Shown here: one piece after another, positions 1 to 64,000 of the stretch | Position numbering within the stretch: position 1 is the first letter of the stretch | Layout: each line of letters opens with the position of its first letter | NCBI GenBank assembly: GCA_013214355.1 | Contig: JABSSL010000004.1 | Location: forward strand, 124,001-188,000 | DNA: 64,000 nt | DNA from: Saprospiraceae bacterium | GTDB taxonomy: Bacteria; Bacteroidota; Bacteroidia; Chitinophagales; Saprospiraceae | Reading direction: 5' to 3' | Translations under genes and position numbers: made by a program | Notes under the pieces: generated by a model | What the model was told of the DNA's origin: nothing | Seen by the model: only the letters and a program-made list of their open reading frames with translations | The model's database searches: none

Positions 1-827
1 AACTTCTGATGCCATGCCGGAGAGAAAAAGATGATCGTAGAGGTGATCATGATCAGTGGAAACATACCAATCCTAGGGAAAAGAATAGAAGTGAGTATGT
101 GAAAGACCAAAACTGCAATATAGGCTAAGGCTCTAGTTTTCTTGATCCATAAGAATAGCCAGATGCTTAGATCGTACACACAACCGGCCCAGCTGAATAG
201 GAAAGCCGTTTCTTTATAATGCATCCACGGGCCTAGGATCGGTAACTCATATTTGCCGGGTAACCAAGTAGCCATGGGCTGAGCTTTAAAGAGCCAATCT
301 GGATTTACCTTTGCTAGGCCAGCAAAGAAATAGACAATGGAAAGTTGAACTTTAAAAATAGCGATATGCCAATTGGCACAGGTAGCTGATTTGATCCTGG
401 GGAAAAGTAGCACATCGATTGCATACCAACGATTTGCGGGTACGAGCGTCAACCAGAAGGTAAGTACAGTAACTAAGTAGTAATGATTGAGATAATAGGT
501 CTTATCCAGTAGCTCAACATAGGTGAACAGAAGGAGAAAAAGAAGGGTGCTGAACCGATACAAGAACCCCAATATGATTCCTAGTGAGCTAAAGATTAGC
601 AGCGCGAAGATCCAATACATGCCCTCGTCACCCAATGGCTTTAGCCAGGAAAAGAAGCTAAAATGATAGCTTGGATCTATATACAACTCTTTGATCCAAC
701 CTTTTTGCCAGGTTCTAAGCGTACTATATAGCAATAGGCTACCAAAGACTAGTCGGAAGATGACTAGTGGTGCGATGGAAACAGATTTGAAAAGAAAGTT
801 GTCTAGCTTATATAGTGCACTGGGCAT
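1..827 (-). CDS. HTTM-domain membrane protein, C-terminus cut by window edge
   Basis: An open reading frame starts with ATG at 827 and runs leftward off the window without a stop, giving about 275 residues. It is rich in hydrophobic helices. It contains the tract KTYYLNHYYLVTVLTFWLTL at about residues 100-120 and a later stretch with HILTSILFPRIGMFP. Both resemble the HTTM (vitamin-K-dependent gamma-carboxylase-like) membrane family, in which an NHYY-type motif is typical. It lies downstream of an imelysin-like lipoprotein and a DUF4856 lipoprotein on the same strand, a neighbourhood I recall from other Bacteroidota. A terminator-like hairpin (842-870) separates it from the imelysin gene, so its expression may be reduced relative to the first two genes. 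Whether it carboxylates anything is unknown. Family call fairly sure, function not. Confidence 0.75.
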   Translation of the reverse strand, partial: MPSALYKLDNFLFKSVSIAPLVIFRLVFGSLLLYSTLRTWQKGWIKELYIDPSYHFSFFSWLKPLGDEGMYWIFALLIFSSLGIILGFLYRFSTLLFLLLFTYVELLDKTYYLNHYYLVTVLTFWLTLVPANRWYAIDVLLFPRIKSATCANWHIAIFKVQLSIVYFFAGLAKVNPDWLFKAQPMATWLPGKYELPILGPWMHYKETAFLFSWAGCVYDLSIWLFLWIKKTRALAYIAVLVFHILTSILFPRIGMFPLIMITSTIIFFSPAWHQK

Positions 828-841
828 ATCAAAAACAGCAG

Positions 842-870
842 AAAAGGCACTACCAGAAGTGGTGCCTTTT
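842..870 (-). terminator. Hairpin terminator after the imelysin-like gene
   Basis: The arms AAAAGGCAC (842-850) and GTGCCTTTT (862-870) pair perfectly, and the transcript read leftward ends its stem in TTTT. The hairpin sits 31 bases past the stop of the imelysin-like gene and 15 bases before the start of the HTTM gene. It may therefore act as a partial intra-operon terminator. Confidence 0.6.
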
Positions 871-901
871 CATAGATTATTGTCATTTGGCGCTATCAGG
901 A

Positions 902-2026
902 CTAATCACCGTCGTTAGCCCCGTCAGCATCTTGTACGTTTAGTACCGGAAAGAGATCCGATTTGTATAAGGTTACTAAGGCTTGAATTTCGTCATAAAG
1001 TGATTCATCACCAGAAATCGAATTTCGACTGGCAATCAGGCTATAGATAGCATTAAACTGAGCCTTAATGTCCTCATTGATGGAGGACTGCTCTCTGGCT
1101 ATCAAGAGGTCATCATACCCTTGGCCATTGGTTTCTTTCGAAGTATTGCCAAGGTAGAGATCTTCCATTTCTTCTATTGCCGCTTTCAACAGGGCTAAGG
1201 TGAAATTCTCGTTTCCCTCAAACAGAGATTGATAATAGCCTTCAACCTTTGTAGCATCAGCAGGGATTGGCGAGTCATTGGGCCCTAGTCGGCCGATCGG
1301 GATTCCAACCTTATTCTCCCGAATATGATCTTCATAGTAGATCAAGCTTTCATTTAACTGCACACTGATAGAGCTACCCAATTGCGTACCTCCATTATTG
1401 ATGAAGTTGGACTGCAGGCTCCCGCTCCAACTGCTAACGAGTCGATCCGCCCGTTCTTGCATGTCATCAACTAAAGCTCCTAAGAATGCTAAACGCTTGG
1501 CATCCTCATTGAAGTAGGATAAAACATCAGCTGGGCCATAGAGCATGTAGTCAAGAGCGGGGAAGCCATTCGCTCGTTCTTGGGCAGTGGTGCTAAAATT
1601 ATAAGATTCTGTTTCAATCAGATCCTCTAAGACGGAGACCTCAATGGGAAACAAATTGGACGTACCGACTAGGGACTGATTGATAGTGGCAAAGTAGTTA
1701 TGCACGGCAGCGGCCTGGTAGGCCAGATAGGCCTCCTGGTAAGCTGATCTTAAGTTAGCCAAGGTCGATTCACCTTTGGTCGCGGTGAAAGCATCTACAG
1801 CTGTACCCAAATTGCTGAGCCTACTTTGATAGGTCACCATGGTCGGGAGAATAACCTCATTCATCTGATTGGTCAAATGATCGGTATAATCTGTCTCTGT
1901 TGGGCCTTCGTCATCTTCCGACGACTTATCTTGACAAGCCGTGCAGAGGATGGTGAGGCTGAAAAATGCCACTAGTGTTTGAAAAAGAATTCGATTATTG
2001 ATGTTGATGTGTATTCGATTACTCAT
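902..2026 (-). CDS. Imelysin-family lipoprotein
   Basis: The 374-residue protein has a lipoprotein signal (hydrophobic stretch ending LTILCTAC, then an acidic linker), so it is probably anchored in a periplasm-facing or outer-membrane leaflet. The mature part is helical. It has the imelysin-type segment FPIEVSVLEDLIE followed by NGFPALDYMLYG. In the peptidase-like imelysins this second site is GxHxxE; here His is Pro and Glu is Asp, as I recall for the lipoprotein branch of the family. Metal-dependent proteolysis is therefore unlikely, and an iron-uptake-linked binding role is the usual inference. The gene follows DUF4856 with a gap of about 20 bases, so the two are probably co-transcribed. 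Confidence 0.85.
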   Translation of the reverse strand: MSNRIHININNRILFQTLVAFFSLTILCTACQDKSSEDDEGPTETDYTDHLTNQMNEVILPTMVTYQSRLSNLGTAVDAFTATKGESTLANLRSAYQEAYLAYQAAAVHNYFATINQSLVGTSNLFPIEVSVLEDLIETESYNFSTTAQERANGFPALDYMLYGPADVLSYFNEDAKRLAFLGALVDDMQERADRLVSSWSGSLQSNFINNGGTQLGSSISVQLNESLIYYEDHIRENKVGIPIGRLGPNDSPIPADATKVEGYYQSLFEGNENFTLALLKAAIEEMEDLYLGNTSKETNGQGYDDLLIAREQSSINEDIKAQFNAIYSLIASRNSISGDESLYDEIQALVTLYKSDLFPVLNVQDADGANDGD

Positions 2027-2047
2027 GTGTACTGGCCTTATATGATG

Positions 2048-3358
2048 TTAGAAAGGAATTGCGCCAAATCCAGGATAGGCAAGGTCAAGAAGATCTTTGG
2101 CCTTTTCCATTTGATCGTCAGTTACCTCCCAAAGATTAATATCGTATACTCCACTCAGGGAAGAATCAGAACCTGACCAACCCAGGGCAATCAAGACATC
2201 ATGGACTTGAGTGGCTGAAATTCTTCCTTCGGAGTTGAAAGAAAGGGAATAGATGAAAGCCAAGGCTTCCGAAAGGTGGTGAAGTTTATCCTCATCCGTA
2301 ATATCTGCGATTGCAGCATTCAGGTAATGGTAGGCCGCCGCTGCAATCCCAAGTTCTGTGTATAGCTTGACATCTTTTCGCGCAGCTTCGTAATAAGCTT
2401 CATTGGTCGTTTCATCGCCTGGGCCAAAGCCTTCCCCTGCTTTCAAAACTGCACGCCCGAAGATGAAAGCATCCATGAGCTTTTTCGCTAGATTGATGCC
2501 ATATACGCCTTCAGTCTCGTCACTGAAATCAAAGGTATAGTTGGCAATAAACTGTCCATCTCCATTGGAGCTGTTGGATGGATTCGGATAACTGGCTGGA
2601 TCAGCACCTAAATAACCAAAAACTTCATCCCAGCGGTGTTGTCTATCAGTTCCTGAAGTAGCATAATCAGCACCGGCTGCGGACTCATTGTTTCCTTTAC
2701 TGTTTTCAGCACCGGCTTGAGAAGGACGCAGATAGTCATCTACCATCTGATCATACATCATCGCTCCATATAAGCCTTTTTCGAGCAACTGAATGAATTC
2801 CAAACCATTTGCATTCACGTGGCGTTTCTTACTACCCGTAGTGATCATACCGGCTACCCCATTGCTGGCTGTAGTGGTATAGTTCGCTTGGGTAGAAGTA
2901 GTGAATTTTTCTGCCAGATCAGCAAAGGCATCAGCTACTGAAGTGTTGCCATTGTCAAAGTTCAACTCATCAATTTTAGTTCGGATGTCAGAATTTCCTT
3001 GTGCATCAGCACTTTGGAATTGATCTCGATTTTCATTGGATAAAGCGGCCTTTAAATCCCAGAAAATAGGTTCATTTCTAGAGGAGTCAACAATTTCTTT
3101 TAATTGAGCGAGTCTTCTTTTTTGTCCATTGTAAGCGCCGGGGGCAAAATCTCCAGTGATGTCATAGGAGCTAGGAATAACGAAGTTGCCAAGATCAACT
3201 TCCCCCAATTCGTCAATAGAACTGGCTAAGAAGCTTGGGTCAGGGCCTGAAGGGACTTCATCGTCATCCTTCTGGCAGGCGGAGCATACAACTAGAGCCA
3301 AGGATGTAAGCATCGCCAGCTTGAAAGTTGTTAGTTTATTCATATTTATTCTTTTCAT
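2048..3358 (-). CDS. DUF4856 domain lipoprotein
   Basis: The 436-residue protein has a signal peptide with a lipobox-like LVVCSAC. The N-terminal part contains PSSYDITGDFAPGAYNGQKRRLAQL, the recognisable opening of DUF4856. The rest is helical, with a conserved-looking region around HRWDEVFGYLGADPASYP. The function of DUF4856 is unknown; members commonly sit beside imelysin and HTTM genes, as here, and are suspected of iron- or metal-related roles. The start is placed at MKRINMNKL; the internal Met six codons later would also fit the signal peptide. It is the first sizeable gene of the leftward cluster. The leader upstream has a promoter, a short palindrome and a terminator-like hairpin. Confidence 0.8.
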   Translation of the reverse strand: MKRINMNKLTTFKLAMLTSLALVVCSACQKDDDEVPSGPDPSFLASSIDELGEVDLGNFVIPSSYDITGDFAPGAYNGQKRRLAQLKEIVDSSRNEPIFWDLKAALSNENRDQFQSADAQGNSDIRTKIDELNFDNGNTSVADAFADLAEKFTTSTQANYTTTASNGVAGMITTGSKKRHVNANGLEFIQLLEKGLYGAMMYDQMVDDYLRPSQAGAENSKGNNESAAGADYATSGTDRQHRWDEVFGYLGADPASYPNPSNSSNGDGQFIANYTFDFSDETEGVYGINLAKKLMDAFIFGRAVLKAGEGFGPGDETTNEAYYEAARKDVKLYTELGIAAAAYHYLNAAIADITDEDKLHHLSEALAFIYSLSFNSEGRISATQVHDVLIALGWSGSDSSLSGVYDINLWEVTDDQMEKAKDLLDLAYPGFGAIPF

Positions 3359-3425
3359 TAAGTTTCTGTTCAGTCAGGTTTTATTTGGTAGGGAAGGAAT
3401 AGGCCATTAGATTTTACTAGAAATA

Positions 3426-3451
3426 AAAGCTCTGCCTTTCAGCAGAGCTTT
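3426..3451 (-). terminator. Terminator-like hairpin in the leader of the DUF4856 operon
   Basis: The 10-bp arms AAAGCTCTGC (3426-3435) and GCAGAGCTTT (3442-3451) pair perfectly. Read leftward the stem is followed by TTATTTC, making an intrinsic-terminator shape. It lies between the predicted promoter (about 3550) and the DUF4856 start (3358), so it could attenuate the operon or end a small leader RNA. Confidence 0.6.
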
Positions 3452-3486
3452 AAAATGGAATCGAATATTTGTAATCACATCAATAA

Positions 3487-3537
3487 TCATTCTGTAAGTC
3501 TTTCGACTCGACTATTCTTATGCAACTTGGCGTTCAT
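3487..3537 (-). CDS. Possible 16-residue leader peptide
   Basis: ATG at 3537 opens a 16-codon frame, MNAKLHKNSRVERLTE, ending in TGA at 3487-3489. It starts only a few bases downstream of the expected transcription start of the promoter at 3548-3555 and stops about 35 bases before the hairpin at 3426-3451. The position fits a leader peptide. The residues do not show an obvious amino-acid bias, so it may be chance. No family recognised. Confidence 0.25.
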   Translation of the reverse strand: MNAKLHKNSRVERLTE

Positions 3538-3547
3538 AAGACCTTTT

Positions 3548-3585
3548 CAAAATTACTCTCAAGATAATTATGTAGATTAAGTCTA
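3548..3585 (-). promoter_or_regulatory. Promoter and candidate metal-responsive operator for the DUF4856/imelysin operon
   Basis: On the minus strand TAATTTTG (3548-3555) matches the Bacteroidota -7 consensus TAnnTTTG. About 18 bases upstream lies the near-palindrome TAGATTAAGTCTA (3573-3585), which overlaps the -33 region. An inverted TAGA/TCTA site here would suit a Fur- or DtxR-type repressor, but the regulator's identity is inference. Confidence 0.45.
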
Positions 3586-3615
3586 AATAAAATCTGAGGC
3601 AAATATAGGAGCTGA

Positions 3616-3718
3616 TTGGCAGCTAGCCAATACCGAAATGTTATTGATTAGGTACTGAATTTAGTGATGGCGAATACCTAACATTAGGTACAAGATTTTG
3701 GAGGTGTGAGTACCTAAT
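3616..3718. repeat. Cluster of short inverted repeats in a gene-free stretch
   Basis: The gene-free stretch 3359-3891 contains TTGGC-AGCTA-GCCAA (3616-3630). It also has three copies of a nonamer: ATTAGGTAC at 3647 and 3683, and its complement GTACCTAAT at 3710. They can pair into alternative hairpins. No coding sequence is seen here apart from the tiny leader ORF further left. Confidence 0.4.
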
Positions 3719-3891
3719 CGGGTTAGTAGCCAGTGACCCAATGCCGGAAGTATAAGACTGAAAAACAAAGGCCATCAGCAGGTAGTCTTGTTGGAAGAAC
3801 TATGCTGATGGCCAAGGATTAAACAGGGTACAGATAGTGTAAATAGGTAGCAGGAGTACCTAAACCCTTATATTGACATCTAAACTTATCC

Positions 3892-4395
3892 TTACAGGGT
3901 GATCTCCATATCTAGCAACTTAATCGATAGAGGGGTGGGATTAGCTATCACCTTCCCTTGTACTTCGAGTAGGAAGCCAGAGTAATACAACGGGAATAAG
4001 GGATCATTTTGGCCTAGGCCAGCTTCTTCTTCAGGGGAAGGGCATACTAATACACTTTGCCCTACGATCATTGAGGCTTTTCCCCTGGCCCCTATTTCCA
4101 GGTCTATATCGGGAGGTAACTGGCTGGGAGAAAAGGTGACTTCGGCTGTACCTCGATATTGCTGACCAATAGAGCTAGAGGACCTAAATCCTATTCTAAT
4201 CTTTCCATTTCCTCCGCTAGTGACGCCCATTTTTTGGACCCTGAGGTCAATCAGTTCAATTTGAAAATAATGACCACTGTCTTCCCAAGTGCGCGCATGT
4301 TTTTTGAACATCTTCTTGAAGTCCCACCCATCCTGGGCGGCTAGGGTACCACTACAACAGCAGAGAAGTATAATATATAGTAAAGCCTTTTTCAT
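3892..4395 (-). CDS. Secreted protein of unknown function
   Basis: The 167-residue protein begins with a clear cleavable signal peptide (MKKALLYIILLCCCSGTLAAQ). The mature part looks like a beta-rich domain, with strands such as GKIRIGFRSSSS and GTAEVTFSPSQ and two cysteines too few to indicate a motif. I do not recognise a family. It lies about 50 bases downstream of a T9SS-sorted protein on the same strand and may be co-transcribed with it, so a cell-surface or periplasmic role is likely. Confidence 0.7.
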   Translation of the reverse strand: MKKALLYIILLCCCSGTLAAQDGWDFKKMFKKHARTWEDSGHYFQIELIDLRVQKMGVTSGGNGKIRIGFRSSSSIGQQYRGTAEVTFSPSQLPPDIDLEIGARGKASMIVGQSVLVCPSPEEEAGLGQNDPLFPLYYSGFLLEVQGKVIANPTPLSIKLLDMEITL

Positions 4396-4443
4396 GGTCT
4401 TTGATTTAATGTTTGAAAATCTACTTGGTTTTGATCACAAAGC

Positions 4444-5814
4444 TTATTGAATCACGATCTTTTGTAAATGTTGGGTTTGTTGGTCTTGTGTGATACGTAG
4501 GAGGTACAGTCCAGGGACAGGAGGAGAATCGATGCTGCCTTCTTGTGCAGAGGCCCAAGACTGTTGCAGGACTCTTCTTCCCATCATATCGTAGAGTTCC
4601 ACCTGAAGATTAGTACTAGTACCTGTTAAGTCACAGAGGATGGGCATGCCACCCTGGTAGGGATTGGCCAATTGACAATTTTCAGGTAAGGCAACCTCTT
4701 GCAAGGCATTAACGACTTGCTCGGACCAGAAATAGGTGAAACGTTGGGTGAAATTTCTATTAATCCAAGTTTCCGAATCACTATCCCATCTTTCCATACC
4801 CAATTTTTCTTGGGTGATCCCGTTAGCGTCGATCGTCTGCTGGTATCTTAGGAAGTTGGTCCAATCATCAGCGCTGGCGTCCCACTGTTGAATTTGGGCA
4901 ATTTGAGTTTCGTTTTCTATGGTTAGTCCGCCTCTTAGATTATTGCGCCATTCATCGTTTTCCCATAATTGCATGATCTGACCAATGGGATTGCGCTGAT
5001 TGTTGTATAGGTACTGCGTCCGTTGAGTATTGACCCAGACTTCATTGTCCTGGTCCCAGGCTTGAAAGGAGGATCCGGTCCATTGACTGTCGGCATTGTA
5101 AGAAAAAGTCTGTATGAATACTTCTATCCATTCGTTGGTCGGCGTATCCCAGGCGCTAAGCGTTACTTTGCGAGTCACGCCGGAGGCCATATCGTAGTCC
5201 CAGTCTCTTTGTCGACTGTTTTTCCAAGCGTTATCTACCCATTTTTGCAGGGTTTGAGTCAACAAGTCTCCTTCCTCATTATAGGACTGCTGTTTTCTAC
5301 TTCTGTTTACCCATTCACCCTCCTGCATTTCTTGGAGGTTCACTTCTATCTCATTGTCATCTTCATCGAAAGTATAGATCCATTGACGATAGTCGGCAAG
5401 CACTCCTTCTTGCAGGGTTCGTCTCAGGTAATTGACCAGTAGGTCATTCTCAAACGTATAGTTGTCTTCTCGAATGGAAATCCATTCCCCTCCCATCAGT
5501 TCCCAGGCTTGGATTACAAACTGAGTCAAGTTGGGGCCATCATAGCTGGTGAGGTGTCTGCGGAAAGGTTCGAATTCACCATCATTATTCTTCCTGTGTA
5601 TGATCTTCTCCAATACTCTACCTTGCTCATCTTCTTCTATAAAGTAGATCCTTCGATCATTCTCAAAATCGTTGGTATTGTTGATGCCCTTACCTACATA
5701 GACCGAGTCTCTCTTGAAGACCGGGTCGCCCTGTGCAAATAGACTGCTACAACCGATCGTCAAAATGAGGGTTAGGCCTAAAAGGTAATACCTGCGAAGT
5801 AGTTGTCTTTTCAT
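4444..5814 (-). CDS. T9SS-sorted secreted protein with Trp-rich beta repeats
   Basis: The 456-residue protein has an N-terminal signal peptide (LTLILTIGCSSLFAQ). It has about eight imperfect repeats of roughly 35-45 residues, each pairing a W(D/E)...W segment with a Tyr/Asn turn (for example LQKWVDNAWKN and QLWENDEWRN). The C-terminal 75 residues form a type A T9SS sorting domain: VELYDMMGRRVLQ, then PGLYLLRI and a final KIVIQ. It is therefore probably exported through type IX secretion and displayed on the surface. The repeats resemble the YD-like beta repeats of many Bacteroidota surface proteins; the ligand is unknown. The start at 5814 gives a complete signal sequence. Confidence 0.85.
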   Translation of the reverse strand: MKRQLLRRYYLLGLTLILTIGCSSLFAQGDPVFKRDSVYVGKGINNTNDFENDRRIYFIEEDEQGRVLEKIIHRKNNDGEFEPFRRHLTSYDGPNLTQFVIQAWELMGGEWISIREDNYTFENDLLVNYLRRTLQEGVLADYRQWIYTFDEDDNEIEVNLQEMQEGEWVNRSRKQQSYNEEGDLLTQTLQKWVDNAWKNSRQRDWDYDMASGVTRKVTLSAWDTPTNEWIEVFIQTFSYNADSQWTGSSFQAWDQDNEVWVNTQRTQYLYNNQRNPIGQIMQLWENDEWRNNLRGGLTIENETQIAQIQQWDASADDWTNFLRYQQTIDANGITQEKLGMERWDSDSETWINRNFTQRFTYFWSEQVVNALQEVALPENCQLANPYQGGMPILCDLTGTSTNLQVELYDMMGRRVLQQSWASAQEGSIDSPPVPGLYLLRITQDQQTQHLQKIVIQ

Positions 5815-5871
5815 AAGGTTGAGTTATGTTTATTAATATTCAGCTCAATATCGAGAGATAATGGTTTCCAT

Positions 5872-5893
5872 TAATCACCCGATCGGGTGATTA
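5872..5893. promoter_or_regulatory. Perfect 22-bp palindrome between divergent genes
   Basis: The half site TAATCACCCGA is followed directly by its exact reverse complement, with no spacer. It lies 58 bases upstream of the T9SS protein start (5814, minus) and about 170 bases upstream of the rhomboid start (6061, plus). The lack of a loop or T-tract argues for a dimeric repressor site rather than a terminator. Confidence 0.5.
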
Positions 5894-6060
5894 TAGGCTG
5901 TAGTGGGCTATGGTAACTCCCTTTGACCCTAATTCGCTACAGACATCATGCCAGAGGGGCGGACTAGGCGATGGTAAGATGGCGTTGCACTGCACTCACT
6001 TGGTCGATTTGATTTGGACTCCCGTCAAAAGCTACTTACCTTCGAAGAAAATCTGAAACC

Positions 6061-6789
6061 ATGATTTTTCCTATCGGAGATGATAATGTGAAGGGCGGGC
6101 ACTATCCCTATTTTAGTTATGCCTTTATCGCATTCAATGTTCTTGCGTTTCTCTACGAATTATCCCTGAATGCTACTCCTGGTGCGCTTAATCAGTTCAT
6201 ATTCGATTATGGGGCTTTGCCTATTGAGATTCAAAACGGGGAGGATCTTCACACACTTTTCACCAGTATGTTTCTGCACGGGGGCTGGATGCACCTGATT
6301 GGTAATATGCTGTTCCTGTGGGTGTTTGCGGACAATATTGAGGCTACGATCGGATCATCGCGTTTCATCTTGTTTTATTTCCTGGGGGGGCTTGCAGCTC
6401 ATGCCTGCCACATCTATTTCAATATGTATAGTGAGGTGCCTACGGTAGGGGCAAGTGGAGCGATCTCAGCTGTGATGGGGGCTTATCTGGTCATGTTTCC
6501 TAGTTCTAGAGTGAAGGTCTTATTGCTCTTCTTTACCTTCCGAGTGCCGGCCTTAATCTTTTTAGGCATTTGGATTTGGCAGCAATGGATGGCAGGTTCT
6601 GCGGCCTTGGAGGTAGCTACAGCGGAGAATTCCGGTGTGGCTTATTGGGCACATATAGGAGGATTTGTTTTCGGCGTAATTGCTGGTTTCTATTACCGAA
6701 CCAAATTCAGCATGCCGGCTTTAGATGGTAAGCGGAGAAGCCCGGATCGCCCAGCGCCTACTTATCCAAGAAATGATGAGTTTGTGTAA
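6061..6789 (+). CDS. Rhomboid-family intramembrane serine protease
   Basis: The 242-residue protein has about six membrane helices. It carries the rhomboid signatures: HGGWMHLIGNMLFLWVF (about residues 73-89), the nucleophile motif GASG with Ser132, and the partner His198 in YWAHIGGF. Catalytic residues are therefore intact, and the enzyme should cleave membrane-spanning substrates in the inner membrane. Length is normal for a minimal bacterial rhomboid; the C-terminal 30 residues are a charged cytoplasmic tail. A DinB-like gene follows 23 bases after the stop on the same strand and may be co-expressed. A weak -7-like TACCTTCG lies just upstream of the start. Confidence 0.92.
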   Translation: MIFPIGDDNVKGGHYPYFSYAFIAFNVLAFLYELSLNATPGALNQFIFDYGALPIEIQNGEDLHTLFTSMFLHGGWMHLIGNMLFLWVFADNIEATIGSSRFILFYFLGGLAAHACHIYFNMYSEVPTVGASGAISAVMGAYLVMFPSSRVKVLLLFFTFRVPALIFLGIWIWQQWMAGSAALEVATAENSGVAYWAHIGGFVFGVIAGFYYRTKFSMPALDGKRRSPDRPAPTYPRNDEFV

Positions 6790-6812
6790 GCTTGATCAAC
6801 TAAGACTGAACC

Positions 6813-7367
6813 ATGAAAACTAAGATTGATAAGTGGGTGGCGGATCTGGAAACCAATACCCAGCTTTTTAATCAGCATTTTGCTGGCCTTTCCCCCGAAG
6901 ATCTCAATTGGAAGCCTGATCCTGAAACCTGGAGCATTGCTCAAAATATTGACCATCTTATTACGATCAATAGTACGTACTTTCCTGTTTTAGATGAAAT
7001 CTTGATGGGACGCTATACTGCGCCATGGTTAGGGAAAATTGGATTTGTCTCCCGTTTTATCGGCAATGTGATTTATAATGCTAGCCTTCCTGATCGCAGT
7101 AAGAAAATGAAAACCTTTCCTGTCTGGGAGCCGTCTGAGAGTGATATAGATGGGATGATCTTACAACGCTTTGGAGATCATCAACAAAAAATGGCAGACT
7201 ACATTAGAAAGGCTGCGCCTGCTGTGGAACGGGGATTAGTCATTAGCTCTCCTGCTCAAGCAAGTTTAGTCTACAAATTGGAGCGAGCCTTTGATATTAT
7301 CGTGGTTCATGAACAACGTCACTTGGAGCAAGCGAAGGAGGTACAGTTAGCTAGACAGGCTGGCTAG
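6813..7367 (+). CDS. DinB-like superfamily protein
   Basis: The 184-residue protein has the DinB_2 four-helix-bundle pattern: PEDLNWKPDPETWSIAQNIDHLI near residues 28-50, and the C-terminal HEQRHLEQAKEV with the paired histidines expected to bind a divalent metal together with the His of NIDHL. Family members include thiol-dependent and metal-dependent transferases or hydrolases as well as proteins of unknown role; no specific substrate can be read from the sequence. It lies 23 bases after the rhomboid gene and is probably transcribed with it. Confidence 0.82.
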   Translation: MKTKIDKWVADLETNTQLFNQHFAGLSPEDLNWKPDPETWSIAQNIDHLITINSTYFPVLDEILMGRYTAPWLGKIGFVSRFIGNVIYNASLPDRSKKMKTFPVWEPSESDIDGMILQRFGDHQQKMADYIRKAAPAVERGLVISSPAQASLVYKLERAFDIIVVHEQRHLEQAKEVQLARQAG

Positions 7368-7379
7368 GACAAGTGGGCA

Positions 7380-7497
7380 AACCCTGGCAGTAAATTCCGC
7401 TTCCCGCTTTCACCCTTCCACCTTTGCAAAGTGGGAAATCGGAAATGGGAAATTGGAAAACTTTGGCAGTGAATTCCGCCTTCAGATTTGGCAAACT
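7380..7497. repeat. Intergenic short-word repeat (GGAAATCGGAAAT type)
   Basis: The gap between the convergent genes 7367 and 7501 has two near-copies of TGGCAGTRAATTCCGC (about 7384 and 7464). Between them is a purine-rich run of GGAAAT words (GGGAAATCGGAAATGGGAAA) facing pyrimidine-rich TTCCCGCTTTCACCCTTCC, so an imperfect hairpin can form. The words resemble those at 34782-34840. Confidence 0.45.
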
Positions 7498-7500
7498 TCC

Positions 7501-8040
7501 CTATAGCTCTTTAATCCACTCCAAAGCACGGAAAGAGTGGGGCTGAGTAAAGTATTTGTCAAGATAGTCCGCCAATAGGGTAGCAGAAAGATAATGTCGG
7601 TTTTTCAAAACGTCTTCTTTCATGCCGCTTAGTTGTAATCTTGCTTGCTTCTCTCCCCAGTAGATAGCAGCGTCCATATCAACATGCACCTCCCCTAAGT
7701 TCCCTTTCACGATCGGATGATACACCTCTCCTTGCAAGTTTTCCCAACTCACTTGGAGATAAGCCCCTAGATCTTCGAAATGCTTCGGGGTCAGGGCTAG
7801 TACTTGTTCTGAGGTATCTCGGTAGGCTCCCCAATGCATACGTTTCTTATGCAAAGTATATCCAGATAGGACATAGGAACTAGTGATTTTTTCGGTGTCC
7901 TTAGATCTAGTAGTTTGAACGATGGTGAGTGTCAATGAATGCTGGTGATGATCATTGGAATGTTCCATGAGATTTTCTTTTGGGGTAGAGCACTGCCAGA
8001 AACTGGCTAGCAGTACGCCTAGGTATAGCAGTTTAGCCAT
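7501..8040 (-). CDS. Exported or lipoprotein-like protein of unknown function
   Basis: The 179-residue protein starts with a short hydrophobic segment (MAKLLYLGVLLASFWQCS) that could be a signal peptide with an imperfect lipobox. A His-rich patch follows (HSNDHHQHS, about residues 27-35), then a mixed alpha/beta domain with no motif I recognise. The His patch just after the lipidation site could bind metal, but this is inference. It converges with the DinB-like gene and diverges from the PadR gene. Confidence 0.65.
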   Translation of the reverse strand: MAKLLYLGVLLASFWQCSTPKENLMEHSNDHHQHSLTLTIVQTTRSKDTEKITSSYVLSGYTLHKKRMHWGAYRDTSEQVLALTPKHFEDLGAYLQVSWENLQGEVYHPIVKGNLGEVHVDMDAAIYWGEKQARLQLSGMKEDVLKNRHYLSATLLADYLDKYFTQPHSFRALEWIKEL

Positions 8041-8137
8041 TTTTTTTGCGACAAATGTGTGGGTTGACTCGTCTTTTTGCCATTAATATGAAGTGAAAGT
8101 AGGGGAGAGGGTAGTGAAATGGCATCCTTGTAAATAG

Positions 8138-8194
8138 GTATACTACATTTAGGAATTTTATTATCTTTGCCTATGTATACTACAATTAGGAATA
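8138..8194 (+). promoter_or_regulatory. padR promoter flanked by two direct-repeat operators
   Basis: TATCTTTG at 8162-8169 is an exact TAnnTTTG -7 box. The near-identical repeats GTATACTACATTTAGGAAT (8138) and GTATACTACAATTAGGAAT (8175) lie on either side, one over the -33 region and one over the expected start site. PadR-family proteins commonly repress their own operon, so these are likely autoregulatory sites. Confidence 0.65.
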
Positions 8195-8201
8195 ATATTC
8201 T

Positions 8202-8531
8202 ATGAAAAAGTATCCATTAGGCGAATTTGAAGAGATCGTATTGTTGACAGTCGGAGTACTGTATGATGAGGCGTACGGCGTTGCGGTTAAGGATGAGTTA
8301 GAGAAACGCTTAGAGCGGAAGGTAAGCGTAGGGGCATTGCAATCGGCCCTGCGAAGGATGGAGGAGAAGGGCTATCTCAACTCTCGTTATGGCGAAACAA
8401 CCAATGCCCGTGGCGGGAAGCGCAAGCGCTATTTCACCATGACTGCTCATGGCAAGGCGGCCCTTGCTCACGCCAAGAATCTCCGGCAAAGACTGTGGGA
8501 CGATATTCCCGACATTGCTCTAGACTTCTAA
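8202..8531 (+). CDS. PadR-family transcriptional regulator
   Basis: The 109-residue protein is a minimal PadR winged helix. The N-terminal LGEFEEIVLLTVGVL and the recognition region VGALQSALRRMEEKGYL are followed by the wing (GETTNARGGKRKRYFTMTAHGKAAL). It lacks the long C-terminal dimerisation domain of classical PadR and resembles the short Bacteroidota form that precedes FtsX-type permeases. The permease starts 4 bases after its stop, so the two form an operon, and PadR probably controls it through the repeats in its promoter. The effector is unknown. Confidence 0.92.
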   Translation: MKKYPLGEFEEIVLLTVGVLYDEAYGVAVKDELEKRLERKVSVGALQSALRRMEEKGYLNSRYGETTNARGGKRKRYFTMTAHGKAALAHAKNLRQRLWDDIPDIALDF

Positions 8532-8534
8532 TTT

Positions 8535-11168
8535 ATGCTAAAAAAGCTCGCTGAACGATTCTTTCGCTGGTACTGCCATCCCGACTTTTACGAAGATATT
8601 AAAGGAGATCTTGACGAACTCTATCTGCGGGAAGATGCTCAAACTCATCGATTGGGCCCGGATGCTTGGTTGATGATTGAGGTTATCAAACTTTTTCGTC
8701 CGGCGCTGATGCGTCGATTTATCCTTTTCCCATATTCAAATCACCTCGACATGTTTATTAACTATTTAAAAATCGGTTTTCGCAACCTCATGAAGCATAA
8801 GGCTTATTCGGCTATTCACATCTTTGGTTTAGCCTTGGGGTTGGCTTCTTTCCTATTAATCAACGAATACACCAGTTTTGAAAAAAGCTATGACCGACAT
8901 TATGCAGATTCGGACCAATTGTACCGGCTGACTACCGACAATATCATCAATGGAAAATTAACGGTTCGTGATGCCATGTCCTTTGCTCCTTCCGGGAAAA
9001 TGTTGATGGATGAATTGCCAGAAGTCTTGAGTTATACGGTGACTCACAAGAGGGGAAGTACGGTCTTTAGGAAAGAGACCAACTTGGTAGACGAAAAGAT
9101 GGTCTTAGCTGCTGATTCTAACTTTCTACGGCTATTTAACTATCCCATCTTAGCGGGCAATAAGGATCAGCTTTTGGTAGAACCTTACACCTTAGTACTG
9201 ACTGAATCAAAGGCGCGAAAGTATTTTGGCTCAGCTGATCCTATCGGTAAAAGTATTGAGGTACTTGGTAGCTTTAACCGTCCCTTTAAGGTGGTAGGTG
9301 TTGTAGCAGATGTGCCGGAGAATACACATTATAAATTCGATATCCTGATGTCTTTGAAAAGTATTCAGGATCGGATCGAAAGGGATAATTGGAATGGTTT
9401 TAACTATTACACTTATCTGAAGCTAACACCAGGTGCAGATGTGGTCGCTATGCAGCCCAAACTGGAGCCGCTAGCTAAGCAATATATTGGAGAAGAATCC
9501 AATCTATACTTCAATATCCAGCCCATCGAAGATATTCATTTGTACTCTGACTTTACCTATGAGCCAGAGATTCATGGCAGCGCTAAGGCGGTTAATTTCT
9601 TGAGTATTATTTCACTCTTTATCCTGCTGATTGCTTGGGTTAACTATGTGAATCTTTCTACGGCCAAAGCAGTGGAAAGAGCACAGGAGGTTGGTCTACG
9701 CAAAGTGGTTGGAGCAAGGAAACAACAATTAATTGGGCAATTCTTGGTAGAATCTTTGTTGATTAATTTCTTTGGAGCTCTTGCTGCTTTAATGTTAGCC
9801 CAGGTCTTACTTCCGCAGTTTAATTTTTTGGTTGGAAAAACGGTACTGACCTCCGTCTTAACGAACACTGCCTTCCTAATGAAGTTGGCTCTATTCTTTT
9901 TGTTGGGAACACTGATCTCGGGCTTTTATCCGGCCTTTGTCCTTTCCTCCTTCAAACCTATCGGGGTATTAAAGGGTAGCTTTAGTCGCTCGAAGCACGG
10001 CACCTTGTTGCGTCAAGTCTTGGTAGTGGTCCAATTTGCTGCTTCCCTAATCCTGATTGCCAATACGATTATCGTCTATCGGCAGGTACAGTATATGACG
10101 GGAAGAGATAAAGGCATTGATATTGAGCAGGTGATAGGACTTGAAAATCCTTCCTTTCAACGGGATCAGGTGGATCAGTTTCGAAGTAAGTATAAGGCTT
10201 TTAATGAAGAGCTTGACCGCTTGTCCGGAGTCGAAAAGGTCGGTGGTATTATGAATTTACCAGGTGGTGGAAGTTCGGATATATCATCGAATGCTGGTGG
10301 CGTTAGGATCGTCGGAGTGACTGATATTATAGATGGGACGGTTTACATCAATGCGGTTGATGAAGATTTGCAAGAGGCGCTTGGTGTGTCACTAGTCGCC
10401 GGCCGTAATTTCATAGAAGAGATGGCATCCGATTCTAATGCTGTTATTGTCAATGAGACTTTCCTAAAGTATTTGAATATTAATGACTTTGAAAGTGTCA
10501 TAGAGGAGAAGGTGCAGTTTGGGAGAGATCCTGAAAATGACATGTTTCGTATAGTAGGGGTGTTCAAGGATTATAATCGTACGACCTTGAAGAATAGTGT
10601 GGAACCTACCTTGTTTTATCGAAGTAGAATCCCAGGAAATATGGTGGTAAGACTACAAGGAGATGATCCGAAGGCAGCGATTCAAACCATCGAAAATAAG
10701 TGGGCAGAGTTCTTCCCTGATTCTCCTTTTGCTTATTCCTTCTTGGATAATCGATTCGAGAAGCTGTATGTAGAGGATAAAAAGTTCGGAATGCTCTTCG
10801 GTAATTTTTCCATTCTCGCCATTATCGTGGCCAGCCTAGGACTTCTTGGATTGGCTTCTTTCTTGGCCATTCAGCGTACCAAGGAGGTGGGTGTCCGAAA
10901 GGTACTAGGTGCCACCACTGGAAGTATCATCATGCTTTTCTTCAAAGACTTTATCTACCTATTATTAGTGGCCATGGTCATCGGTCTGCCATTAATATAT
11001 GTAAGTATGAACGGCTGGCTAAGTAATTACGCCTATCGCATTGATTTCCCTTGGTGGGCGATGATTGTAGCTTGTCTAGTCATCGGTTTGTTCGCCTTCG
11101 CTACCGTAGGTTTCCAGACTTATCGGGTAGCGATACTTAATCCAGCTAAGACGATTCGGTACGAGTAG
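8535..11168 (+). CDS. FtsX/MacB-type ABC transporter permease with prefix domain
   Basis: The 877-residue protein starts with a roughly 65-residue soluble prefix (FFRWYCHPDFYEDIKGDLDEL), typical of permeases in PadR operons. Two MacB periplasmic-core plus FtsX units follow. The first FtsX unit has VGLRKVVGARKQQLIGQF near residue 385 and the second VGVRKVLGATTGSIIMLF near residue 785. Each FtsX unit has about four membrane helices. No ATPase is encoded in this operon, so a partner nucleotide-binding subunit must be elsewhere, as is common for this family. Such permeases act in mechanotransmission or efflux of peptides and lipophilic toxins; the substrate here is unknown. Confidence 0.92.
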   Translation: MLKKLAERFFRWYCHPDFYEDIKGDLDELYLREDAQTHRLGPDAWLMIEVIKLFRPALMRRFILFPYSNHLDMFINYLKIGFRNLMKHKAYSAIHIFGLALGLASFLLINEYTSFEKSYDRHYADSDQLYRLTTDNIINGKLTVRDAMSFAPSGKMLMDELPEVLSYTVTHKRGSTVFRKETNLVDEKMVLAADSNFLRLFNYPILAGNKDQLLVEPYTLVLTESKARKYFGSADPIGKSIEVLGSFNRPFKVVGVVADVPENTHYKFDILMSLKSIQDRIERDNWNGFNYYTYLKLTPGADVVAMQPKLEPLAKQYIGEESNLYFNIQPIEDIHLYSDFTYEPEIHGSAKAVNFLSIISLFILLIAWVNYVNLSTAKAVERAQEVGLRKVVGARKQQLIGQFLVESLLINFFGALAALMLAQVLLPQFNFLVGKTVLTSVLTNTAFLMKLALFFLLGTLISGFYPAFVLSSFKPIGVLKGSFSRSKHGTLLRQVLVVVQFAASLILIANTIIVYRQVQYMTGRDKGIDIEQVIGLENPSFQRDQVDQFRSKYKAFNEELDRLSGVEKVGGIMNLPGGGSSDISSNAGGVRIVGVTDIIDGTVYINAVDEDLQEALGVSLVAGRNFIEEMASDSNAVIVNETFLKYLNINDFESVIEEKVQFGRDPENDMFRIVGVFKDYNRTTLKNSVEPTLFYRSRIPGNMVVRLQGDDPKAAIQTIENKWAEFFPDSPFAYSFLDNRFEKLYVEDKKFGMLFGNFSILAIIVASLGLLGLASFLAIQRTKEVGVRKVLGATTGSIIMLFFKDFIYLLLVAMVIGLPLIYVSMNGWLSNYAYRIDFPWWAMIVACLVIGLFAFATVGFQTYRVAILNPAKTIRYE

Positions 11169-11193
11169 GGGAGAGGGCTAAATGCTTTCCTCG

Positions 11194-11348
11194 GATTGGT
11201 CGATGGTCCGTAGTCGGTAGTCCATGGTTTGAAAAAACTATCGACCATGGACTATCTACTCCAATCAGGAGTGAATTAGCCGATCCTTCATTATTGAAAG
11301 AATCAGATTGAAATTGAAAGTACCGTCTATGGACTAAATGACTATCGA
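11194..11348. repeat. Intergenic quasi-palindromic repeat (GATAGTCCATGG type)
   Basis: The gap between the convergent permease and glycosylase genes is built from repeated words. GGTAGTCCATGG (about 11216-11227) pairs with CCATGGACTATC (11245-11256), outer ATTGG pairs with CCAAT, and further copies of ACTATCGACCAT and CTATGGACT continue to about 11351. The result is a long imperfect hairpin with related arms. Nothing coding is seen. Confidence 0.5.
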
Positions 11349-11353
11349 CCATT

Positions 11354-12145
11354 CTACCGATACAGCTTCTGATACCCCTTAAAATAATAAGTGGTTCTCC
11401 CTGCAATTTTCTCTATCTGAATAGGGCTTTTCCCATCTGGTGCTGTTTGTCCTTCTTCCCGCCATTGCCAGAGCCAGTCTTCTGGGTAGTCTTTGTAGTA
11501 GGCATTTTTGTTGATTGCGAAATTCAAAACCTCCTGCATCGCGTCGTAGATAGCCTTCCGTTTCTTTACCGGGATCTTTCCAGCACTTGACCCCGGGTGT
11601 ACCCGTGTTCGATAGCAAACCTCATCTGCATAGAGATTTCCCATGCCGGCTAAGTTGGCTTGATTCAAGAGTAGGCCTTTCACGGAACCTTTCTTGCCTT
11701 GAAACAAGCTGGTGAAATCTTTCTCCTCAATGGTAAGCGCGTCCTCCCCGAGCTTGATTTCCTTGATGTAAGCTTGAAGATCTTCTAAATAGAGGATGCG
11801 CGCAAATTTCCTTGGGCAGTCGAAGCCCAATGTAAAACCTGAATCAAATTCAAAGGCAAATCGCTCGTGACGTGGGCGTTCTATGTCTTCTTGGTAGTAC
11901 TTTAGGTCTCCTGTCATCCCAAAATGTAATAAGAGGTGATGACCATTTTCCATGGCAGCAAACAGGTATTTACCTCTTCGGTAAGACCCGGTAAAGGTTC
12001 TACCGCTCATTTTTTCGATAAACTCACTCCCGGTGGCGTTGCGAATTATCTTGTCATCATGTACGATTACATTATTGATCTTTTGATCCAAGGACGTCCC
12101 ATCAAAATAGCGTTGAAAGGTGTTGACTTCTGGCAGTTCTGGCAT
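11354..12145 (-). CDS. Fpg/Nei-family DNA glycosylase with a zincless finger
   Basis: The 263-residue protein starts MPELPEV, the Fpg/Nei catalytic N-terminus (Pro2 nucleophile, Glu3). It keeps the conserved Lys in YRRGKYLF near residue 57 and the helix-two-turn-helix LLLNQANLAGMGNLYADEV. The C-terminal beta-hairpin that normally holds four zinc-binding cysteines is present (IEKIAGRTTYYFKGYQ, with the DNA-contacting Arg) but has no cysteines, so it resembles the zincless finger of NEIL1-type enzymes. Expected role: removal of oxidised bases with beta,delta-elimination. Whether it prefers 8-oxoguanine or oxidised pyrimidines cannot be read, so I give no gene symbol. Confidence 0.88.
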   Translation of the reverse strand: MPELPEVNTFQRYFDGTSLDQKINNVIVHDDKIIRNATGSEFIEKMSGRTFTGSYRRGKYLFAAMENGHHLLLHFGMTGDLKYYQEDIERPRHERFAFEFDSGFTLGFDCPRKFARILYLEDLQAYIKEIKLGEDALTIEEKDFTSLFQGKKGSVKGLLLNQANLAGMGNLYADEVCYRTRVHPGSSAGKIPVKKRKAIYDAMQEVLNFAINKNAYYKDYPEDWLWQWREEGQTAPDGKSPIQIEKIAGRTTYYFKGYQKLYR

Positions 12146-12280
12146 ACTTAAATTGAATAGCGTGGATCGAATAATCTGGTTTTTGCGCTGTTATTTTGCC
12201 TCGGGTTGCTCCGAGTCAGAATAGTCTAGTTTTAACTGCGAGCTCACAAAATTGTTCAATCTAAGACTCCCTATATGGGG

Positions 12281-12655
12281 TTAGGATAATGCTTCAGCAA
12301 AGTGAAGGAGGATTCCACTAGGATCCCACACATAAGTGACTTTGTGGCCGTGTGGCTCCACTTTGGGTGGACTGACTCGGATATCAGCGTAATTGCCCTT
12401 ATCGATGAGGGCGTTGACGTGATCAAACCAAGCCTGGGCATCTTCAACGGGGACGTAGAGCATGAAATTTTCTGCCCAATCCTTATGGTAAAAATTCTGG
12501 AGATAAAAGCGACTGTGGGCTAGTTCCATTTCTGCGAGCCCCCCTTCGTGCTCCCAGTTGACTTGCCAACCCAGTTGCTGGTAAAATTCAAGAGATCGCT
12601 GGAAATCTTTTGCAGGTACGAAGACCTTTACATCTAGTGCTTTGGGTATTGACAT
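12281..12655 (-). CDS. VOC-family (glyoxalase/bleomycin-resistance-like) protein
   Basis: The 124-residue protein has the vicinal-oxygen-chelate fold pattern: KVFVPAKDFQRSLEFYQQLGW at the N-terminus, a middle FYLQNFYHKDWAENFMLYV, and the C-terminal PHGHKVTYVWDPSGILLHFAE. It is a single VOC module of normal length and probably dimerises. The usual metal-ligand positions are not all evident, so it could be a binding protein rather than an enzyme. No operon partner: flanking genes are an Fpg-like gene downstream and a divergent Crp/Fnr gene. Confidence 0.82.
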   Translation of the reverse strand: MSIPKALDVKVFVPAKDFQRSLEFYQQLGWQVNWEHEGGLAEMELAHSRFYLQNFYHKDWAENFMLYVPVEDAQAWFDHVNALIDKGNYADIRVSPPKVEPHGHKVTYVWDPSGILLHFAEALS

Positions 12656-12809
12656 ATTTAGACTTTTCCATGAGATAAAGGTATTTCAGTATCCTGTCTG
12701 CAAATATCTTGCTAAAGTTTTGGACTCACATAAATCTTGCTTGTGGGTGTATATCCATTGGTAATACAAACATTAACTTGTATATTTTGCTTCTAAAGAA
12801 TCTAGGTAG

Positions 12810-13379
12810 ATGCCTCATCTTACGATATTCCTTAAGCACCATTTAGATATTCCAGATTCCCTGATCCCCACCGTCCTTTCTTTCTACCAAAAAGGCGTGG
12901 TCAAACGGGATGAATTTCTCATTAAAAAAGGGCAGTATTGCCAGAAGCTCTGCTATATTCAGGAAGGGTATTTACGCTTCTTCAGTTATGCTGATACTAA
13001 GACCATCACGCATTGGATTTTTGGAAAACACCAATTGGTTACTGATCTGTCGAGCTTCTATTTGAAAGAACCTGCTAAGTGGAATATCCAAGCTATTACC
13101 GACACCGAAATACAGTTTATCACTTTCGATAATTACCAAAAACTAAGGCAAGCGATTCCCAAGTGGGATGCTTACGAAAAACGACTCTTGGTCAAGCTGA
13201 TGTCATCCTTGGAAAACCGGGTCTATGCTTTCTTGTCTATGTCAGCTGAGGAACGCTATCAGTACCTATTTGAGGCACATCATGAAATTTTTAACGAGCT
13301 TCCACTCAATTATCTCGCTTCCATGCTCGGCATGACACCCGAAACCTTGAGCCGCATCCGTAGAAAAATCAATTCTTGA
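12810..13379 (+). CDS. Crp/Fnr-family transcriptional regulator
   Basis: The 189-residue protein has a cyclic-nucleotide-binding beta-roll (about residues 10-115, with VKRDEFLIKKGQYCQKLCYIQEGYLRF shape). The C-terminal helix-turn-helix is LNYLASMLGMTPETLSRIRR. The canonical phosphate-binding cassette for cAMP is not obvious, as in many Bacteroidota members, so the ligand is unknown. It is divergent from the VOC gene across 154 bases and upstream of a crotonase-family gene by 58 bases. These could be targets, though this is inference. Confidence 0.88.
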   Translation: MPHLTIFLKHHLDIPDSLIPTVLSFYQKGVVKRDEFLIKKGQYCQKLCYIQEGYLRFFSYADTKTITHWIFGKHQLVTDLSSFYLKEPAKWNIQAITDTEIQFITFDNYQKLRQAIPKWDAYEKRLLVKLMSSLENRVYAFLSMSAEERYQYLFEAHHEIFNELPLNYLASMLGMTPETLSRIRRKINS

Positions 13380-13437
13380 TCTAGATCAAGTCCAATCTCA
13401 TCTTTCAGAAATAGCTTTACTGAAAAGCTAAATTATT

Positions 13438-14286
13438 ATGAACTTCAAAGAGATTGAATTTTCCGTCCAAGACGAAATAGCTGTCATTAAGTTTAACCGC
13501 CCAGAGGTGATGAACTGTGTTGGCCCTACTACTCATAAGGAGTTGTTGGTAGCCTGGGAAGAGTTCAAAACCAATGATAAACTCAAAGTGGCAGTGATTA
13601 CGGGAGCTGGAGATCGCGCGTTCTGTAGTGGTGGAGATCTAAAATCTGCCCGACAAGGGGGATTAATAGATTTGACCGAAGAGGAGAAAGATCTGCATCG
13701 GGCAGGTAAGGTGCCTGGTATCTTAGGGCCAAGCCGCTGGACGGATATCTATAAACCTATCATTGCTGCCGTGAATGGAGTTGCTTATGCTGGCGGTTTA
13801 GAATGGGCGTGTTTTGCCGATATGCGTATTGCCGAGGAGCATGCTTCTTTCGGTGTGACTTGTAGGAGGTGGAACATTGGGCTAGCGGATGGAGGGACTC
13901 AACGGTTACCACGCATCGTAGGAATGGGACGTGCCATGGAATTGATCCTTACGGGTAAAGTGATCAATGCTGAGGAAGCTTACCGGATTGGACTGGCCAA
14001 TGAAGTGGTCCCCAAAGGACAATCTTTAGCAAGGGCAATAGAATTGGCGACTTTCCTCTGCACTTTACCACAACCTGCTATGCGTACGGATAAGGAGGCC
14101 GCTGTTCGTGGCTTTGGTGAGTCTTTGGATGAAGGATTGAGAATTGAAGCGGAGCTGTTCTTGGACTCCATTTATGAGCCCGAAACATTGGCTGGTTTGA
14201 AGCAGTTTAATCAAAGATTACATCCGGATCGTAGGTATGATTCTGCTACGAAGACGCCGGGTATTGTAAGACAGGAGGGAGAATAA
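13438..14286 (+). CDS. Enoyl-CoA hydratase/isomerase (crotonase) family protein
   Basis: The 282-residue protein has the crotonase fold signatures: GDRAFCSGGDL (oxyanion-hole region, about residues 58-68), AAVNGVAYAGGLEWA, and DGGTQRLPRIVG. Glu122 in GGLEWA matches the first catalytic Glu of hydratases (Glu144 in rat crotonase). The second Glu position (Glu164, in FGxPE) is Cys142 in FGVTC. Loss of the second Glu argues against a standard hydratase and fits an isomerase, hydrolase or other crotonase activity on an acyl-CoA. The length includes a C-terminal helix bundle. It follows the Crp/Fnr gene in the same direction. Confidence 0.87.
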   Translation: MNFKEIEFSVQDEIAVIKFNRPEVMNCVGPTTHKELLVAWEEFKTNDKLKVAVITGAGDRAFCSGGDLKSARQGGLIDLTEEEKDLHRAGKVPGILGPSRWTDIYKPIIAAVNGVAYAGGLEWACFADMRIAEEHASFGVTCRRWNIGLADGGTQRLPRIVGMGRAMELILTGKVINAEEAYRIGLANEVVPKGQSLARAIELATFLCTLPQPAMRTDKEAAVRGFGESLDEGLRIEAELFLDSIYEPETLAGLKQFNQRLHPDRRYDSATKTPGIVRQEGE

Positions 14287-14385
14287 CGTCTCTCTTTCGC
14301 AAAAAAAAATGGAATTCATGGGGATATTTTGGGGGCTAAATGTACTAGTAAGCAAAGCCCCTTAATAAGTATAAGCCCCAAAACC

Positions 14386-14751
14386 ATGAAAATCCTACAG
14401 ATCTGTATTCCTACGGGAATACTACTCACAATTGTGCTCTTATTGCTGGCCATCAATACAAAACCCCCTATTGAGTATCGATACGATCGATGCCTGCAGA
14501 ATTTGATGGAAAATTATGAAATAGCTTCTGAGGAATTAGCCTTAGCGCGTTTTAAAGATCTATCTACTGCTAAGGCAAAGATCTTAGAAGCGGATCAGAT
14601 GCTAAATCAGATTAATAGAATGGGCGAAGGCCCTGTGAACCCAGCCGCTGGTAGATTCTCAAATAACCAACGGGCTTATGTGAAGCAACTGCAGGCAGAA
14701 GCCCGACAGCTATTGACACAACTGGAAGATCTAGGTTTAGTCAGCAACTGA
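14386..14751 (+). CDS. Small single-pass membrane protein of unknown function
   Basis: Starting at the ATG at 14386 gives 121 residues with one N-terminal membrane helix (CIPTGILLTIVLLLLAI). A helical, coiled-coil-like soluble region follows (residues about 35-120, with repeated Leu/Ala heptad spacing such as QAEARQLLTQLEDLGL). An upstream ATG at 14329 in the same frame would add 19 polar residues before the helix, and I consider it less likely. No family is recognised. A strong bidirectional terminator follows. Confidence 0.6.
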   Translation: MKILQICIPTGILLTIVLLLLAINTKPPIEYRYDRCLQNLMENYEIASEELALARFKDLSTAKAKILEADQMLNQINRMGEGPVNPAAGRFSNNQRAYVKQLQAEARQLLTQLEDLGLVSN

Positions 14752-14813
14752 AAATTTCTTATCGGATATTAGTTCTGAGTTGAATATTCCGCTTTGCTGG
14801 TCTGACGGCAAAA

Positions 14814-14856
14814 AAAATCCCGCAGTGTAGATCTAAGGATCTAGCTGCGGGATTTT
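14814..14856. terminator. Bidirectional terminator between convergent genes
   Basis: The 12-bp arms AAAATCCCGCAG (14814-14825) and CTGCGGGATTTT (14845-14856) pair perfectly, and an inner TAGATC/GATCTA stem extends the hairpin. A-rich and T-rich flanks serve both the small membrane protein gene (plus) and carB (minus). Confidence 0.85.
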
Positions 14857-14878
14857 ATGGTCTCTGTGGTAAAATAAT

Positions 14879-17695
14879 TTACCTAGCCAGATACATATAT
14901 CGCTGTTTGTCCAGTTCTACAAAGAATGGATCAGAAAGGTCTTTGATGAAGCGAATCGCTTCTCCAGTAGATTTCATCTCTGGTCCCAAATGTTTATCCA
15001 CATTAGGGAATTTCTCGAAGGAGAATACAGGTACTTTGATGGCATAGCCGCTAGGTTGTGGTTTGATATCAAAGTCACTTAATTTATGGGTGCCCAACAT
15101 CACCTTAGTAGCAATCTTTAGGTAAGGTACCTTATATGCTTTGGCGATGAATGGAGTCGTTCTGGAAGCACGTGGGTTCGCTTCGATGACATATACCTTA
15201 TCGTCCTTGATGGCGAACTGAATATTGATCAAACCACGGATGTTAAGTGCTTCGGCCAACTTCTCTGTATACTCAACCATCTGCGCTACCGCCTCGACAC
15301 TCAAGCTGTAAGTCGGTAGTACCGCTGAGCTATCGCCAGAGTGGATACCTGCCGGCTCAATATGCTCCATGATACCCATGATGTGCACCTGCTCTCCATC
15401 GTAGATGGCATCAATCTCAGCTTCCTTAGCTCTCTCCAAAAACTGATCGATCAATACCTTGTTATCCGGTAGATGCTTGAAGATGCTCAGTACATGTCTC
15501 TCCAACTCATCGTCATTGATCACGATTCTCATACTTTGTCCACCGAGTACATAGGATGGCCGGACGAGTACGGGATAGGTCACTTCATTAGCTATCGCAA
15601 TGGCTTGATCGGCATCATTGGCCACACCGTAGCGTGGGTAGGGAATTTCGAGCTCTTTCAATAGATCCGAAAAGGCTCCTCTATCCTCCGCCAAGTCCAT
15701 GTTTTCATAGCTGGTACCGATAATCTTGACGCCGTTCTTATGAAAGCGTTCGGCTAATTTTAGAGCCGTTTGACCCCCTAACTGAACGATCACCCCTTCA
15801 GGCTTTTCGAGTTCAAGTATTTCCTCGATATGTTCCCAGAAGACAGGCTCAAAGTATAGCTTATCGGCAATGTCAAAGTCTGTGGATACGGTTTCAGGGT
15901 TACAGTTGATCATGATAGATTCCATGCCGGATTCTTTGATCGCCATCAACCCGTGTACACAGCAATAGTCAAACTCAATACCTTGTCCGATACGGTTTGG
16001 ACCAGAACCTAGTACAATAATTTTCTTCTTATCCGTTGGAATACTTTCGTTTTCTTTATCGAAGGTAGAATAGAAATAGGGTGTTCCTGCTTCAAATTCT
16101 GCAGCACAGGTATCTACCATCTTGTAGGTTCTGCGAATATTCAATTTTTTGCGGTACGCCCTCACTTCTTCTTCCTCTATACGTAGCAACCAAGCAATTT
16201 GTGCATCGGCATAACCCATTTCCTTCAACTCTCGCATGAAATCTTCTGGAATATCCTCTGCCACATTATAGCGCATCAGTCGTTGCTCCGCTTTTACCAA
16301 GCGTTTGATCTGCTGGATAAACCAAGGATCGATCTTCGTCAACTTCTGAATGGTCTTGCTAGGAACCCCTAATCGCAAGGCATCCTTGAGTCTAAATATC
16401 CTATCGTCACTGGCTTTCTCAAGTCGCTCTAAAACATCGTTGGTACGAATCCATTCTTTCATGTCTGCGCCCAAGCCCATTCGCCCAATCTCCAAACTCT
16501 GACAAGCCTTTTGCAAAGCTTCCAAGAAAGAACGTCCAATGCCCATCACTTCACCCACTGACTTCATCTGCAAGCCAAGTGTGTGATCTGCACCGTGGAA
16601 TTTCGCAAAGTTCCAACGTGGCATCTTTACAATAACGTAGTCTAAAGTAGGCTCAAAATAAGCCGATGTCGTCTTGGTGATCTGATTTTTCAATTCATCC
16701 AAGCTATACCCAATGGCCAACTTCGCGGCAATCTTCGCAATCGGATAACCAGTTGCCTTACTTGCCAAGGCAGAAGAACGAGATACCCGTGGATTAATCT
16801 CAATTACGATTAGCTTTTCCGTAACAGGGTCCTGAGAGAACTGAATGTTACAGCCACCCGCAAAATTACCCAAGGAACGCATAGCTAAGATGGCTTCATC
16901 ACGCATTTGCTGATAAGCCGTATCGGAAAGTGTCATAGCTGGTGCCACAGTGATACTATCTCCTGTATGGATACCCATAGGGTCCAGATTCTCCACCGTA
17001 CAAATGATTACTACATTGTCATTGGCATCCCGCAATAGCTCAAGCTCAAACTCCTTCCAACCCAAAACTGCTCTTTCCACCAAAACCTCATGCGTGGGAG
17101 ACATACTCAAACCCCGACGCAGCGCTGCATCAAATTCCTCTTCTTTATGTACAAAAGCACCACCGGTTCCTCCCAAAGTGTAAGAAGGACGGATTACCAA
17201 GGGAAATCCAATCTTCTGGGCGGCATCTTTACCTTCTAGGAAAGAGTTGGCAATAAAGGAAGGCGCTACACTGAGGCCAATACTTACCACGTGCTCGCGG
17301 AAGGCTTCTCGGTTCTCTGCTAATTCAATCGCTTCTAGGTCCACTCCGATGAGGCGTACATTGTATTTATCCCAAACGCCTCTTTGCCCCACCTCAATAG
17401 CGAGATTAAGAGCCGTTTGACCACCCATAGTAGGCAGTACGGCATCAATTTGCCTCTCCTGTAAAATCTGCTCAATGCTTTCTACCGTAAGTGGCAACAA
17501 ATAAATGTGATCGGCAGTAACGGGATCCGTCATGATTGTAGCCGGGTTGGAGTTGATCAGCGTGACCTCGATGCCTTCCTCGCGCAAAGAACGAGAGGCT
17601 TGGCTACCGGAGTAATCAAACTCACAAGCTTGACCTATAATAATAGGACCACTACCAATAATAAGAACTGATTTGATGGAAGTATCTCTGGGCAT
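14879..17695 (-). CDS. carB: Carbamoyl-phosphate synthase large subunit, short form
   Basis: The 938-residue protein has both ATP-grasp synthetase halves: N-terminal GSGPIIIGQACEFDYSG, and second-half GSGPNRIGQGIEFDYCC near residue 560. Each half has the EINPR/EANPR metal-binding region. It makes carbamoyl phosphate from bicarbonate, ammonia (from CarA) and two ATP for pyrimidine and arginine synthesis. E. coli CarB is about 1070 residues; this protein stops about 20 residues after the second EMKSTGE block, so the C-terminal MGS-like allosteric domain (UMP/ornithine site) is missing. I recall this short form from other Bacteroidota, so it is not a local truncation. carA is not adjacent. The leader (17696-17831) has a promoter and an inverted repeat. 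Confidence 0.97.
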   Translation of the reverse strand: MPRDTSIKSVLIIGSGPIIIGQACEFDYSGSQASRSLREEGIEVTLINSNPATIMTDPVTADHIYLLPLTVESIEQILQERQIDAVLPTMGGQTALNLAIEVGQRGVWDKYNVRLIGVDLEAIELAENREAFREHVVSIGLSVAPSFIANSFLEGKDAAQKIGFPLVIRPSYTLGGTGGAFVHKEEEFDAALRRGLSMSPTHEVLVERAVLGWKEFELELLRDANDNVVIICTVENLDPMGIHTGDSITVAPAMTLSDTAYQQMRDEAILAMRSLGNFAGGCNIQFSQDPVTEKLIVIEINPRVSRSSALASKATGYPIAKIAAKLAIGYSLDELKNQITKTTSAYFEPTLDYVIVKMPRWNFAKFHGADHTLGLQMKSVGEVMGIGRSFLEALQKACQSLEIGRMGLGADMKEWIRTNDVLERLEKASDDRIFRLKDALRLGVPSKTIQKLTKIDPWFIQQIKRLVKAEQRLMRYNVAEDIPEDFMRELKEMGYADAQIAWLLRIEEEEVRAYRKKLNIRRTYKMVDTCAAEFEAGTPYFYSTFDKENESIPTDKKKIIVLGSGPNRIGQGIEFDYCCVHGLMAIKESGMESIMINCNPETVSTDFDIADKLYFEPVFWEHIEEILELEKPEGVIVQLGGQTALKLAERFHKNGVKIIGTSYENMDLAEDRGAFSDLLKELEIPYPRYGVANDADQAIAIANEVTYPVLVRPSYVLGGQSMRIVINDDELERHVLSIFKHLPDNKVLIDQFLERAKEAEIDAIYDGEQVHIMGIMEHIEPAGIHSGDSSAVLPTYSLSVEAVAQMVEYTEKLAEALNIRGLINIQFAIKDDKVYVIEANPRASRTTPFIAKAYKVPYLKIATKVMLGTHKLSDFDIKPQPSGYAIKVPVFSFEKFPNVDKHLGPEMKSTGEAIRFIKDLSDPFFVELDKQRYMYLAR

Positions 17696-17717
17696 TTGTA
17701 TTACAATTTAGACTCGT

Positions 17718-17773
17718 TTGCTAAATCACGGCCAATAATGATCATAATGTTTGCGAAATCGATGATTTAGCAA
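17718..17773 (-). promoter_or_regulatory. Inverted repeat in the carB leader
   Basis: TTGCTAAATCA (17718-17728) and TGATTTAGCAA (17763-17773) are perfect 11-bp inverted arms around a 34-base loop. They lie inside the predicted 5' untranslated region, 23 bases upstream of the carB start. No T-tract follows, so translational or protein-mediated control is more likely than simple termination. Confidence 0.45.
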
Positions 17774-17823
17774 GCGGCTTTAGCGATGAAAGAAGGAGTG
17801 TTAGGGCTCGTCCAAATTGCGTG

Positions 17824-17831
17824 CAAAGATA
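17824..17831 (-). promoter_or_regulatory. carB promoter (-7 box)
   Basis: TATCTTTG on the minus strand is an exact Bacteroidota TAnnTTTG element, about 130 bases upstream of the carB start. Apart from this and the leader repeat, the gap 17696-18011 holds no gene that I can see. Confidence 0.6.
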
Positions 17832-18011
17832 GGACTTATTTGATCTCGTAAAAATTGAGGAACAACTTTTTTCTTAAAAAATGTAAACGCTTGATAAGGG
17901 AATTAAATATGAAGGGCTATGAGCGTTTTTGAAGAGCCGTTTCCAAAGGGGTGAACTCGAAAAGTGCCTTTGATCTTCATGTAGATTTTGGTTGATCTCA
18001 GACAGGTCCAT

Positions 18012-21000
18012 TTACAAACGCATATCCCAATAAAAATAAGTTGGATGATCTGGTCCTAAAAGTTCTCTGAGTTCTTGGAGAAGTGAGGTTTTTTCCACTT
18101 CATAGTCGGTTCTCCATTGATTGATAATAGTCTTTACCTGTTCATCATTTTGCTGATGGCCCGATATTTTTGAAACGTTGTCGATATGAAAGATTAGGTC
18201 ATAGCAGTTTTTGAGACCCGCCAATTGACTTTGCAGGAGATAACTCTTCAATCCATTTTTTATGCCCTCATCATTGATGTTGGATGCTGTACTTTTAGCA
18301 GTGTTAATAATTTCGAAGGTATTGTATAGATTGGGCGGTTGAAGCTTGTTGCTTCTTAAAGCAAATTTGTCATAGAATCTTTTGCCAAAAACGAACATAG
18401 CCTTTGCCTCATCTCTTGTCGCATCTGCTGCCTTATCAGTCCACAGGTAGAGACTATCGGATGCAACTTGTAAAGAGTCATAGAGCCGATCAATACCGAT
18501 AAGACCGGTTAGAGCTTGCGCAATAGCCAGGTCCTGATTCCGGTAAGAGGCATCTTTAGAGAACCCTGCCAATGCTCTGCTTACATTTCCTAGGGCTGCT
18601 TGATGCTGTCCTTGTTTCCATTGCGCAAAGGAGTAATAGCTATATGCTTTCCCCAGCTGTCCGAGGTTGGTCAATTGATTATCTGATAATTCCGGCAACA
18701 CCTCCTCCAAGCGTTGGAGCCCGGTGCGATATAAGCTGTCAATAATACCTTGCCTTTCTGTGGCAATGCTGTTGGTTAAACCTGACTTTTGGGGATTGGT
18801 GAATATGTCCTGAAGTGTCATGGCTTCTTCTATATCATTTATGGCCATTCGGTAAGCTGTAATAGAAGAACCATTAATTGTTCCTGAATTGAGGGTGGAA
18901 GTGCTAGGTGCGCTTTGGCACGTTAACAAGGTAGAAGCATTTTGATTTCTATTGACTATGTAGCCGGCTAGAAATTCACCATTAAAAGTATTAAGCGTTC
19001 TAACTCTAAATGCATCAGCAAGCTGTTGTTCCAGTACTACCTTAGTACCATTGGGCAGACGGCTGATTAATGTTTGATCGTTAAGCGCTCTGTACTCCGG
19101 GCCGTCCCCGCCCCGGTTGATGGTACTCAACTCATCGGGGCTCAAAATTCGATTGCGTAGAGCAATGCCAAAATTGGCACTTCCGATGCAATAAGTATTT
19201 CCATCCCTTAAGTTGTTTGGAGATTTAGGGCAGATACTCAGGGTGCTTTTTTGTTGGTAACTTTTGGAAATGTAAGCCTCCGATAAGCCCCCATTACTCC
19301 TTTGGAAACGAATCTTATAAAAGTCTACCAACTCCTCTAAGAAGATAACCTGATCCCCTCGATTTAGGTAGGCAATTAGCGTTTCCTTGTTCAGTGGATT
19401 ATACTGAGGGTTATTTCGTCCTTGGTTAATAATCCTAAGTTCAGATAAGCTTAAAGGTCGGTTTCGTACGGAAATTACGTCGAATTGATCATTGATACAA
19501 TACGTAGAGCCCGCCTGAAGTGAATGGGGATCGATAATGGTTTTGATCTCGATTTTGAAACGCTCCCACTCTGATCGATTGAGAAAAGCTGGATCAGCTA
19601 TAATTTGATCTACGGTTAGTTGATGTTTAGTAAGTAAATAGGCCAATAAGCGTTGCGTATTTTGAAGCATGTTACTGTAATCGCCATTGGCTGCGGCGCA
19701 TAATTTTATTCCAAGCGTAGAATTATTGAGTGGAACATCACCAACACCAAGGCTATTTGCTATGGCTGCATTACCGCTCAAGTCGGTATGAAAGGCTACC
19801 TCGGATTCAGGTATGATTCGTAAAATATCCGTGTCATCTACTATATAATGTTGAGAGGTCTTACTGTCGGTTTTATTGTAAAAGTCGCGGTGTGAATGGA
19901 CCCCTGCCCTACTGTCAAAATAATGAAGTAGAATGCCTTTTACTTCCAAAATTTGATGCTTGATGGAATCCTGCATGGCGGGCCGATTATTGTCATTTTC
20001 GAGCAGGACTTCTTCAATAGGAGGAGGAGCAGGGAGAAAGTGAGATAAATTGGGCGTTATCGTCAAGGTGTCTAAAAAGGGATTACCTATTAGCTGTTCG
20101 TAGTAATAATAGGCTGAGTCTATGCGATCTAAGTAGTAATGGATAAGCCCTAATGCATGAGCGGCGTCTTGTACAATGCTATCGTGCTGTAAAGCTTGGA
20201 GCGTACTTCTTATTAACCAGCTACTATCAATTTCGGTGTCAAACTTCTTTAGGTTATTGAAGATGCCTACTCGAGAATTGTAACGCATGTAGGATAAGTT
20301 CTGCCTAGCCAAATCATAGGTAGGGTCAATCGTAAGGGCTTGAGTAATGTAGCTATTGATGTCTTCCCACCAGTCTGCTATGGATTGATTCCGAACTTGA
20401 TCTGATGATAGGTCTAGGCGGCTGAGGGAGTCTATTTTAGGATAGACCTGTTCCTGAAAAGTTTCAATGGCCAGATTGTTGTAATAAGCGGCCTCTAGAT
20501 CACTTTCTTTTGTTTGGTACGGGAAACTAATAGCTTCCTCTCCATCCGATAATGGCTTTCCTTCACGAGCGATCATAATGATACTAATGGTCAATAATAG
20601 CAGACTACCCAGGATGGCTTGAATTAGGGGTAGATCAGCTAATAAGCGTTCCCAAGTGCTGGTATCGGTTTCTTGGGGTTGTAGGAATGACTTTAGGTCT
20701 TCAGGCGAGCTTTTTTCTGCCACATTTTGGGCCAGTCCCAGTTTCCATCCTCGCATATGTTGCAACTCTGCGATCAATTGAGGGGGAAGGTGATTTTCAT
20801 CCAAAAGTCTGATAAGCTCTTTCTTAGCATTTGTGTCTTCTGGCTTGAGCGCATGAGTTTGCAATGCCAATTGACTGACCATTTCCTGCTCAGCATGACT
20901 CCCCGCTAAAGGTTCTTTAACTGACTCTAATTGTTCTTTGACGGCTTGACGGGCCAGTTGCTTTGCTTGTGGGTTGTGGTGGTGTAGGTGCTCTAGGAGT

Positions 21001-22988
21001 TCCATGCGTAGATCGTGATCAAGTTGCCCATTTCTTAACCAGCTAATTCTCGAAAGCTGCAACAATTGATCATATCCTAACGTGACCTTCAATGGCTCCA
21101 AGGCTTTACCAATGGCTATTGTTAATCTCCAATTAGGTTCAGGAAAAACAGCCAATGCCCTTAGCCATAGCCATAGATCGGGTTGACTTTCGAAGTATTC
21201 TTCCAGCTCTTCAAAATCATCCCAGTCAATGAAATTACTGTTTTCATCTTTTCTCTCATCGGCTAAGCCTCCTTGCCATGTCCAGAAGTCAGCGGGAAGG
21301 TCTTCGGGAGATTGTTGGCCTTCGATGTACCTCGCTGCCGTCTCTAGGCCCTGCAAATCTGCTGGGAAGATTGGCAAATCTTTGTTGAGTAAGTATTCTT
21401 TGTAGGTCCAGGCAACTGGGGCGATGGGACTTAATAGTAAGCGAGAAGACCATTGTGTCAGGGCCTGATGCAAAGTTTCTTTTAGCTTTGGTTGTCTACT
21501 GTAAGTATCCAGCAAACTATGCCCATCACCGAGAATAATGAGTCGGTGGTTGGGAAATCGTAATTGCAGCGTTTCTAAAGTTTGTATTTCTTTTAAATCA
21601 GCACTCCAAAGACGATTGAGATCTCCCTGATAATATAAGACTTCTAAGTAGACTTCTTGCCCACGTAACTGTGAGACAAGGTACTGAAACAGATTGCCCT
21701 GATGCCCAATTTTAGACGCTCGATCTATCAGTATCACATAATCGCTAGCTTGTGTCCCGTGCCGAAAAATTGGACTAATAAAGCCTCCTTTTTTTATGGT
21801 TTGCTTCAGCGTTTTGGGGATGTCTAGCTGGTAGTGGTTGCCTTGTTGCCGCAATCGCATGGAATTAGCAAGCTGAGCATGAGCTTCGGGGATAGGGATA
21901 TTTTGTTCTTGGGTCGGAAATGGAATACTGTAGGGGCCATGTCGTTTACTTTTCGGTAATGTGTCGACCTCCTTAGTCACTTCCTGCTGCACCTTATCTT
22001 CCTGTCGATTTCTAAATTTTAAAAACCAATTGACCCATAGCAAGATGGCTGCTAATATGATGGTAAACCAAATGATCGGATGAAGGTAGGCTAGGTGTTT
22101 TTCCTCCCCCATCCTGAGCTTTTTCATATGTAAATCATCATATTCTTCATCTCCTTCTTTGATTACTATTGGCAAGGAAATAGTCTTAGTGCAGTATTCT
22201 GATGCAGAGGTATCTTGGACCGTTAGTGTGACTTGATAGCTACCTGTTGTATCGAAAGAAAAGTATGGAGTGATTTGTTGACTGGAGCTTGGGCCTTTGG
22301 CTCCAAAGTTCCAAGTGTAGCTTATGTTTAAGTTTGATGTGTCTTCAATTTCTGCGCTAAATCTGATCTGTTCTCCTGGACTAGGATCAGGAGGGCTAAT
22401 TTGGATCCGACCCAGTTCAGGGGGGGTAGGGCACTCGACAAGCACTTCTATGATCTGCTTTAGGAAAACCTTTTCGGTTCTTGGATGGGAAACGCTCAGA
22501 TGTATATATTGTCTTGGAGATCCCCGAAAATATGATTGCTCATAGATAAAACTGACTCCCTTTTCTTGTCTTGATGTAGTTATGGTATCTCCTTCTTCAC
22601 TTTGCAAAGACCAGTCAACAACGGGAACAGAAGTGGAAAAATAGTCATTATAAGTTAGCCCTAGCTCTATCGGGGCACCGTAAGTGACTTGTATTTGAGA
22701 AGAAGGGGTAATGGTAAAACTTGGAGAAATTAGTAGAAGTGGAAGGATGCCAATAATAAGGATACTCAGCACAATATAGGTCAGGAGGCGGGGGGGGATT
22801 CTCCAACTCCAGTAAGCGTCGAGCTGAGTATATTTAGGTGCTTTGCGAATTTCCAACAGATACTGTTCGAATGCTTTCCGGAAAAGCACCTGTTCCTCGG
22901 CGCTCTTTGCAATTAGAGGCCCCATCAAGTAGCTGAGTCCTTCTGGCTTATCTAGGTAAGCCATGCCTTCCAATTCAAGGATGCGCAA
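18012..22988 (-). CDS. Giant three-TM protein: PKD, vWA-like, degenerate amidase, SH3b-like pair, helical repeats
   Basis: From TTG at 22988 the protein has 1658 residues. Layout: helical N-terminus; TM1 about 67-88; PKD-like domain about 195-275; TM2 about 303-323 followed by KFRNR; vWA-like domain from about 415 with a degenerate MIDAS (Asp422, Ser425; GDG at 487-489); helical region; TM3 about 787-807; Amidase_2 (CwlA/XlyA-like) domain about 1012-1150; two SH3b-like repeats (about 1155-1253 and 1260-1357); TPR-like tail. The amidase keeps His1022, SxHY at 1045-1048 and AFH at 1065-1067, but the expected late His and GKxCP are replaced by IIADPAF (1129-1135). Each SH3b-like repeat has Cys at both ends (1164/1253, 1267/1357), fitting disulfides. 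Three TMs put vWA in the cytoplasm and amidase/SH3b in the periplasm. The frame stays open upstream to the MoxR stop and looks coding, so the true start may be a non-ATG codon near 23090. Confidence 0.85.
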   Translation of the reverse strand: MRILELEGMAYLDKPEGLSYLMGPLIAKSAEEQVLFRKAFEQYLLEIRKAPKYTQLDAYWSWRIPPRLLTYIVLSILIIGILPLLLISPSFTITPSSQIQVTYGAPIELGLTYNDYFSTSVPVVDWSLQSEEGDTITTSRQEKGVSFIYEQSYFRGSPRQYIHLSVSHPRTEKVFLKQIIEVLVECPTPPELGRIQISPPDPSPGEQIRFSAEIEDTSNLNISYTWNFGAKGPSSSQQITPYFSFDTTGSYQVTLTVQDTSASEYCTKTISLPIVIKEGDEEYDDLHMKKLRMGEEKHLAYLHPIIWFTIILAAILLWVNWFLKFRNRQEDKVQQEVTKEVDTLPKSKRHGPYSIPFPTQEQNIPIPEAHAQLANSMRLRQQGNHYQLDIPKTLKQTIKKGGFISPIFRHGTQASDYVILIDRASKIGHQGNLFQYLVSQLRGQEVYLEVLYYQGDLNRLWSADLKEIQTLETLQLRFPNHRLIILGDGHSLLDTYSRQPKLKETLHQALTQWSSRLLLSPIAPVAWTYKEYLLNKDLPIFPADLQGLETAARYIEGQQSPEDLPADFWTWQGGLADERKDENSNFIDWDDFEELEEYFESQPDLWLWLRALAVFPEPNWRLTIAIGKALEPLKVTLGYDQLLQLSRISWLRNGQLDHDLRMELLEHLHHHNPQAKQLARQAVKEQLESVKEPLAGSHAEQEMVSQLALQTHALKPEDTNAKKELIRLLDENHLPPQLIAELQHMRGWKLGLAQNVAEKSSPEDLKSFLQPQETDTSTWERLLADLPLIQAILGSLLLLTISIIMIAREGKPLSDGEEAISFPYQTKESDLEAAYYNNLAIETFQEQVYPKIDSLSRLDLSSDQVRNQSIADWWEDINSYITQALTIDPTYDLARQNLSYMRYNSRVGIFNNLKKFDTEIDSSWLIRSTLQALQHDSIVQDAAHALGLIHYYLDRIDSAYYYYEQLIGNPFLDTLTITPNLSHFLPAPPPIEEVLLENDNNRPAMQDSIKHQILEVKGILLHYFDSRAGVHSHRDFYNKTDSKTSQHYIVDDTDILRIIPESEVAFHTDLSGNAAIANSLGVGDVPLNNSTLGIKLCAAANGDYSNMLQNTQRLLAYLLTKHQLTVDQIIADPAFLNRSEWERFKIEIKTIIDPHSLQAGSTYCINDQFDVISVRNRPLSLSELRIINQGRNNPQYNPLNKETLIAYLNRGDQVIFLEELVDFYKIRFQRSNGGLSEAYISKSYQQKSTLSICPKSPNNLRDGNTYCIGSANFGIALRNRILSPDELSTINRGGDGPEYRALNDQTLISRLPNGTKVVLEQQLADAFRVRTLNTFNGEFLAGYIVNRNQNASTLLTCQSAPSTSTLNSGTINGSSITAYRMAINDIEEAMTLQDIFTNPQKSGLTNSIATERQGIIDSLYRTGLQRLEEVLPELSDNQLTNLGQLGKAYSYYSFAQWKQGQHQAALGNVSRALAGFSKDASYRNQDLAIAQALTGLIGIDRLYDSLQVASDSLYLWTDKAADATRDEAKAMFVFGKRFYDKFALRSNKLQPPNLYNTFEIINTAKSTASNINDEGIKNGLKSYLLQSQLAGLKNCYDLIFHIDNVSKISGHQQNDEQVKTIINQWRTDYEVEKTSLLQELRELLGPDHPTYFYWDMRL

Positions 22989-23096
22989 CAGGTTTAATCG
23001 ATCATCAATACTAACCTGGAAACCAACGCCTTCGAGGTGAGCAATCAGCCCATCAAGTGGTAGAGTTATATGTGAATTATTGGAGTTGATGTGGGC

Positions 23097-24095
23097 TTAG
23101 TTTTCTTTGGGGTACAAATCTTTGATAGCCTGATAGTCTTCATTAGTCTTAACCAGCAGGGAAAGGTGGCTGGCAAGGTAATCTTTTGCTTTCCTTTCGG
23201 GCTTTTTATTAAAGATACCATCTAGCGCCAGGATGCGAAGCCAGGCTACCAATTCTGCAGTCGCCGGTTTTTTGCGATTTATATGAGTACGGAGCTCAAT
23301 AAATTCTTTGATTAATTCTTTCAGTAAGGTTTCTCCCTGCTTTGTTGGTTTCAGTTCTAATTGAGCTTGAACAATTTTTTGCAGAAGAGTAGTTCCTGGA
23401 AATTGAATATTATAAAATACACAACGTCGAAGGAAGGCATCAGGTAAGTTCTTCTCAGAATTGCTAGTCATTACTACGAAGATACGAGCATCAGCTCCCT
23501 CCTTAGCCTCTTCAAGCTTTAGATGGTGCTTGATCTTGATGAAATCAGCACTTAGTTCTGTGATTTTGAATTCGTTTTTATCAATTTCATGAAGGATGTC
23601 ATTTGGGAAGTCTCGTGGAGCCTTATCGATTTCGTCAATGAGCACTACATGGCTAGCGGGACCAGGAGTGAGTTGCTTTGCAAGCGGGCTATCACCCAAC
23701 TGAGCTGGATATGTGCAAGCAATGGCCTTCCCTAGTGCTTCCAAACGTATATACTTTGCGGTATCCGTTAAGTTGTCTTCCGTTTTTCGTTCAATATTGG
23801 CAGCCTGAAAATGAGTGAGGGCATCGTACTGATAAAACAGATCTTTAGCGGTAGACGTCGTTTTAGTATTGAAGATAAGCGGTTCGGACTGAAAATTCAG
23901 GCCATTCTTTTCTTGACTGAAGAGTGCTGCAAGTTTGTAGGCAAGCAAGGTTTTGCCAGTCCCTGGTTTGCCCGTGAGCAGTAACGGTTTGTGTAGCGCA
24001 ACTGCGACCTGTATTGCCTTTTTCAATCCTTCATCCTCTAGAATGTATTGTTCAGCTTTGAATTGGGGGGCTGGGGTTTTCCAGTTCAATTTCAT
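23097..24095 (-). CDS. MoxR-type AAA+ ATPase
   Basis: The 332-residue protein has Walker A GKPGTGKT (residues 42-49), Walker B VVLIDEID (150-157), a sensor-1-like MTSNSEKNLP near 205 and Arg-finger-type FLRRC. It is a single AAA+ module of the MoxR clade, whose members remodel or load vWA-domain partners. A vWA-like giant protein is encoded immediately downstream, and the EAD11-iSTAND gene upstream ends one base before this ATG (TAA-C-ATG). The three are therefore almost certainly one translationally coupled operon. Unlike the Bat aerotolerance operon there is no DUF58 gene nearby, so a conflict-system or envelope-stress role is favoured. Confidence 0.92.
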   Translation of the reverse strand: MKLNWKTPAPQFKAEQYILEDEGLKKAIQVAVALHKPLLLTGKPGTGKTLLAYKLAALFSQEKNGLNFQSEPLIFNTKTTSTAKDLFYQYDALTHFQAANIERKTEDNLTDTAKYIRLEALGKAIACTYPAQLGDSPLAKQLTPGPASHVVLIDEIDKAPRDFPNDILHEIDKNEFKITELSADFIKIKHHLKLEEAKEGADARIFVVMTSNSEKNLPDAFLRRCVFYNIQFPGTTLLQKIVQAQLELKPTKQGETLLKELIKEFIELRTHINRKKPATAELVAWLRILALDGIFNKKPERKAKDYLASHLSLLVKTNEDYQAIKDLYPKEN

Positions 24096-24096
24096 G

Positions 24097-25188
24097 TTAG
24101 TTGGTTTTACCAGTGTTGTATTCGGTAATGAGCCGGCATAAGAATTTCTCTACCTTCGTCATATAGTATTTTTCAGTGGGGAAATTTTGCTTGATTATCT
24201 CCTTCTGCTTTTCGGTATCCGGTTCTATTTTGTCATATTGTTCAAACCACTGAATGATATCCTGTAGACTTACCATATCTAGGGCTGGCAACATCTGTAA
24301 ATGTTGGGCCTCAGCCAGAGCCTCTTCAACCTCTGACTTGACTGTTTTTTGGTTTTCGTGATATTGTACTCCGAAGAAAAATAAGAATATTGGGCTTTCA
24401 GCTGTTAGGAGATTCCCGCAGAATTCGTGAATCAGCCACCTAGCTGCTTGTGGCGTGAAATTTGGATTCCAGTCGATTGGACTTACTTTAATGTAGATAC
24501 AGACGAAATCCTTAGGCCCAAGATGCTGTAATATAGGGCTGTCCTGCCATAAGTTTAGAATGTTTTTTTCAAGTAGGACTTCATAAAAAGGAATCTCAAT
24601 CTCTGCTACGTCGAAAAGCTTTTTAAGTATATTTTCTTTGTAGTAGCTGAGGTCTTCATTGAGCGGAGCGTAAATTTGGAAAGGAACCACTTTGCAACGA
24701 GGTTTGATATCTGGTCGCAAGTAGTCATTGAGTCGTCCTTCAATTTCGTAGCATAACCTTGTGAAGAAGCCTTCGTGAGATTGTTTTTTGGCCCCATAGA
24801 GATAATAGAACTGCGCTTTCTTTTGGATATGTAATCTGAATTGATCTTTAAATTCTTTATCCTGCTCACTCCTATTACAAGTATATTGATGATAGTCGTT
24901 AAGCCAAATCTTTTGTTTTGGGGTGGTTTTACCTCGCTTTTCTATCTCGGTAAGTCTATCTAAAGTGGCTGCCGTGATCTTATTGATTTCCGTCTCATTT
25001 TCTTCTCTAAGTATTACCCCCTGTTGATATCTACTTTTGATACTATTTAATCTGCTTTGTAGGGCTATAACATAGTTATAATCTGCTGGGCTGTTTGTTT
25101 CAACCCAGTTTAGTAGAACATCAAGGCCTTCCCTGATCTTACCTTTTCGAATTAATTCTCTGATATTGGCCAATTCTGAGCCTGGCAT
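24097..25188 (-). CDS. EAD11 plus inactive-STAND (iSTAND) protein
   Basis: The 363-residue protein has two parts. Residues about 5-82 form a helical bundle (IRELIRKGKIREGLDVLLNW, then LQSRLNSIKSRYQQGVI) matching effector-associated domain 11, a death-like adaptor domain. Residues about 94-355 match the iSTAND family: an opening DYHQYTCNRSEQ, then FYYLYGAKKQSHEGFFTRL in place of a working P-loop. No GxxxxGK[ST] is present, so it should not hydrolyse NTP and probably acts as a sensor or scaffold. It is the first gene of the operon with MoxR and the giant vWA/amidase protein. EAD domains usually recruit effectors by pairing with a second EAD copy; I see no second copy in this window. Family matches are from memory of the patterns. 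Confidence 0.8.
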   Translation of the reverse strand: MPGSELANIRELIRKGKIREGLDVLLNWVETNSPADYNYVIALQSRLNSIKSRYQQGVILREENETEINKITAATLDRLTEIEKRGKTTPKQKIWLNDYHQYTCNRSEQDKEFKDQFRLHIQKKAQFYYLYGAKKQSHEGFFTRLCYEIEGRLNDYLRPDIKPRCKVVPFQIYAPLNEDLSYYKENILKKLFDVAEIEIPFYEVLLEKNILNLWQDSPILQHLGPKDFVCIYIKVSPIDWNPNFTPQAARWLIHEFCGNLLTAESPIFLFFFGVQYHENQKTVKSEVEEALAEAQHLQMLPALDMVSLQDIIQWFEQYDKIEPDTEKQKEIIKQNFPTEKYYMTKVEKFLCRLITEYNTGKTN

Positions 25189-25334
25189 AAGGTGTGAAAG
25201 CAGTAATTAAATTGAGACTAGTTTCCTCAAATGGTAAATTTAACTAATAAATGGTTTTTATACAATATAATAAATAACGATAATAAGTCTTCATCAGTGA
25301 GGAAATCGGAATATTGAATCATCGGGAACACTTT

Positions 25335-25356
25335 AAATGCTCAGGAGCTAGCATTT
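25335..25356. repeat. Short hairpin upstream of the EAD11-MoxR operon
   Basis: AAATGCT (25335-25341) and AGCATTT (25350-25356) can form a small stem in the 281-base gap 25189-25469. No T-tract follows and no clear TAnnTTTG box is visible; TACCATTTG near 25230 (minus) is one base too long. The gap otherwise shows nothing coding. Confidence 0.3.
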
Positions 25357-25469
25357 GATCTATATTTCCAGTAATAAGAGCAAGAGCTGCTCAGTCTCAA
25401 TTCCTAATGATGAACCACTTCAGGTGTTAGAAAAGTAGGGGGCAGTTTGGCTAAATTGGACTTCCTGCA

Positions 25470-26165
25470 TCACTCCACTACCTCAATATCTATGGCACTC
25501 GTATAGTATTCAATGGAGGATACTAAGCTAATTTCCTCATTCTCTTCGACATTATCTTGTCTCTTAACTAGATATAGTTTTCCTGGTCCTGGGCGGAGCG
25601 GAGCGGTCTGATCTGGCTTCAGATCAAATTCAATCGTTTTGGCTGGTCCACTGAGGGTAATGGAGTAAGCACGAGACTCTTCATCGGAGAATAGAAGGAC
25701 CAGCTGCTCATTGGCTTTGATTAAACCTCCATTCACGACTAGCTTCATACCTTTGCTTTTGCTGATCTCTCCTTTGATGAAAAAGTCTTCAATGGGAGGC
25801 ATTTTTAGCAAATATTCGCGCTGTTGACCTTCATCATCTTTTAAATTGAAGGGGAATTGACCCGTGTATTCGCCCTGCCGCTCCAGTTCATACCTAATGA
25901 CTTTCCCTTGGATGTTTTGCTCCGTCATGCCACTGGACTGAAAAGCTACGCCACCTTCAATCCGCTTGGGCCGAGACTCGTCCGGAGAAATCCCTTCGCT
26001 AAAGGACGCTTGAGCTTTTAGCTGGGATTCATCAGTCAAGTAGCGGACAAAGAAATCAATGAAAAGTTTCTCTTTGGGTTTAGTGGTCTTGGGGGCACTG
26101 TTTTGGCAGGCGCCTAGGAGTATAGAGGCACCTACGATCAGAGATAGAAAGTAAAATCGTTGCAT
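25470..26165 (-). CDS. Lipoprotein of unknown function
   Basis: Starting at the ATG at 26165 gives 231 residues with a textbook lipoprotein signal (MQRFYFLSLIVGASILLGAC). The open frame extends upstream to 26345, but the added 60 residues have an atypical composition and would bury the signal. The mature part is beta-rich and ends with a strand pattern (YYTSAIDIEVVE). A middle segment contains FNLKDDEGQQREYLLKMPPI. I recognise no family. It is in the same direction as the EAD11 operon but 281 bases upstream, so it is probably a separate unit. Confidence 0.7.
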   Translation of the reverse strand: MQRFYFLSLIVGASILLGACQNSAPKTTKPKEKLFIDFFVRYLTDESQLKAQASFSEGISPDESRPKRIEGGVAFQSSGMTEQNIQGKVIRYELERQGEYTGQFPFNLKDDEGQQREYLLKMPPIEDFFIKGEISKSKGMKLVVNGGLIKANEQLVLLFSDEESRAYSITLSGPAKTIEFDLKPDQTAPLRPGPGKLYLVKRQDNVEENEEISLVSSIEYYTSAIDIEVVE

Positions 26166-26345
26166 AGGTCGATTAACTAAATGAAAGCGTACGAAAATCA
26201 GGTTTATACATGAAAAAGAGAAGCGGGGTTTGGCTTTATAATCTATTGGCCAGCTATCGGCACACCAAAGTGTAATCCTAGGATCATCTATCCTTGGTGT
26301 GCAAAAGAATATAGCTAAAGCTTGTAAGCCCCTCCAGCTGGACAT

Positions 26346-27031
26346 TTAGCCTATCAAGGGGGCAAAGATAAAGGGTTCTTAGAGAAAATCGAGATCTACC
26401 TTCAGCTAAAAAGGATTCTGATTCTTTCTGCTTACCGCCTCTGTTATCGTTAATGGGTCTGAATACGAGCCTGGGCCGTCCGTTTTTGTAGGGATAAAAG
26501 GGGGCATTTCCGGATTATGGTCTATATTTGCAGGCTTTCTATAAAATCATTGTCTTCTTGAGGACCAAAAAAGAGGTTTGAAAGGAGGATGAGGAAGCAT
26601 AAGAATACGGAACTTCGTTCTTGTATTCAGATAGCGACGCAAATGATGTGTTTTGTAAGCTGTATGATGAATTGCAGATTAAAAAAACGGTCGCGCTTGA
26701 ACGAAATCGACTATTTTTGCATCATTAACCGCCTGCTGACACCCTCACTTATCTGACCGCCCTTGTGAGTCTTAAACAACCAAAAGGTTGTTGCAAAGAC
26801 TTAGCATAAATGATTTGTCTTTCGGGCTAAATTATGAGAAAACTCAACCTTTATCAAGAACAACTGTGCAAAGGTCAATGGAAGCGAGAAGACCATTACC
26901 ACTAATGGCTTTACTCTAATGGTTTGCCAGTTTGGTAGATAAAGGCAGTAGACAAACCAGCACTAATTGCTTGACAAAAGAATATCCTCATAAATCAAAA
27001 TTGTATCGGATTTACTTAAACCCAGAACTAT
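26346..27031. other. Long gene-free leader region upstream of the TonB receptor cassette
   Basis: No conserved gene is seen in these 686 bases. There are two exact TAnnTTTG boxes on the plus strand (TATATTTG at 26523-26530 and TATTTTTG at 26712-26719). There is a hairpin ACAACC-AAAA-GGTTGT near 26780, and a 23-codon ORF at 26834-26905 (MRKLNLYQEQLCKGQ...). If transcription starts after 26719 the receptor mRNA has a leader of about 300 bases. It could hold regulation or a small peptide, but neither is shown. Confidence 0.4.
26712..26719 (+). promoter_or_regulatory. Candidate promoter of the TonB receptor cassette
   Basis: TATTTTTG matches the Bacteroidota -7 box exactly. A TTG lies only about 12 bases upstream, closer than usual, so the -33 element is uncertain. 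A second box (TATATTTG, 26523-26530) could also serve. Confidence 0.4.
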
Positions 27032-30000
27032 ATGCTACGATCTTTACACTTGTTACTCCTTTTTTTCGTGGGTACTACCGTGGCAGTCAGTCAAACTTCT
27101 CTCTCCGGGAAGATTACTGATGATGAAACCAATGAGCCAGTCATTAGTGCAACGGTGGTGTTGTTCAAAAATGATGTTCAGATCACGGGAACGATCACGG
27201 ATTTTGACGGTAACTACTCTTTTTCCAATATCGACCCGGGTACCTATGATGTCACGGTTTCTTATGTAGGTTACACGGACGTTAAGACCACGGGCGTTCA
27301 GGTCCTCGCCGGAAAGGCCATTAAACTGGACGTGGAAATCACCGAGGGCGCACTGATTGATATCGGTGTGGTAGTAAAAGGCTATCGAGTCCCCTTGATT
27401 CAACAAGATAATACCACTTCGGGAGGGGTGATTACCAGTGATCAAATTAAGAACTTACCTTCCAGGAGTATTTCTGCCCTTGCTGCAACCACTGCGGGGG
27501 TATCTAGTGCCGATGAAGGGGATGCCTTGAGTATTCGAGGTTCTCGATCGGTGAATACAGATTACTATATTGATGGTATTCGTGTTACTGGTGCTTTGAT
27601 TCCGGAGACGGAAATTGAGCAATTGCAGGTGATTACCGGAGGTATGGAGGCGAAATACGGAGATGCTACTGGGGGGATTATCTCCATCGTAACAAAAGGT
27701 CCTGCCAACCGCTTCTCTGGAAATGCGGAGGTGGAGACTTCTGAATTCCTGGATGAATTTAATCGCAACCTCGTTGGGGTAAGTTTAACCGGGCCGATTT
27801 TCAAGAACAAGAAAGGGATTTCTGTTCTCGGTTATCGTTTTGCCGGTCGTTATACCTCTAGCGGAGATGATGATCCTCCTGCCGTACCTATCTATCGGGT
27901 TAAAGACAGCAAATTGGCAGAATTGGAAGCCAATCCTACCTTCCTTCCTAATGGTGGAAATCAACCGCAGGTGACTTCTGAGCAGTTGGGACCAGATGAT
28001 GTTGATGTTTTGGGGTTCCGTCCTTTTGAGGGCAGCAACCGGCTAGACTTGACTGCTAAATTAGATGCCAGAGTAAGTGATGCTATCGACTTAAGTTTTA
28101 CAGGCGCTTATGTAAATACTTATAATAGATTTACACCTGGCGGATGGCGTACCCTCAACAGCCATAATAATCCTGTCGGTGAATTTGAATCCTATCGTGG
28201 AAACTTCCGCTTCCGTCATCGTATCGGGGGGCAATCTGGTGAAGGAGCTAGTAAGGGGACAATTCAAAACGCCTCTTACGTTTTGCAGTTTGGCTATGAG
28301 ACGAACAACAGCAGTACCTACGATTACAATCATGAGGATAATATATTTAACTATGGCTATATCGGTAAATTCGATGTAGACTGGGTACCTGTATTTAATA
28401 GAAATGATACAACTGGCTTGTTGGAACACGCCGATTATCTCCGGGTACTTCGTGGCTATGATCCTTCGAGTGTGAATCAGGTTTTGGCTAATTACAACTT
28501 ACCTTTTGGATTTGGTCCTGAGGAGGGAATTAATGGTCAAGTACCGGATATCATCACTCCGGAGAACTTCATGATTCCGACTTTCGCTTTGGATAATTTT
28601 AGTGTGATCAATGGCCGACAAGATGGCCGCTTGACCTCCGCTTGGAACCATCATACTCACGTTGGGCAGGTATTTAACTCTAATAGTAAGGGTGAGAATG
28701 AGCTCTATACCTTTAATGCCAATATGGCTTTTGACTTCTTGCCTGGGGGCTCGGAGAAAGGTCGGCATAATGTGGAGGTAGGATTGTATTATGAGCAAAG
28801 AACCAATCGCTCCTATACGGTAGCTCCCTTTGGCCTTTGGGTCTTGGCGCGCCAGCGTGCCAATGAACACCTGGAGCAAGGGCTAACGGATGAGGTAATT
28901 GGAACCGTGAATGTGCCTGGTACTGGAGAGGAGGCAGAATTGAAAGGGTACTTCACCCCAGCTTCCATCGATGAGACCAACCTGTTTTATCGCAAATTGA
29001 GAGAAGGGATTGGCGTGCCGCTTGATCAATGGGTAAACGTGGATGAACTAGATCCTAGCCAATTGGATCTAAGTATGTTCTCAGCTCGTGCCCTGAATGA
29101 TCGCGGGTTCCTAGGGTACTTAGGGTATGATTACCTAGGGAATGAATTCAATGGTACCTTCGATGATTTCTTCAACACGGTTGATCCAGCTACAGGATTT
29201 CGTAGTTTCCCCGTTGCACCTAATCGACCTATCTATGGAGCAGCTTATATCCAAGATAAATTCACTTTTAAAGATATCATCTTCCGAATCGGTCTACGGG
29301 TGGATCGCTATGATGCCAATACTCGTGTCTTGAAGGACATTTACTCCTTATATGAGTTAATGGGAGCTAGTGACTTCCATCAAGGCTTTGGAGGGAATAG
29401 ACCGGGTAATATCGGGGATGACTTCAAGGTATATGTCGCTGGACAGCAAAGTACCGAGGTGACAGCTTACCGGGATGGAGACCAGTGGTACCGATCAGAT
29501 GGAACACCGGTGAATAACCCTACAGACATTGAAGGGGTAAATTCTGGACTTGTGTTTGGTTTTGTGAAGGATGAGCGTGCGCGGGATGATGTTAACTTCA
29601 TCAAGAAGGAAGAATTTGATACAGGCATTAGTTTCGAGGATTATGAAACGCAGATTAACTTTATGCCACGTTTGGCTTTCTCCTTCCCTATTTCTGAAGA
29701 GGCTAACTTCTTTGCCCACTACGATATCTTAGTTCAGCGTCCTTCCTCCAATACCATTGCAACGGCATTAACTTATTATAACTTCATCGATAACGCAGGA
29801 GCCATTAAGAATAACCCTAATCTTCGTCCAGAAAGGACAATTGATTATGAAGTAGGATTCCAGCAAAAGTTATCGGAGAGTTCTGCGATCACCATCAATG
29901 CCTATTACAAGGAATTGAGAGATATGATTCAGGAGCGTGTGATTTTCCCTGTTCCTGATATCGGGCAGTATACCACTTTCGATAATATCGATTTTGGAAC

Positions 30001-30682
30001 GGTAAAAGGATTTACGCTTAAGTATGATCTACGTCGTACGGGTAATCTTTCCATGCAAGCGAATTACACCTTACAGTTTGCAGATGGAACGGGATCTAAT
30101 GCCAACTCTTCCCGAGGTTTGAACAACCGCGGGGTGATTCGGACCTTATTCCCATTCTCTTATGATGAAAGACATCGCTTCGTCGTGAATTTGGATTACC
30201 GCTATGCTTCGGGAGCCTTGTACAATGGTCCGAGAATTGGTGGGTTAGATATCCTTAGCAATTTTGGAGTGAACTTGCAAACCACGGCCGTTTCGGGTCG
30301 ACCTTATACCGTCAATAATGTTCCTCAAGAATTTGGAGGTACAGGCTTGGCAAGTACCATCAATGGAGCGCGCAAGCCTTGGACTTATCGCCTGGATCTC
30401 CGGGTAGATAAAACCATTCGTTTGAAAAATAACTTCTCCTTCAATGTATACCTGCGGGTAACGAACCTACTGGATCGCCGCAATATCATTTCTGTTTATC
30501 CATTTACGGGTCAACCGGATGATGATGGTTTCTTGTTATCCAGCTTTGGAGAGGATCAGTTAGGACAATTGACGGAACAAGAAGAAGTGTATTATCGTGC
30601 TTCTTATTCTTGGAGAATATTGAATCCCAATTTCTTTAGTTTACCGCGTCGCTTTTTCTTGGGCGCATCTTTTAACTTCTAA
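27032..30682 (+). CDS. TonB-dependent outer-membrane receptor with carboxypeptidase-regulatory N-domain
   Basis: The 1216-residue protein has a signal peptide (LLLLFFVGTTVAVSQ). A carboxypeptidase-regulatory-like beta domain follows (about 22-105: SLSGKITDDETNEPVISATV), then a plug (about 125-240, with SIRGSRSVNTDYYIDGIRV and GGMEAKYGDATGGIISI). The long C-terminal beta-barrel ends in Phe (FFLGASFNF). It lacks a neighbouring SusD gene; instead a large secreted protein and a PorV-like barrel follow at short distance. Related receptors in such cassettes are not clearly tied to a known nutrient. The start at 27032 gives the full signal sequence. Confidence 0.93.
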   Translation: MLRSLHLLLLFFVGTTVAVSQTSLSGKITDDETNEPVISATVVLFKNDVQITGTITDFDGNYSFSNIDPGTYDVTVSYVGYTDVKTTGVQVLAGKAIKLDVEITEGALIDIGVVVKGYRVPLIQQDNTTSGGVITSDQIKNLPSRSISALAATTAGVSSADEGDALSIRGSRSVNTDYYIDGIRVTGALIPETEIEQLQVITGGMEAKYGDATGGIISIVTKGPANRFSGNAEVETSEFLDEFNRNLVGVSLTGPIFKNKKGISVLGYRFAGRYTSSGDDDPPAVPIYRVKDSKLAELEANPTFLPNGGNQPQVTSEQLGPDDVDVLGFRPFEGSNRLDLTAKLDARVSDAIDLSFTGAYVNTYNRFTPGGWRTLNSHNNPVGEFESYRGNFRFRHRIGGQSGEGASKGTIQNASYVLQFGYETNNSSTYDYNHEDNIFNYGYIGKFDVDWVPVFNRNDTTGLLEHADYLRVLRGYDPSSVNQVLANYNLPFGFGPEEGINGQVPDIITPENFMIPTFALDNFSVINGRQDGRLTSAWNHHTHVGQVFNSNSKGENELYTFNANMAFDFLPGGSEKGRHNVEVGLYYEQRTNRSYTVAPFGLWVLARQRANEHLEQGLTDEVIGTVNVPGTGEEAELKGYFTPASIDETNLFYRKLREGIGVPLDQWVNVDELDPSQLDLSMFSARALNDRGFLGYLGYDYLGNEFNGTFDDFFNTVDPATGFRSFPVAPNRPIYGAAYIQDKFTFKDIIFRIGLRVDRYDANTRVLKDIYSLYELMGASDFHQGFGGNRPGNIGDDFKVYVAGQQSTEVTAYRDGDQWYRSDGTPVNNPTDIEGVNSGLVFGFVKDERARDDVNFIKKEEFDTGISFEDYETQINFMPRLAFSFPISEEANFFAHYDILVQRPSSNTIATALTYYNFIDNAGAIKNNPNLRPERTIDYEVGFQQKLSESSAITINAYYKELRDMIQERVIFPVPDIGQYTTFDNIDFGTVKGFTLKYDLRRTGNLSMQANYTLQFADGTGSNANSSRGLNNRGVIRTLFPFSYDERHRFVVNLDYRYASGALYNGPRIGGLDILSNFGVNLQTTAVSGRPYTVNNVPQEFGGTGLASTINGARKPWTYRLDLRVDKTIRLKNNFSFNVYLRVTNLLDRRNIISVYPFTGQPDDDGFLLSSFGEDQLGQLTEQEEVYYRASYSWRILNPNFFSLPRRFFLGASFNF

Positions 30683-30688
30683 AATTAT

Positions 30689-33600
30689 ATGTCAGCTATG
30701 TATAGATTGTCATCATGGCTATTGACGTTTATTGGAGTTTGTGTGCTGACGATTAGCTCAGCCCACATCAACCCCAAAATTCATAAAAAGGAAAGATCAC
30801 AAAACCCCACTACACAAAATTCTGCCATCGATTTTCGGGAGAACTGCGATAATGCGGTAAGCCGAATTGATATGGAAGTGAATAACGTACGAGCCCGTTT
30901 GCTAACGGGGGGTGATGTTTGGTGGGATGGAACCAATGGCCGTTATATCATTCCAAAAGTACCTGCAGGTGTAGATGAAGTATCCTCTATTTTCGCTGGT
31001 GCAGTATGGTTAGGTGGGAAAGACCCAGGAGGAAACTTTAAGGTAGCGGCTCAGATGTACGGGCGTAGTTCGGGAGACTTTGATTACTGGCCTGGGCCAC
31101 TAACCCCGGATGGAGATGACCAAGGTACTACAACTCAGGAAAGATGTGCAGAATGGGACCGATTCTTTGTGGTTACAGGTGAGGAAATACAATTGCATTT
31201 ATCGCAGTTCAAAGCGGCGCAAGAGGCTGGAATTGCTTATGACCCCAGTACAATTCCGGAAGGAGTACTTGGTTGGCCTGCGAGAGGTAATCCGTACTTC
31301 TTTGATGTACATAAATTTGACTTACCCAATACTGCTCAAGGATTGGCGGGATTTTGGGATGAAAACTCAGATCTAGAGTATGATCCAACCCAAGGAGACT
31401 ATCCTATCATCGAAATCCGTGGCTGCGATGCTCCTCAGTTTCCAGATGAAATGACCTTCTGGATTTACAATGATGCGGGTAATACGCACGCCCAATCCGA
31501 TGGATTGCCAATCCGAATGGAGGTACAAGTTCAGGCATTTGCCTACCAGACCAATGATGAGGTCAATAATATGACCTTTCAACGGTATAAGCTGATTAAT
31601 CGGGCAAAGGAAGATATTGACAGTACCTTCTTTGCGATGTGGGTAGACCCTGATTTGGGTTGCTACGCGGATGATTATATCGGTTGTGATGTAGAAAGAA
31701 GTATGGCCTTCGTATACAATGAAGATGCCTTAGATGGGATCAACGGAACTACCTGTGACGCAGGGGTAAATACCTATGGAGATGAAGTTCCACTGTTAGG
31801 AGTTGACTATTTCCGTGGCCCAAATGATGAGTTTGGGAATGAATTAGGGATGTCTTCTTTTACCTACTTTAATAATGGAGGAGTGACACCAACTCCCCCT
31901 CAGGGCACCACTGACCCCACTACCGTAACACAGTACTATTTCTATTTATCTGGCCGATGGAGAGATGGATCTCGATATACGGTGGGTGGCGATGGTTATA
32001 ATAACCCAGGCGCGGAGATCACGGCTTACGCCTTCCCGGATAACCCGGCTGACCCTAACGGTAACTCCATGTGTACGGAGACCTTGCCTCCAGGTGACCG
32101 ACGTACGGTACAGGCTTCAGGTCCTTTCAAGCTAGAACCAGGGGCGGTGAATGAACTGATCATTGGAGTAGCTTGGGTCCCAAATCAAACCTACCCTTGT
32201 CCGGATATCTCTGAATTGCAGGATGCGGATGACATTGCTCAGAACCTTTTTGACGAATGCTTTAAGCTGACACGTGGACCCGATGCGCCTTTCGTGGATT
32301 TCATCGAATTAGATCGTGAGATTATCGCTGTACTATCCAATGATACGACGGGTATTTGGAACAACCCTTATGAAAGTTATGCAGAGACGGTATTGAGAAG
32401 ACCACAAGGAATTGAAGATTCTCTTTATCGATTTGAAGGCTACAAAGTATATCAGCTTTCAGGTCCTGATGTATCCTTGGCACAAAGAGATGATCCAAGT
32501 AAAGTGCGATTAGTAGAGCAAGTCGACATTAAAAATGGGATCAGCCGAATTTTCAACTGGAACAAACTGAGACCTGGAGAGGAAACGCCGACAGCACTAG
32601 ACTTCTTTGTCCCTGAATTACAGGTAGAAGGAGCGGATGCAGGTCTTCGACATACTTTCCGTATCACGGAAGATCAATTTGCGGATGGAGATAGTAAGTT
32701 GATCAACCACAGAAAGTACTACTACGTAGTGGTGGCCTATGCTTTTAATGAATATGAGGCTTTCAATCCAAATTCTCAGAATGGACAGCGGGAGCCCTAC
32801 TTAGAAGGAGATAGAAACATTGGCGAACGAGGGATTGGATTCTACACGGTGATTCCAAGACCAATTGTAGATCGAAAACTGAGAGCTGTTTATGGAGAAG
32901 GTCCAGAGGTAACTCGGGTAGATGGATTAGGTTCAGGCCCAACGCTTGTTGATCTGTCGACAGATACACGCCTGGCCATGCAGGATGCATTCTCCAAGAA
33001 CGAAGAATATACCGGTGATATGACTTATGCCGCTGGAGAAGGTCCGATTCAAGTTCAAATATTCAACCCACTTGATGTACAGGATGGTGAATATGAGTTG
33101 AGCTTCACGGATACCGATATTAACGATAATGTGCTTAGTGAAGGAGCAAGATGGGTGTTGAGGAGCCTTAGTAATCCAGGTGCAGGAGAGGTGGCAGCGG
33201 CACGTACTATCGAAGAACTGAATGAGCAGGTGATTGCTCGTTTTGGCTTTTCCATTACGGTTGGTCAAGTCCCAGAACCAGGTACCGTCGGCTTCAAGTT
33301 TTCTGGTAATGGTGTAATTGGGTATGAGGAAGAATACCTCGATGAAATGCCAACCCGATGGCTGTCTGGAGTGGTAGATGATACCGACCTTGGTGTATTC
33401 CCAGCTCTAGATCAGACGGTGTATAACTTCATGGAGACGGGTACGGCTCAGGTTGATGAATCTCTTGACCCTGCCCAAGACTTTAAACGTACGCAGTATT
33501 TCTTGCCCTATTATCTAGCCGATTGGCGCGCAAAGGAAAACAATCAACCCTATATCTCACCTGCTTGGTCGACCAGTAATGATGCTAATAGCTTGATTGT

Positions 33601-34771
33601 AGACCGAGCTAAGGCAGATAAAGGATTACAGCGATTGAACAATGTTGATATCGTATTTACACCGAACAAAGCCCTATGGAGTAGATGCGTGATCGTAGAA
33701 ACCGCTAGCGAATGGTACCAGAACAATGGCTTGTTGCCAGTGGGGAATCGTAAGAGTTTTGATCTGCGGGCATCTCCTTCCGTTGGTAAAGATGCCGATC
33801 CCAATACGGGATTACCCATGGCTGACGGTGATGGAGAAGGCATGGGATGGTTCCCCGGATATGCTGTAGATGTTGAGACGGGACAAAGATTGAATATCTT
33901 TTTTGGAGAGAACTCGTCCTATAATGGGACACTGCTTCCTGATTTGAATAATGGGGCGGATATGATGTACAATCCCTCTAGCGAGTTATTCCGTTTCCCC
34001 GTCGATCAGACGGAGTTCTTCTCTTTGTATAACTACGTCACAGGCGGACAGCACTTCATTTATGTCACGGAAGCTCCTTATGACGGCTGCGAATTTATCA
34101 GAACTCGCTTACGTCAAAGCCCAAGTACACTATTGAAGAATAGAGCGATGGATCAGATCACTTGGGCCGGTGTAGTAACCGCAGCTCCTGGGACGGCGAT
34201 GCTTTCTTACGAAGAGGGGCTGATACCTTCAGAGGTAATCGTGAAACTACGAGTAAATAATCCATTCCAAGTGGAAAGAGATTACTTCCCCAATGATGAT
34301 GCAGATATCATCCCAACGGGTACCGGGGAAAATAATTTCCACCCCATGTATCGCTTCAAGATTGAAGGAAAGCAGGCGGAGGAATTAGCAGGTGAAGAGA
34401 TTCCTGCTCAATTAAAGGATGTCAACGTAGTACCGAATCCATACTATGGCTTTTCCGATTACGAAAACTCGGCAATCGATAACATCATTAAGATTACCAA
34501 TTTGCCCGCCAAGTGTATCGTAACCATCTATTCCTTGGATGGGCGATTCATCAGGCAGTATAACCGAGATGAGCAAGTGGGGAATCCTACGGGCTATGGT
34601 ACGGAAGGAACTCAGATCTTACCCAACCTGGAATGGGATCTGAAAAATGCTAAAGGCATTCCTGTTGCTAGCGGCGTGTACTTGATTCACGTAGCAGCGG
34701 AGGGGGTTGGAGAACGAACCTTGAAATGGTTCGGTATCAATCGAAAATTCGACCCAGCCGCATTCCAATAA
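30689..34771 (+). CDS. Very large secreted protein with FlgD-like / T9SS-like C-terminus
   Basis: The 1360-residue protein has an N-terminal signal (LLTFIGVCVLTISSAH). A conserved-looking opening, VRARLLTGGDVWWDGTNGRY, precedes FAGAVWLGGKDPGGN, a combination I recall from large secreted Bacteroidota proteins. The last 110 residues (VNVVPNPYYGFSDYENS, ITNLPAKCIVTIYSLDG, ASGVYLIHV) form a FlgD-like immunoglobulin module of the kind used as a T9SS type A sorting domain. The ending KWFGINRKFDPAAFQ is not the most typical tail. It begins 6 bases after the receptor stop, and a PorV-like gene follows, so it is likely exported by T9SS and kept at the surface. Substrate unknown. Confidence 0.82.
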   Translation: MSAMYRLSSWLLTFIGVCVLTISSAHINPKIHKKERSQNPTTQNSAIDFRENCDNAVSRIDMEVNNVRARLLTGGDVWWDGTNGRYIIPKVPAGVDEVSSIFAGAVWLGGKDPGGNFKVAAQMYGRSSGDFDYWPGPLTPDGDDQGTTTQERCAEWDRFFVVTGEEIQLHLSQFKAAQEAGIAYDPSTIPEGVLGWPARGNPYFFDVHKFDLPNTAQGLAGFWDENSDLEYDPTQGDYPIIEIRGCDAPQFPDEMTFWIYNDAGNTHAQSDGLPIRMEVQVQAFAYQTNDEVNNMTFQRYKLINRAKEDIDSTFFAMWVDPDLGCYADDYIGCDVERSMAFVYNEDALDGINGTTCDAGVNTYGDEVPLLGVDYFRGPNDEFGNELGMSSFTYFNNGGVTPTPPQGTTDPTTVTQYYFYLSGRWRDGSRYTVGGDGYNNPGAEITAYAFPDNPADPNGNSMCTETLPPGDRRTVQASGPFKLEPGAVNELIIGVAWVPNQTYPCPDISELQDADDIAQNLFDECFKLTRGPDAPFVDFIELDREIIAVLSNDTTGIWNNPYESYAETVLRRPQGIEDSLYRFEGYKVYQLSGPDVSLAQRDDPSKVRLVEQVDIKNGISRIFNWNKLRPGEETPTALDFFVPELQVEGADAGLRHTFRITEDQFADGDSKLINHRKYYYVVVAYAFNEYEAFNPNSQNGQREPYLEGDRNIGERGIGFYTVIPRPIVDRKLRAVYGEGPEVTRVDGLGSGPTLVDLSTDTRLAMQDAFSKNEEYTGDMTYAAGEGPIQVQIFNPLDVQDGEYELSFTDTDINDNVLSEGARWVLRSLSNPGAGEVAAARTIEELNEQVIARFGFSITVGQVPEPGTVGFKFSGNGVIGYEEEYLDEMPTRWLSGVVDDTDLGVFPALDQTVYNFMETGTAQVDESLDPAQDFKRTQYFLPYYLADWRAKENNQPYISPAWSTSNDANSLIVDRAKADKGLQRLNNVDIVFTPNKALWSRCVIVETASEWYQNNGLLPVGNRKSFDLRASPSVGKDADPNTGLPMADGDGEGMGWFPGYAVDVETGQRLNIFFGENSSYNGTLLPDLNNGADMMYNPSSELFRFPVDQTEFFSLYNYVTGGQHFIYVTEAPYDGCEFIRTRLRQSPSTLLKNRAMDQITWAGVVTAAPGTAMLSYEEGLIPSEVIVKLRVNNPFQVERDYFPNDDADIIPTGTGENNFHPMYRFKIEGKQAEELAGEEIPAQLKDVNVVPNPYYGFSDYENSAIDNIIKITNLPAKCIVTIYSLDGRFIRQYNRDEQVGNPTGYGTEGTQILPNLEWDLKNAKGIPVASGVYLIHVAAEGVGERTLKWFGINRKFDPAAFQ

Positions 34772-34781
34772 TCTTTAGATC

Positions 34782-34840
34782 GGAAGTCGGAAGTTAGAAA
34801 GGAGAAAATCTTGTCTCTTCTTCTAATTTCCGATTTCCAA
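34782..34840. repeat. Intergenic imperfect hairpin of GGAAGTCGGAAGT words
   Basis: GGAAGTCGGAAGTTAGAA and TTCTAATTTCCGATTTCC are inverted arms matching at about 15 of 18 positions, around a short pyrimidine-rich loop. They sit between the large secreted protein and the PorV-like gene. The words are those seen at 7380-7497, so both belong to one intergenic repeat type. Confidence 0.5.
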
Positions 34841-34885
34841 CTTCCAACTTTCAAAAAATTGGCCTCGCGCCTAACTCAATAGTAT

Positions 34886-35944
34886 ATGAAGAATTATTTA
34901 TACCCCATTTTCCTAGCGCTGCTTCTTGCCATCAGTCCGATGGTGAGCTTGGAGGCAGGAAACCCAGACCGTCAGGGTGAGGCAGGAGCCTACGAACTCC
35001 TGATGGTTCCCTACGCCCGCACTGCGGGACTACATCTGATGAATACGGCCTTTATCAGTGGAGTGGAATCTATCCGCTTAAACGTAGCTGGTTTGGCAAG
35101 AATAAATAAAACGGAGATTGTATTGGGAAGTACGCAATACCTAAAGGGTACTGGCATCAATATGAGTTCTCTAGGCCTGGCCCAGAAGGCAGGTGCCAAC
35201 GGGGCCTTTGGCTTTAGCCTTATGGCTCTAGACTTTGGAGATATCCCAGTGACAACTACTTTGCAGCCCGAAGGGACGGGAAGTACATTTTCACCGACTT
35301 TCTTCAACTTGGGACTTTCTTATGCTCATATTTTTGAGAACAAGATCTCAGTAGGTGTGACGGTGCGTGTAATTTCTGAAGCCTTGGCAGATGTGACGGC
35401 AAGTGCAGTGGCTTTGGATGCAGGTGTACAATATGTGACTGGACCGCAAGAGAACTTCAAATTTGGGATCTCTTTACGTAATGTAGGATCGCGGATGTCG
35501 TTCGGTGGTGAAGGATTGAGTCAGCAATTGAACAAGGCTTCTTTCGATCAGGAATTTCCAATTTCTTTTGATAATCGTTCTGCGGCATTTGAACTTCCTT
35601 CCGTTTTGAACATAGGTTTGTCGTATGATCTCTATCCTGGCGAAAAGCATCGCTTAACCCTCTTAGGAAACTTTACCGCAAACTCTTTCTCTGAAGATCA
35701 GATCGGTGGTGGAGCAGAATATTCCTTGGATGATCTATTCATGTTACGAGGAGCTTATAAATATGATTTTGGTAGTGGCGATCCAATTACGGAACCTATC
35801 TACACCGGCTTAAGTGCAGGAGCCTCGGTTGCCATTCCATTCAGTAAGGAGAATAAGAATGTTAAGATGAGTATCGATTATGCTTATCGTGAGACGAAGA
35901 TTTGGAATGGAACCCATAATATCGGAGTCAGAATAAATATCTAA
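34886..35944 (+). CDS. PorV/PorQ-family outer-membrane barrel protein
   Basis: The 352-residue protein has a signal peptide (FLALLLAISPMVSLEAG). The barrel pattern is typical of the PorV/PorQ family: LMVPYARTAGLHLMNTAFISGVESIRLNVAGLA, then strands such as FGFSLMALDFGDIPVTT. PorV acts as the T9SS shuttle protein that carries cargo from the translocon to the surface; this paralogue, next to a large T9SS-like cargo and a TonB receptor, may serve that cargo. The barrel ends GTHNIGVRINI. It lies about 115 bases after the cargo gene, separated only by the repeat hairpin. Confidence 0.85.
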   Translation: MKNYLYPIFLALLLAISPMVSLEAGNPDRQGEAGAYELLMVPYARTAGLHLMNTAFISGVESIRLNVAGLARINKTEIVLGSTQYLKGTGINMSSLGLAQKAGANGAFGFSLMALDFGDIPVTTTLQPEGTGSTFSPTFFNLGLSYAHIFENKISVGVTVRVISEALADVTASAVALDAGVQYVTGPQENFKFGISLRNVGSRMSFGGEGLSQQLNKASFDQEFPISFDNRSAAFELPSVLNIGLSYDLYPGEKHRLTLLGNFTANSFSEDQIGGGAEYSLDDLFMLRGAYKYDFGSGDPITEPIYTGLSAGASVAIPFSKENKNVKMSIDYAYRETKIWNGTHNIGVRINI

Positions 35945-36026
35945 TCAATTGATTCTACTGATATTATCTTGAAGCTAGCCTCCCTTGGTTGACTTTCTCA
36001 AGATATGTTCATATCTTTACTTTCTT

Positions 36027-36076
36027 AAAAGACAGGAACGTTTTTACCTAATTAGGCGAAAACGTTCCTGTCTTTT
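36027..36076 (+). terminator. Strong intrinsic terminator after the PorV-like gene
   Basis: An 18-bp perfect stem (AAAAGACAGGAACGTTTT and its complement) encloses a 14-base loop and ends in TTTT. It closes the receptor/cargo/PorV cassette. The rest of the gap before greA (36077-36264) has a weaker imperfect stem-loop, GATGTTACCTAAAAC against GTTTTAGTTACATC, of unknown meaning. Confidence 0.9.
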
Positions 36077-36264
36077 ATTGTGCTAGTCTGTCAGATGTTA
36101 CCTAAAACTAATTGCCGCACAGCTGTGTTTTAGTTACATCTCCGAAGGCTTAGAGTTGCGCCGAATAATTCCCGTTTCAAGAACAGATTTGTCCAATTTT
36201 CCGGATAGAAACATGCGGAAGGTGAGGGGGTTATCGGTAATTGTAGAACTGTAAATTTATTATT

Positions 36265-36738
36265 ATGTCTATTCAATGGATGACACAAGAAGGTTATGAC
36301 AAGCTAAAATCTGAGCTTGATGAATTGAAAAGCACGGGTAGATCTGAGGCTGCGAAGGCTATTGCGGAAGCTAGAGAAAAGGGAGATTTGTCAGAAAATG
36401 CTGAATATGATGCTGCGAAGGAAGCCCAAGGGCTTTTGGAGTTGAAGATTAACAATATGGAAAAAGCGTTGGCTAGTTCAAGAATCCTAGACTCTAGCCA
36501 ATTAGATACTTCTAAAGTAACGGTACTGTGTAATGTTACGATTAAGGCGGTGAAGACCGGAAAGTTAGTTACCTATAAATTAGTATCAGAATCAGAGGCT
36601 GACCTGAAAGCCAAAAAGATCTCAGTAAATTCTCCTGTTGGGCAAGGTTTGTTGGGTAAAGCCGTTGGAGAGATTGCTTCAATCACTACCCCTAGAGGAT
36701 TCATGGAATTTGAAGTTGTAGAAATTTCAATCGATTAA
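36265..36738 (+). CDS. greA: Transcription elongation factor GreA
   Basis: The 157-residue protein has the GreA N-terminal coiled coil (about 1-75) with the tip signature EAREKGDLSENAEYDAAKE, including the acidic tip residues that reach the RNA polymerase active site. The C-terminal FKBP-like domain contains SPVGQGLLGKAVGEIASI. It rescues backtracked polymerase by stimulating transcript cleavage. Normal length. A HIT gene starts 4 bases after its stop and is probably co-transcribed. Confidence 0.97.
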   Translation: MSIQWMTQEGYDKLKSELDELKSTGRSEAAKAIAEAREKGDLSENAEYDAAKEAQGLLELKINNMEKALASSRILDSSQLDTSKVTVLCNVTIKAVKTGKLVTYKLVSESEADLKAKKISVNSPVGQGLLGKAVGEIASITTPRGFMEFEVVEISID

Positions 36739-36742
36739 TACC

Positions 36743-37138
36743 ATGGCAAGTATTTTCTCCAGAATTGTTGCGGGCGAGATTCCTTGCCATAAAATAGCCG
36801 AAACGGAAACCTATTTGGCCTTTCTAGATATTAATCCTATCGTGAAAGGCCATACCTTGGTTATTCCCAAAATGGAAACCGATTACCTTTTTGATCTAGA
36901 AGATGATGTAATCGGAGGGCTGATGGTCTTCGCGAAAAAGGTTGCCAAAGCTCTTGATCAAGCTATTCCGTCTAAACGTGTCGGTGTGATGGTAGTCGGG
37001 ACGGAAGTGCCGCATGCACATATTCATCTACTGCCCTTTCAACGGGAATCCGATATTAATATCACCAAACCCAAAATGGCTGTAAGTCAGGCAGATCTGG
37101 CCGAAATTGCGGCAAGTATTCGAGCATTTGTGGAATAG
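36743..37138 (+). CDS. HIT-family nucleotide-binding hydrolase
   Basis: The 131-residue protein starts ASIFSRIVAGEIPCHKI and has LDINPIVKGHTLVIPK. The histidine triad is HAHIHLLP (about residues 90-97), with the catalytic His in the middle position. It is of the Hint-like branch, which hydrolyses purine nucleoside phosphoramidates or dinucleoside polyphosphates. It follows greA at 4 bases. Cytosolic, full length. Confidence 0.95.
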   Translation: MASIFSRIVAGEIPCHKIAETETYLAFLDINPIVKGHTLVIPKMETDYLFDLEDDVIGGLMVFAKKVAKALDQAIPSKRVGVMVVGTEVPHAHIHLLPFQRESDINITKPKMAVSQADLAEIAASIRAFVE

Positions 37139-37513
37139 TACCTCTCTCTTTTTCTTTCCAGTTATTGTGATGTAAGACCCTTTTTTGAATGAATGCCTAC
37201 GGCAATTGTCTGTAGGCTTACATACCTTTTTCTGCTACACATACAATTTTTTCCATAATTGTGGCATTATTATTGCAGACTAAAGAATATATCTATCGCA
37301 CTTCTTCTTCTACCTTCTATGACACCCTGTGACTTTACGTCATAACAACAAATCATTATTTAACTGTCCTTAATGATAGGGATAGACCAGTACGGTCTTA
37401 CCCCCCAGTCACCCTTGTGTGACCTAGATGGGAAAACTACCGCTTCCCTATGAACATATTAAGTGTTTAGCCATGAGCGACACCCAATAAAACCCCTGTA
37501 AGTGAGGACTAAA
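37139..37513. other. Gene-free stretch between the HIT and DUF6089 genes
   Basis: A small inverted repeat, GCCTAC/GTAGGC near 37196-37220, followed by TTACATACCTTTTT, may end the greA-HIT transcript. TATTATTG near 37267 is a one-mismatch -7 box that could drive the DUF6089 gene. No further coding sequence is visible. Confidence 0.4.
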
Positions 37514-38410
37514 ATGGACGACATTATGCGAAGATTCATTCCTGTTTTAATTACGTTATTTTCATTCACTGCTTTTAGTCTAAGTGCCCAAAGATCCGCT
37601 GAACTAGGCGTCGTAATCGGTGCCTCCAGTTATTACGGAGATTTGAGCCCAGAAAATGCCTCTGCCAATACCAGCCAATACCAACCATCCTTCAGTTTCT
37701 TTTATCGTCAAAATCTCAATAACATCTTTGGCTTTCGGGCTAACTTGAGTTATGGACGGATAACTGGCGACGATAGCCTTTCAGACCAAGATTTTCGACA
37801 AGAACGGAACTTTGACTTCGAATCTTCTGTCTTAGAATTGGGGTTGATTGGGGAAATAAATCTTTTTGGCTTTGGTCCAGGAGGTAATGGTCCACGATTT
37901 TCTCCATATCTATTTGGAGGTGTGGCCGTTTTTCGATTTAACCCGCTTACAGAATACCAAGGACAAACCGTTGAGTTGCAACCCTTGGGAACGGAAGGGC
38001 AAGGTATTGACGGCTTTGGAACACCTTATCGTTTGACACAAATATCTATCCCCTTTGGTGCGGGAATCAAGTATGCGATAAATGATCGCATTAATATTGG
38101 CTTGGAAATCGGTCTGCGAAAAACATTTACAGATTACCTGGATGATGTCAGTGGAGCCTATGTACCTTTTGATGTTTTGCGAACCAACAATGGTGAGTTG
38201 GCAGCTGCATTAGGTAATAGAACTGGCGAATTCCTAGGTACAGAACCTGTAGACGTGCAAGATGGTGCGCTACGGGGAAATCCAGACCGAGATGACTGGT
38301 ATATGATGGGTGGTTTCACCTTGTCCTATACGATTTTTAGTGATAGAGGAGGCAACGGTAAAGTGGGTAGACGCCGAGGAGGAAAGCAATTTGGTTGCCC
38401 AACCTTCTAA
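37514..38410 (+). CDS. DUF6089-family outer-membrane beta-barrel protein
   Basis: From the ATG at 37514 the protein has 298 residues; an in-frame GTG lies at 37502 and another ATG at 37526. The N-terminal signal is FIPVLITLFSFTAFSLSAQ, followed by a barrel with AELGVVIGASSYYGDLSPEN. This matches DUF6089 proteins of Bacteroidota, which look like small OmpW/OmpA-type barrels. The role is unknown. Gly-rich, Arg/Lys-rich residues at the end (GGNGKVGRRRGGKQFGCPTF) are usual for the family. Confidence 0.85.
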   Translation: MDDIMRRFIPVLITLFSFTAFSLSAQRSAELGVVIGASSYYGDLSPENASANTSQYQPSFSFFYRQNLNNIFGFRANLSYGRITGDDSLSDQDFRQERNFDFESSVLELGLIGEINLFGFGPGGNGPRFSPYLFGGVAVFRFNPLTEYQGQTVELQPLGTEGQGIDGFGTPYRLTQISIPFGAGIKYAINDRINIGLEIGLRKTFTDYLDDVSGAYVPFDVLRTNNGELAAALGNRTGEFLGTEPVDVQDGALRGNPDRDDWYMMGGFTLSYTIFSDRGGNGKVGRRRGGKQFGCPTF

Positions 38411-38483
38411 ACTCAGTTTATAAGATGCATACAATCCAGTCGCCATCTAGAATGGCAATTTGTTATTAGCATATAGAATTTGG

Positions 38484-38568
38484 AAAAGCTTGGTAGCCTT
38501 AATATGATAAGGGGTTGCTAAGCTTTTTATTGGAGGTACTCCCTAGAGCAGGCTGAGTACCTTTTTTT
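38484..38568 (+). terminator. Two consecutive hairpin terminators after the DUF6089 gene
   Basis: First hairpin: AAAAGCTTGGTAGCC against GGTTGCTAAGCTTTT (38484-38527, some mismatches). Second hairpin: AGGTACTC (38534-38541) against GAGTACCT (38555-38562), followed by seven T. The second is a classic intrinsic terminator. Confidence 0.8.
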
Positions 38569-38630
38569 ATTGTAACACTACTCTTCTTGCTGCATCTAAC
38601 TGGCATCTGTTCATTTTAAAATGTAATTCA

Positions 38631-38987
38631 ATGACTACCAAAGATGTTGCAAATCAGCTTATGACACTGCTTCCACAAGGGAAATATGAGGAGATTTATG
38701 ACACACTTTTTCATGCAGAAAAGGTGCGCCACATTGAGCCAAAATCCCCGCATTTCGCCGATCTAACGGGGGTATTGGCCATCAAAGAAAAGGATCAGGC
38801 TATGGGGGCCAATATTCAGCGTGTAGAAGATTTGCAGGTAGGAGAAGCTATTACTTCTGCCAACCACATTGCCTTACCGTACAAAATTGCCTTTACGCTT
38901 AAAGATGGTCAGGCGGTGACCCTAGATGAGATCATACTCTATGAAGTAGAGGAAGGGAAGATTGTGAGCGAGCAGTTTTTCTATTAA
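38631..38987 (+). CDS. SnoaL/NTF2-like protein
   Basis: The 118-residue protein fits a small alpha/beta NTF2-like cone. An N-terminal helix region (DVANQLMTLLPQGKYEEIYDTLF) precedes HAEKVRHIEP and the closing strands VTLDEIILYEVEEGKIVSEQFFY. Such proteins range from isomerases to ligand-binding proteins, and no active site is evident. It is flanked by terminators on both sides, so it is monocistronic. Confidence 0.75.
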   Translation: MTTKDVANQLMTLLPQGKYEEIYDTLFHAEKVRHIEPKSPHFADLTGVLAIKEKDQAMGANIQRVEDLQVGEAITSANHIALPYKIAFTLKDGQAVTLDEIILYEVEEGKIVSEQFFY

Positions 38988-39007
38988 CTACCAAGGAAAA
39001 TCGATAA

Positions 39008-39044
39008 CAGGAGTACCCCCTGATCTATTCAAGAGGTACTCCTG
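39008..39044. terminator. Hairpin between convergent genes (GAGTACC stem)
   Basis: CAGGAGTACC (39008-39017) and GGTACTCCTG (39035-39044) form a 10-bp perfect stem between the NTF2-like gene and the pump gene. T-tracts are weak. The stem word resembles the terminator at 38534-38562 (AGGTACTC) and the 3640-3720 cluster. Confidence 0.55.
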
Positions 39045-39054
39045 GCACCGTCCA

Positions 39055-42000
39055 TTAGTTTGTCAATACCGGCATGGTAGCTGGCTGTTGCTCATTTACC
39101 AAATCAAGCTCAATCTCTGGCGGAATAAGTTTATAAACTACCGTACAAACCAAAAATGCCAATAGTGTAGAACTGATCAAACCACCGATTAACACTAGTA
39201 TCAGGCCTTCGTACAAAGGATTAGATTCCAATACCAAAGGAACTAAGCCTAGGATTGCGGTGGAGGCAGTTAAGGCGATGGGAACGAAGCGGGTCTTGGC
39301 GGCCTGTTTGATAGCCGGGAGCAATTCCATCCCTTCCTTTCTTAACTGATTGGTAAAGTCTACCAGAAGAATGGAATTCTTAATTTCTATTCCGATCAGG
39401 GCAATGAATCCTACGGCTGCCGTAAAGGATAATGGGTTTCCAGAAAGCCATAGCGCTACAAAGGCTCCAATTAATCCTAGTGGGATAACCGAAAGAACAA
39501 TCAGAGAACTTTTGAGTGACCCAAATTCTAGGATTAAGATCAAAATGAAAAGCACACCTGCGATCATACCCGTTACCTCCACGCCGCCGAATGCATCTGC
39601 TTGGTTTTCTAGTTCACCTGCCGCTTCATAGTAATAGCCTTCAGGAAAAGAGAATCGGTTCAGCGTATCGATCAACTGTGCATTTAAGCTAGCATAAGTA
39701 AAGCCATCCTTGGCGTAGGCGTTGATGGTGGTGTACCGAAACTTATCTAGATGTCGGATGGATGTATTGACCGTTTCAAATTCAATATCGATCAACTGAT
39801 TCAGAGGAACAGCGCTTCCCGCCAGACTGAAGACATAGAGATTATCCAACACATCATAGGTAGCGAAACGTGCTCTGGGCACCGAAACAACCACCTGCAT
39901 TTCTTCTTCTCCCTCTCCTTTACTATAGGAAGCCAGGGGTAATCCTGCAATCGCCATGCGAATGGTTTCATCAATCTTGGCGGTAGGTACGCCTAATAGT
40001 CCGGCCTTCTTTTTGTTGATGCTAATCTTCAGATCAGTCTTTAGATTAGCTGAGCTATTCATGATGTACTGGGTGCCCGGCGTACCTTCTACAATCTTTT
40101 CTACGGCCAGAGATAGTTGGCGTAAGGTATCCAAATCTTCTCCAAATATTCGGATGGCTACGGGAGCTTCTAGTGGTGGTCCCTGCTCGTAATCAATAAC
40201 TTGAATTTTGGCATTGGGATAGTAAGCAAATCGTTTCCGTAAGGCTTGAATAATTTGATCCTTTTCCTGAAAGGATTGAGCCGCTGGTTGGACAAAAATT
40301 TGAGCGAAATTGGTCTGCTCTTTCCGTTGCACCACATTGTAATAGATGGTTGGATTGCCTTTCCCAATATTACTGGTGAAATATCGTATATCCGATCTCC
40401 TGCCTAAAACCTGCTCAACCTCTCTGGTTACCCGATCCGTTTCCGCTAGGCTAGCTGTATTGGGCATCTCAATATTGATTTGAAACATTGGCTTTTCCGA
40501 TTTAGGGAAAAGGCTAAAGCCGATGATGGGAATTAAAGTGAAAGAAGCCGCTAGCAAGCCTCCCGCCAAGCTTAAGGTGATCCATGGACGTCGCAGAGCT
40601 GCATCCAGTACTTTGCTGTAGTATTTGTCGATGAATGTCTGAAGCAAACGCAGAAAGAAATTTCCTTGCTGCTTCGTGTGGGTTTTCAAGATTTTGTTAG
40701 ATAGAAAGGGAACGATAGTCAGCGAAACGAAAAGGGAAGCAAGTACAGTAGAAACTACTGCAACTGGTAATCCCCGAATAAAGGCACCTGATCCTGCTGG
40801 TAAGTAGAGTAGGGGGAGAAAAGCCACGATTAACGTCATGGTTACACCCGTTACGGCCAAAGCAATTTGCTTCACCGCTTCCACTGATGCTTGTGCTCTG
40901 CTGGCACCTTCTCGAATGAAGCGCTCTATATTTTCAACCACTACAATCGCATCATCCACTAGAATACCCAGGGCTACGATCAACCCGACAATACTAAGCT
41001 GGTTGATTGAAAAACCAAGATATTGCATCGTAAATAACCCAATGGCTAGTGATAGTGGAATGGAAATCATCACAACGAGGGAGGCTCGAAATCCAAGGGG
41101 GAGTAGGGTTACAGACACCAAAAGAATGGCAATGAGGAAGTCTTTCCCAAAGCGACTCAGTCGATCTTTTACGGTAGCAGATTGATCAAAGTTCACGATC
41201 AATTCCATATCAGGAGATAGATTATCCTGAAACTTCTCGATTATTGGCCAGGCTTGGTCACCTACCTTGAAGATGTTTTGCTTGTCCTGTTGACTTGCTG
41301 TGATCAACACGGCCCTTTTCCCATTAAAACGAGTTTTATGCCTTTCCTCTTCATAGGTTAGATATACTTCTGCCACATCTTTTAACAAGGTAATATCTCC
41401 TTCTGCCGCAAAGACAACTGTATTTTCGATGTCCTCCAAAGCGTCAAAATCGCCGCTAGTTTTTACATTAAATCGTCGAGTGTTGAGCTGCACTGCACCC
41501 CCAGGAATATTTAGATTCTCACTTTGTATCGCGCCGTAGATATAATCTAGCGGAATGCCGAGTTGGGCGATTTTTTCAAGGTTTAACTCCACTCTCACCT
41601 CTTGCTCCGGATACCCCCAACTCTCTACCTTCTTAATCCCCTTAACCTTTTCCAATTGATCGACTAAATCTTCTGCCATATCTTCCAGATCGGCGTAACT
41701 GCTTTTCTGCGAAAGCAGGGCCATTTGAAAAATATTGACATCAGAGGAGTTAAATTCCTGTACTTCCAATAGGTAAAGGTCTTTGGGAAGCTCTGCTCTG
41801 GCAATATTCACTTCCCGAATGATCTCTTGGTACTTCTCCTCGCGATCTACTTCGAATTCATATTCCACATCCACAATTGCTAAGCCGTCCTCGATTGTAC
41901 TCTTCACTTTCTTTATCTCGTCCAGTTCATTGATCCGACTTTCTAAAGGATCGACAACTTGATCTTCTAAGTCAATGGGGGAGGCACCAGGGTACACGGC

Positions 42001-42147
42001 TACAATAAAGAATCTTGGAAAGTTGACTACCGGATCCTCTCCCCTTGGCATATTCATCAAAGAATTGAAACCTAGGGCTAGTATGGCGAGGATCAACACC
42101 ATGGTAAATGAGGTGTTCCTTACAAAAAAGGTGATGATGGATTTCAT
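39055..42147 (-). CDS. RND-family efflux pump, inner-membrane transporter
   Basis: The 1030-residue protein has the RND layout: an N-terminal TM helix, a large porter domain, six TM helices around 330-530, a second TM-porter-TM half, and about 12 TM helices in all. Typical pieces are NMPRGEDPVVNFP, VALGILVDDAIVVVENIER (TM4 with the Asp pair used for proton relay) and a second-half GFIALIGIEIKNSILLVDF. Being paired with an adaptor and a TolC-like channel, it should export hydrophobic compounds or metals using the proton gradient; the substrate cannot be read. It is the last gene of the leftward tolC-adaptor-pump operon. Confidence 0.95.
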   Translation of the reverse strand: MKSIITFFVRNTSFTMVLILAILALGFNSLMNMPRGEDPVVNFPRFFIVAVYPGASPIDLEDQVVDPLESRINELDEIKKVKSTIEDGLAIVDVEYEFEVDREEKYQEIIREVNIARAELPKDLYLLEVQEFNSSDVNIFQMALLSQKSSYADLEDMAEDLVDQLEKVKGIKKVESWGYPEQEVRVELNLEKIAQLGIPLDYIYGAIQSENLNIPGGAVQLNTRRFNVKTSGDFDALEDIENTVVFAAEGDITLLKDVAEVYLTYEEERHKTRFNGKRAVLITASQQDKQNIFKVGDQAWPIIEKFQDNLSPDMELIVNFDQSATVKDRLSRFGKDFLIAILLVSVTLLPLGFRASLVVMISIPLSLAIGLFTMQYLGFSINQLSIVGLIVALGILVDDAIVVVENIERFIREGASRAQASVEAVKQIALAVTGVTMTLIVAFLPLLYLPAGSGAFIRGLPVAVVSTVLASLFVSLTIVPFLSNKILKTHTKQQGNFFLRLLQTFIDKYYSKVLDAALRRPWITLSLAGGLLAASFTLIPIIGFSLFPKSEKPMFQINIEMPNTASLAETDRVTREVEQVLGRRSDIRYFTSNIGKGNPTIYYNVVQRKEQTNFAQIFVQPAAQSFQEKDQIIQALRKRFAYYPNAKIQVIDYEQGPPLEAPVAIRIFGEDLDTLRQLSLAVEKIVEGTPGTQYIMNSSANLKTDLKISINKKKAGLLGVPTAKIDETIRMAIAGLPLASYSKGEGEEEMQVVVSVPRARFATYDVLDNLYVFSLAGSAVPLNQLIDIEFETVNTSIRHLDKFRYTTINAYAKDGFTYASLNAQLIDTLNRFSFPEGYYYEAAGELENQADAFGGVEVTGMIAGVLFILILILEFGSLKSSLIVLSVIPLGLIGAFVALWLSGNPLSFTAAVGFIALIGIEIKNSILLVDFTNQLRKEGMELLPAIKQAAKTRFVPIALTASTAILGLVPLVLESNPLYEGLILVLIGGLISSTLLAFLVCTVVYKLIPPEIELDLVNEQQPATMPVLTN

Positions 42148-42154
42148 GATGGAT

Positions 42155-43276
42155 TTATTTTGCTAGGGAGACGGCTTCCGATGGTCCTTCAACGGCCGTA
42201 CGAGCGCCCTCTTCTGGAGTGATTATTTTTATGGTGGAGTAGTCCGTTAGGTAGGCCGCTCCTTTGGTGATGACAGCGGGGATACCGGTAAGGCTATTAG
42301 CCAGTGCAATTTCTTGGTCTAGGATCAGTGCAATTTCAACCGCTATGCGTCTAACGCCTTTTGATTCATCGGGTACAAAGACAAATCCCTGCCTGCCATG
42401 GCCTTCTACCAATGCTTCAATGGGGATGATTGGATAAGTCTGTTGCTGTTTAGTTTTGATGCTAGCCTCGGCATACAACCCTGCCGCGAAACGCTTTCCA
42501 GCAGGATCCACCTGTATCTCGACTTTATAGGTGCCGTTGCTAGGGTCTGCTCCCTCAGCCATGCGAATGATCTTTCCCTGGAAGTTTTCACCTGGATAAG
42601 CGTCTAGTTGAATATTGGCTAGATCCCCAATACCAATTTTTACCCAATCCTTATCTGCCAATCCAATCTCCAGGTTCCACTGGTTCTGGCGATTATCAAT
42701 CATGTAAAAGGCGGGTTGTCCAGGAGCCGCTAATTCACCTTCATTCATCAATTTTTTGATGATCTTTCCAGAAGTTGTGGCCCGTATCTCGGCATATCTT
42801 TGATTGAAGGAGGCTATCCGGTGTGTTTCCTTGGCAACATTCAGGGCGGTGGTTAAATCTTGTACATTTTCAAGCGTTGCGGCATCCTTTTCATAAAGAT
42901 TTTGAATCCGTTGAAGATCACGTTCTGCTTTTTCCATGCCATTCAATGCTTGGGTTACCTGAGCACTAATCTCGGTGAGATCGAGCTTGGCGAGTAGCTG
43001 TCCTTTTCGGACACTCTGTCCTTCTTCGACGTATATCCGTTCAATAATCCCCCCAATCTTAAAGGATAAACGGGCTTCCGTATCCGAAAAAATCAACCCT
43101 GATCCAGTAATCGGCTGTCCTATCGCTTTCTGAACTACTGGCTCTAATTCGACAGCTATCTCATGGCCACCCAAGCCTACGGTCTCTGGTGCTTCTGGGT
43201 GCGTTTCGCAGGCGAAGAGGCTGAATATACTGAGCGTTAGCAAGGCTATGTTGTAATTCAATTTTTTCTTTTTCAT
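42155..43276 (-). CDS. RND periplasmic adaptor (membrane fusion) lipoprotein
   Basis: The 373-residue protein has a lipoprotein signal ending LFACE. The lipoyl-type motif (GGIIERIYVEEGQSVRKGQLLAKLD) flanks a helical hairpin (about 95-165). The beta-barrel and membrane-proximal domains follow. It connects the RND pump to the TolC channel. It lies 7 bases upstream of the pump gene and 47 bases downstream of the tolC-like gene, consistent with one operon. Confidence 0.94.
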   Translation of the reverse strand: MKKKKLNYNIALLTLSIFSLFACETHPEAPETVGLGGHEIAVELEPVVQKAIGQPITGSGLIFSDTEARLSFKIGGIIERIYVEEGQSVRKGQLLAKLDLTEISAQVTQALNGMEKAERDLQRIQNLYEKDAATLENVQDLTTALNVAKETHRIASFNQRYAEIRATTSGKIIKKLMNEGELAAPGQPAFYMIDNRQNQWNLEIGLADKDWVKIGIGDLANIQLDAYPGENFQGKIIRMAEGADPSNGTYKVEIQVDPAGKRFAAGLYAEASIKTKQQQTYPIIPIEALVEGHGRQGFVFVPDESKGVRRIAVEIALILDQEIALANSLTGIPAVITKGAAYLTDYSTIKIITPEEGARTAVEGPSEAVSLAK

Positions 43277-43323
43277 GATTCCTTTATTGATGATTAAAGT
43301 GATAAAGCTTGGGTTGAGGTCCT

Positions 43324-44682
43324 CTATAATGCCATAGCTCTTTCGAGTTGTGCTTGCTTGATGAGCAAATCATAATTGGTAATGACATAGTCTAGCTGTG
43401 CATTGGTAAAGCGAGTACGTGCATCTAGCAATTCGACGAATAGGACCAGGTTTTCCTCATACTTTGTGCGAACGATTCGGAAAGATTCTCGAGCGCTGAC
43501 TAAGGCTGAGCGCTTGGCTTCCATTTTACTCACCGAAGCCTGTAAACCTGTATAAGCCTCGATAACCTGCAGCTGTATCTGTTGCTGAAGACGTTGATAC
43601 TGGGACTGGGTATGTTCTAGCTGTAGCTGAGACTGTAGTACTTTGGCTTCATTTTTCCCGGCAGTAAAGATGGGTACGGATAAGTTCAATTGTAGCAAGG
43701 CGTAGTCTTGTTGACCATTAAACTTGTAGCCAAAACCTTGGAAGCCTGCCATTGCTCCTAGAGACAGGTTGGGCAGTTTCTTCGCCTGTTGGAGCTGGAC
43801 ATTCAACTCTTGCGCGTAGATGGCTTCTCGAATCTGTGCCAACTCGGAACGTGTCGCCAATGCCCTCTCCTGCTGTTCTATCAAACTCCCGTAGAAGGAT
43901 GTGGAAGCTTGTAAGTTGGTGTCAATTTTTATCGACTCCTCAAGAGATCTATTCAATAAGAAGTTAAAGTAACTCTGAGCCATTTGGGATCGTTGGAGTG
44001 CCTCCGCTCTTTTTCCGTAAAGGTCTTCTAATTCAAATTCAGCGGCGTAAACGACATCTTTGGTAAGCTTATGATTATTGACTAACTCCTGGTTGATTCG
44101 TAACACCTCTTTTAGCAATAATGCTGTTGTGTCATAAATGGCTAGCACTTCTTGGGTTTGCAAGTACTGGTAGTAGGCTTCTTTGATTTCCTTCTTCAAT
44201 TCTTGTTCATAGGTAGATTGTTGGATTTCCTGTGCAGAAGCCAGGGCCTGCCGGAGTTTGTAGTTCAAATATATCTCCGGATTGTAAAGGGGGAATTGTA
44301 CCAATAGTCTAGTATCGTGAAAATCATCTGGCAAAATGGGTTCGCTTGCATTGCGGATTTCTGTTGGGAACTGCGGGATACTGCTTAGCTCATTTAGGGT
44401 TTGATACACCGGGTTCAATAAATCACCCACTGGAATATCTATAGTTCTGCCGCCTACGGCTCTGGTGTAACTCGCCTCAAAAGATACATTCGGATAGAAT
44501 AAACTCTTTGCTTCACGTAAAGCGGCAAGGCTCTGTTTGACATCCAATTTTTCTTGTTGTAAAGCCAGATTCTGATCTAATCCGGTTTTAATGTATGCCT
44601 CTAGAATGTCCCCCGCTTCTTGTGCGGATAAGCTCAAGAGGGCAGAAGTGCTGAGCCACAGGATTAAGATTATATCTTTCAT
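43324..44682 (-). CDS. TolC-family outer-membrane efflux channel
   Basis: The 452-residue protein has a signal peptide (LWLSTSALLSLSAQ). Two long helical repeats have the TolC pattern (LDVKQSLAALREAKSLFYPNVSFEASY; then a second copy, AQIREAIYAQELNVQLQQAKKLPNLSLGA). It forms the outer-membrane exit duct for the RND pump. It is the first gene of the operon, downstream of two TetR-type palindromes (44701-44717, 44805-44829). Confidence 0.94.
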   Translation of the reverse strand: MKDIILILWLSTSALLSLSAQEAGDILEAYIKTGLDQNLALQQEKLDVKQSLAALREAKSLFYPNVSFEASYTRAVGGRTIDIPVGDLLNPVYQTLNELSSIPQFPTEIRNASEPILPDDFHDTRLLVQFPLYNPEIYLNYKLRQALASAQEIQQSTYEQELKKEIKEAYYQYLQTQEVLAIYDTTALLLKEVLRINQELVNNHKLTKDVVYAAEFELEDLYGKRAEALQRSQMAQSYFNFLLNRSLEESIKIDTNLQASTSFYGSLIEQQERALATRSELAQIREAIYAQELNVQLQQAKKLPNLSLGAMAGFQGFGYKFNGQQDYALLQLNLSVPIFTAGKNEAKVLQSQLQLEHTQSQYQRLQQQIQLQVIEAYTGLQASVSKMEAKRSALVSARESFRIVRTKYEENLVLFVELLDARTRFTNAQLDYVITNYDLLIKQAQLERAMAL

Positions 44683-44700
44683 GGTATTCTTTGTTTATTT

Positions 44701-44829
44701 AGTAAACATCGTTTACTTATTAGGCAAAAAATATAGATCCAAAAGGATCTTTGTGATAGTGTGCCAACAGGCTTGTTTTAAGTCATTATGAGTATACAAC
44801 GTAGTTTTAGTAAACATTGTTTACTAAAA
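44701..44829 (-). promoter_or_regulatory. Two palindromic operators for the TetR-controlled efflux operon
   Basis: AGTAAACATCGTTTACT (44701-44717) is a perfect 7-3-7 palindrome. A second site at 44805-44829 is a perfect palindrome with 11-base arms (TTTTAGTAAAC) and a 3-base spacer. Both share the AGTAAAC half site and lie between tetR (44841) and the tolC-like start (44682). A weaker related site lies upstream of tetR near 45486-45506, suggesting autoregulation. Confidence 0.75.
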
Positions 44830-44840
44830 GGCGAAAAAAA

Positions 44841-45452
44841 TTACATTCGTTCCAACAACCCAAGCATCATTTCCGAGGAATCAAGGATGATTTGATCGAT
44901 TTGTTCCTTCGGATACATGCGCATCCGGTTTCTAAGTTTGAGGGCAACCATACCATGGACATAGGACCAGAGGGTAAAGGCGACTGTAGCTGCATCCTGT
45001 CCAGGAAAGTGCCCCTCCTCGATACAAGCATCTACTGTACTGCGGAGAATAGAATGACCCTTTAGCCCGATTTCCCAACCATCTTTAACGGGATCCGCAT
45101 TCATCGGATCATTCAGAATGAACATGAGATCATACAGGGCAGGATTCTCAAAGGCGAAACGTAGGTAGCGCTCGTGAATATCGCGCAGTCGATCCATCGG
45201 ATTTGCTGAAGACTGCGCGGCCTCAAATTGCTGTACAAAAAGCTGAAAGCCTTTCTTACTCAAGGCATACAGGATCTCATCTTTGTCTTTGAAGTACAAG
45301 TAGATGGTACGAGGGCTATACTCGATGGCTGTAGCAATACTACGAATGGTTGTTTTTTCAATCCCCTTTTCTACGATTAGTTTTGTAGCAGTATCCAAGA
45401 TTTTCGTCTTCATCTCCTGTCTTTCTCTTTCTCTTCTTTCGGAAATGCCCAT
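44841..45452 (-). CDS. TetR/AcrR-family transcriptional regulator
   Basis: The 203-residue protein has an N-terminal TetR helix-turn-helix: ILDTATKLIVEKGIEKTTIRSIATAIEYSPRTIYLYFKDKDEIL (about residues 16-60). An all-helical ligand-binding domain with a TetR_C-like VAFTLWSYVHGMVALKL segment follows. It is encoded just upstream of the efflux operon on the same strand, with shared palindromic half sites, so it most likely represses that operon and itself. The ligand is probably a pump substrate (inference). Confidence 0.93.
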   Translation of the reverse strand: MGISERRERERQEMKTKILDTATKLIVEKGIEKTTIRSIATAIEYSPRTIYLYFKDKDEILYALSKKGFQLFVQQFEAAQSSANPMDRLRDIHERYLRFAFENPALYDLMFILNDPMNADPVKDGWEIGLKGHSILRSTVDACIEEGHFPGQDAATVAFTLWSYVHGMVALKLRNRMRMYPKEQIDQIILDSSEMMLGLLERM

Positions 45453-45637
45453 ATATGATATTTTGGTTATAAAAATTCACTGTATAGTAAATATACAATG
45501 TTTATTAGGAAGTATTTGTTCCAAAAAAGAAGAATAGAAAACTAACGTAGAAGAGTAAAACAGGGCTAGCCATGGATAGTTAAGCTGAACATGGGTTATG
45601 TAGATTCCCTGTTAAAATAACTGCCTTGACTGAGAAA

Positions 45638-46261
45638 TTAGAGCCCAAATTCTTTTTCTACCTCATATGTGCAGGGCCCATTAAGCGGGACAGGTCCTTG
45701 ACCTTCTTCCTTCCAATACTCGTCCAACAGGGATGAATAGCAAACCCTAATCCTCAGGTCTCCGAGTCTTTGCTCAAGTAATCTGGATTCTGGTGTCCAG
45801 CGTACAAAGATGAGCGTTTTTTCTTCTAAGGGTGTGATCATCTCGTTACGCAGGTAGCCATCAGAACTCATGATGTTCCAATTAATATCCTTGGCTTCTG
45901 GTGCGTAGGTGGCGATTACATCGAACCAGTCTTTAAAAAAAATGGAGTCATTGAAGACCTGATAGGAGTGAACCTTAGCTAGGCCATTGCCAGTGTTGTT
46001 AAGCCTTAATCCGAAACCCTCACCATTGTAAGACTTTCCCACCGTCAGATAGGGATACATGGCGGCCTTTTGTTGCACGCGCATAATACGGACTTCCTGC
46101 ACGGAAATATATAAGGCACAAGCACTAACAACTAGGGCGCATACGGCCACTAGCATATTGAGGTTGAGCTGTTTGAATAATTGAGATAGCGAATGGAAAA
46201 ATTTCAAGATACGTCTATAATTTAGTGAATGTGTATGCTCAAATAGAGACGACCGAAGCAC
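45638..46261 (-). CDS. Single-pass membrane protein with extracytoplasmic domain, unknown
   Basis: The 207-residue frame has one helix (MLVAVCALVVSACALYISV, about residues 35-53) and a soluble beta-rich domain after it (PYLTVGKSYNGEGFGLRLNNTGNGLAKVHSYQV). The domain resembles small periplasmic modules of membrane proteins with no named function. The first 34 residues are polar and basic, and a later Met at residue 35 might be the real start. No family is recognised. Confidence 0.6.
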   Translation of the reverse strand: MLRSSLFEHTHSLNYRRILKFFHSLSQLFKQLNLNMLVAVCALVVSACALYISVQEVRIMRVQQKAAMYPYLTVGKSYNGEGFGLRLNNTGNGLAKVHSYQVFNDSIFFKDWFDVIATYAPEAKDINWNIMSSDGYLRNEMITPLEEKTLIFVRWTPESRLLEQRLGDLRIRVCYSSLLDEYWKEEGQGPVPLNGPCTYEVEKEFGL

Positions 46262-46321
46262 ATCTCTACTTGAGCAATTTATGGACCTGAACTTAAACCT
46301 CCAATCTGCAAGAGGATGGGC

Positions 46322-46347
46322 TAGTCCAAATTTGTCTTTTTGGACTA
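46322..46347 (-). repeat. Hairpin overlapping the S41 protease stop codon
   Basis: TAGTCCAAA (46322-46330) and TTTGGACTA (46339-46347) form a perfect 9-bp stem that includes the stop codon of the S41 gene. No T-tract follows on the minus strand, so a termination role is uncertain. Confidence 0.4.
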
Positions 46348-47859
46348 ATCTGTTTTGGAGGTACCCTTTGCTTCCCCACCGATTAATTGCATTACATGCT
46401 CTATTTCCAGGTCTCGTCCTTCTACCAAGGCTTGTACCGTTGGTTGAACGTAGATATCAGGTTCAATTCCTTGATCTGGTTTTGGGCTCGTTGAATAGTA
46501 TCCGATTAAGGGGATATCTACCTCCACTTTTGAGTTGGGTAAGGTGAGATAGAGAATCTGCCCTCCCGTGATACCATTTTGGTTGCCGCCGCTGGTCTGT
46601 CCTACTACAGTTGCTAGCTGATTGGTTTTTAAGTAGTTAATTAGGAAGTAGGTTCCTGAGCTATTGGAGGCATCCGCTATCAGGTATATTTTCCCTCGAT
46701 AAGCCTTAGCCTTGGGGGAAATTTTTTCGTCAATTAGACCCCCTTTTTTGAAGGTGTAAAAACCCTTATCCAGCGGCTTGGTGCGATTAGATACATCTTG
46801 AATTTTCTTGCTCCAAGTACTTAAATAGGGTAGTAGGTGAGGAGGAATCTTATTGTTGCGCAGGGTTTGTTGATAGGGCCCTCGATGGCTTTCCTTTTGT
46901 GTAAGATACTTATATAATTCAGCCTGTACCGCTGCATCGCCCCCCGCATTTCCCCGAATATCAAGGATTAGATTAGGGATATTTTTGTCTTTAAGGGTTT
47001 GAAAGGCTTGTTTTAGGAAAGCGCGCCATTTGAGTGTCATTTTCCAGGTGACGAAGGTTCCAATGGTAAGCTTTGCCACTTCTGGGTTAAGGATTGCAAA
47101 GTCCCAATAATCGTCATAAGATTCGATCTGCTTACCATATCTTTTTTGTAGGCGATCAAAACGTTCCTGGCGAGTAACAAGTTGCACGGTGATTTTCTTT
47201 TCTTTCCCCGTTTTGTACTCTTTTAGCCTAAGATTGATACTTTCTCCGAGCTCAAAAGCTAGCGGGAAATAAATATCGAAGGCCTCATAGTTGTTGTGAC
47301 CAAAAACCTGCATTCTGAAGTAGCGCTGACCGTCATTGGCACCATCGCTCTTCATATATGGGAATAGTTTTTCTATGACTTCAGTGCCGGAATGTCCATT
47401 GATACCCACAATCTCGTCGCCGGCTTGTAGTTGTTTCTGCTCAGACAAGTTTTGAAAAAGGACCAATTTCTTGTCGATGATGCGGAAAGTAAAAGGAACT
47501 TTATCGGCCTTATCCTTAAAAATGGCTCTTAAGTCTGGGCCCTGGTTCCAATAGTTTCCATAGGTGTGACCACACTGTATCTTAGCTGTGAAAAGAGAGA
47601 TATTACCATAGGCGGAGACTTGATCTTGATCTACACTCAGTTGTTCTTTGAGTTGGGAGAAATGCCCATCCATTTCTTCGGGCGTATTGTATTTGTGGAG
47701 CGCAGGTTGTAAGGCCTCTAGGGTCTCTTTAAGAATTTGCACGTCTTTTTGTAAATCTGCTGCGGGAATCGTGTTTTGTGCCAGAAGCCCTAAACTAGAG
47801 AAATGGCATAGGAGTAGTAGGCAAAACGTTTGCAGTTGTCGGGAAGTTTGGATCGTCAT
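46345..47859 (-). CDS. S41-family peptidase
   Basis: The 504-residue protein has a signal peptide (LLLLCHFSSLGLLAQN), a PDZ-like region around 130-180 (LQAGDEIVGINGHSGTEVI) and the S41 core (LILDIRGNAGGD at about 297-308). The nucleophile region ADASNSSGTYF lies at about 395-405, and VVGQTSGGNQNG follows. It is a periplasmic or exported serine peptidase of the tail-specific-protease-like branch. The domain order and catalytic neighbourhood are intact. The substrate is unknown. It is followed by a 9-bp hairpin at the stop and lies 35 bases downstream of a GIN-domain gene on the same strand. Confidence 0.88.
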   Translation of the reverse strand: MTIQTSRQLQTFCLLLLCHFSSLGLLAQNTIPAADLQKDVQILKETLEALQPALHKYNTPEEMDGHFSQLKEQLSVDQDQVSAYGNISLFTAKIQCGHTYGNYWNQGPDLRAIFKDKADKVPFTFRIIDKKLVLFQNLSEQKQLQAGDEIVGINGHSGTEVIEKLFPYMKSDGANDGQRYFRMQVFGHNNYEAFDIYFPLAFELGESINLRLKEYKTGKEKKITVQLVTRQERFDRLQKRYGKQIESYDDYWDFAILNPEVAKLTIGTFVTWKMTLKWRAFLKQAFQTLKDKNIPNLILDIRGNAGGDAAVQAELYKYLTQKESHRGPYQQTLRNNKIPPHLLPYLSTWSKKIQDVSNRTKPLDKGFYTFKKGGLIDEKISPKAKAYRGKIYLIADASNSSGTYFLINYLKTNQLATVVGQTSGGNQNGITGGQILYLTLPNSKVEVDIPLIGYYSTSPKPDQGIEPDIYVQPTVQALVEGRDLEIEHVMQLIGGEAKGTSKTD

Positions 47860-47894
47860 TAAAGAAAAATATTAGGTGATTGATAAGTGATTGC

Positions 47895-48773
47895 TTATTG
47901 GAATAACTTGACTAGTTGATTTTCGTCCTTCGCCTCAATTTTGGCCAAAAGCTGCTGTTGACCATTCCTAACTCTGAAAACTTCTGAGCCTATCGTCCAA
48001 CGTTCTGATCTTGTAGCCCCTGGCATTAAAGAGAAGCCATAGCTGAAGGAGGTGCCATCTTTTTTTGGGCCTACGACGACGAAGCTCTTCCTTGTCCAGG
48101 AGTTATTTTTGATGCGTAGATTGATGTAACGCGTATCGGTGCGGATCTGTTTATTGGTGTTGGCCAGAATAGCTTCTGCATTTCCCATCAAAACTTTTGG
48201 GGTACCAATGATTTTCAGGCGGCCTTTATCCCCAATTGAGGTATTCAAGGTGTCCGATACATTAAGGAATACGCTTCCCCAACTTCGGATCTTTACTTCA
48301 GCATAGGAGGCTTCAAAGTCGAGTGCTTCAATCTTGGCACTTTTGTTATCTATCACGAGGTGGGATACTCTGCCCTGGAGATCAATGGTGCCAATATCAG
48401 CTATCAAGTGGAAGTCATCCATCTGCATATGTAGCAGTGAGGTACTTGAGTGAGCATCATTGATGAGCTTTCGCAGGCCTGCTGCGCCGATGGACACTCT
48501 TAAGGAATTACTGGGTTCAATCCATTCCTTTTGCTGTAGGTTCATGTAGCCTTGACTTACCCGAAAGTCAATCTGATCAATTAGATTTTCATCGACGGTA
48601 ATGGAGATTTGATCATCAGCCTTGAAATCGAGAATGATCCTAGCATTTAAGTTAATCTCTAGCTGTTTCACTTGCTCAATCGGAAAGGATTTGGTGACAA
48701 TATTACCGTTGCCTTTGATTTGTGCTTGTACTTGAAAACTAAGGAGTAATAATAGAAAGAGTACGTTCTTCAT
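47895..48773 (-). CDS. GIN-domain (DUF2807) secreted protein
   Basis: The 292-residue protein has a signal peptide (FLLLLLSFQVQAQ). The GIN/DUF2807 beta-helix-like pattern starts with GNGNIVTKSFPIEQVKQLEI and repeats short strands through GRVSHLVIDNKSAKIEALDF and LNTSIGDKGRLKIIG. The family is extracytoplasmic, with unknown ligand or adhesion functions. It is transcribed leftward toward the S41 gene, and a cluster of GTCTCAAAT half sites lies 67-98 bases upstream of its start. Confidence 0.85.
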   Translation of the reverse strand: MKNVLFLLLLLSFQVQAQIKGNGNIVTKSFPIEQVKQLEINLNARIILDFKADDQISITVDENLIDQIDFRVSQGYMNLQQKEWIEPSNSLRVSIGAAGLRKLINDAHSSTSLLHMQMDDFHLIADIGTIDLQGRVSHLVIDNKSAKIEALDFEASYAEVKIRSWGSVFLNVSDTLNTSIGDKGRLKIIGTPKVLMGNAEAILANTNKQIRTDTRYINLRIKNNSWTRKSFVVVGPKKDGTSFSYGFSLMPGATRSERWTIGSEVFRVRNGQQQLLAKIEAKDENQLVKLFQ

Positions 48774-48839
48774 GATGGTGATTTAGTTAGACCAAATCTC
48801 ATGAAGAAACGAGGCAGATGCGCTGCAAGAGATGGGAAT

Positions 48840-48871
48840 ACGTCTCAAATCACATTTGAGACGTCTCAAAT
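48840..48871. promoter_or_regulatory. Three alternating GTCTCAAAT half sites (two overlapping palindromes)
   Basis: ACGTCTCAAAT (48840-48850) pairs with ATTTGAGACGT (48854-48864). The second element is also the left half of an 18-bp perfect palindrome, ATTTGAGACGTCTCAAAT (48854-48871). The site lies between the oxygenase stop (48908) and the GIN gene start (48773), both on the minus strand. It could be an operator or a 3' hairpin. Confidence 0.5.
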
Positions 48872-48907
48872 TATCCAACTTCTCAGACCAATCTCGCGGA
48901 CAATTAT

Positions 48908-49915
48908 CTATAAAACCTTCTTTTCTAAATCTGGAAATACCTTGGCTACCTTGCCTAATATATAGTCACCATAGGTACCCTCAAAGCTGTGAACACTGGT
49001 TCCATCCCAGCGTTCAGCCGAATCGTCGATCGGGAAAGGAACCTGACTGAGGTCGATGGGTTTGATCTCTGCCTCGAAATTAGGATCGAAAAAGAAGGGG
49101 AAGGACAATCTATCTTTTTGGGAGCTGTTTAACACCCGATGGGGAGTGGATTTGTATAACCCTTTCGTAAGACGGTCGAGCATATCTCCAATATTGCAGA
49201 CAAAAGAATTAGGAACGGGTGGGGCTTCGATCCATTCCGACTGAGATTTTACCTGTAGTCCACCTGCATCATCCTGTTTTAGGATGGTCAACACACCATA
49301 ATCCGTATGCTCTCCTACACCCCAGAGCTTTTGTTCCTTGGCGTGATCAGGGGGATCAGGATAGTTGAAGATGCGAAAGAGCGTTAAAGGCTCACCTGTG
49401 TAGTTATGGGCGAAAAAATCTTTGTCTAAACCTAAACTCAATGAAATACCTTGCATGAGAACATGCCCTAGCCTGGTAAGCTGTTCCATGTACGCCAAGA
49501 CGGTTTGCCTGAACTCAGGCATATTTGCCGGGAATAAATTTGGGCCATGCAGTGGAAGTCCCGCCTTTACCCGAGGATCTTCTTCATCCAGCTCAATCCC
49601 AAAATACAAACCTTCCTTAATGTCGGGCTTGCCAGAAGTGAGTTCGCCTCCTACGGGGAAAAAACCACGCCAGGCCTTGCCTGCTGAAGCCATAGGAATC
49701 TGGTTCTTTACCGCTAGATCTTGCGCAAAAAAGGCTTTGCTTTGCGCTTCGAGGCGAGCCTGGAGCTCCTCACTCACGCCATGCCCAATGATATAGAAAA
49801 AACCATGGGTCCGACAGGCTTGACCAATAGCATCCGCTACGCCTTGACGCTCTTCTGATGCGGTGAACAAGGGGGAGATATCAATGATGGGAACACGGTT
49901 TGACGGTTGTTGCAT
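48908..49915 (-). CDS. 2-oxoglutarate/Fe(II)-dependent oxygenase (isopenicillin N synthase-like)
   Basis: The 335-residue protein has the DIOX_N region (VPIIDISPLF, then CRTHGFFYIIGHGV) and the 2OG-FeII_Oxy core. The HxD motif is in GEHTDYGVLTIL, and the distal His in TPHRVLN is followed by RLSFPFFFD, whose Arg-x-Ser binds 2-oxoglutarate. All iron ligands are present, so it should be an active oxygenase. The substrate is unknown; relatives include ethylene-forming-like, flavonol-like and plant-hormone-like enzymes as well as many bacterial enzymes of unknown role. Confidence 0.92.
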   Translation of the reverse strand: MQQPSNRVPIIDISPLFTASEERQGVADAIGQACRTHGFFYIIGHGVSEELQARLEAQSKAFFAQDLAVKNQIPMASAGKAWRGFFPVGGELTSGKPDIKEGLYFGIELDEEDPRVKAGLPLHGPNLFPANMPEFRQTVLAYMEQLTRLGHVLMQGISLSLGLDKDFFAHNYTGEPLTLFRIFNYPDPPDHAKEQKLWGVGEHTDYGVLTILKQDDAGGLQVKSQSEWIEAPPVPNSFVCNIGDMLDRLTKGLYKSTPHRVLNSSQKDRLSFPFFFDPNFEAEIKPIDLSQVPFPIDDSAERWDGTSVHSFEGTYGDYILGKVAKVFPDLEKKVL

Positions 49916-50228
49916 ATGTTGAGAGGTCTTCTGTATTTGGATGATAAAGATAAGTTACTTGAAGTTCAACTCAAATGGGAGTTCCATCATTATTTGTCTT
50001 GGGATACCAAGCAAGATGCATTCTGCTTCATGTATTGACTAGAATAGCTGGGTGAGCGAACGAATGCAAGCGGCATAAGAATCTGGGGTGCCTAATGAGC
50101 CGAATGGCCTTAACCGGAACTAATTTGGCAATGATAGTTAAGAATTTCTTTACGTTGGTGACTGCGTTTTTATGCTCAACTTTATGTAGTTTGAAGGTAA
50201 GCTTCTATCACGTCTAAAACCTACCATT
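49916..50228. other. Gene-free stretch between the oxygenase and PhoD genes
   Basis: This 313-base divergent spacer should hold promoters for both genes. I see no exact TAnnTTTG box; TAGTTTG near 50187 is one base short. Nothing coding or repeated is visible. Confidence 0.35.
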
Positions 50229-51815
50229 ATGTGGCAAGATGACCGCCTTACCTACCTACTTAAACAAAGCCGAGATCGAAGAACCTTCCTGCGCAATGGA
50301 TTGTATGCCATGTCAGCTTGGCCGCTTCTGGTTGGCCATCCTTTGCTAGCTCGAGTGTTTCATCGCACGCCTTTCGCCGATTATCCTTTTCAACTGGGCG
50401 TAGCTTCCGGAGATCCTTCGGCCGATGGGTTTGTACTTTGGACGCGCCTAGCGCCCAAACCCTTAGAGGACGGTGGAATGCCCTTAGTGAATATTGCGGT
50501 AGATTGGCAGGTTTCCAAAGATGAGCAGATGACGCAAGTGGTAGCAAAGGGACAAACCATAGCCACCCCAGAGCTTGGGCATTCCGTGCATGTGGAGGTG
50601 AAAGGCCTGGAGTCGGATCGCTGGTATTTCTACCAGTTTAAGGCAGGGGGCGAACTCAGCCCGGTAGGTCGTACCCGTACAGCACCTGCCAAGGATGCTA
50701 TGATAGATACCTTTCAGTTTGCTTTTGCATCCTGTCAGCATTTTGAATCGGGCTACTACACAGCTTATGAACATATGCTAAAAGAACCGCTGGACCTTGT
50801 CGTGTTTCTTGGAGATTACATTTATGAATACGCCGGGAAAGACAATCAAGTTCGCAAACACCTTGGTCCGGAAATCAATAGCGTGGCAGACTACCGGAGG
50901 AGAATTGCTCAATATAAGCTGGATCCAGCTTTACAGGCTATGCATGCCGCCGTACCTTGGATAGTAACCTGGGATGACCATGAATTTGATAACAACTACG
51001 CAAATGCTATTTCGGAAGAACCAGGAATTATCAAAGAGGCATTTCTTAAGCGTCGAGCCAATGCTTATCAGGCATACTATGAGCATATGCCTTTGAGGAA
51101 GGCGAGTATTCCACGTGGTCCGGACTTGAAACTGTACAGGAATGTAGCATTTGGTCGACTACTTGAATTTGATGTGCTGGATACCCGCCAGTATCGAACA
51201 GATCAACCCTGTGGGGATAGGAGTGGTCCTTTATGCGAAGGGGTATTTGATCCAAAGGCTACTATGATGGGGCATAAGCAGGAGCGTTGGTTAGCTAAAC
51301 AGTTACGTAGATCAAAGGCAGAATGGAATGTTTTGGCGCAACAGGTTATGATGGCTCAGATAGATAGAAACCCTGACAAAGAAAAAAGGTATTCAGTAGA
51401 TCAATGGCCAGGCTATGAAGTGAGTCGCAAAAAACTCATGGAATTCCTGGCTAAAGATGTAGCATCAAATCCAGTTGTGCTAACTGGAGATATTCATTCC
51501 AATTGGGTTAATGAATTAAAGGTAGATTATGATCGGGCGGAATCAAAAACGGTTGCAGTTGAGTTTGTTGGTACCTCCATTACCTCTGGCGGGGATGGTA
51601 TTTTTAAGCCCAGCAAGCTAGATGAGATATTAAGTGATAACCCCTGCTTGAAGTTCCATTCTCGCGAACGTGGTTATGTAAAATGCACCGTCACTCCGGA
51701 AAGCTGGAGAAGCGATTATCAAGCCGTGGAATATGTCACCAAACCAGGCGCGCCGCTGATTACTCGGGCTAGTTTTGTGGTAGAAAACGGAAGAAAGGTG
51801 ATTGAAAAGGCTTGA
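50229..51815 (+). CDS. PhoD-family alkaline phosphatase with Tat signal
   Basis: The 528-residue protein starts with a twin-arginine signal (RDRRTFLRNGLYAMSAWPLLVG). The PhoD N-terminal Ig-like domain includes FQLGVASGDPSADGFVLWTRL. The metallophosphatase core has VVFLGDYIYEY, WDDHEFDNNY and LTGDIHSNW, the metal-ligand motifs of the family. It should hydrolyse phosphate mono- or diesters outside the cytoplasm with iron/calcium cofactors, supplying phosphate. It is complete and monocistronic or followed by an MFS gene 110 bases later. Confidence 0.95.
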   Translation: MWQDDRLTYLLKQSRDRRTFLRNGLYAMSAWPLLVGHPLLARVFHRTPFADYPFQLGVASGDPSADGFVLWTRLAPKPLEDGGMPLVNIAVDWQVSKDEQMTQVVAKGQTIATPELGHSVHVEVKGLESDRWYFYQFKAGGELSPVGRTRTAPAKDAMIDTFQFAFASCQHFESGYYTAYEHMLKEPLDLVVFLGDYIYEYAGKDNQVRKHLGPEINSVADYRRRIAQYKLDPALQAMHAAVPWIVTWDDHEFDNNYANAISEEPGIIKEAFLKRRANAYQAYYEHMPLRKASIPRGPDLKLYRNVAFGRLLEFDVLDTRQYRTDQPCGDRSGPLCEGVFDPKATMMGHKQERWLAKQLRRSKAEWNVLAQQVMMAQIDRNPDKEKRYSVDQWPGYEVSRKKLMEFLAKDVASNPVVLTGDIHSNWVNELKVDYDRAESKTVAVEFVGTSITSGGDGIFKPSKLDEILSDNPCLKFHSRERGYVKCTVTPESWRSDYQAVEYVTKPGAPLITRASFVVENGRKVIEKA

Positions 51816-51924
51816 GCAGAAAAGTTGTAAATAACGCTAGGGGCATCGAACTTTTTGGTGTAATTATTCCTTATTAAGCTGGGATCTAAGTTAGGTCCCA
51901 ACTCAATAGCACTTTACACCTTTT

Positions 51925-53184
51925 ATGGAGAAAAATAAACCTTCACAGTCCTTCACGCCCTATCAGAAATTGATCGTGGCGGTCATTACTTTCTTGCAGT
52001 TTACGATTGTCCTCGATTTCATGGTCCTCTCTCCATTGAGTGCCATTCTACTAGAGGAATTAGATATTACCACGACTCAATTTGGTTTGGCCGTTTCAGC
52101 TTATGCCTTTAGTGCCGGTATTTCTGGAGTGCTAGTGGCAGGCTTCGCCGATCAATTTGATCGTAAGCGTTTATTGCTCTTTTTCTACTGCGGATTTATC
52201 ATTGGTACCTTCCTCTGCGGCTTCGCACCGAATTATGAATTCTTGCTGATCGCCAGAGTCGTCACAGGTTTATTTGGAGGAGTGATTGGGGCCGTATCTT
52301 TTGCCATTATAACTGACCTCTTCCCGCTGGAGAAAAGGGGGGAAGTGATGGGATATGTACAAATGGCATTTGCGGCAAGCCAAGTGCTGGGGATACCTTT
52401 GGGCTTGTATATGGCCAATAACTGGGGCTGGCATTCTCCTTTTCTGTTGATCGCTTCCATCGGTTCTCTGGTATTTGTATTGATTGCTATTCAGATGAAG
52501 CCGGTCAATGCGCACCTAGCTAGATCTAGTAATACTTCACCTCTTTTACACCTTTGGCGTACCTTAAGTAAACGCCCCTACTTCAACGCATTTATGGCTA
52601 CCACCTTGTTGGCTACCGGCGGATATATGCTAATGCCTTTTGGTGCTGCTTTTAGTGTAAATAATCTGGGTATTAGCTTAGAGGATTTACCGCTAGTCTA
52701 TATGATCACGGGTATTTTTACTTTGTTCAGTGGACCATTGATCGGACATTTGAGTGATAAGACCGGAAAGTATAAGGTTTTCTTCTGGGGATCTATCCTG
52801 ACGATGGTGATGATCCTAATCTACACTAACTTAGGAATTACGCCCTTGTGGTTAGTCATTGTGTTAAGTTGCCTCGTGTACATCGGTGTAACTTCTCGGA
52901 TTATATCCAGTTCCGCGCTTATGACTGCTGTCCCCTCTGCAGATGATCGAGGTGCTTTTATGAGCGTTTCTAGTTCTATACAACAATTGTCGGGAGGGAT
53001 TGCCGCAGCGGCTGCAGGGATGATCATTTTCCAGGAAGAGAGTGGCTATATCCAACACTATCCCACTTTGGGGATAGTAGTAGCTATCACTATGACCTTG
53101 ACGATCCTCTTGATGTTGTTGGTAAATCGCTACGTACAAAGTAAGGAAGGGAAAGAGAAAGCCCCCAAGGTATTGACACCTTGA
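51925..53184 (+). CDS. MFS transporter
   Basis: The 419-residue protein has about 12 membrane helices with the MFS motif GFADQFDRKRLL between TM2 and TM3, and the second-half GHLSDKTGKYKV. It resembles the DHA1 drug:H+ antiporter branch (arabinose-efflux-like). The N-terminal QFTIVLDFMVLSPLSAIL is the typical first helix. The cargo cannot be determined. Tandem terminators follow. Confidence 0.9.
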   Translation: MEKNKPSQSFTPYQKLIVAVITFLQFTIVLDFMVLSPLSAILLEELDITTTQFGLAVSAYAFSAGISGVLVAGFADQFDRKRLLLFFYCGFIIGTFLCGFAPNYEFLLIARVVTGLFGGVIGAVSFAIITDLFPLEKRGEVMGYVQMAFAASQVLGIPLGLYMANNWGWHSPFLLIASIGSLVFVLIAIQMKPVNAHLARSSNTSPLLHLWRTLSKRPYFNAFMATTLLATGGYMLMPFGAAFSVNNLGISLEDLPLVYMITGIFTLFSGPLIGHLSDKTGKYKVFFWGSILTMVMILIYTNLGITPLWLVIVLSCLVYIGVTSRIISSSALMTAVPSADDRGAFMSVSSSIQQLSGGIAAAAAGMIIFQEESGYIQHYPTLGIVVAITMTLTILLMLLVNRYVQSKEGKEKAPKVLTP

Positions 53185-53213
53185 GGACTTAGAACATCTT
53201 TGAACAGACCTCA

Positions 53214-53282
53214 ATTGCCTTTAAGTGGCAATTTTTCTTTTATCCATCGTTAGACCTGCCTGCCGGCATAGGCAGGTTTTTC
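53214..53282 (+). terminator. Tandem terminators after the MFS gene
   Basis: First: ATTGCC (53214-53219) with GGCAAT (53227-53232) and TTTTCTTTT. Second: ACCTGCC (53254-53260) with GGCAGGT (53271-53277) and a T run. Together they isolate the MFS gene from the convergent mscL. Confidence 0.8.
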
Positions 53283-53409
53283 GCCGAATTGCCCGCATCT
53301 ACCTGGTTGCGCCAGCGAGACCGGTTCGACTGCAAAATCTGCCTTGACTAAAACAAAATTTGCTCACTTCCGGCTAATCAGTTCTGGTCAAACATGTTCA
53401 TATGATATT

Positions 53410-53826
53410 TTACTGCTTGCTGAGCAAGTCTCTAATTTCGGTTAGTAACTGTTCGGCGGTTGGGCCTGGAGGTGGAGCCGGAGCTTCAGGCTCCTTGTTG
53501 CGCTCTTGGATTTTATTGTAAGTGCGAACTAGCATAAAAATGATGAACGCAATGATCAAGAAGTCAATTACTTTTTGGATGAAAGCTCCATAACGGATAG
53601 AAACAGCCTCTTTAACTACTTCTCCCGCTTCATTGGTTTCTGCTTCCTGGAGTACCACCGCTAGGTCAGAAAAGTCTACACCACCCATGGCTAACCCGAT
53701 GGGAGGCATAATTACGTCATTGGTGAAGGAAGTAACGATGGCGCCAAAGGCCCCTGCGATAATTACTGCAACGGCTAGCTCTAGCACATTGCCCTTCATG
53801 ATGAAATCTCTGAATTCCTTTAACAT
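53410..53826 (-). CDS. mscL: Large-conductance mechanosensitive channel
   Basis: Starting at the ATG at 53826 gives 138 residues, the normal MscL length. The open frame upstream adds 31 residues not seen in MscL. The sequence [41 protein letters not shown] is the canonical N-terminal helix and TM1. TM2 is [18 protein letters not shown], and the cytoplasmic tail has a Pro-rich linker before the terminal helix. It releases osmolytes on hypo-osmotic shock. The periplasmic loop carries an acidic insertion ([15 protein letters not shown]), normal for Bacteroidota. Confidence 0.97.
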
Positions 53827-54048
53827 AGTTTGTGTTTTTAAGTTGATGCAAAGATTGTGGTGGGTCCTATAAGGCATGAAAGACCCTTTTGCTTTGTTTG
53901 TTAGGTGAACTAATCTCAAAAAAAGATTAGCATGACAACAATAAAAATACGATTCTACGCCTGATTACCAAAGATGGAAAGGTTGATCGTCCAGGTGGAA
54001 GGGATGAAGAGGCTAGATTTGGTGAGGAAAACAGGATTATGAATGCGA

Positions 54049-54079
54049 AAGCCCCCTGAAGTTACACTCCAGAGGGCTT
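54049..54079 (-). terminator. Hairpin after the aconitase gene
   Basis: AAGCCCTCTGGAG and CTTCAGGGGGCTT (minus strand) pair over 13 positions allowing G-U, with a 5-base loop, 24 bases after the aconitase stop. The T-tract is short. Confidence 0.65.
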
Positions 54080-54102
54080 CTCTATTTCTAGGAAGGGACT
54101 AC

Positions 54103-56391
54103 CTAAGCAGCGCCCATTTCTTCGCGAATTTTGTTCAAAGCAGATCCTGCTCTTACCCAATCAATTTGTGCTTGATTGTAAGTATGGGCTACTTCAAAAG
54201 TCTCAGAAGTTCCATCACTGTGATTAAGCTTGATGGTAAGGTTTTTACCTGCTGCCATCTCGTCAAAGTCTACAATATCGATCGTGTCATCTTGACGTAC
54301 TTTCTCATAATCATCCGTATTGACAAAGGTAAGGGCTAGCATACCTTGCTTCTTCAAGTTGGTCTCGTGAATACGAGCAAAAGATTTCACGATAACTGCA
54401 GTCACCCCTAAGAACCTTGGTTCCATCGCGGCGTGCTCTCGGGAAGAACCTTCCCCATAGTTTTCTTCTCCGAATACTACCGTGTTGATGCCCGCAGCCT
54501 GATATTTTCTTGCACTATCAGGTACCGCCATAAATTCAGCGTCGGTAGCACTATCAACGTAGTTAGCAACTAAGTTCGTTTTGTCACTAAAGTAGTTGAC
54601 CGCTCCAATCAAACAGTTATTGGAGATATTTTCTAGGTGACCTCTATACTTCAACCAAGGACCGGCCATAGAGATGTGATCCGTAGTACATTTCCCTTTG
54701 GTCTTGATCAACAGCCTCATGTTCTTAACTTGCGCTTCGCCCAAGGGAACGAAAGGAGTCAAAAGCTGAAGTCTTCTTGAATCTGGCTTCACCACCACTT
54801 CTATGCTGCTTCCATCTTCTGCGGGCGCATGATAGCCTCTATCTTCTACGTCGAATCCTTTTGGCGGTAGTTCAAAGCCTGTTGGTTCCTCTAGCTTCAC
54901 TTCCTCGCCCGCTTCATTGACCAATGTATCCGTCATCGGATTGAAATCCAATCTTCCGGCAATCGCAATTGCGGCTACCAGTTCTGGAGAAGCAACGAAG
55001 GCATGTGTATTTGGGTTACCATCTGCTCGCTTGGAGAAGTTTCTATTGAAAGAGTGTACGATGGAGTTCTTTGGTGCATTCTTAGGATCACTGTATCTGG
55101 CCCACTGTCCGATACAAGGTCCACATGCATTGGTGAAAATCTTCGCATTAAGCTTTTCGAAAACCTCCAAGATACCATCACGTGCTGCCGTAAATCGAAC
55201 TTGCTCAGAACCTGGGTTAATACCAAACTCTGCCTTTGTTTTAAGGCCTTTGTCTAATGCCTGTTGCGCAATGGAAGCGGCTCTGGTCAAATCTTCGTAA
55301 GAAGAGTTGGTGCAAGAACCAATTAATCCCCATTCTACCTCTAGCGGCCAATCATTCTCAGTGGCAGCTTTCGTCATATCCGAGCCTGCATTAGTGGAAA
55401 GATCAGGTGTAAATGGACCGTTCAACAAAGGCTTCAATTCAGAAAGGTCGATTTCAATAACTTGATCGAAGTATTTTTCAGGGTCTGCATAGCATTCAGC
55501 ATCCGCCGTTAGAAGCTCTTTGATGCCATCAGCCATATCCGCGATCTCGGCTCTCTCTGTCGCTCTTAGATATCTTGACATAGACTCATCATAACCGAAG
55601 GTAGAAGTAGTCGCACCAATCTCAGCACCCATGTTACAGATGGTACCTTTACCCGTACAACTCATGGATAATGCACCTGGGCCAAAGTATTCTACGATTG
55701 CACCAGTTCCACCCTTTACGGTTAAAATATCAGCCACTCTAAGAATCACATCCTTAGGAGCCGCCCAACCAGATAACTTACCGGTCAGTTTTACGCCGAT
55801 TAACTTAGGCATTTTCAATTCCCAAGGCATTCCCGCCATTACGTCTACTGCATCAGCTCCACCTACACCAATGGCAACCATTCCCAAACCACCCGCATTC
55901 ACGGTATGAGAATCTGTACCAATCATCATTCCACCAGGAAAAGCATAGTTCTCCAGTACTACCTGGTGAATAATACCAGCACCTGGCTCCCAGAATCCGA
56001 TGCCATATTTATCTGATACCGATTCCAAGAAGTTAAATACCTCATTTGAGGTGTTCATCGCTTCCTGTAAATCCTTATCTGCTCCCAACCTAGCTTGAAT
56101 CAAGTGATCACAGTGCACCGTGGAGGGTACAGCAACCTTGTCTTTTCCCGCCATCATAAACTGTAGCAAAGCCATCTGTGCTGTAGCATCCTGCATCGCT
56201 ACCCGATCCGGTTGGAAGAAAACATAATCTCCTCCGCGGGTAAAATCTTGTAATGGAGACTCAGCATGTAGGTGGGAATAGAGAATCTTTTCGCTAAGGG
56301 TTAAGGGGCGGCCCAATACTTTTCTTGCCTCGGCTATTTTGCCTGGTAAAGCATCGTAGTGAGCCTTAATCATATCGATATCGAAAGGCAT
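54103..56391 (-). CDS. Aconitate hydratase (mitochondrial-type)
   Basis: The 762-residue protein has the aconitase alpha/beta/alpha core and the C-terminal swivel domain. Fe-S ligands are visible: Cys in [11 protein letters not shown], and the paired Cys in [23 protein letters not shown] binds substrate, and [15 protein letters not shown] lies in the swivel domain. It isomerises citrate to isocitrate in the TCA cycle. The length and N-terminus ([18 protein letters not shown]) match the mitochondrial/bacterial AcnM-like type rather than AcnA or AcnB of E. coli, so I give no symbol. A good promoter lies upstream at 56464-56471. Confidence 0.95.
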
Positions 56392-56463
56392 AAACTGCTT
56401 GTTTTTTGGATTAATGATGGATTACCTGTTGGTAACTATTGATTGCCATTACTAAAAAGTCAA

Positions 56464-56471
56464 CAAATGTA
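56464..56471 (-). promoter_or_regulatory. Aconitase promoter
   Basis: TACATTTG (minus) matches TAnnTTTG exactly, with TTGGC about 19 bases upstream as a plausible -33 element. It lies about 75 bases from the aconitase start. Confidence 0.6.
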
Positions 56472-56676
56472 AAAAACTTAATGTTTTATTGCCAATAATG
56501 GACATAAATCCCGTTTCTGAATGCGTCTAGAGGCTTAACTCTAACTCACCATCTTTTCAAGGATGATCATTCCGTGGCTTTACTTTGTTACTACTAATAC
56601 TACAACCCAGACTGGATTCTGTTCTAAACCTTCCTGGAAAGCTTCAAATATTTCAGCATCCTATCATTCATAAACC

Positions 56677-56684
56677 TATCTTTG
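56677..56684 (+). promoter_or_regulatory. proB promoter
   Basis: TATCTTTG matches TAnnTTTG exactly, 38 bases upstream of the proB start; no clear -33 element is seen. The divergent spacer 56392-56722 contains nothing else that I can identify. Confidence 0.6.
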
Positions 56685-56722
56685 CGCCGATTTTTTGACA
56701 TTAAAAACCCTAAGAGAAAGTC

Positions 56723-57796
56723 ATGTCATACAGACGCCTAGTAGTTAAGGTTGGAACAAATGTATTGGCCCGAGAGGATGGATTATTGGACATCACTAGC
56801 ATCAGTCAGTTGGTCGATCAGATTGCTGCCCTAAAGGCAAGAGGTGTGGATGTCATCCTAGTATCATCAGGAGCAGTTGGAGCAGGAAGAAGTATGATGC
56901 AGATACCAGAAGGCTTGAACAAGGTCGTCCGCCGTCAAGTACTTTCCGCCATTGGCCAGGTCCGATTAATGGAGATTTATCGGCAATTATTTGCCAATCA
57001 GCAGTTGTTTTGTGCCCAGGTTTTGGCAACCAAGGAGGATTTTCGGGATCGACAGCACTATATCAATATGCAAAATTGCTTTCTGGCCTTGTTGCGGGAT
57101 CGGATTGTTCCCGTAGTGAATGAAAACGATGTGGTATCAGTTACAGAACTCATGTTTACGGATAATGATGAGTTGGCAGGGCTAGTGGCAGCCATGACGA
57201 ATGCGGATGGATTGGTGATTCTAAGCAGTGTTCAGGGGGTATTTGATGGCCCTCCTGATCAGGAAGGAAGTAAAGTGATTCCGGAGATTGATCCGCACGA
57301 TAAGAAATGGCAAAAGGTAATTCAGCCCTCTCGCTCCTCTTTTGGACGCGGCGGCATGCATACCAAGTTCCGCATTGCCCAGAAAGCAGCCAAGGTTGGG
57401 ATTCCTACTTTCATCGGGGATGGTCGGCAGGCTGATGTGTTGCTAGACCTGGTGAATGGCAACTTCAATGGCACCCGCTTCACTCCACAAACGGAATTGT
57501 CTAACGTCAAAAAATGGATTGCCTATAATGAGTTGCCGCAAAAGGGGGCGGTATATATTAATAAGGGTGCAGAAACCGTATTGCGCTCCGTAGATAAAGT
57601 CTCTAGCCTACTACCGGTGGGAGTGGTACGAATAGAAGGGGCCTTTGAAAAAGGAGACCTTCTGCGTATTCTCAATGAAGAGGGAGAAGGTATTGGTTTG
57701 GGCATAGCACAATATGGCTCGGAAAAAGCTCAGCAGCACCTGGGGCAGCAGGGCAAAAAAGCCCTGGTGCACTATGATTATCTGGTTATTGATTAA
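56723..57796 (+). CDS. proB: Glutamate 5-kinase with PUA domain
   Basis: The 357-residue protein has the amino-acid-kinase domain (RRLVVKVGTNVLARE at the start, VILVSSGAVGAGR, then VVPVVNENDVVS and FTDNDELAGLVAAM). The C-terminal PUA domain (about 270-357) contains KGAVYINKGAETVLRS and ILNEEGEGIGLGIAQYGS. It phosphorylates L-glutamate, the first step of proline synthesis, and is normally feedback-inhibited by proline. The proA partner is not adjacent. Complete. Confidence 0.95.
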   Translation: MSYRRLVVKVGTNVLAREDGLLDITSISQLVDQIAALKARGVDVILVSSGAVGAGRSMMQIPEGLNKVVRRQVLSAIGQVRLMEIYRQLFANQQLFCAQVLATKEDFRDRQHYINMQNCFLALLRDRIVPVVNENDVVSVTELMFTDNDELAGLVAAMTNADGLVILSSVQGVFDGPPDQEGSKVIPEIDPHDKKWQKVIQPSRSSFGRGGMHTKFRIAQKAAKVGIPTFIGDGRQADVLLDLVNGNFNGTRFTPQTELSNVKKWIAYNELPQKGAVYINKGAETVLRSVDKVSSLLPVGVVRIEGAFEKGDLLRILNEEGEGIGLGIAQYGSEKAQQHLGQQGKKALVHYDYLVID

Positions 57797-57832
57797 ATGG
57801 CCTTTTTGGGGTTCAGATTGGTAATCCTAAAC

Positions 57833-60590
57833 CTAGTCATCTGGCATTTTAAAGACAATCTCTAGCCGACGATTACAACGTCGCCCTTCCTCTGTATCAT
57901 TGGGACAAAGCGGAACGCTATCTCCATGACCGATCACACGGATTCGATCTTCTGCAAAACCACACATCCGTAAGAAAAGCCTTAATGGCATTGGCCCGTT
58001 GTATGGAAAGGTCTAAATTTTCCTTTTCTGTTCCCGTGTTATCAGTGTGCCCGTGCAGTTCTAGATCAGCTCCCATGCGCGTGGCGATTTCAGCCAATCG
58101 AGTAATTTCTGGAAAGGCTTTTTCAGGACGATCAAACTCTGCTTTGCCATTGAAGAAGGTACTATTTTCCAATTTGAAATTCTTGCGGATATAATCGAAT
58201 GAAGTCAGGATGAAAGTATCACGAATGATCTCACCTCGTTTTGTATCAGATAAATAGTGTGTGGTATCTCGTTCGGAGTAGTATCCCGGTACTTCAGGAA
58301 AAACTCTTACGACTTCAGTGCTATCAGCTACCGTGTATGAGTAGGTGCCTTTAATTGAGACGGGCTGGGCATGTACGTTTAATTCGTAATTCGGAGTAAA
58401 CTCAACGAACCCTCCTTTCCCAATAGGCTTGTGGTTTTCGTCCAATATTACCCCGGCAAGTCGCAATGCATTAGCAGGGAAGACTCCTGGCCCCAATTTA
58501 ACTCTCCAGATATCGAAATTATTGGTACAGCGATTTCGACGATGGAAATAGGCTTTGCCGCTGTATTCGGAGAAATAACTGACACCCGGATCATGGAAGT
58601 AGCTATTGAGCATTAGGCCAAGGTTGACGGGTTCTTCTAGGCTTGTCCAGTCCCTAGGGTTGCGCAAAACAATACTGTAAACGTCTTTACCACCTAAACT
58701 GCCTACCTGATTAGAGGTATAGATTAACATTCTCCCTTGTAAGGCCATGACTGGGTTTTGTTCATAGCTCCTAACTCTATTGATTTTCGTGCCAACGGAC
58801 ATAGGATGATGGTAGACTCCATCTTCACCTAAGTCGGAAGTGGCAATATCAATCTTAGGGACTTCTCGTGGATGCCTTCGCTCCGAATAGTATTCCACCA
58901 ACATGAGAGAATCATCTGGGGAGATCCAGGCGGAACCAGCAAAGGGAGGTTTCATTGGAAAGACTTCTGGAGTGGTCCAGGGTCTGCCAATGGCTATCCG
59001 GGTGGAGGTATATAGTCTCCCTCCAGATTTCAAGAGCATCTGTCTACCCCCTGAACTGATCGATAAGGGTATTACATCATCCGCAAATGATAACTTCTCG
59101 ACACGTATAGGTTGACTCCACTCCTCCTCCTGCTTAATGGAAGTCATCACCTGCGCCATTCGATTTTGCCGATTTCTTCTTACAAAAAAAACTTCATCTG
59201 TTTCACCCCAAGAGACCAATGCATATTCGTCGTGAGTAATCGTATTGAACGCATCTAGTGCTTCAGGAAAATTTTGCTCGGTCTCAGCTTTCTTAAGTAG
59301 AGATCCAAATAGTTTAAACCAACTTTGCTTTTCTGTTTGAAAGTAGAAGTCGGTTTTACAGGATGAGGTATCTGGAAAAAGAGGCTGTAGCTGTTCCAGG
59401 CCTAAACGAGCTGCCTTAAAGCGATACTGTCCTGCAAAAAAATCTAGGGTAGAGACAGCTAGGTCAAAAACTACTCGATGGTGAGGGTAGTCTTTCGCCA
59501 GATAGGCTACCTGATTAATAAAAGCAGAGGAGTCTAACTTTAGGTTACACTGCAGGAGTTGTGCCTGTAGGTCATACATTAAGGTAATGTCCTCTAATTG
59601 TTTTTGCTCATCAGCATTTAGCGCTTTGGCATCTTCAGCAAAGTTAGCGATGCAGAGTACTTGTCGGCAGATATCGGGGTCAAGGACGGTGTGGGGATTA
59701 TCTCGGTGGAAGGCTAGCAAAGGTTTTAGCTGGCTCGCGCAAAGGGCTTCTTTGGCAGAATCAAACCAACAATCTTGTGCTGTAGCGGTGATAGGGAAGT
59801 CCACTTTGAACTGATCCATATTACAATACGATTCGTGCACTTGGAAGATATCCCATGCATCCCTTTGTATCTCCCAATAGGTACTGAGATTGGCGGGAAG
59901 AACCACGTGCTCATAACGATGTGCCAGTGCTCGAACTTCTTCATACGTGAGATTCCATTTGTAGCCAAACTCAAAGGCACGACAGGATCGCCCAGCCTCC
60001 TGCTCAATTTCTTCAACAGTAGGTAGTTTAACTGCTCTACCTTCCCATTCTTGATCTAATGTATTATTAAAAACTACTTGTTTAGGGTCGATCGACTTAT
60101 TTACAATGATCTTCCTGAGGGTTTCAAGGGTGCGATCTGGCCAACGGCTGGAATTTTCTTCCAGTGCAATTAATTGGGTGATGGAACCCCGGCGAGAAAA
60201 GTCTTCTACAATTCGCTCTCGAAGATTTCTCCGAGCAGTCCTAATTTCTTGTCTTCCGGCTCTATGTCGATTTAGCTTTTTAATTTGTTTAATAGGCAAT
60301 CCGCCAATTTCCTCTTCCAGTGCGCAGAAATTTTCATGAATTTTGATCCAGGCTACAGTGTTTTTACTCTGATTAATGGCAATCCTATCTAAATAGAAGC
60401 GAGCTCCAGGGTCATAAACCTTGTGACCACGAGATCGCTCGAATTTTGGTTTGGCTTTTGAAACCTCCTGCTTATCTAGGAGTAACTTAACGCCCTTCGG
60501 GAAGCTGGCACATCCGATGATAGTGAGTGATAAAATGAGCAAAGAAAGGCTATAGCCGAGACGGCTGAAGCGGGGGGAGGGGGGGGGCAT
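57833..60590 (-). CDS. OmpA/PD40-type lipoprotein with a frameshift near its C-terminus
   Basis: The uninterrupted frame ends at 57918 (890 residues). It has a lipoprotein signal (LLILSLTIIGCAS), a helical/TPR-like N-half, PD40-like beta-propeller segments about 480-700 (ISPDDSLMLVEY; GRMLIYTSNQVGSLGGKDVY), a carboxypeptidase-regulatory-like domain and an OmpA domain (LELHGHTDNTGTEKENL). The tail FLTDVWFCRRSNPCDRSWR is abnormal. Shifting by one base at about 57954-57969 restores GFAEDRIRVIGHGDS and then CNRRLEIVFKMPDD, ending at TAG 57833, which is the normal OmpA C-terminus. So the gene is frameshifted in this sequence, either really or through a sequencing error. Role: a peptidoglycan-bound outer-membrane lipoprotein. 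Confidence 0.88.
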
Positions 60591-60734
60591 GGTGTTGTAA
60601 CGCTGTTTATTTTAAAATGAGACTTCACTAATATATGTAAAAAAATAAACATGTGTTACGTATTTGGGGATATCCGTTTTGGCTTTTTATTTTTTATATA
60701 AGTATTTTAGTTAAATTAAGATAAAGGTGATAAA

Positions 60735-60769
60735 CAAAAAAATCCCGTACCTACTGAAAGATACGGGAT
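60735..60769 (-). terminator. Terminator of the BlaI/M56 operon
   Basis: ATCCCGTA (60742-60749) and TACGGGAT (60762-60769) form the stem. Read leftward it is followed by TTTTTTTG. The spacer 60591-60806 has no gene. Confidence 0.85.
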
Positions 60770-60806
60770 TGGTAGGGTGATAGAAAAAATGCTTAAACGA
60801 TGAGCG

Positions 60807-63566
60807 CTATTTCTTTTTACTCTTATTTAGTTTCTTGTCAATGCCCATGATTTTGAGCTCTAGGTAATCGTCGGCAGTTAGGTTTTCCATACCCATGCCT
60901 TTAATCTGGCGGATGAAAGCAGCAGAGATCCCGTGTATTTTGAATTCTACTACTTCCTCTAGGTTTAAATCTAGGCCCTCACTTCGGAGTGATTTTACGT
61001 AGTTACTGCTAACATTATGGATCGATGCATTCATTAGATCCTCCAAAGTTTCCTTCTTATAGCCCATCTCCCTCATTTCTTTAATGAAACGAGTATTGAC
61101 ATTATGGATCTTGGCATCTAGTACCTCTTCTGGACTTAGTGCTTCAAATCCGGCTGATCTTAATTCCTTTACGTATGAGGCACTTACATTGTGAATCTTT
61201 AGCTCCTTTAGATCCTCCAAGGAGAGATCAGTGAAGCCCACCGCTTTCATGTCAGCGGCAAATTGAGGATTGACATTATGTATTCTAGCATCTAAGACAT
61301 CCTCCGTAGTAAGATTCGTATAGCCCGCTTCTTGTAGCATGGCCACAAATTTGGCGTTGACATTATGTATCCTTAGGTTCATTAATTCCTCCATGGATAA
61401 ATTGTCAAAACCTAATTGCTTCATCTCCTGAGCGAAGGCCGGGGAAAGATTATGGATTTTAGCATCGGTAATCTCTTCCGCGCTCAGATTAGTGTATCCA
61501 GCTTTCTGCATCTCAGCTACATAAGCGGCATTGATCCCATGGATCTTCATGTCCAGTAATTCCTCTAGTGAAAGATTGTCGAAGCCCAGCTTTTTCATTT
61601 CTGCTGCAAACTCAGGGGAGAGGTTGTGGATTTTGGCATTAGTTATCTCTTCTGGACTTAGATTTGAATAGCCAGCCTTTTTCAGTTGATCAACATATTC
61701 AGCACTAATTCCATGGATCTTTAGGTCTTCCAGTTCCTCTAACGTAAGCTCCTTGAATCCGATTTCTTGCATATCACTAGCGAACTCGGTTGACACATTG
61801 TGGATCTTAGCATCTGTTACTTCCTCCGCACTGAGATTGGAGTAGCCCGCTTTTTTCAGTTGTTCCACAAAGTCTTTGTCCACATTGTGAATCTTTAATT
61901 CCAGCAGTTCCTCAAAGTCCAGATCGTTGAAACCAAGCGACTTCATATCAGCAGCAAATTCAGCGGTGATATTGTGAATCTTGGCATCCTCGAATTCTTC
62001 CAGGCTAAGGTTCTTAAAGCCCAATGCTTGGATCGAACGAATAAAGTCGGGATTAACATCATGAATGCTTAGGTCCACCAGTTGTTCCAGATCTAGATCA
62101 GCAAAGCCTAGTTGCTTGTACCCTTCCAAGTTTTCTTTCAAGGTAGCTAGAATGGGAAGATGGTGTCCGATGTCCTCCAGATCATCTTGATCCTTTGGCG
62201 TTAATCCCTCTTGCTTCAAATAGGCCCAGTATTCTTGGTCAATATTGGCCAGCGTGAAACCAAATAGAACTTCATCTGATACCTTACTATATCCTTCCTG
62301 CTTGATGAGCTGACGGAAGGATTCATTGGGGGCAAAAGTGAAACGACCCAGGCCTTCTCCGTCTTCAAACTTACCCTTAAAATTGATCGTCCCAGCAGCT
62401 CTTTCTAAGGCGAAAGTACCTTCTTGATCAACAGGTAAGTTGGGGAAATCGGAGGAGGGATAACACTTAGTGGTGACCCACCAATTGTTCCGACGGTGGT
62501 CGGAAAGATCATACTTGATGCAGATTTCATCTCCTTCAGTAATTGATGACCAGATCCCTTTGCCGGGAAATATCCGGTTTTCTTTCTCTGAAGTTTCTGC
62601 TAGTTTGTCGGTATTTTTTGCAGTAGCCAGAGTGGGGTTGAAAAAAACAGTCGATAGCCCAAATAAAGCCAGTACACAGAGGTACTTCCAACTTGAGCTG
62701 AGTGATGATTTCTTAATGTTCATCATGCTGATGCGTTGTTTTAGGGTGGATTGATTATAGTTGTTGGAAGGCCCCAGTGGGTGATAGGGTACAGCGACCT
62801 TCAACAAGTTCATTTGATAGGATTCCCGATCCACACCTTTGGCTAGCATCTGTTCGTCCGTAAGAAATTCCAAGTTGTCTTCTACCGTTTTGCGAAGCAT
62901 CCAAGCAAATGGATTAAACCATTGTATCACAACGAGAATTTCTGCTAGTAAGATATCAAAACTGTGTCCCTGCTCAACGTGGGTTCGCTCGTGCTCTAAT
63001 ATTTGGCTGTAAGTGTCCCAATCGTATAAAGTTGGATTGATGAATATACAGTTGGCGAAAGAGAATGGAGCTTTATCGTTATCCAGTTCCACAATCCGGA
63101 TTTTTCCATCCTGAATGTGCGAACTCCGTAGAATCTGATAAAGAATGGACACGACCTGAATCAACAAGTTAATGCCCATTATGGCAACGCCGACCAAATA
63201 GGTTAGAAACAGGATAGACCAAATGGATAAACTACTTTTCTTTTTAACAGTTGCGGGTGGAGTAGGAGTGGAGGGAATCACCTTCGTGGGTTGGTTGATC
63301 TCTGTTTTTGTGTCCAGTTGATCAATCTCTGTAGACTGGACCGGGGTCCGCTCTACCATAGCGATTGGTTTTTCAGCGGGTGGCGTAGCTGTTTTCCAAG
63401 ACCAATTAGCTGGAATAGGAATGAGTGGTAGCAAGAAGGCGAATAAAATGGAGCCAACGAGCACCATTCGATTAAGCTTAAAGAAAGTTTCCTTTTTTAA
63501 GAGCAACCGATAGGCTACGTACAGTAAGCTGGTAAGTATCGCGGTGTGTAAGAGATAGGGGATCAT
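60807..63566 (-). CDS. BlaR1-like M56 metallopeptidase with long 29-residue repeat tail
   Basis: The 919-residue protein has N-terminal TM helices. The zinc site HERTH (His192, Glu193, His196) lies in the M56 segment QILEHERTHVEQGH, and DNLEFLTDEQML follows, with candidate third-ligand acidic residues. A further TM lies about 292-312, and an extracytoplasmic domain about 330-470. From about 480 to 908 there are roughly 14 tandem 29-residue repeats built on KIHNV...F...MK..GF..LSLEEL. Units alternate between a YV..LKKAGY form and an F...MK.LGF form. No penicillin-binding domain is seen, so the signal sensed is not clearly beta-lactam. It overlaps blaI by 4 bases (ATGA) and should cleave or trigger loss of the BlaI-like repressor. 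Confidence 0.9.
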   Translation of the reverse strand: MIPYLLHTAILTSLLYVAYRLLLKKETFFKLNRMVLVGSILFAFLLPLIPIPANWSWKTATPPAEKPIAMVERTPVQSTEIDQLDTKTEINQPTKVIPSTPTPPATVKKKSSLSIWSILFLTYLVGVAIMGINLLIQVVSILYQILRSSHIQDGKIRIVELDNDKAPFSFANCIFINPTLYDWDTYSQILEHERTHVEQGHSFDILLAEILVVIQWFNPFAWMLRKTVEDNLEFLTDEQMLAKGVDRESYQMNLLKVAVPYHPLGPSNNYNQSTLKQRISMMNIKKSSLSSSWKYLCVLALFGLSTVFFNPTLATAKNTDKLAETSEKENRIFPGKGIWSSITEGDEICIKYDLSDHRRNNWWVTTKCYPSSDFPNLPVDQEGTFALERAAGTINFKGKFEDGEGLGRFTFAPNESFRQLIKQEGYSKVSDEVLFGFTLANIDQEYWAYLKQEGLTPKDQDDLEDIGHHLPILATLKENLEGYKQLGFADLDLEQLVDLSIHDVNPDFIRSIQALGFKNLSLEEFEDAKIHNITAEFAADMKSLGFNDLDFEELLELKIHNVDKDFVEQLKKAGYSNLSAEEVTDAKIHNVSTEFASDMQEIGFKELTLEELEDLKIHGISAEYVDQLKKAGYSNLSPEEITNAKIHNLSPEFAAEMKKLGFDNLSLEELLDMKIHGINAAYVAEMQKAGYTNLSAEEITDAKIHNLSPAFAQEMKQLGFDNLSMEELMNLRIHNVNAKFVAMLQEAGYTNLTTEDVLDARIHNVNPQFAADMKAVGFTDLSLEDLKELKIHNVSASYVKELRSAGFEALSPEEVLDAKIHNVNTRFIKEMREMGYKKETLEDLMNASIHNVSSNYVKSLRSEGLDLNLEEVVEFKIHGISAAFIRQIKGMGMENLTADDYLELKIMGIDKKLNKSKKK
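60843..62135 (-). repeat. Tandem 87-bp coding repeats in the M56 gene
   Basis: The DNA behind residues about 478-908 is a run of imperfect 87-bp units (29 codons). Fifteen IH(N/G/D/M)-type motifs mark the units; paired units give a 174-bp super-repeat. Divergence between copies is clear, so this is an old protein repeat rather than a recent DNA amplification. Confidence 0.8.
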
Positions 63567-63946
63567 GCTTTTTTGTTTTTGATCATATTGATGATTTCTT
63601 CCAGGTCATCAGTACTGATCTTTTCTTCCTTAGCGAAGTAGGTGACCATCTTTCGGTAAGAGTTGTCGAAGTATTTGTCTAACACGTCCCCCAAAGCCTC
63701 CTTTTGATAGGTGTCTTTAGAGATGAGTGCATAAAACTGATGGGAGTTTCCAAACGACTTATGGTCCACAAATTTCTTCTTCTCGAGAATACGTATAATA
63801 GTTGAGACCGTATTGTAATGTGGTTTGGGGTCTGGGAAATGCTCGATGATCTCTTTCACAAAGGCCGGACCATGCTCCCAGAGGATCTGCATGATCTGCT
63901 CCTCACGTTTAGCTAATTTTTGCATGATGTTGGTATTTTGATACAA
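63563..63946 (-). CDS. BlaI/MecI/CopY-family transcriptional repressor
   Basis: The 127-residue protein has the BlaI winged helix: LAKREEQIMQILWEHGPAFVKEIIEHF, then PHYNTVSTIIRILEKKKFVDHK. The C-terminal dimerisation helices are ALGDVLDKYFDNSYRKMVTYF. It starts at 63946 and overlaps the M56 gene by 4 bases, the usual repressor-sensor operon. Two or more AT-rich operator-like palindromes lie just upstream. It should be inactivated by the M56 protein after a cell-envelope signal. Confidence 0.93.
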   Translation of the reverse strand: MYQNTNIMQKLAKREEQIMQILWEHGPAFVKEIIEHFPDPKPHYNTVSTIIRILEKKKFVDHKSFGNSHQFYALISKDTYQKEALGDVLDKYFDNSYRKMVTYFAKEEKISTDDLEEIINMIKNKKA

Positions 63947-63953
63947 GTATATT

Positions 63954-63984
63954 ACTAATTGATTAGTTTGTCAACTATTTAGTT
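63954..63984 (-). promoter_or_regulatory. blaI promoter with two operator-like palindromes
   Basis: ACTAAT-TG-ATTAGT (63954-63967) and AACTA-TT-TAGTT (63973-63984) are imperfect or short palindromes with the BlaI-type TACTA/ACTA core. Read leftward, TTGACA is followed after 17 bases by TATACTTG, close to both a sigma-70-like box and TAnnTTTG. The operators overlap this promoter. Confidence 0.6.
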
Positions 63985-64000
63985 AGTTTTTCTACTAATT

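Follow-up and report, generated by a model that had tools for sequence, protein, structure and literature searches.

An apparently dead XlyA-type amidase domain in the vWA protein of a proposed ternary system of Saprospiraceae, a candidate periplasmic sensor module

The vWA component of a proposed ternary conflict system in a Saprospiraceae bacterium carries, behind its vWA region, an Amidase_2 domain that looks catalytically dead. It was found in a stretch of 64,000 nucleotides (contig JABSSL010000004.1 of assembly GCA_013214355.1, positions 124,001 to 188,000; the window), in which all features discussed below lie on the minus strand. We are confident that a dead amidase is present within a ternary-system vWA protein. 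Our main reading is that an XlyA-type N-acetylmuramoyl-L-alanine amidase was captured and, no longer catalytic, has become the periplasmic sensor module of this protein, to which we assign a probability of roughly 0.5; the sensor mechanism itself is about evenly balanced.

The window operon starts with a gene for a protein of 363 aa (24097..25188) in which both iSTAND (Pfam, 1.6e-16) and EAD11 (9.8e-13) score above cut-off and which would be the third ternary component. It is followed by the gene of a MoxR-type AAA+ ATPase of 332 aa (23097..24095; AAA_5, 2.3e-11; P-loop GKPGTGKT) and by the vWA gene, which encodes about 1692 aa (18012..23090) and has a conserved N-terminal motif. The ORF listing gives the latter as 18012-22988, with a TTG start and 1658 aa; its frame is open up to 23096, right behind the MoxR stop codon. 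The resulting 1694-residue reading, here termed P0001, contains no stop codon. Residues are numbered from the TTG codon at 22988, so that a residue number equals the P0001 number minus 36.

Sequence backs the vWA label of the initial annotation only in part. The window protein falls below the VWA_CoxE cut-off (E 0.2), and of 30 family members 11 reach E 1 or better, the lowest value being 1.5e-4. The divergent, CoxE-like vWA region (21297..21989) is conserved family-wide and is predicted to be cytoplasmic. Its profile found no relative in the PDB; among 398 genomes, 101 encode relatives of the region (E up to 1e-10). MoxR-vWA-iSTAND systems have been described as ternary conflict systems, a conflict role being proposed from genomic context (Kaur 2020; PMC7159879). 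The window operon shares with the systems outlined there the EAD-iSTAND and MoxR genes next to a putative vWA gene, the transmembrane segments and the variable vWA C-terminus, and wall-associating and inactive-enzyme domains are themes of both. Having an EAD-iSTAND component and a MoxR-type AAA+ gene located between the iSTAND and vWA genes, the window operon is best described as EAD11-iSTAND/MoxR/vWA, a proposed ternary conflict system. Ahead of the operon, and likewise on the minus strand, is a 291-aa gene (25470-26345) without Pfam match above cut-off.

The degenerate amidase domain (19554..19967) matches Pfam Amidase_2 (PF01510) over P0001 residues 1051-1166, with 41.9 bits for the domain alone (cut-off 26; E 1.6e-10). 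A sequence search of the PDB returned two XlyA entries as the best believable relatives (E 1.2e-8 and 6.1e-8). TAL effector repeats, which also appeared among the PDB matches, were discarded as spurious, since many weak repeat matches had been summed and the single stretches all fail. AlphaFold2, run on the domain with an alignment of 13 sequences (A4), gave a model of medium confidence (pLDDT 67.9, pTM 0.70). Its nearest structures are the XlyA entries (Z 13.6 and 13.4; rmsd 2.8 over 130 residues at Z 13.6), with PlyL and AmiA/AmiE next, whereas LytA, AmpDh2, AmiD, AmpD and T7 lysozyme score lower and animal PGRPs reach Z 6.9-7.8. Foldseek concurs (XlyA, E 9.3e-8). Both the Pfam score and the fold, as predicted by the model, thus place the domain in Amidase_2. 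The initial annotation had recognized a degenerate XlyA/CwlA-type amidase and had proposed a structural check; sequence, relatives and the predicted model, which does have the amidase fold with XlyA nearest, bear it out. The residues claimed to be kept were likewise found, namely His1022 (LLHY), His1047 (SQHY), His1067 (AFH), Trp1141 and Phe1144. The fold is common to XlyA/PlyL-type Amidase_2 lysins and to Saprospiraceae amidase-SH3b proteins. The window domain is 24-33% identical in sequence to the eleven stand-alone relatives in A4; these have the full catalytic set, whereas the window copy appears dead and is part of a membrane protein of about 1690 aa.

According to the alignments, only the first zinc-ligand His survives in the window domain (residue 1022; 19923..19925). 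The loop that bears the conserved Lys and the second His is missing through a deletion of nine residues (RHFDITGKD in the stand-alone relative L002) between II and ADPAF, and Ala1131-Asp1132 (19593..19598) directly follows the deletion. The domain also lacks the CP-pair Cys, near whose place an Asp-Pro pair (Asp1132) can be aligned. In addition, the active-site Glu of the relatives (GIE) is Lys1095 in the window (GIK; 19704..19706), a change overlooked in the initial annotation. In the Amidase_2 family these residues have zinc-ligand and active-site roles. An active zinc N-acetylmuramoyl-L-alanine amidase has three zinc ligands (His, His and Cys or Asp) and an active-site Glu and Lys, a set that is incomplete here. 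In the initial annotation, IIADPAF took the place of the second His and of the Lys and Cys; the residues are indeed missing, although the second His and the Lys were deleted together with their loop rather than replaced. It had also raised the option of a shifted ligand that keeps the domain active. Asp can serve as third zinc ligand in AmpD, and the DP of the window aligns near the CP of the relatives, so that Asp1132 might stand in for the Cys. However, the Glu is gone, the second His and the Lys were lost with the deleted loop, and the other fused copy (L088, see below) retains no zinc ligand. On sequence grounds we consider a domain that is still catalytic extremely improbable and see no support for the suggestion.

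The stand-alone relatives do not share these losses. Among 39 distinct domains, the H/E/H/K/C set is complete in 37 of 37 stand-alone copies and in neither of the two fused ones. The full set is also present in all five uncut stand-alone copies that were added to these (42/42 together with the former), and a sixth, ending at a contig edge, keeps all four positions shown. In named public genomes, an alignment-based search returned 80 of 82 relatives, using patterns that would miss strongly degenerate copies like L088. This set overlaps the other stand-alone counts; 77 of the 80 read complete, and the other three (L287, L295, L296) are partial matches ending short of the missing positions. None of the 80 lies in a frame of more than 506 aa or has a vWA region, and the single window domain used as query found no relatives in the named genomes. 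The complete homologues found in these searches, which the initial annotation had named as grounds for giving up its reading, are stand-alone enzymes and not vWA fusions, and the reading stands.

Fusions are rare. With A4 as query, matches were found in 38 of 398 genomes of the family Saprospiraceae, and only the window and L088 have frames longer than 1000 aa, the other matches lying in frames of 201-429 aa. Phylum-wide (E up to 1e-8) the subfamily was found in 3 of 395 genomes, the sole fusion being that of the window. The second fusion, L088, belongs to another genus (genome G355) and has an FGE-sulfatase domain after the amidase. Its first His is changed to Tyr, the Glu to Thr, the second His to Ser and the Cys to Ser, and only the Lys is kept. 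Both fused copies retain the positions SxH[Y/F]xVDD, PExE, A[F/Y]H, GIxLC and W..F yet lack the ligands, which suggests that the fold side has been retained and the chemistry lost.

In a phylogenetic tree, the end branches of the fused copies measure 5.96 and 3.27, compared to a median of 0.058. L088 groups with a congeneric stand-alone enzyme (support 93/80, below the mark for a sure branch), and the placement of the window copy is unsure. A single origin of both fusions is not rejected (p-AU 0.453), though the tree separates them. These very long branches, together with the occurrence of fusions in just 2 of 398 genomes, would fit a captured amidase that is rotting as a functionless passenger. 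Such decay seems improbable to us, since the 1694-residue frame has stayed open throughout, the two copies still share their groove and fold positions while the ligands are lost, and Amidase_3 copies at the same place in related proteins show a like kind of loss (see below).

Three transmembrane spans are predicted in the vWA protein by hydropathy. Span 1 (P0001 105-123; 22728..22784) has four Lys/Arg residues before it and none after it, and is separated from span 2 (P0001 341-359; 22020..22076) by a PKD domain (22176..22382; Pfam, 2.5e-9) that is predicted to be periplasmic. Span 3 (P0001 824-842; 20571..20627) separates the vWA region from the amidase, and its flanking charges alone do not settle its direction. 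The charges around span 1, the PKD domain ahead of span 2 and the need for MoxR to be met inside the cell lead to a predicted cytoplasmic vWA region and a predicted periplasmic amidase. Homology to the second vWA protein of the same genome stops at P0001 1027, just ahead of the Amidase_2 match starting at 1051, and the amidase thus occupies a C-terminal swap point (the slot). That second protein (L065, on contig C175) is part of another ternary system with EAD11-iSTAND and MoxR; it lies in a 1793-aa frame and has, by eye, TSP3-like repeats in its C-terminus but no amidase.

The C-termini of 98 vWA proteins (56 including the window, plus 42) were scanned with Pfam to see what fills the slot, counts of rare domains being lower bounds. 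FGE-sulfatase is the commonest domain (45), followed by CarboxypepD_reg (22) and WG repeats (13). Amidase_3 was found in six proteins, Glucosaminidase in at least three, and OmpA and LysM in at least one each. Amidase_2 is restricted to the window and L088 (2/98), a count that also rests on our own amidase profile, which detected no other long frame over the same loci. At least 12 of the 98 proteins thus have a wall-type slot domain, Amidase_2 included. In L051, the nearest vWA relative of the window protein (43% across the vWA part), the slot holds Fib_succ_major instead. Three proteins (L100, L094 and L081) have caspase-like Peptidase_C14 matches at a long distance after the vWA region, the copies of the latter two appearing degenerate by eye.

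Amidase_3 is an amidase fold unrelated to Amidase_2. Its slot copies (L107, L109, L110, L119, L120 and L130, with L109 and L110 being near copies) were judged by mutual alignment, L107 and L120 also against solved enzymes. L107 has lost the second His, L130 has Gln for the catalytic Glu, L119 has Tyr for the first His, and L109 with its near copy L110 has lost all four catalytic positions. At least one catalytic position is thus lost in four of the five distinct cases, which are possibly related by descent. L120, however, keeps all four catalytic positions and three slot glucosaminidases retain their ES motif by eye, indicating that the slot is not uniformly dead. By alignment, dead wall enzymes thus recur in the slot, yet the wall enzymes there are not all dead.

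At eleven related loci whose slot domain is of wall type we also viewed the genes upstream; one locus (L107) ends at a contig edge. In the other ten, a P-loop MoxR-like gene precedes the vWA gene and a gene of 361-415 aa is located further upstream. By Pfam, the product of the latter contains iSTAND above cut-off in six loci (L067, L086, L088, L109, L110, L119) and below cut-off in three (L106, L120, L130), whereas in L149 it has EAD11 only. EAD11 scores above cut-off in L067, L086, L088, L106 and L149. The gene order at L088 (EAD11-iSTAND, MoxR, vWA) is the same as in the window.

The amidase domain and the repeats behind it could also just tie the complex to peptidoglycan, as OmpA/Pal domains do, without any sensing. 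OmpA and LysM do occur in the same slot. The window protein has two Cys-containing repeats (18822..19535) at the place where its stand-alone relatives have SH3b, and L002, the one stand-alone relative scanned by Pfam, carries three SH3_3 repeats. An SH3b identity of the window repeats was dropped, the model of amidase plus repeats being poor (pLDDT 46). An anchor would have no need for a new domain each time, and the slot content already differs between the window protein and its nearest vWA relative. We consider a pure anchor distinctly unlikely, somewhat less so than decay.

The literature offers two views of the variable end of vWA proteins. In Kaur 2020 (PMC7159879), the C-terminal parts of vWA proteins are seen as effectors, in many cases enzymes that have lost activity and work as a decoy or dominant negative, and wall-associating domains (PEGA, OmpA, PASTA, Sel1) are noted behind transmembrane segments in iSTAND systems. 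The main texts of PMC7159879 and PMC8195603 never use the term "amidase", and the sections of the former covered here describe no dead Amidase_2 or Amidase_3 in the vWA slot. Dore 2024 (PMC10907252), in turn, proposes that vWA proteins with variable CLec domains sense and signal via MoxR to a third component. Like these, the window protein carries its variable, presumably ligand-binding part at the C-terminus of a vWA protein; the part itself differs, being a CLec fold diversified by a retroelement (DGR) there and a dead amidase here.

On the first view, the inactive amidase would be the deployed end of the system and would bind an invader factor (e.g., a partner of a phage lysin) or compete for the wall. 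This agrees with Kaur 2020 (PMC7159879), where the variable end of vWA proteins is taken for an effector or decoy and not for a sensor, and G355 has the dead fusion along with a stand-alone copy with full catalytic set. The genome of the window, by contrast, has no second member of this amidase subfamily at E up to 1, just two other Amidase_2 genes outside it. A tethered domain that is predicted to be periplasmic is also poorly placed against an intracellular invader, and the OmpA, LysM, FGE, PKD and TSP_3 domains of the slot resemble binding modules. We regard the decoy as unlikely, albeit as the least unlikely of the alternatives to a sensor.

The sensing view of Dore 2024 suits the window better than that of Kaur 2020, because the variable part is predicted to be outside, the EAD resides on the iSTAND protein, and the same genome has 32 EAD11 matches (loci L195-L224). 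Ten of these EAD11 proteins were scanned; one has a protein kinase domain, one TPRs, one LRRs and seven have EAD11 alone. A 2539-aa frame on contig C192 of this genome holds four EAD11 matches.

Sensing by a dead amidase has a counterpart in animals, where non-catalytic PGRPs (PGRP-SA, PGRP-LC) act as peptidoglycan receptors. Like the window domain, they have an Amidase_2-like fold without a full zinc site, and the Cys-to-Ser change that they have is also present in L088. The structural matches of the model to bee PGRP-SA (Z 7.6), fly PGRP-LCa (7.4) and fly PGRP-SA (6.9) are weak, as is any Z below 8. The window domain is structurally closer to bacterial lysins than to PGRPs, and the signalling partners differ.

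Since the amidase shape is kept and the cutting chemistry is lost, the protein more likely feels the wall than cuts it. From the predicted topology, the recurrence of wall-binding and wall-cutting domains in the slot and the published proposal that vWA proteins sense, we infer as best reading a PGRP-like, non-catalytic sensor of peptidoglycan or muropeptides that signals inward via vWA, MoxR and iSTAND. Several points count against the sensor. Amidase_2 is present in so few of the C-termini scanned, wall enzymes in the slot are not uniformly degenerate, the Amidase_3 losses may go back to shared ancestry, the charges near span 3 do not alone fix its direction, the model is of medium confidence, Kaur 2020 reads such C-termini otherwise, and FGE-sulfatase, the commonest slot domain, is uninformative about the wall. 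For topology, activity loss, binding, signalling and output alike, the steps of the sensor model are what we infer. The amidase groove would bind peptidoglycan, or muropeptides released by wall damage, in the periplasm, and binding would alter the vWA protein through span 3. The cytoplasmic vWA part would then engage the MoxR AAA+ ATPase, whereupon the EAD11-iSTAND protein would be switched and recruit partners bearing EAD11. If this is true, dead wall-cutting enzymes act as receptors in bacteria, as non-catalytic PGRPs do in animals, and a class of predicted conflict systems gains a concrete, testable trigger ligand, periplasmic peptidoglycan or its fragments. A comparison of these vWA proteins would then provide a collection of interchangeable sensor domains.

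The start of the vWA gene deserves separate mention. The window frame has no ATG, GTG or TTG ahead of the conserved N-terminal motif, and its relatives have ATG or TTG where the window has ATC (23090-23088). This codon, located two codons after the MoxR stop, is the inferred start. We viewed the codons before the motif in 47 vWA loci of the window type (the window and 46 others among L051-L103). An ATG, GTG or TTG is present within 12 codons in 23 of them, with 20 such codons at -7 to -10. The other 24 loci have ATT, ATC, ATA or CTG at exactly -9 in 16 cases, compared to 0/22 with a canonical start, and ACG is found at that place in two further loci. Redundancy was controlled by taking one locus from each of 33 clusters at 60% identity. 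A near-cognate codon then occupies -9 in 12 of 17 loci without canonical start versus 32/247 elsewhere between -20 and -1 (binomial 7e-8, position -9 having been picked after seeing the data). This background is raised by a conserved Ile at -2 (11/17); without positions -5, -2 and -1 it amounts to 17/196 (binomial 7e-10). As a weak control, all 44 upstream P-loop (MoxR-type) frames (44/44) hold an in-frame ATG before the P-loop. Stop read-through or a frameshift from MoxR into vWA was rejected as an explanation, the MoxR stop being found in all three relative frames (11, 12 and 6 of 29 loci).

Near-cognate initiation is known from infC. Judged from these codon positions, the vWA family looks like a case of systematic near-cognate initiation, which would throttle the vWA protein. 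As a tentative generalization, which we think rather less likely to be right than wrong, the immune-type systems of Saprospiraceae would have taken up wall hydrolases of unrelated folds (Amidase_2 and Amidase_3), disabled them and placed them on vWA proteins at the periplasmic side. These domains would there report wall damage to MoxR and EAD-iSTAND within the cell, as a bacterial counterpart of animal PGRP receptors, with near-cognate starts (AUC, AUA, AUU, CUG) keeping translation low. If the initiation pattern is real, this is a gene family in which an otherwise rare mode of initiation is common, and ORF finders clip the vWA N-terminus, the window gene being listed 34 codons late.
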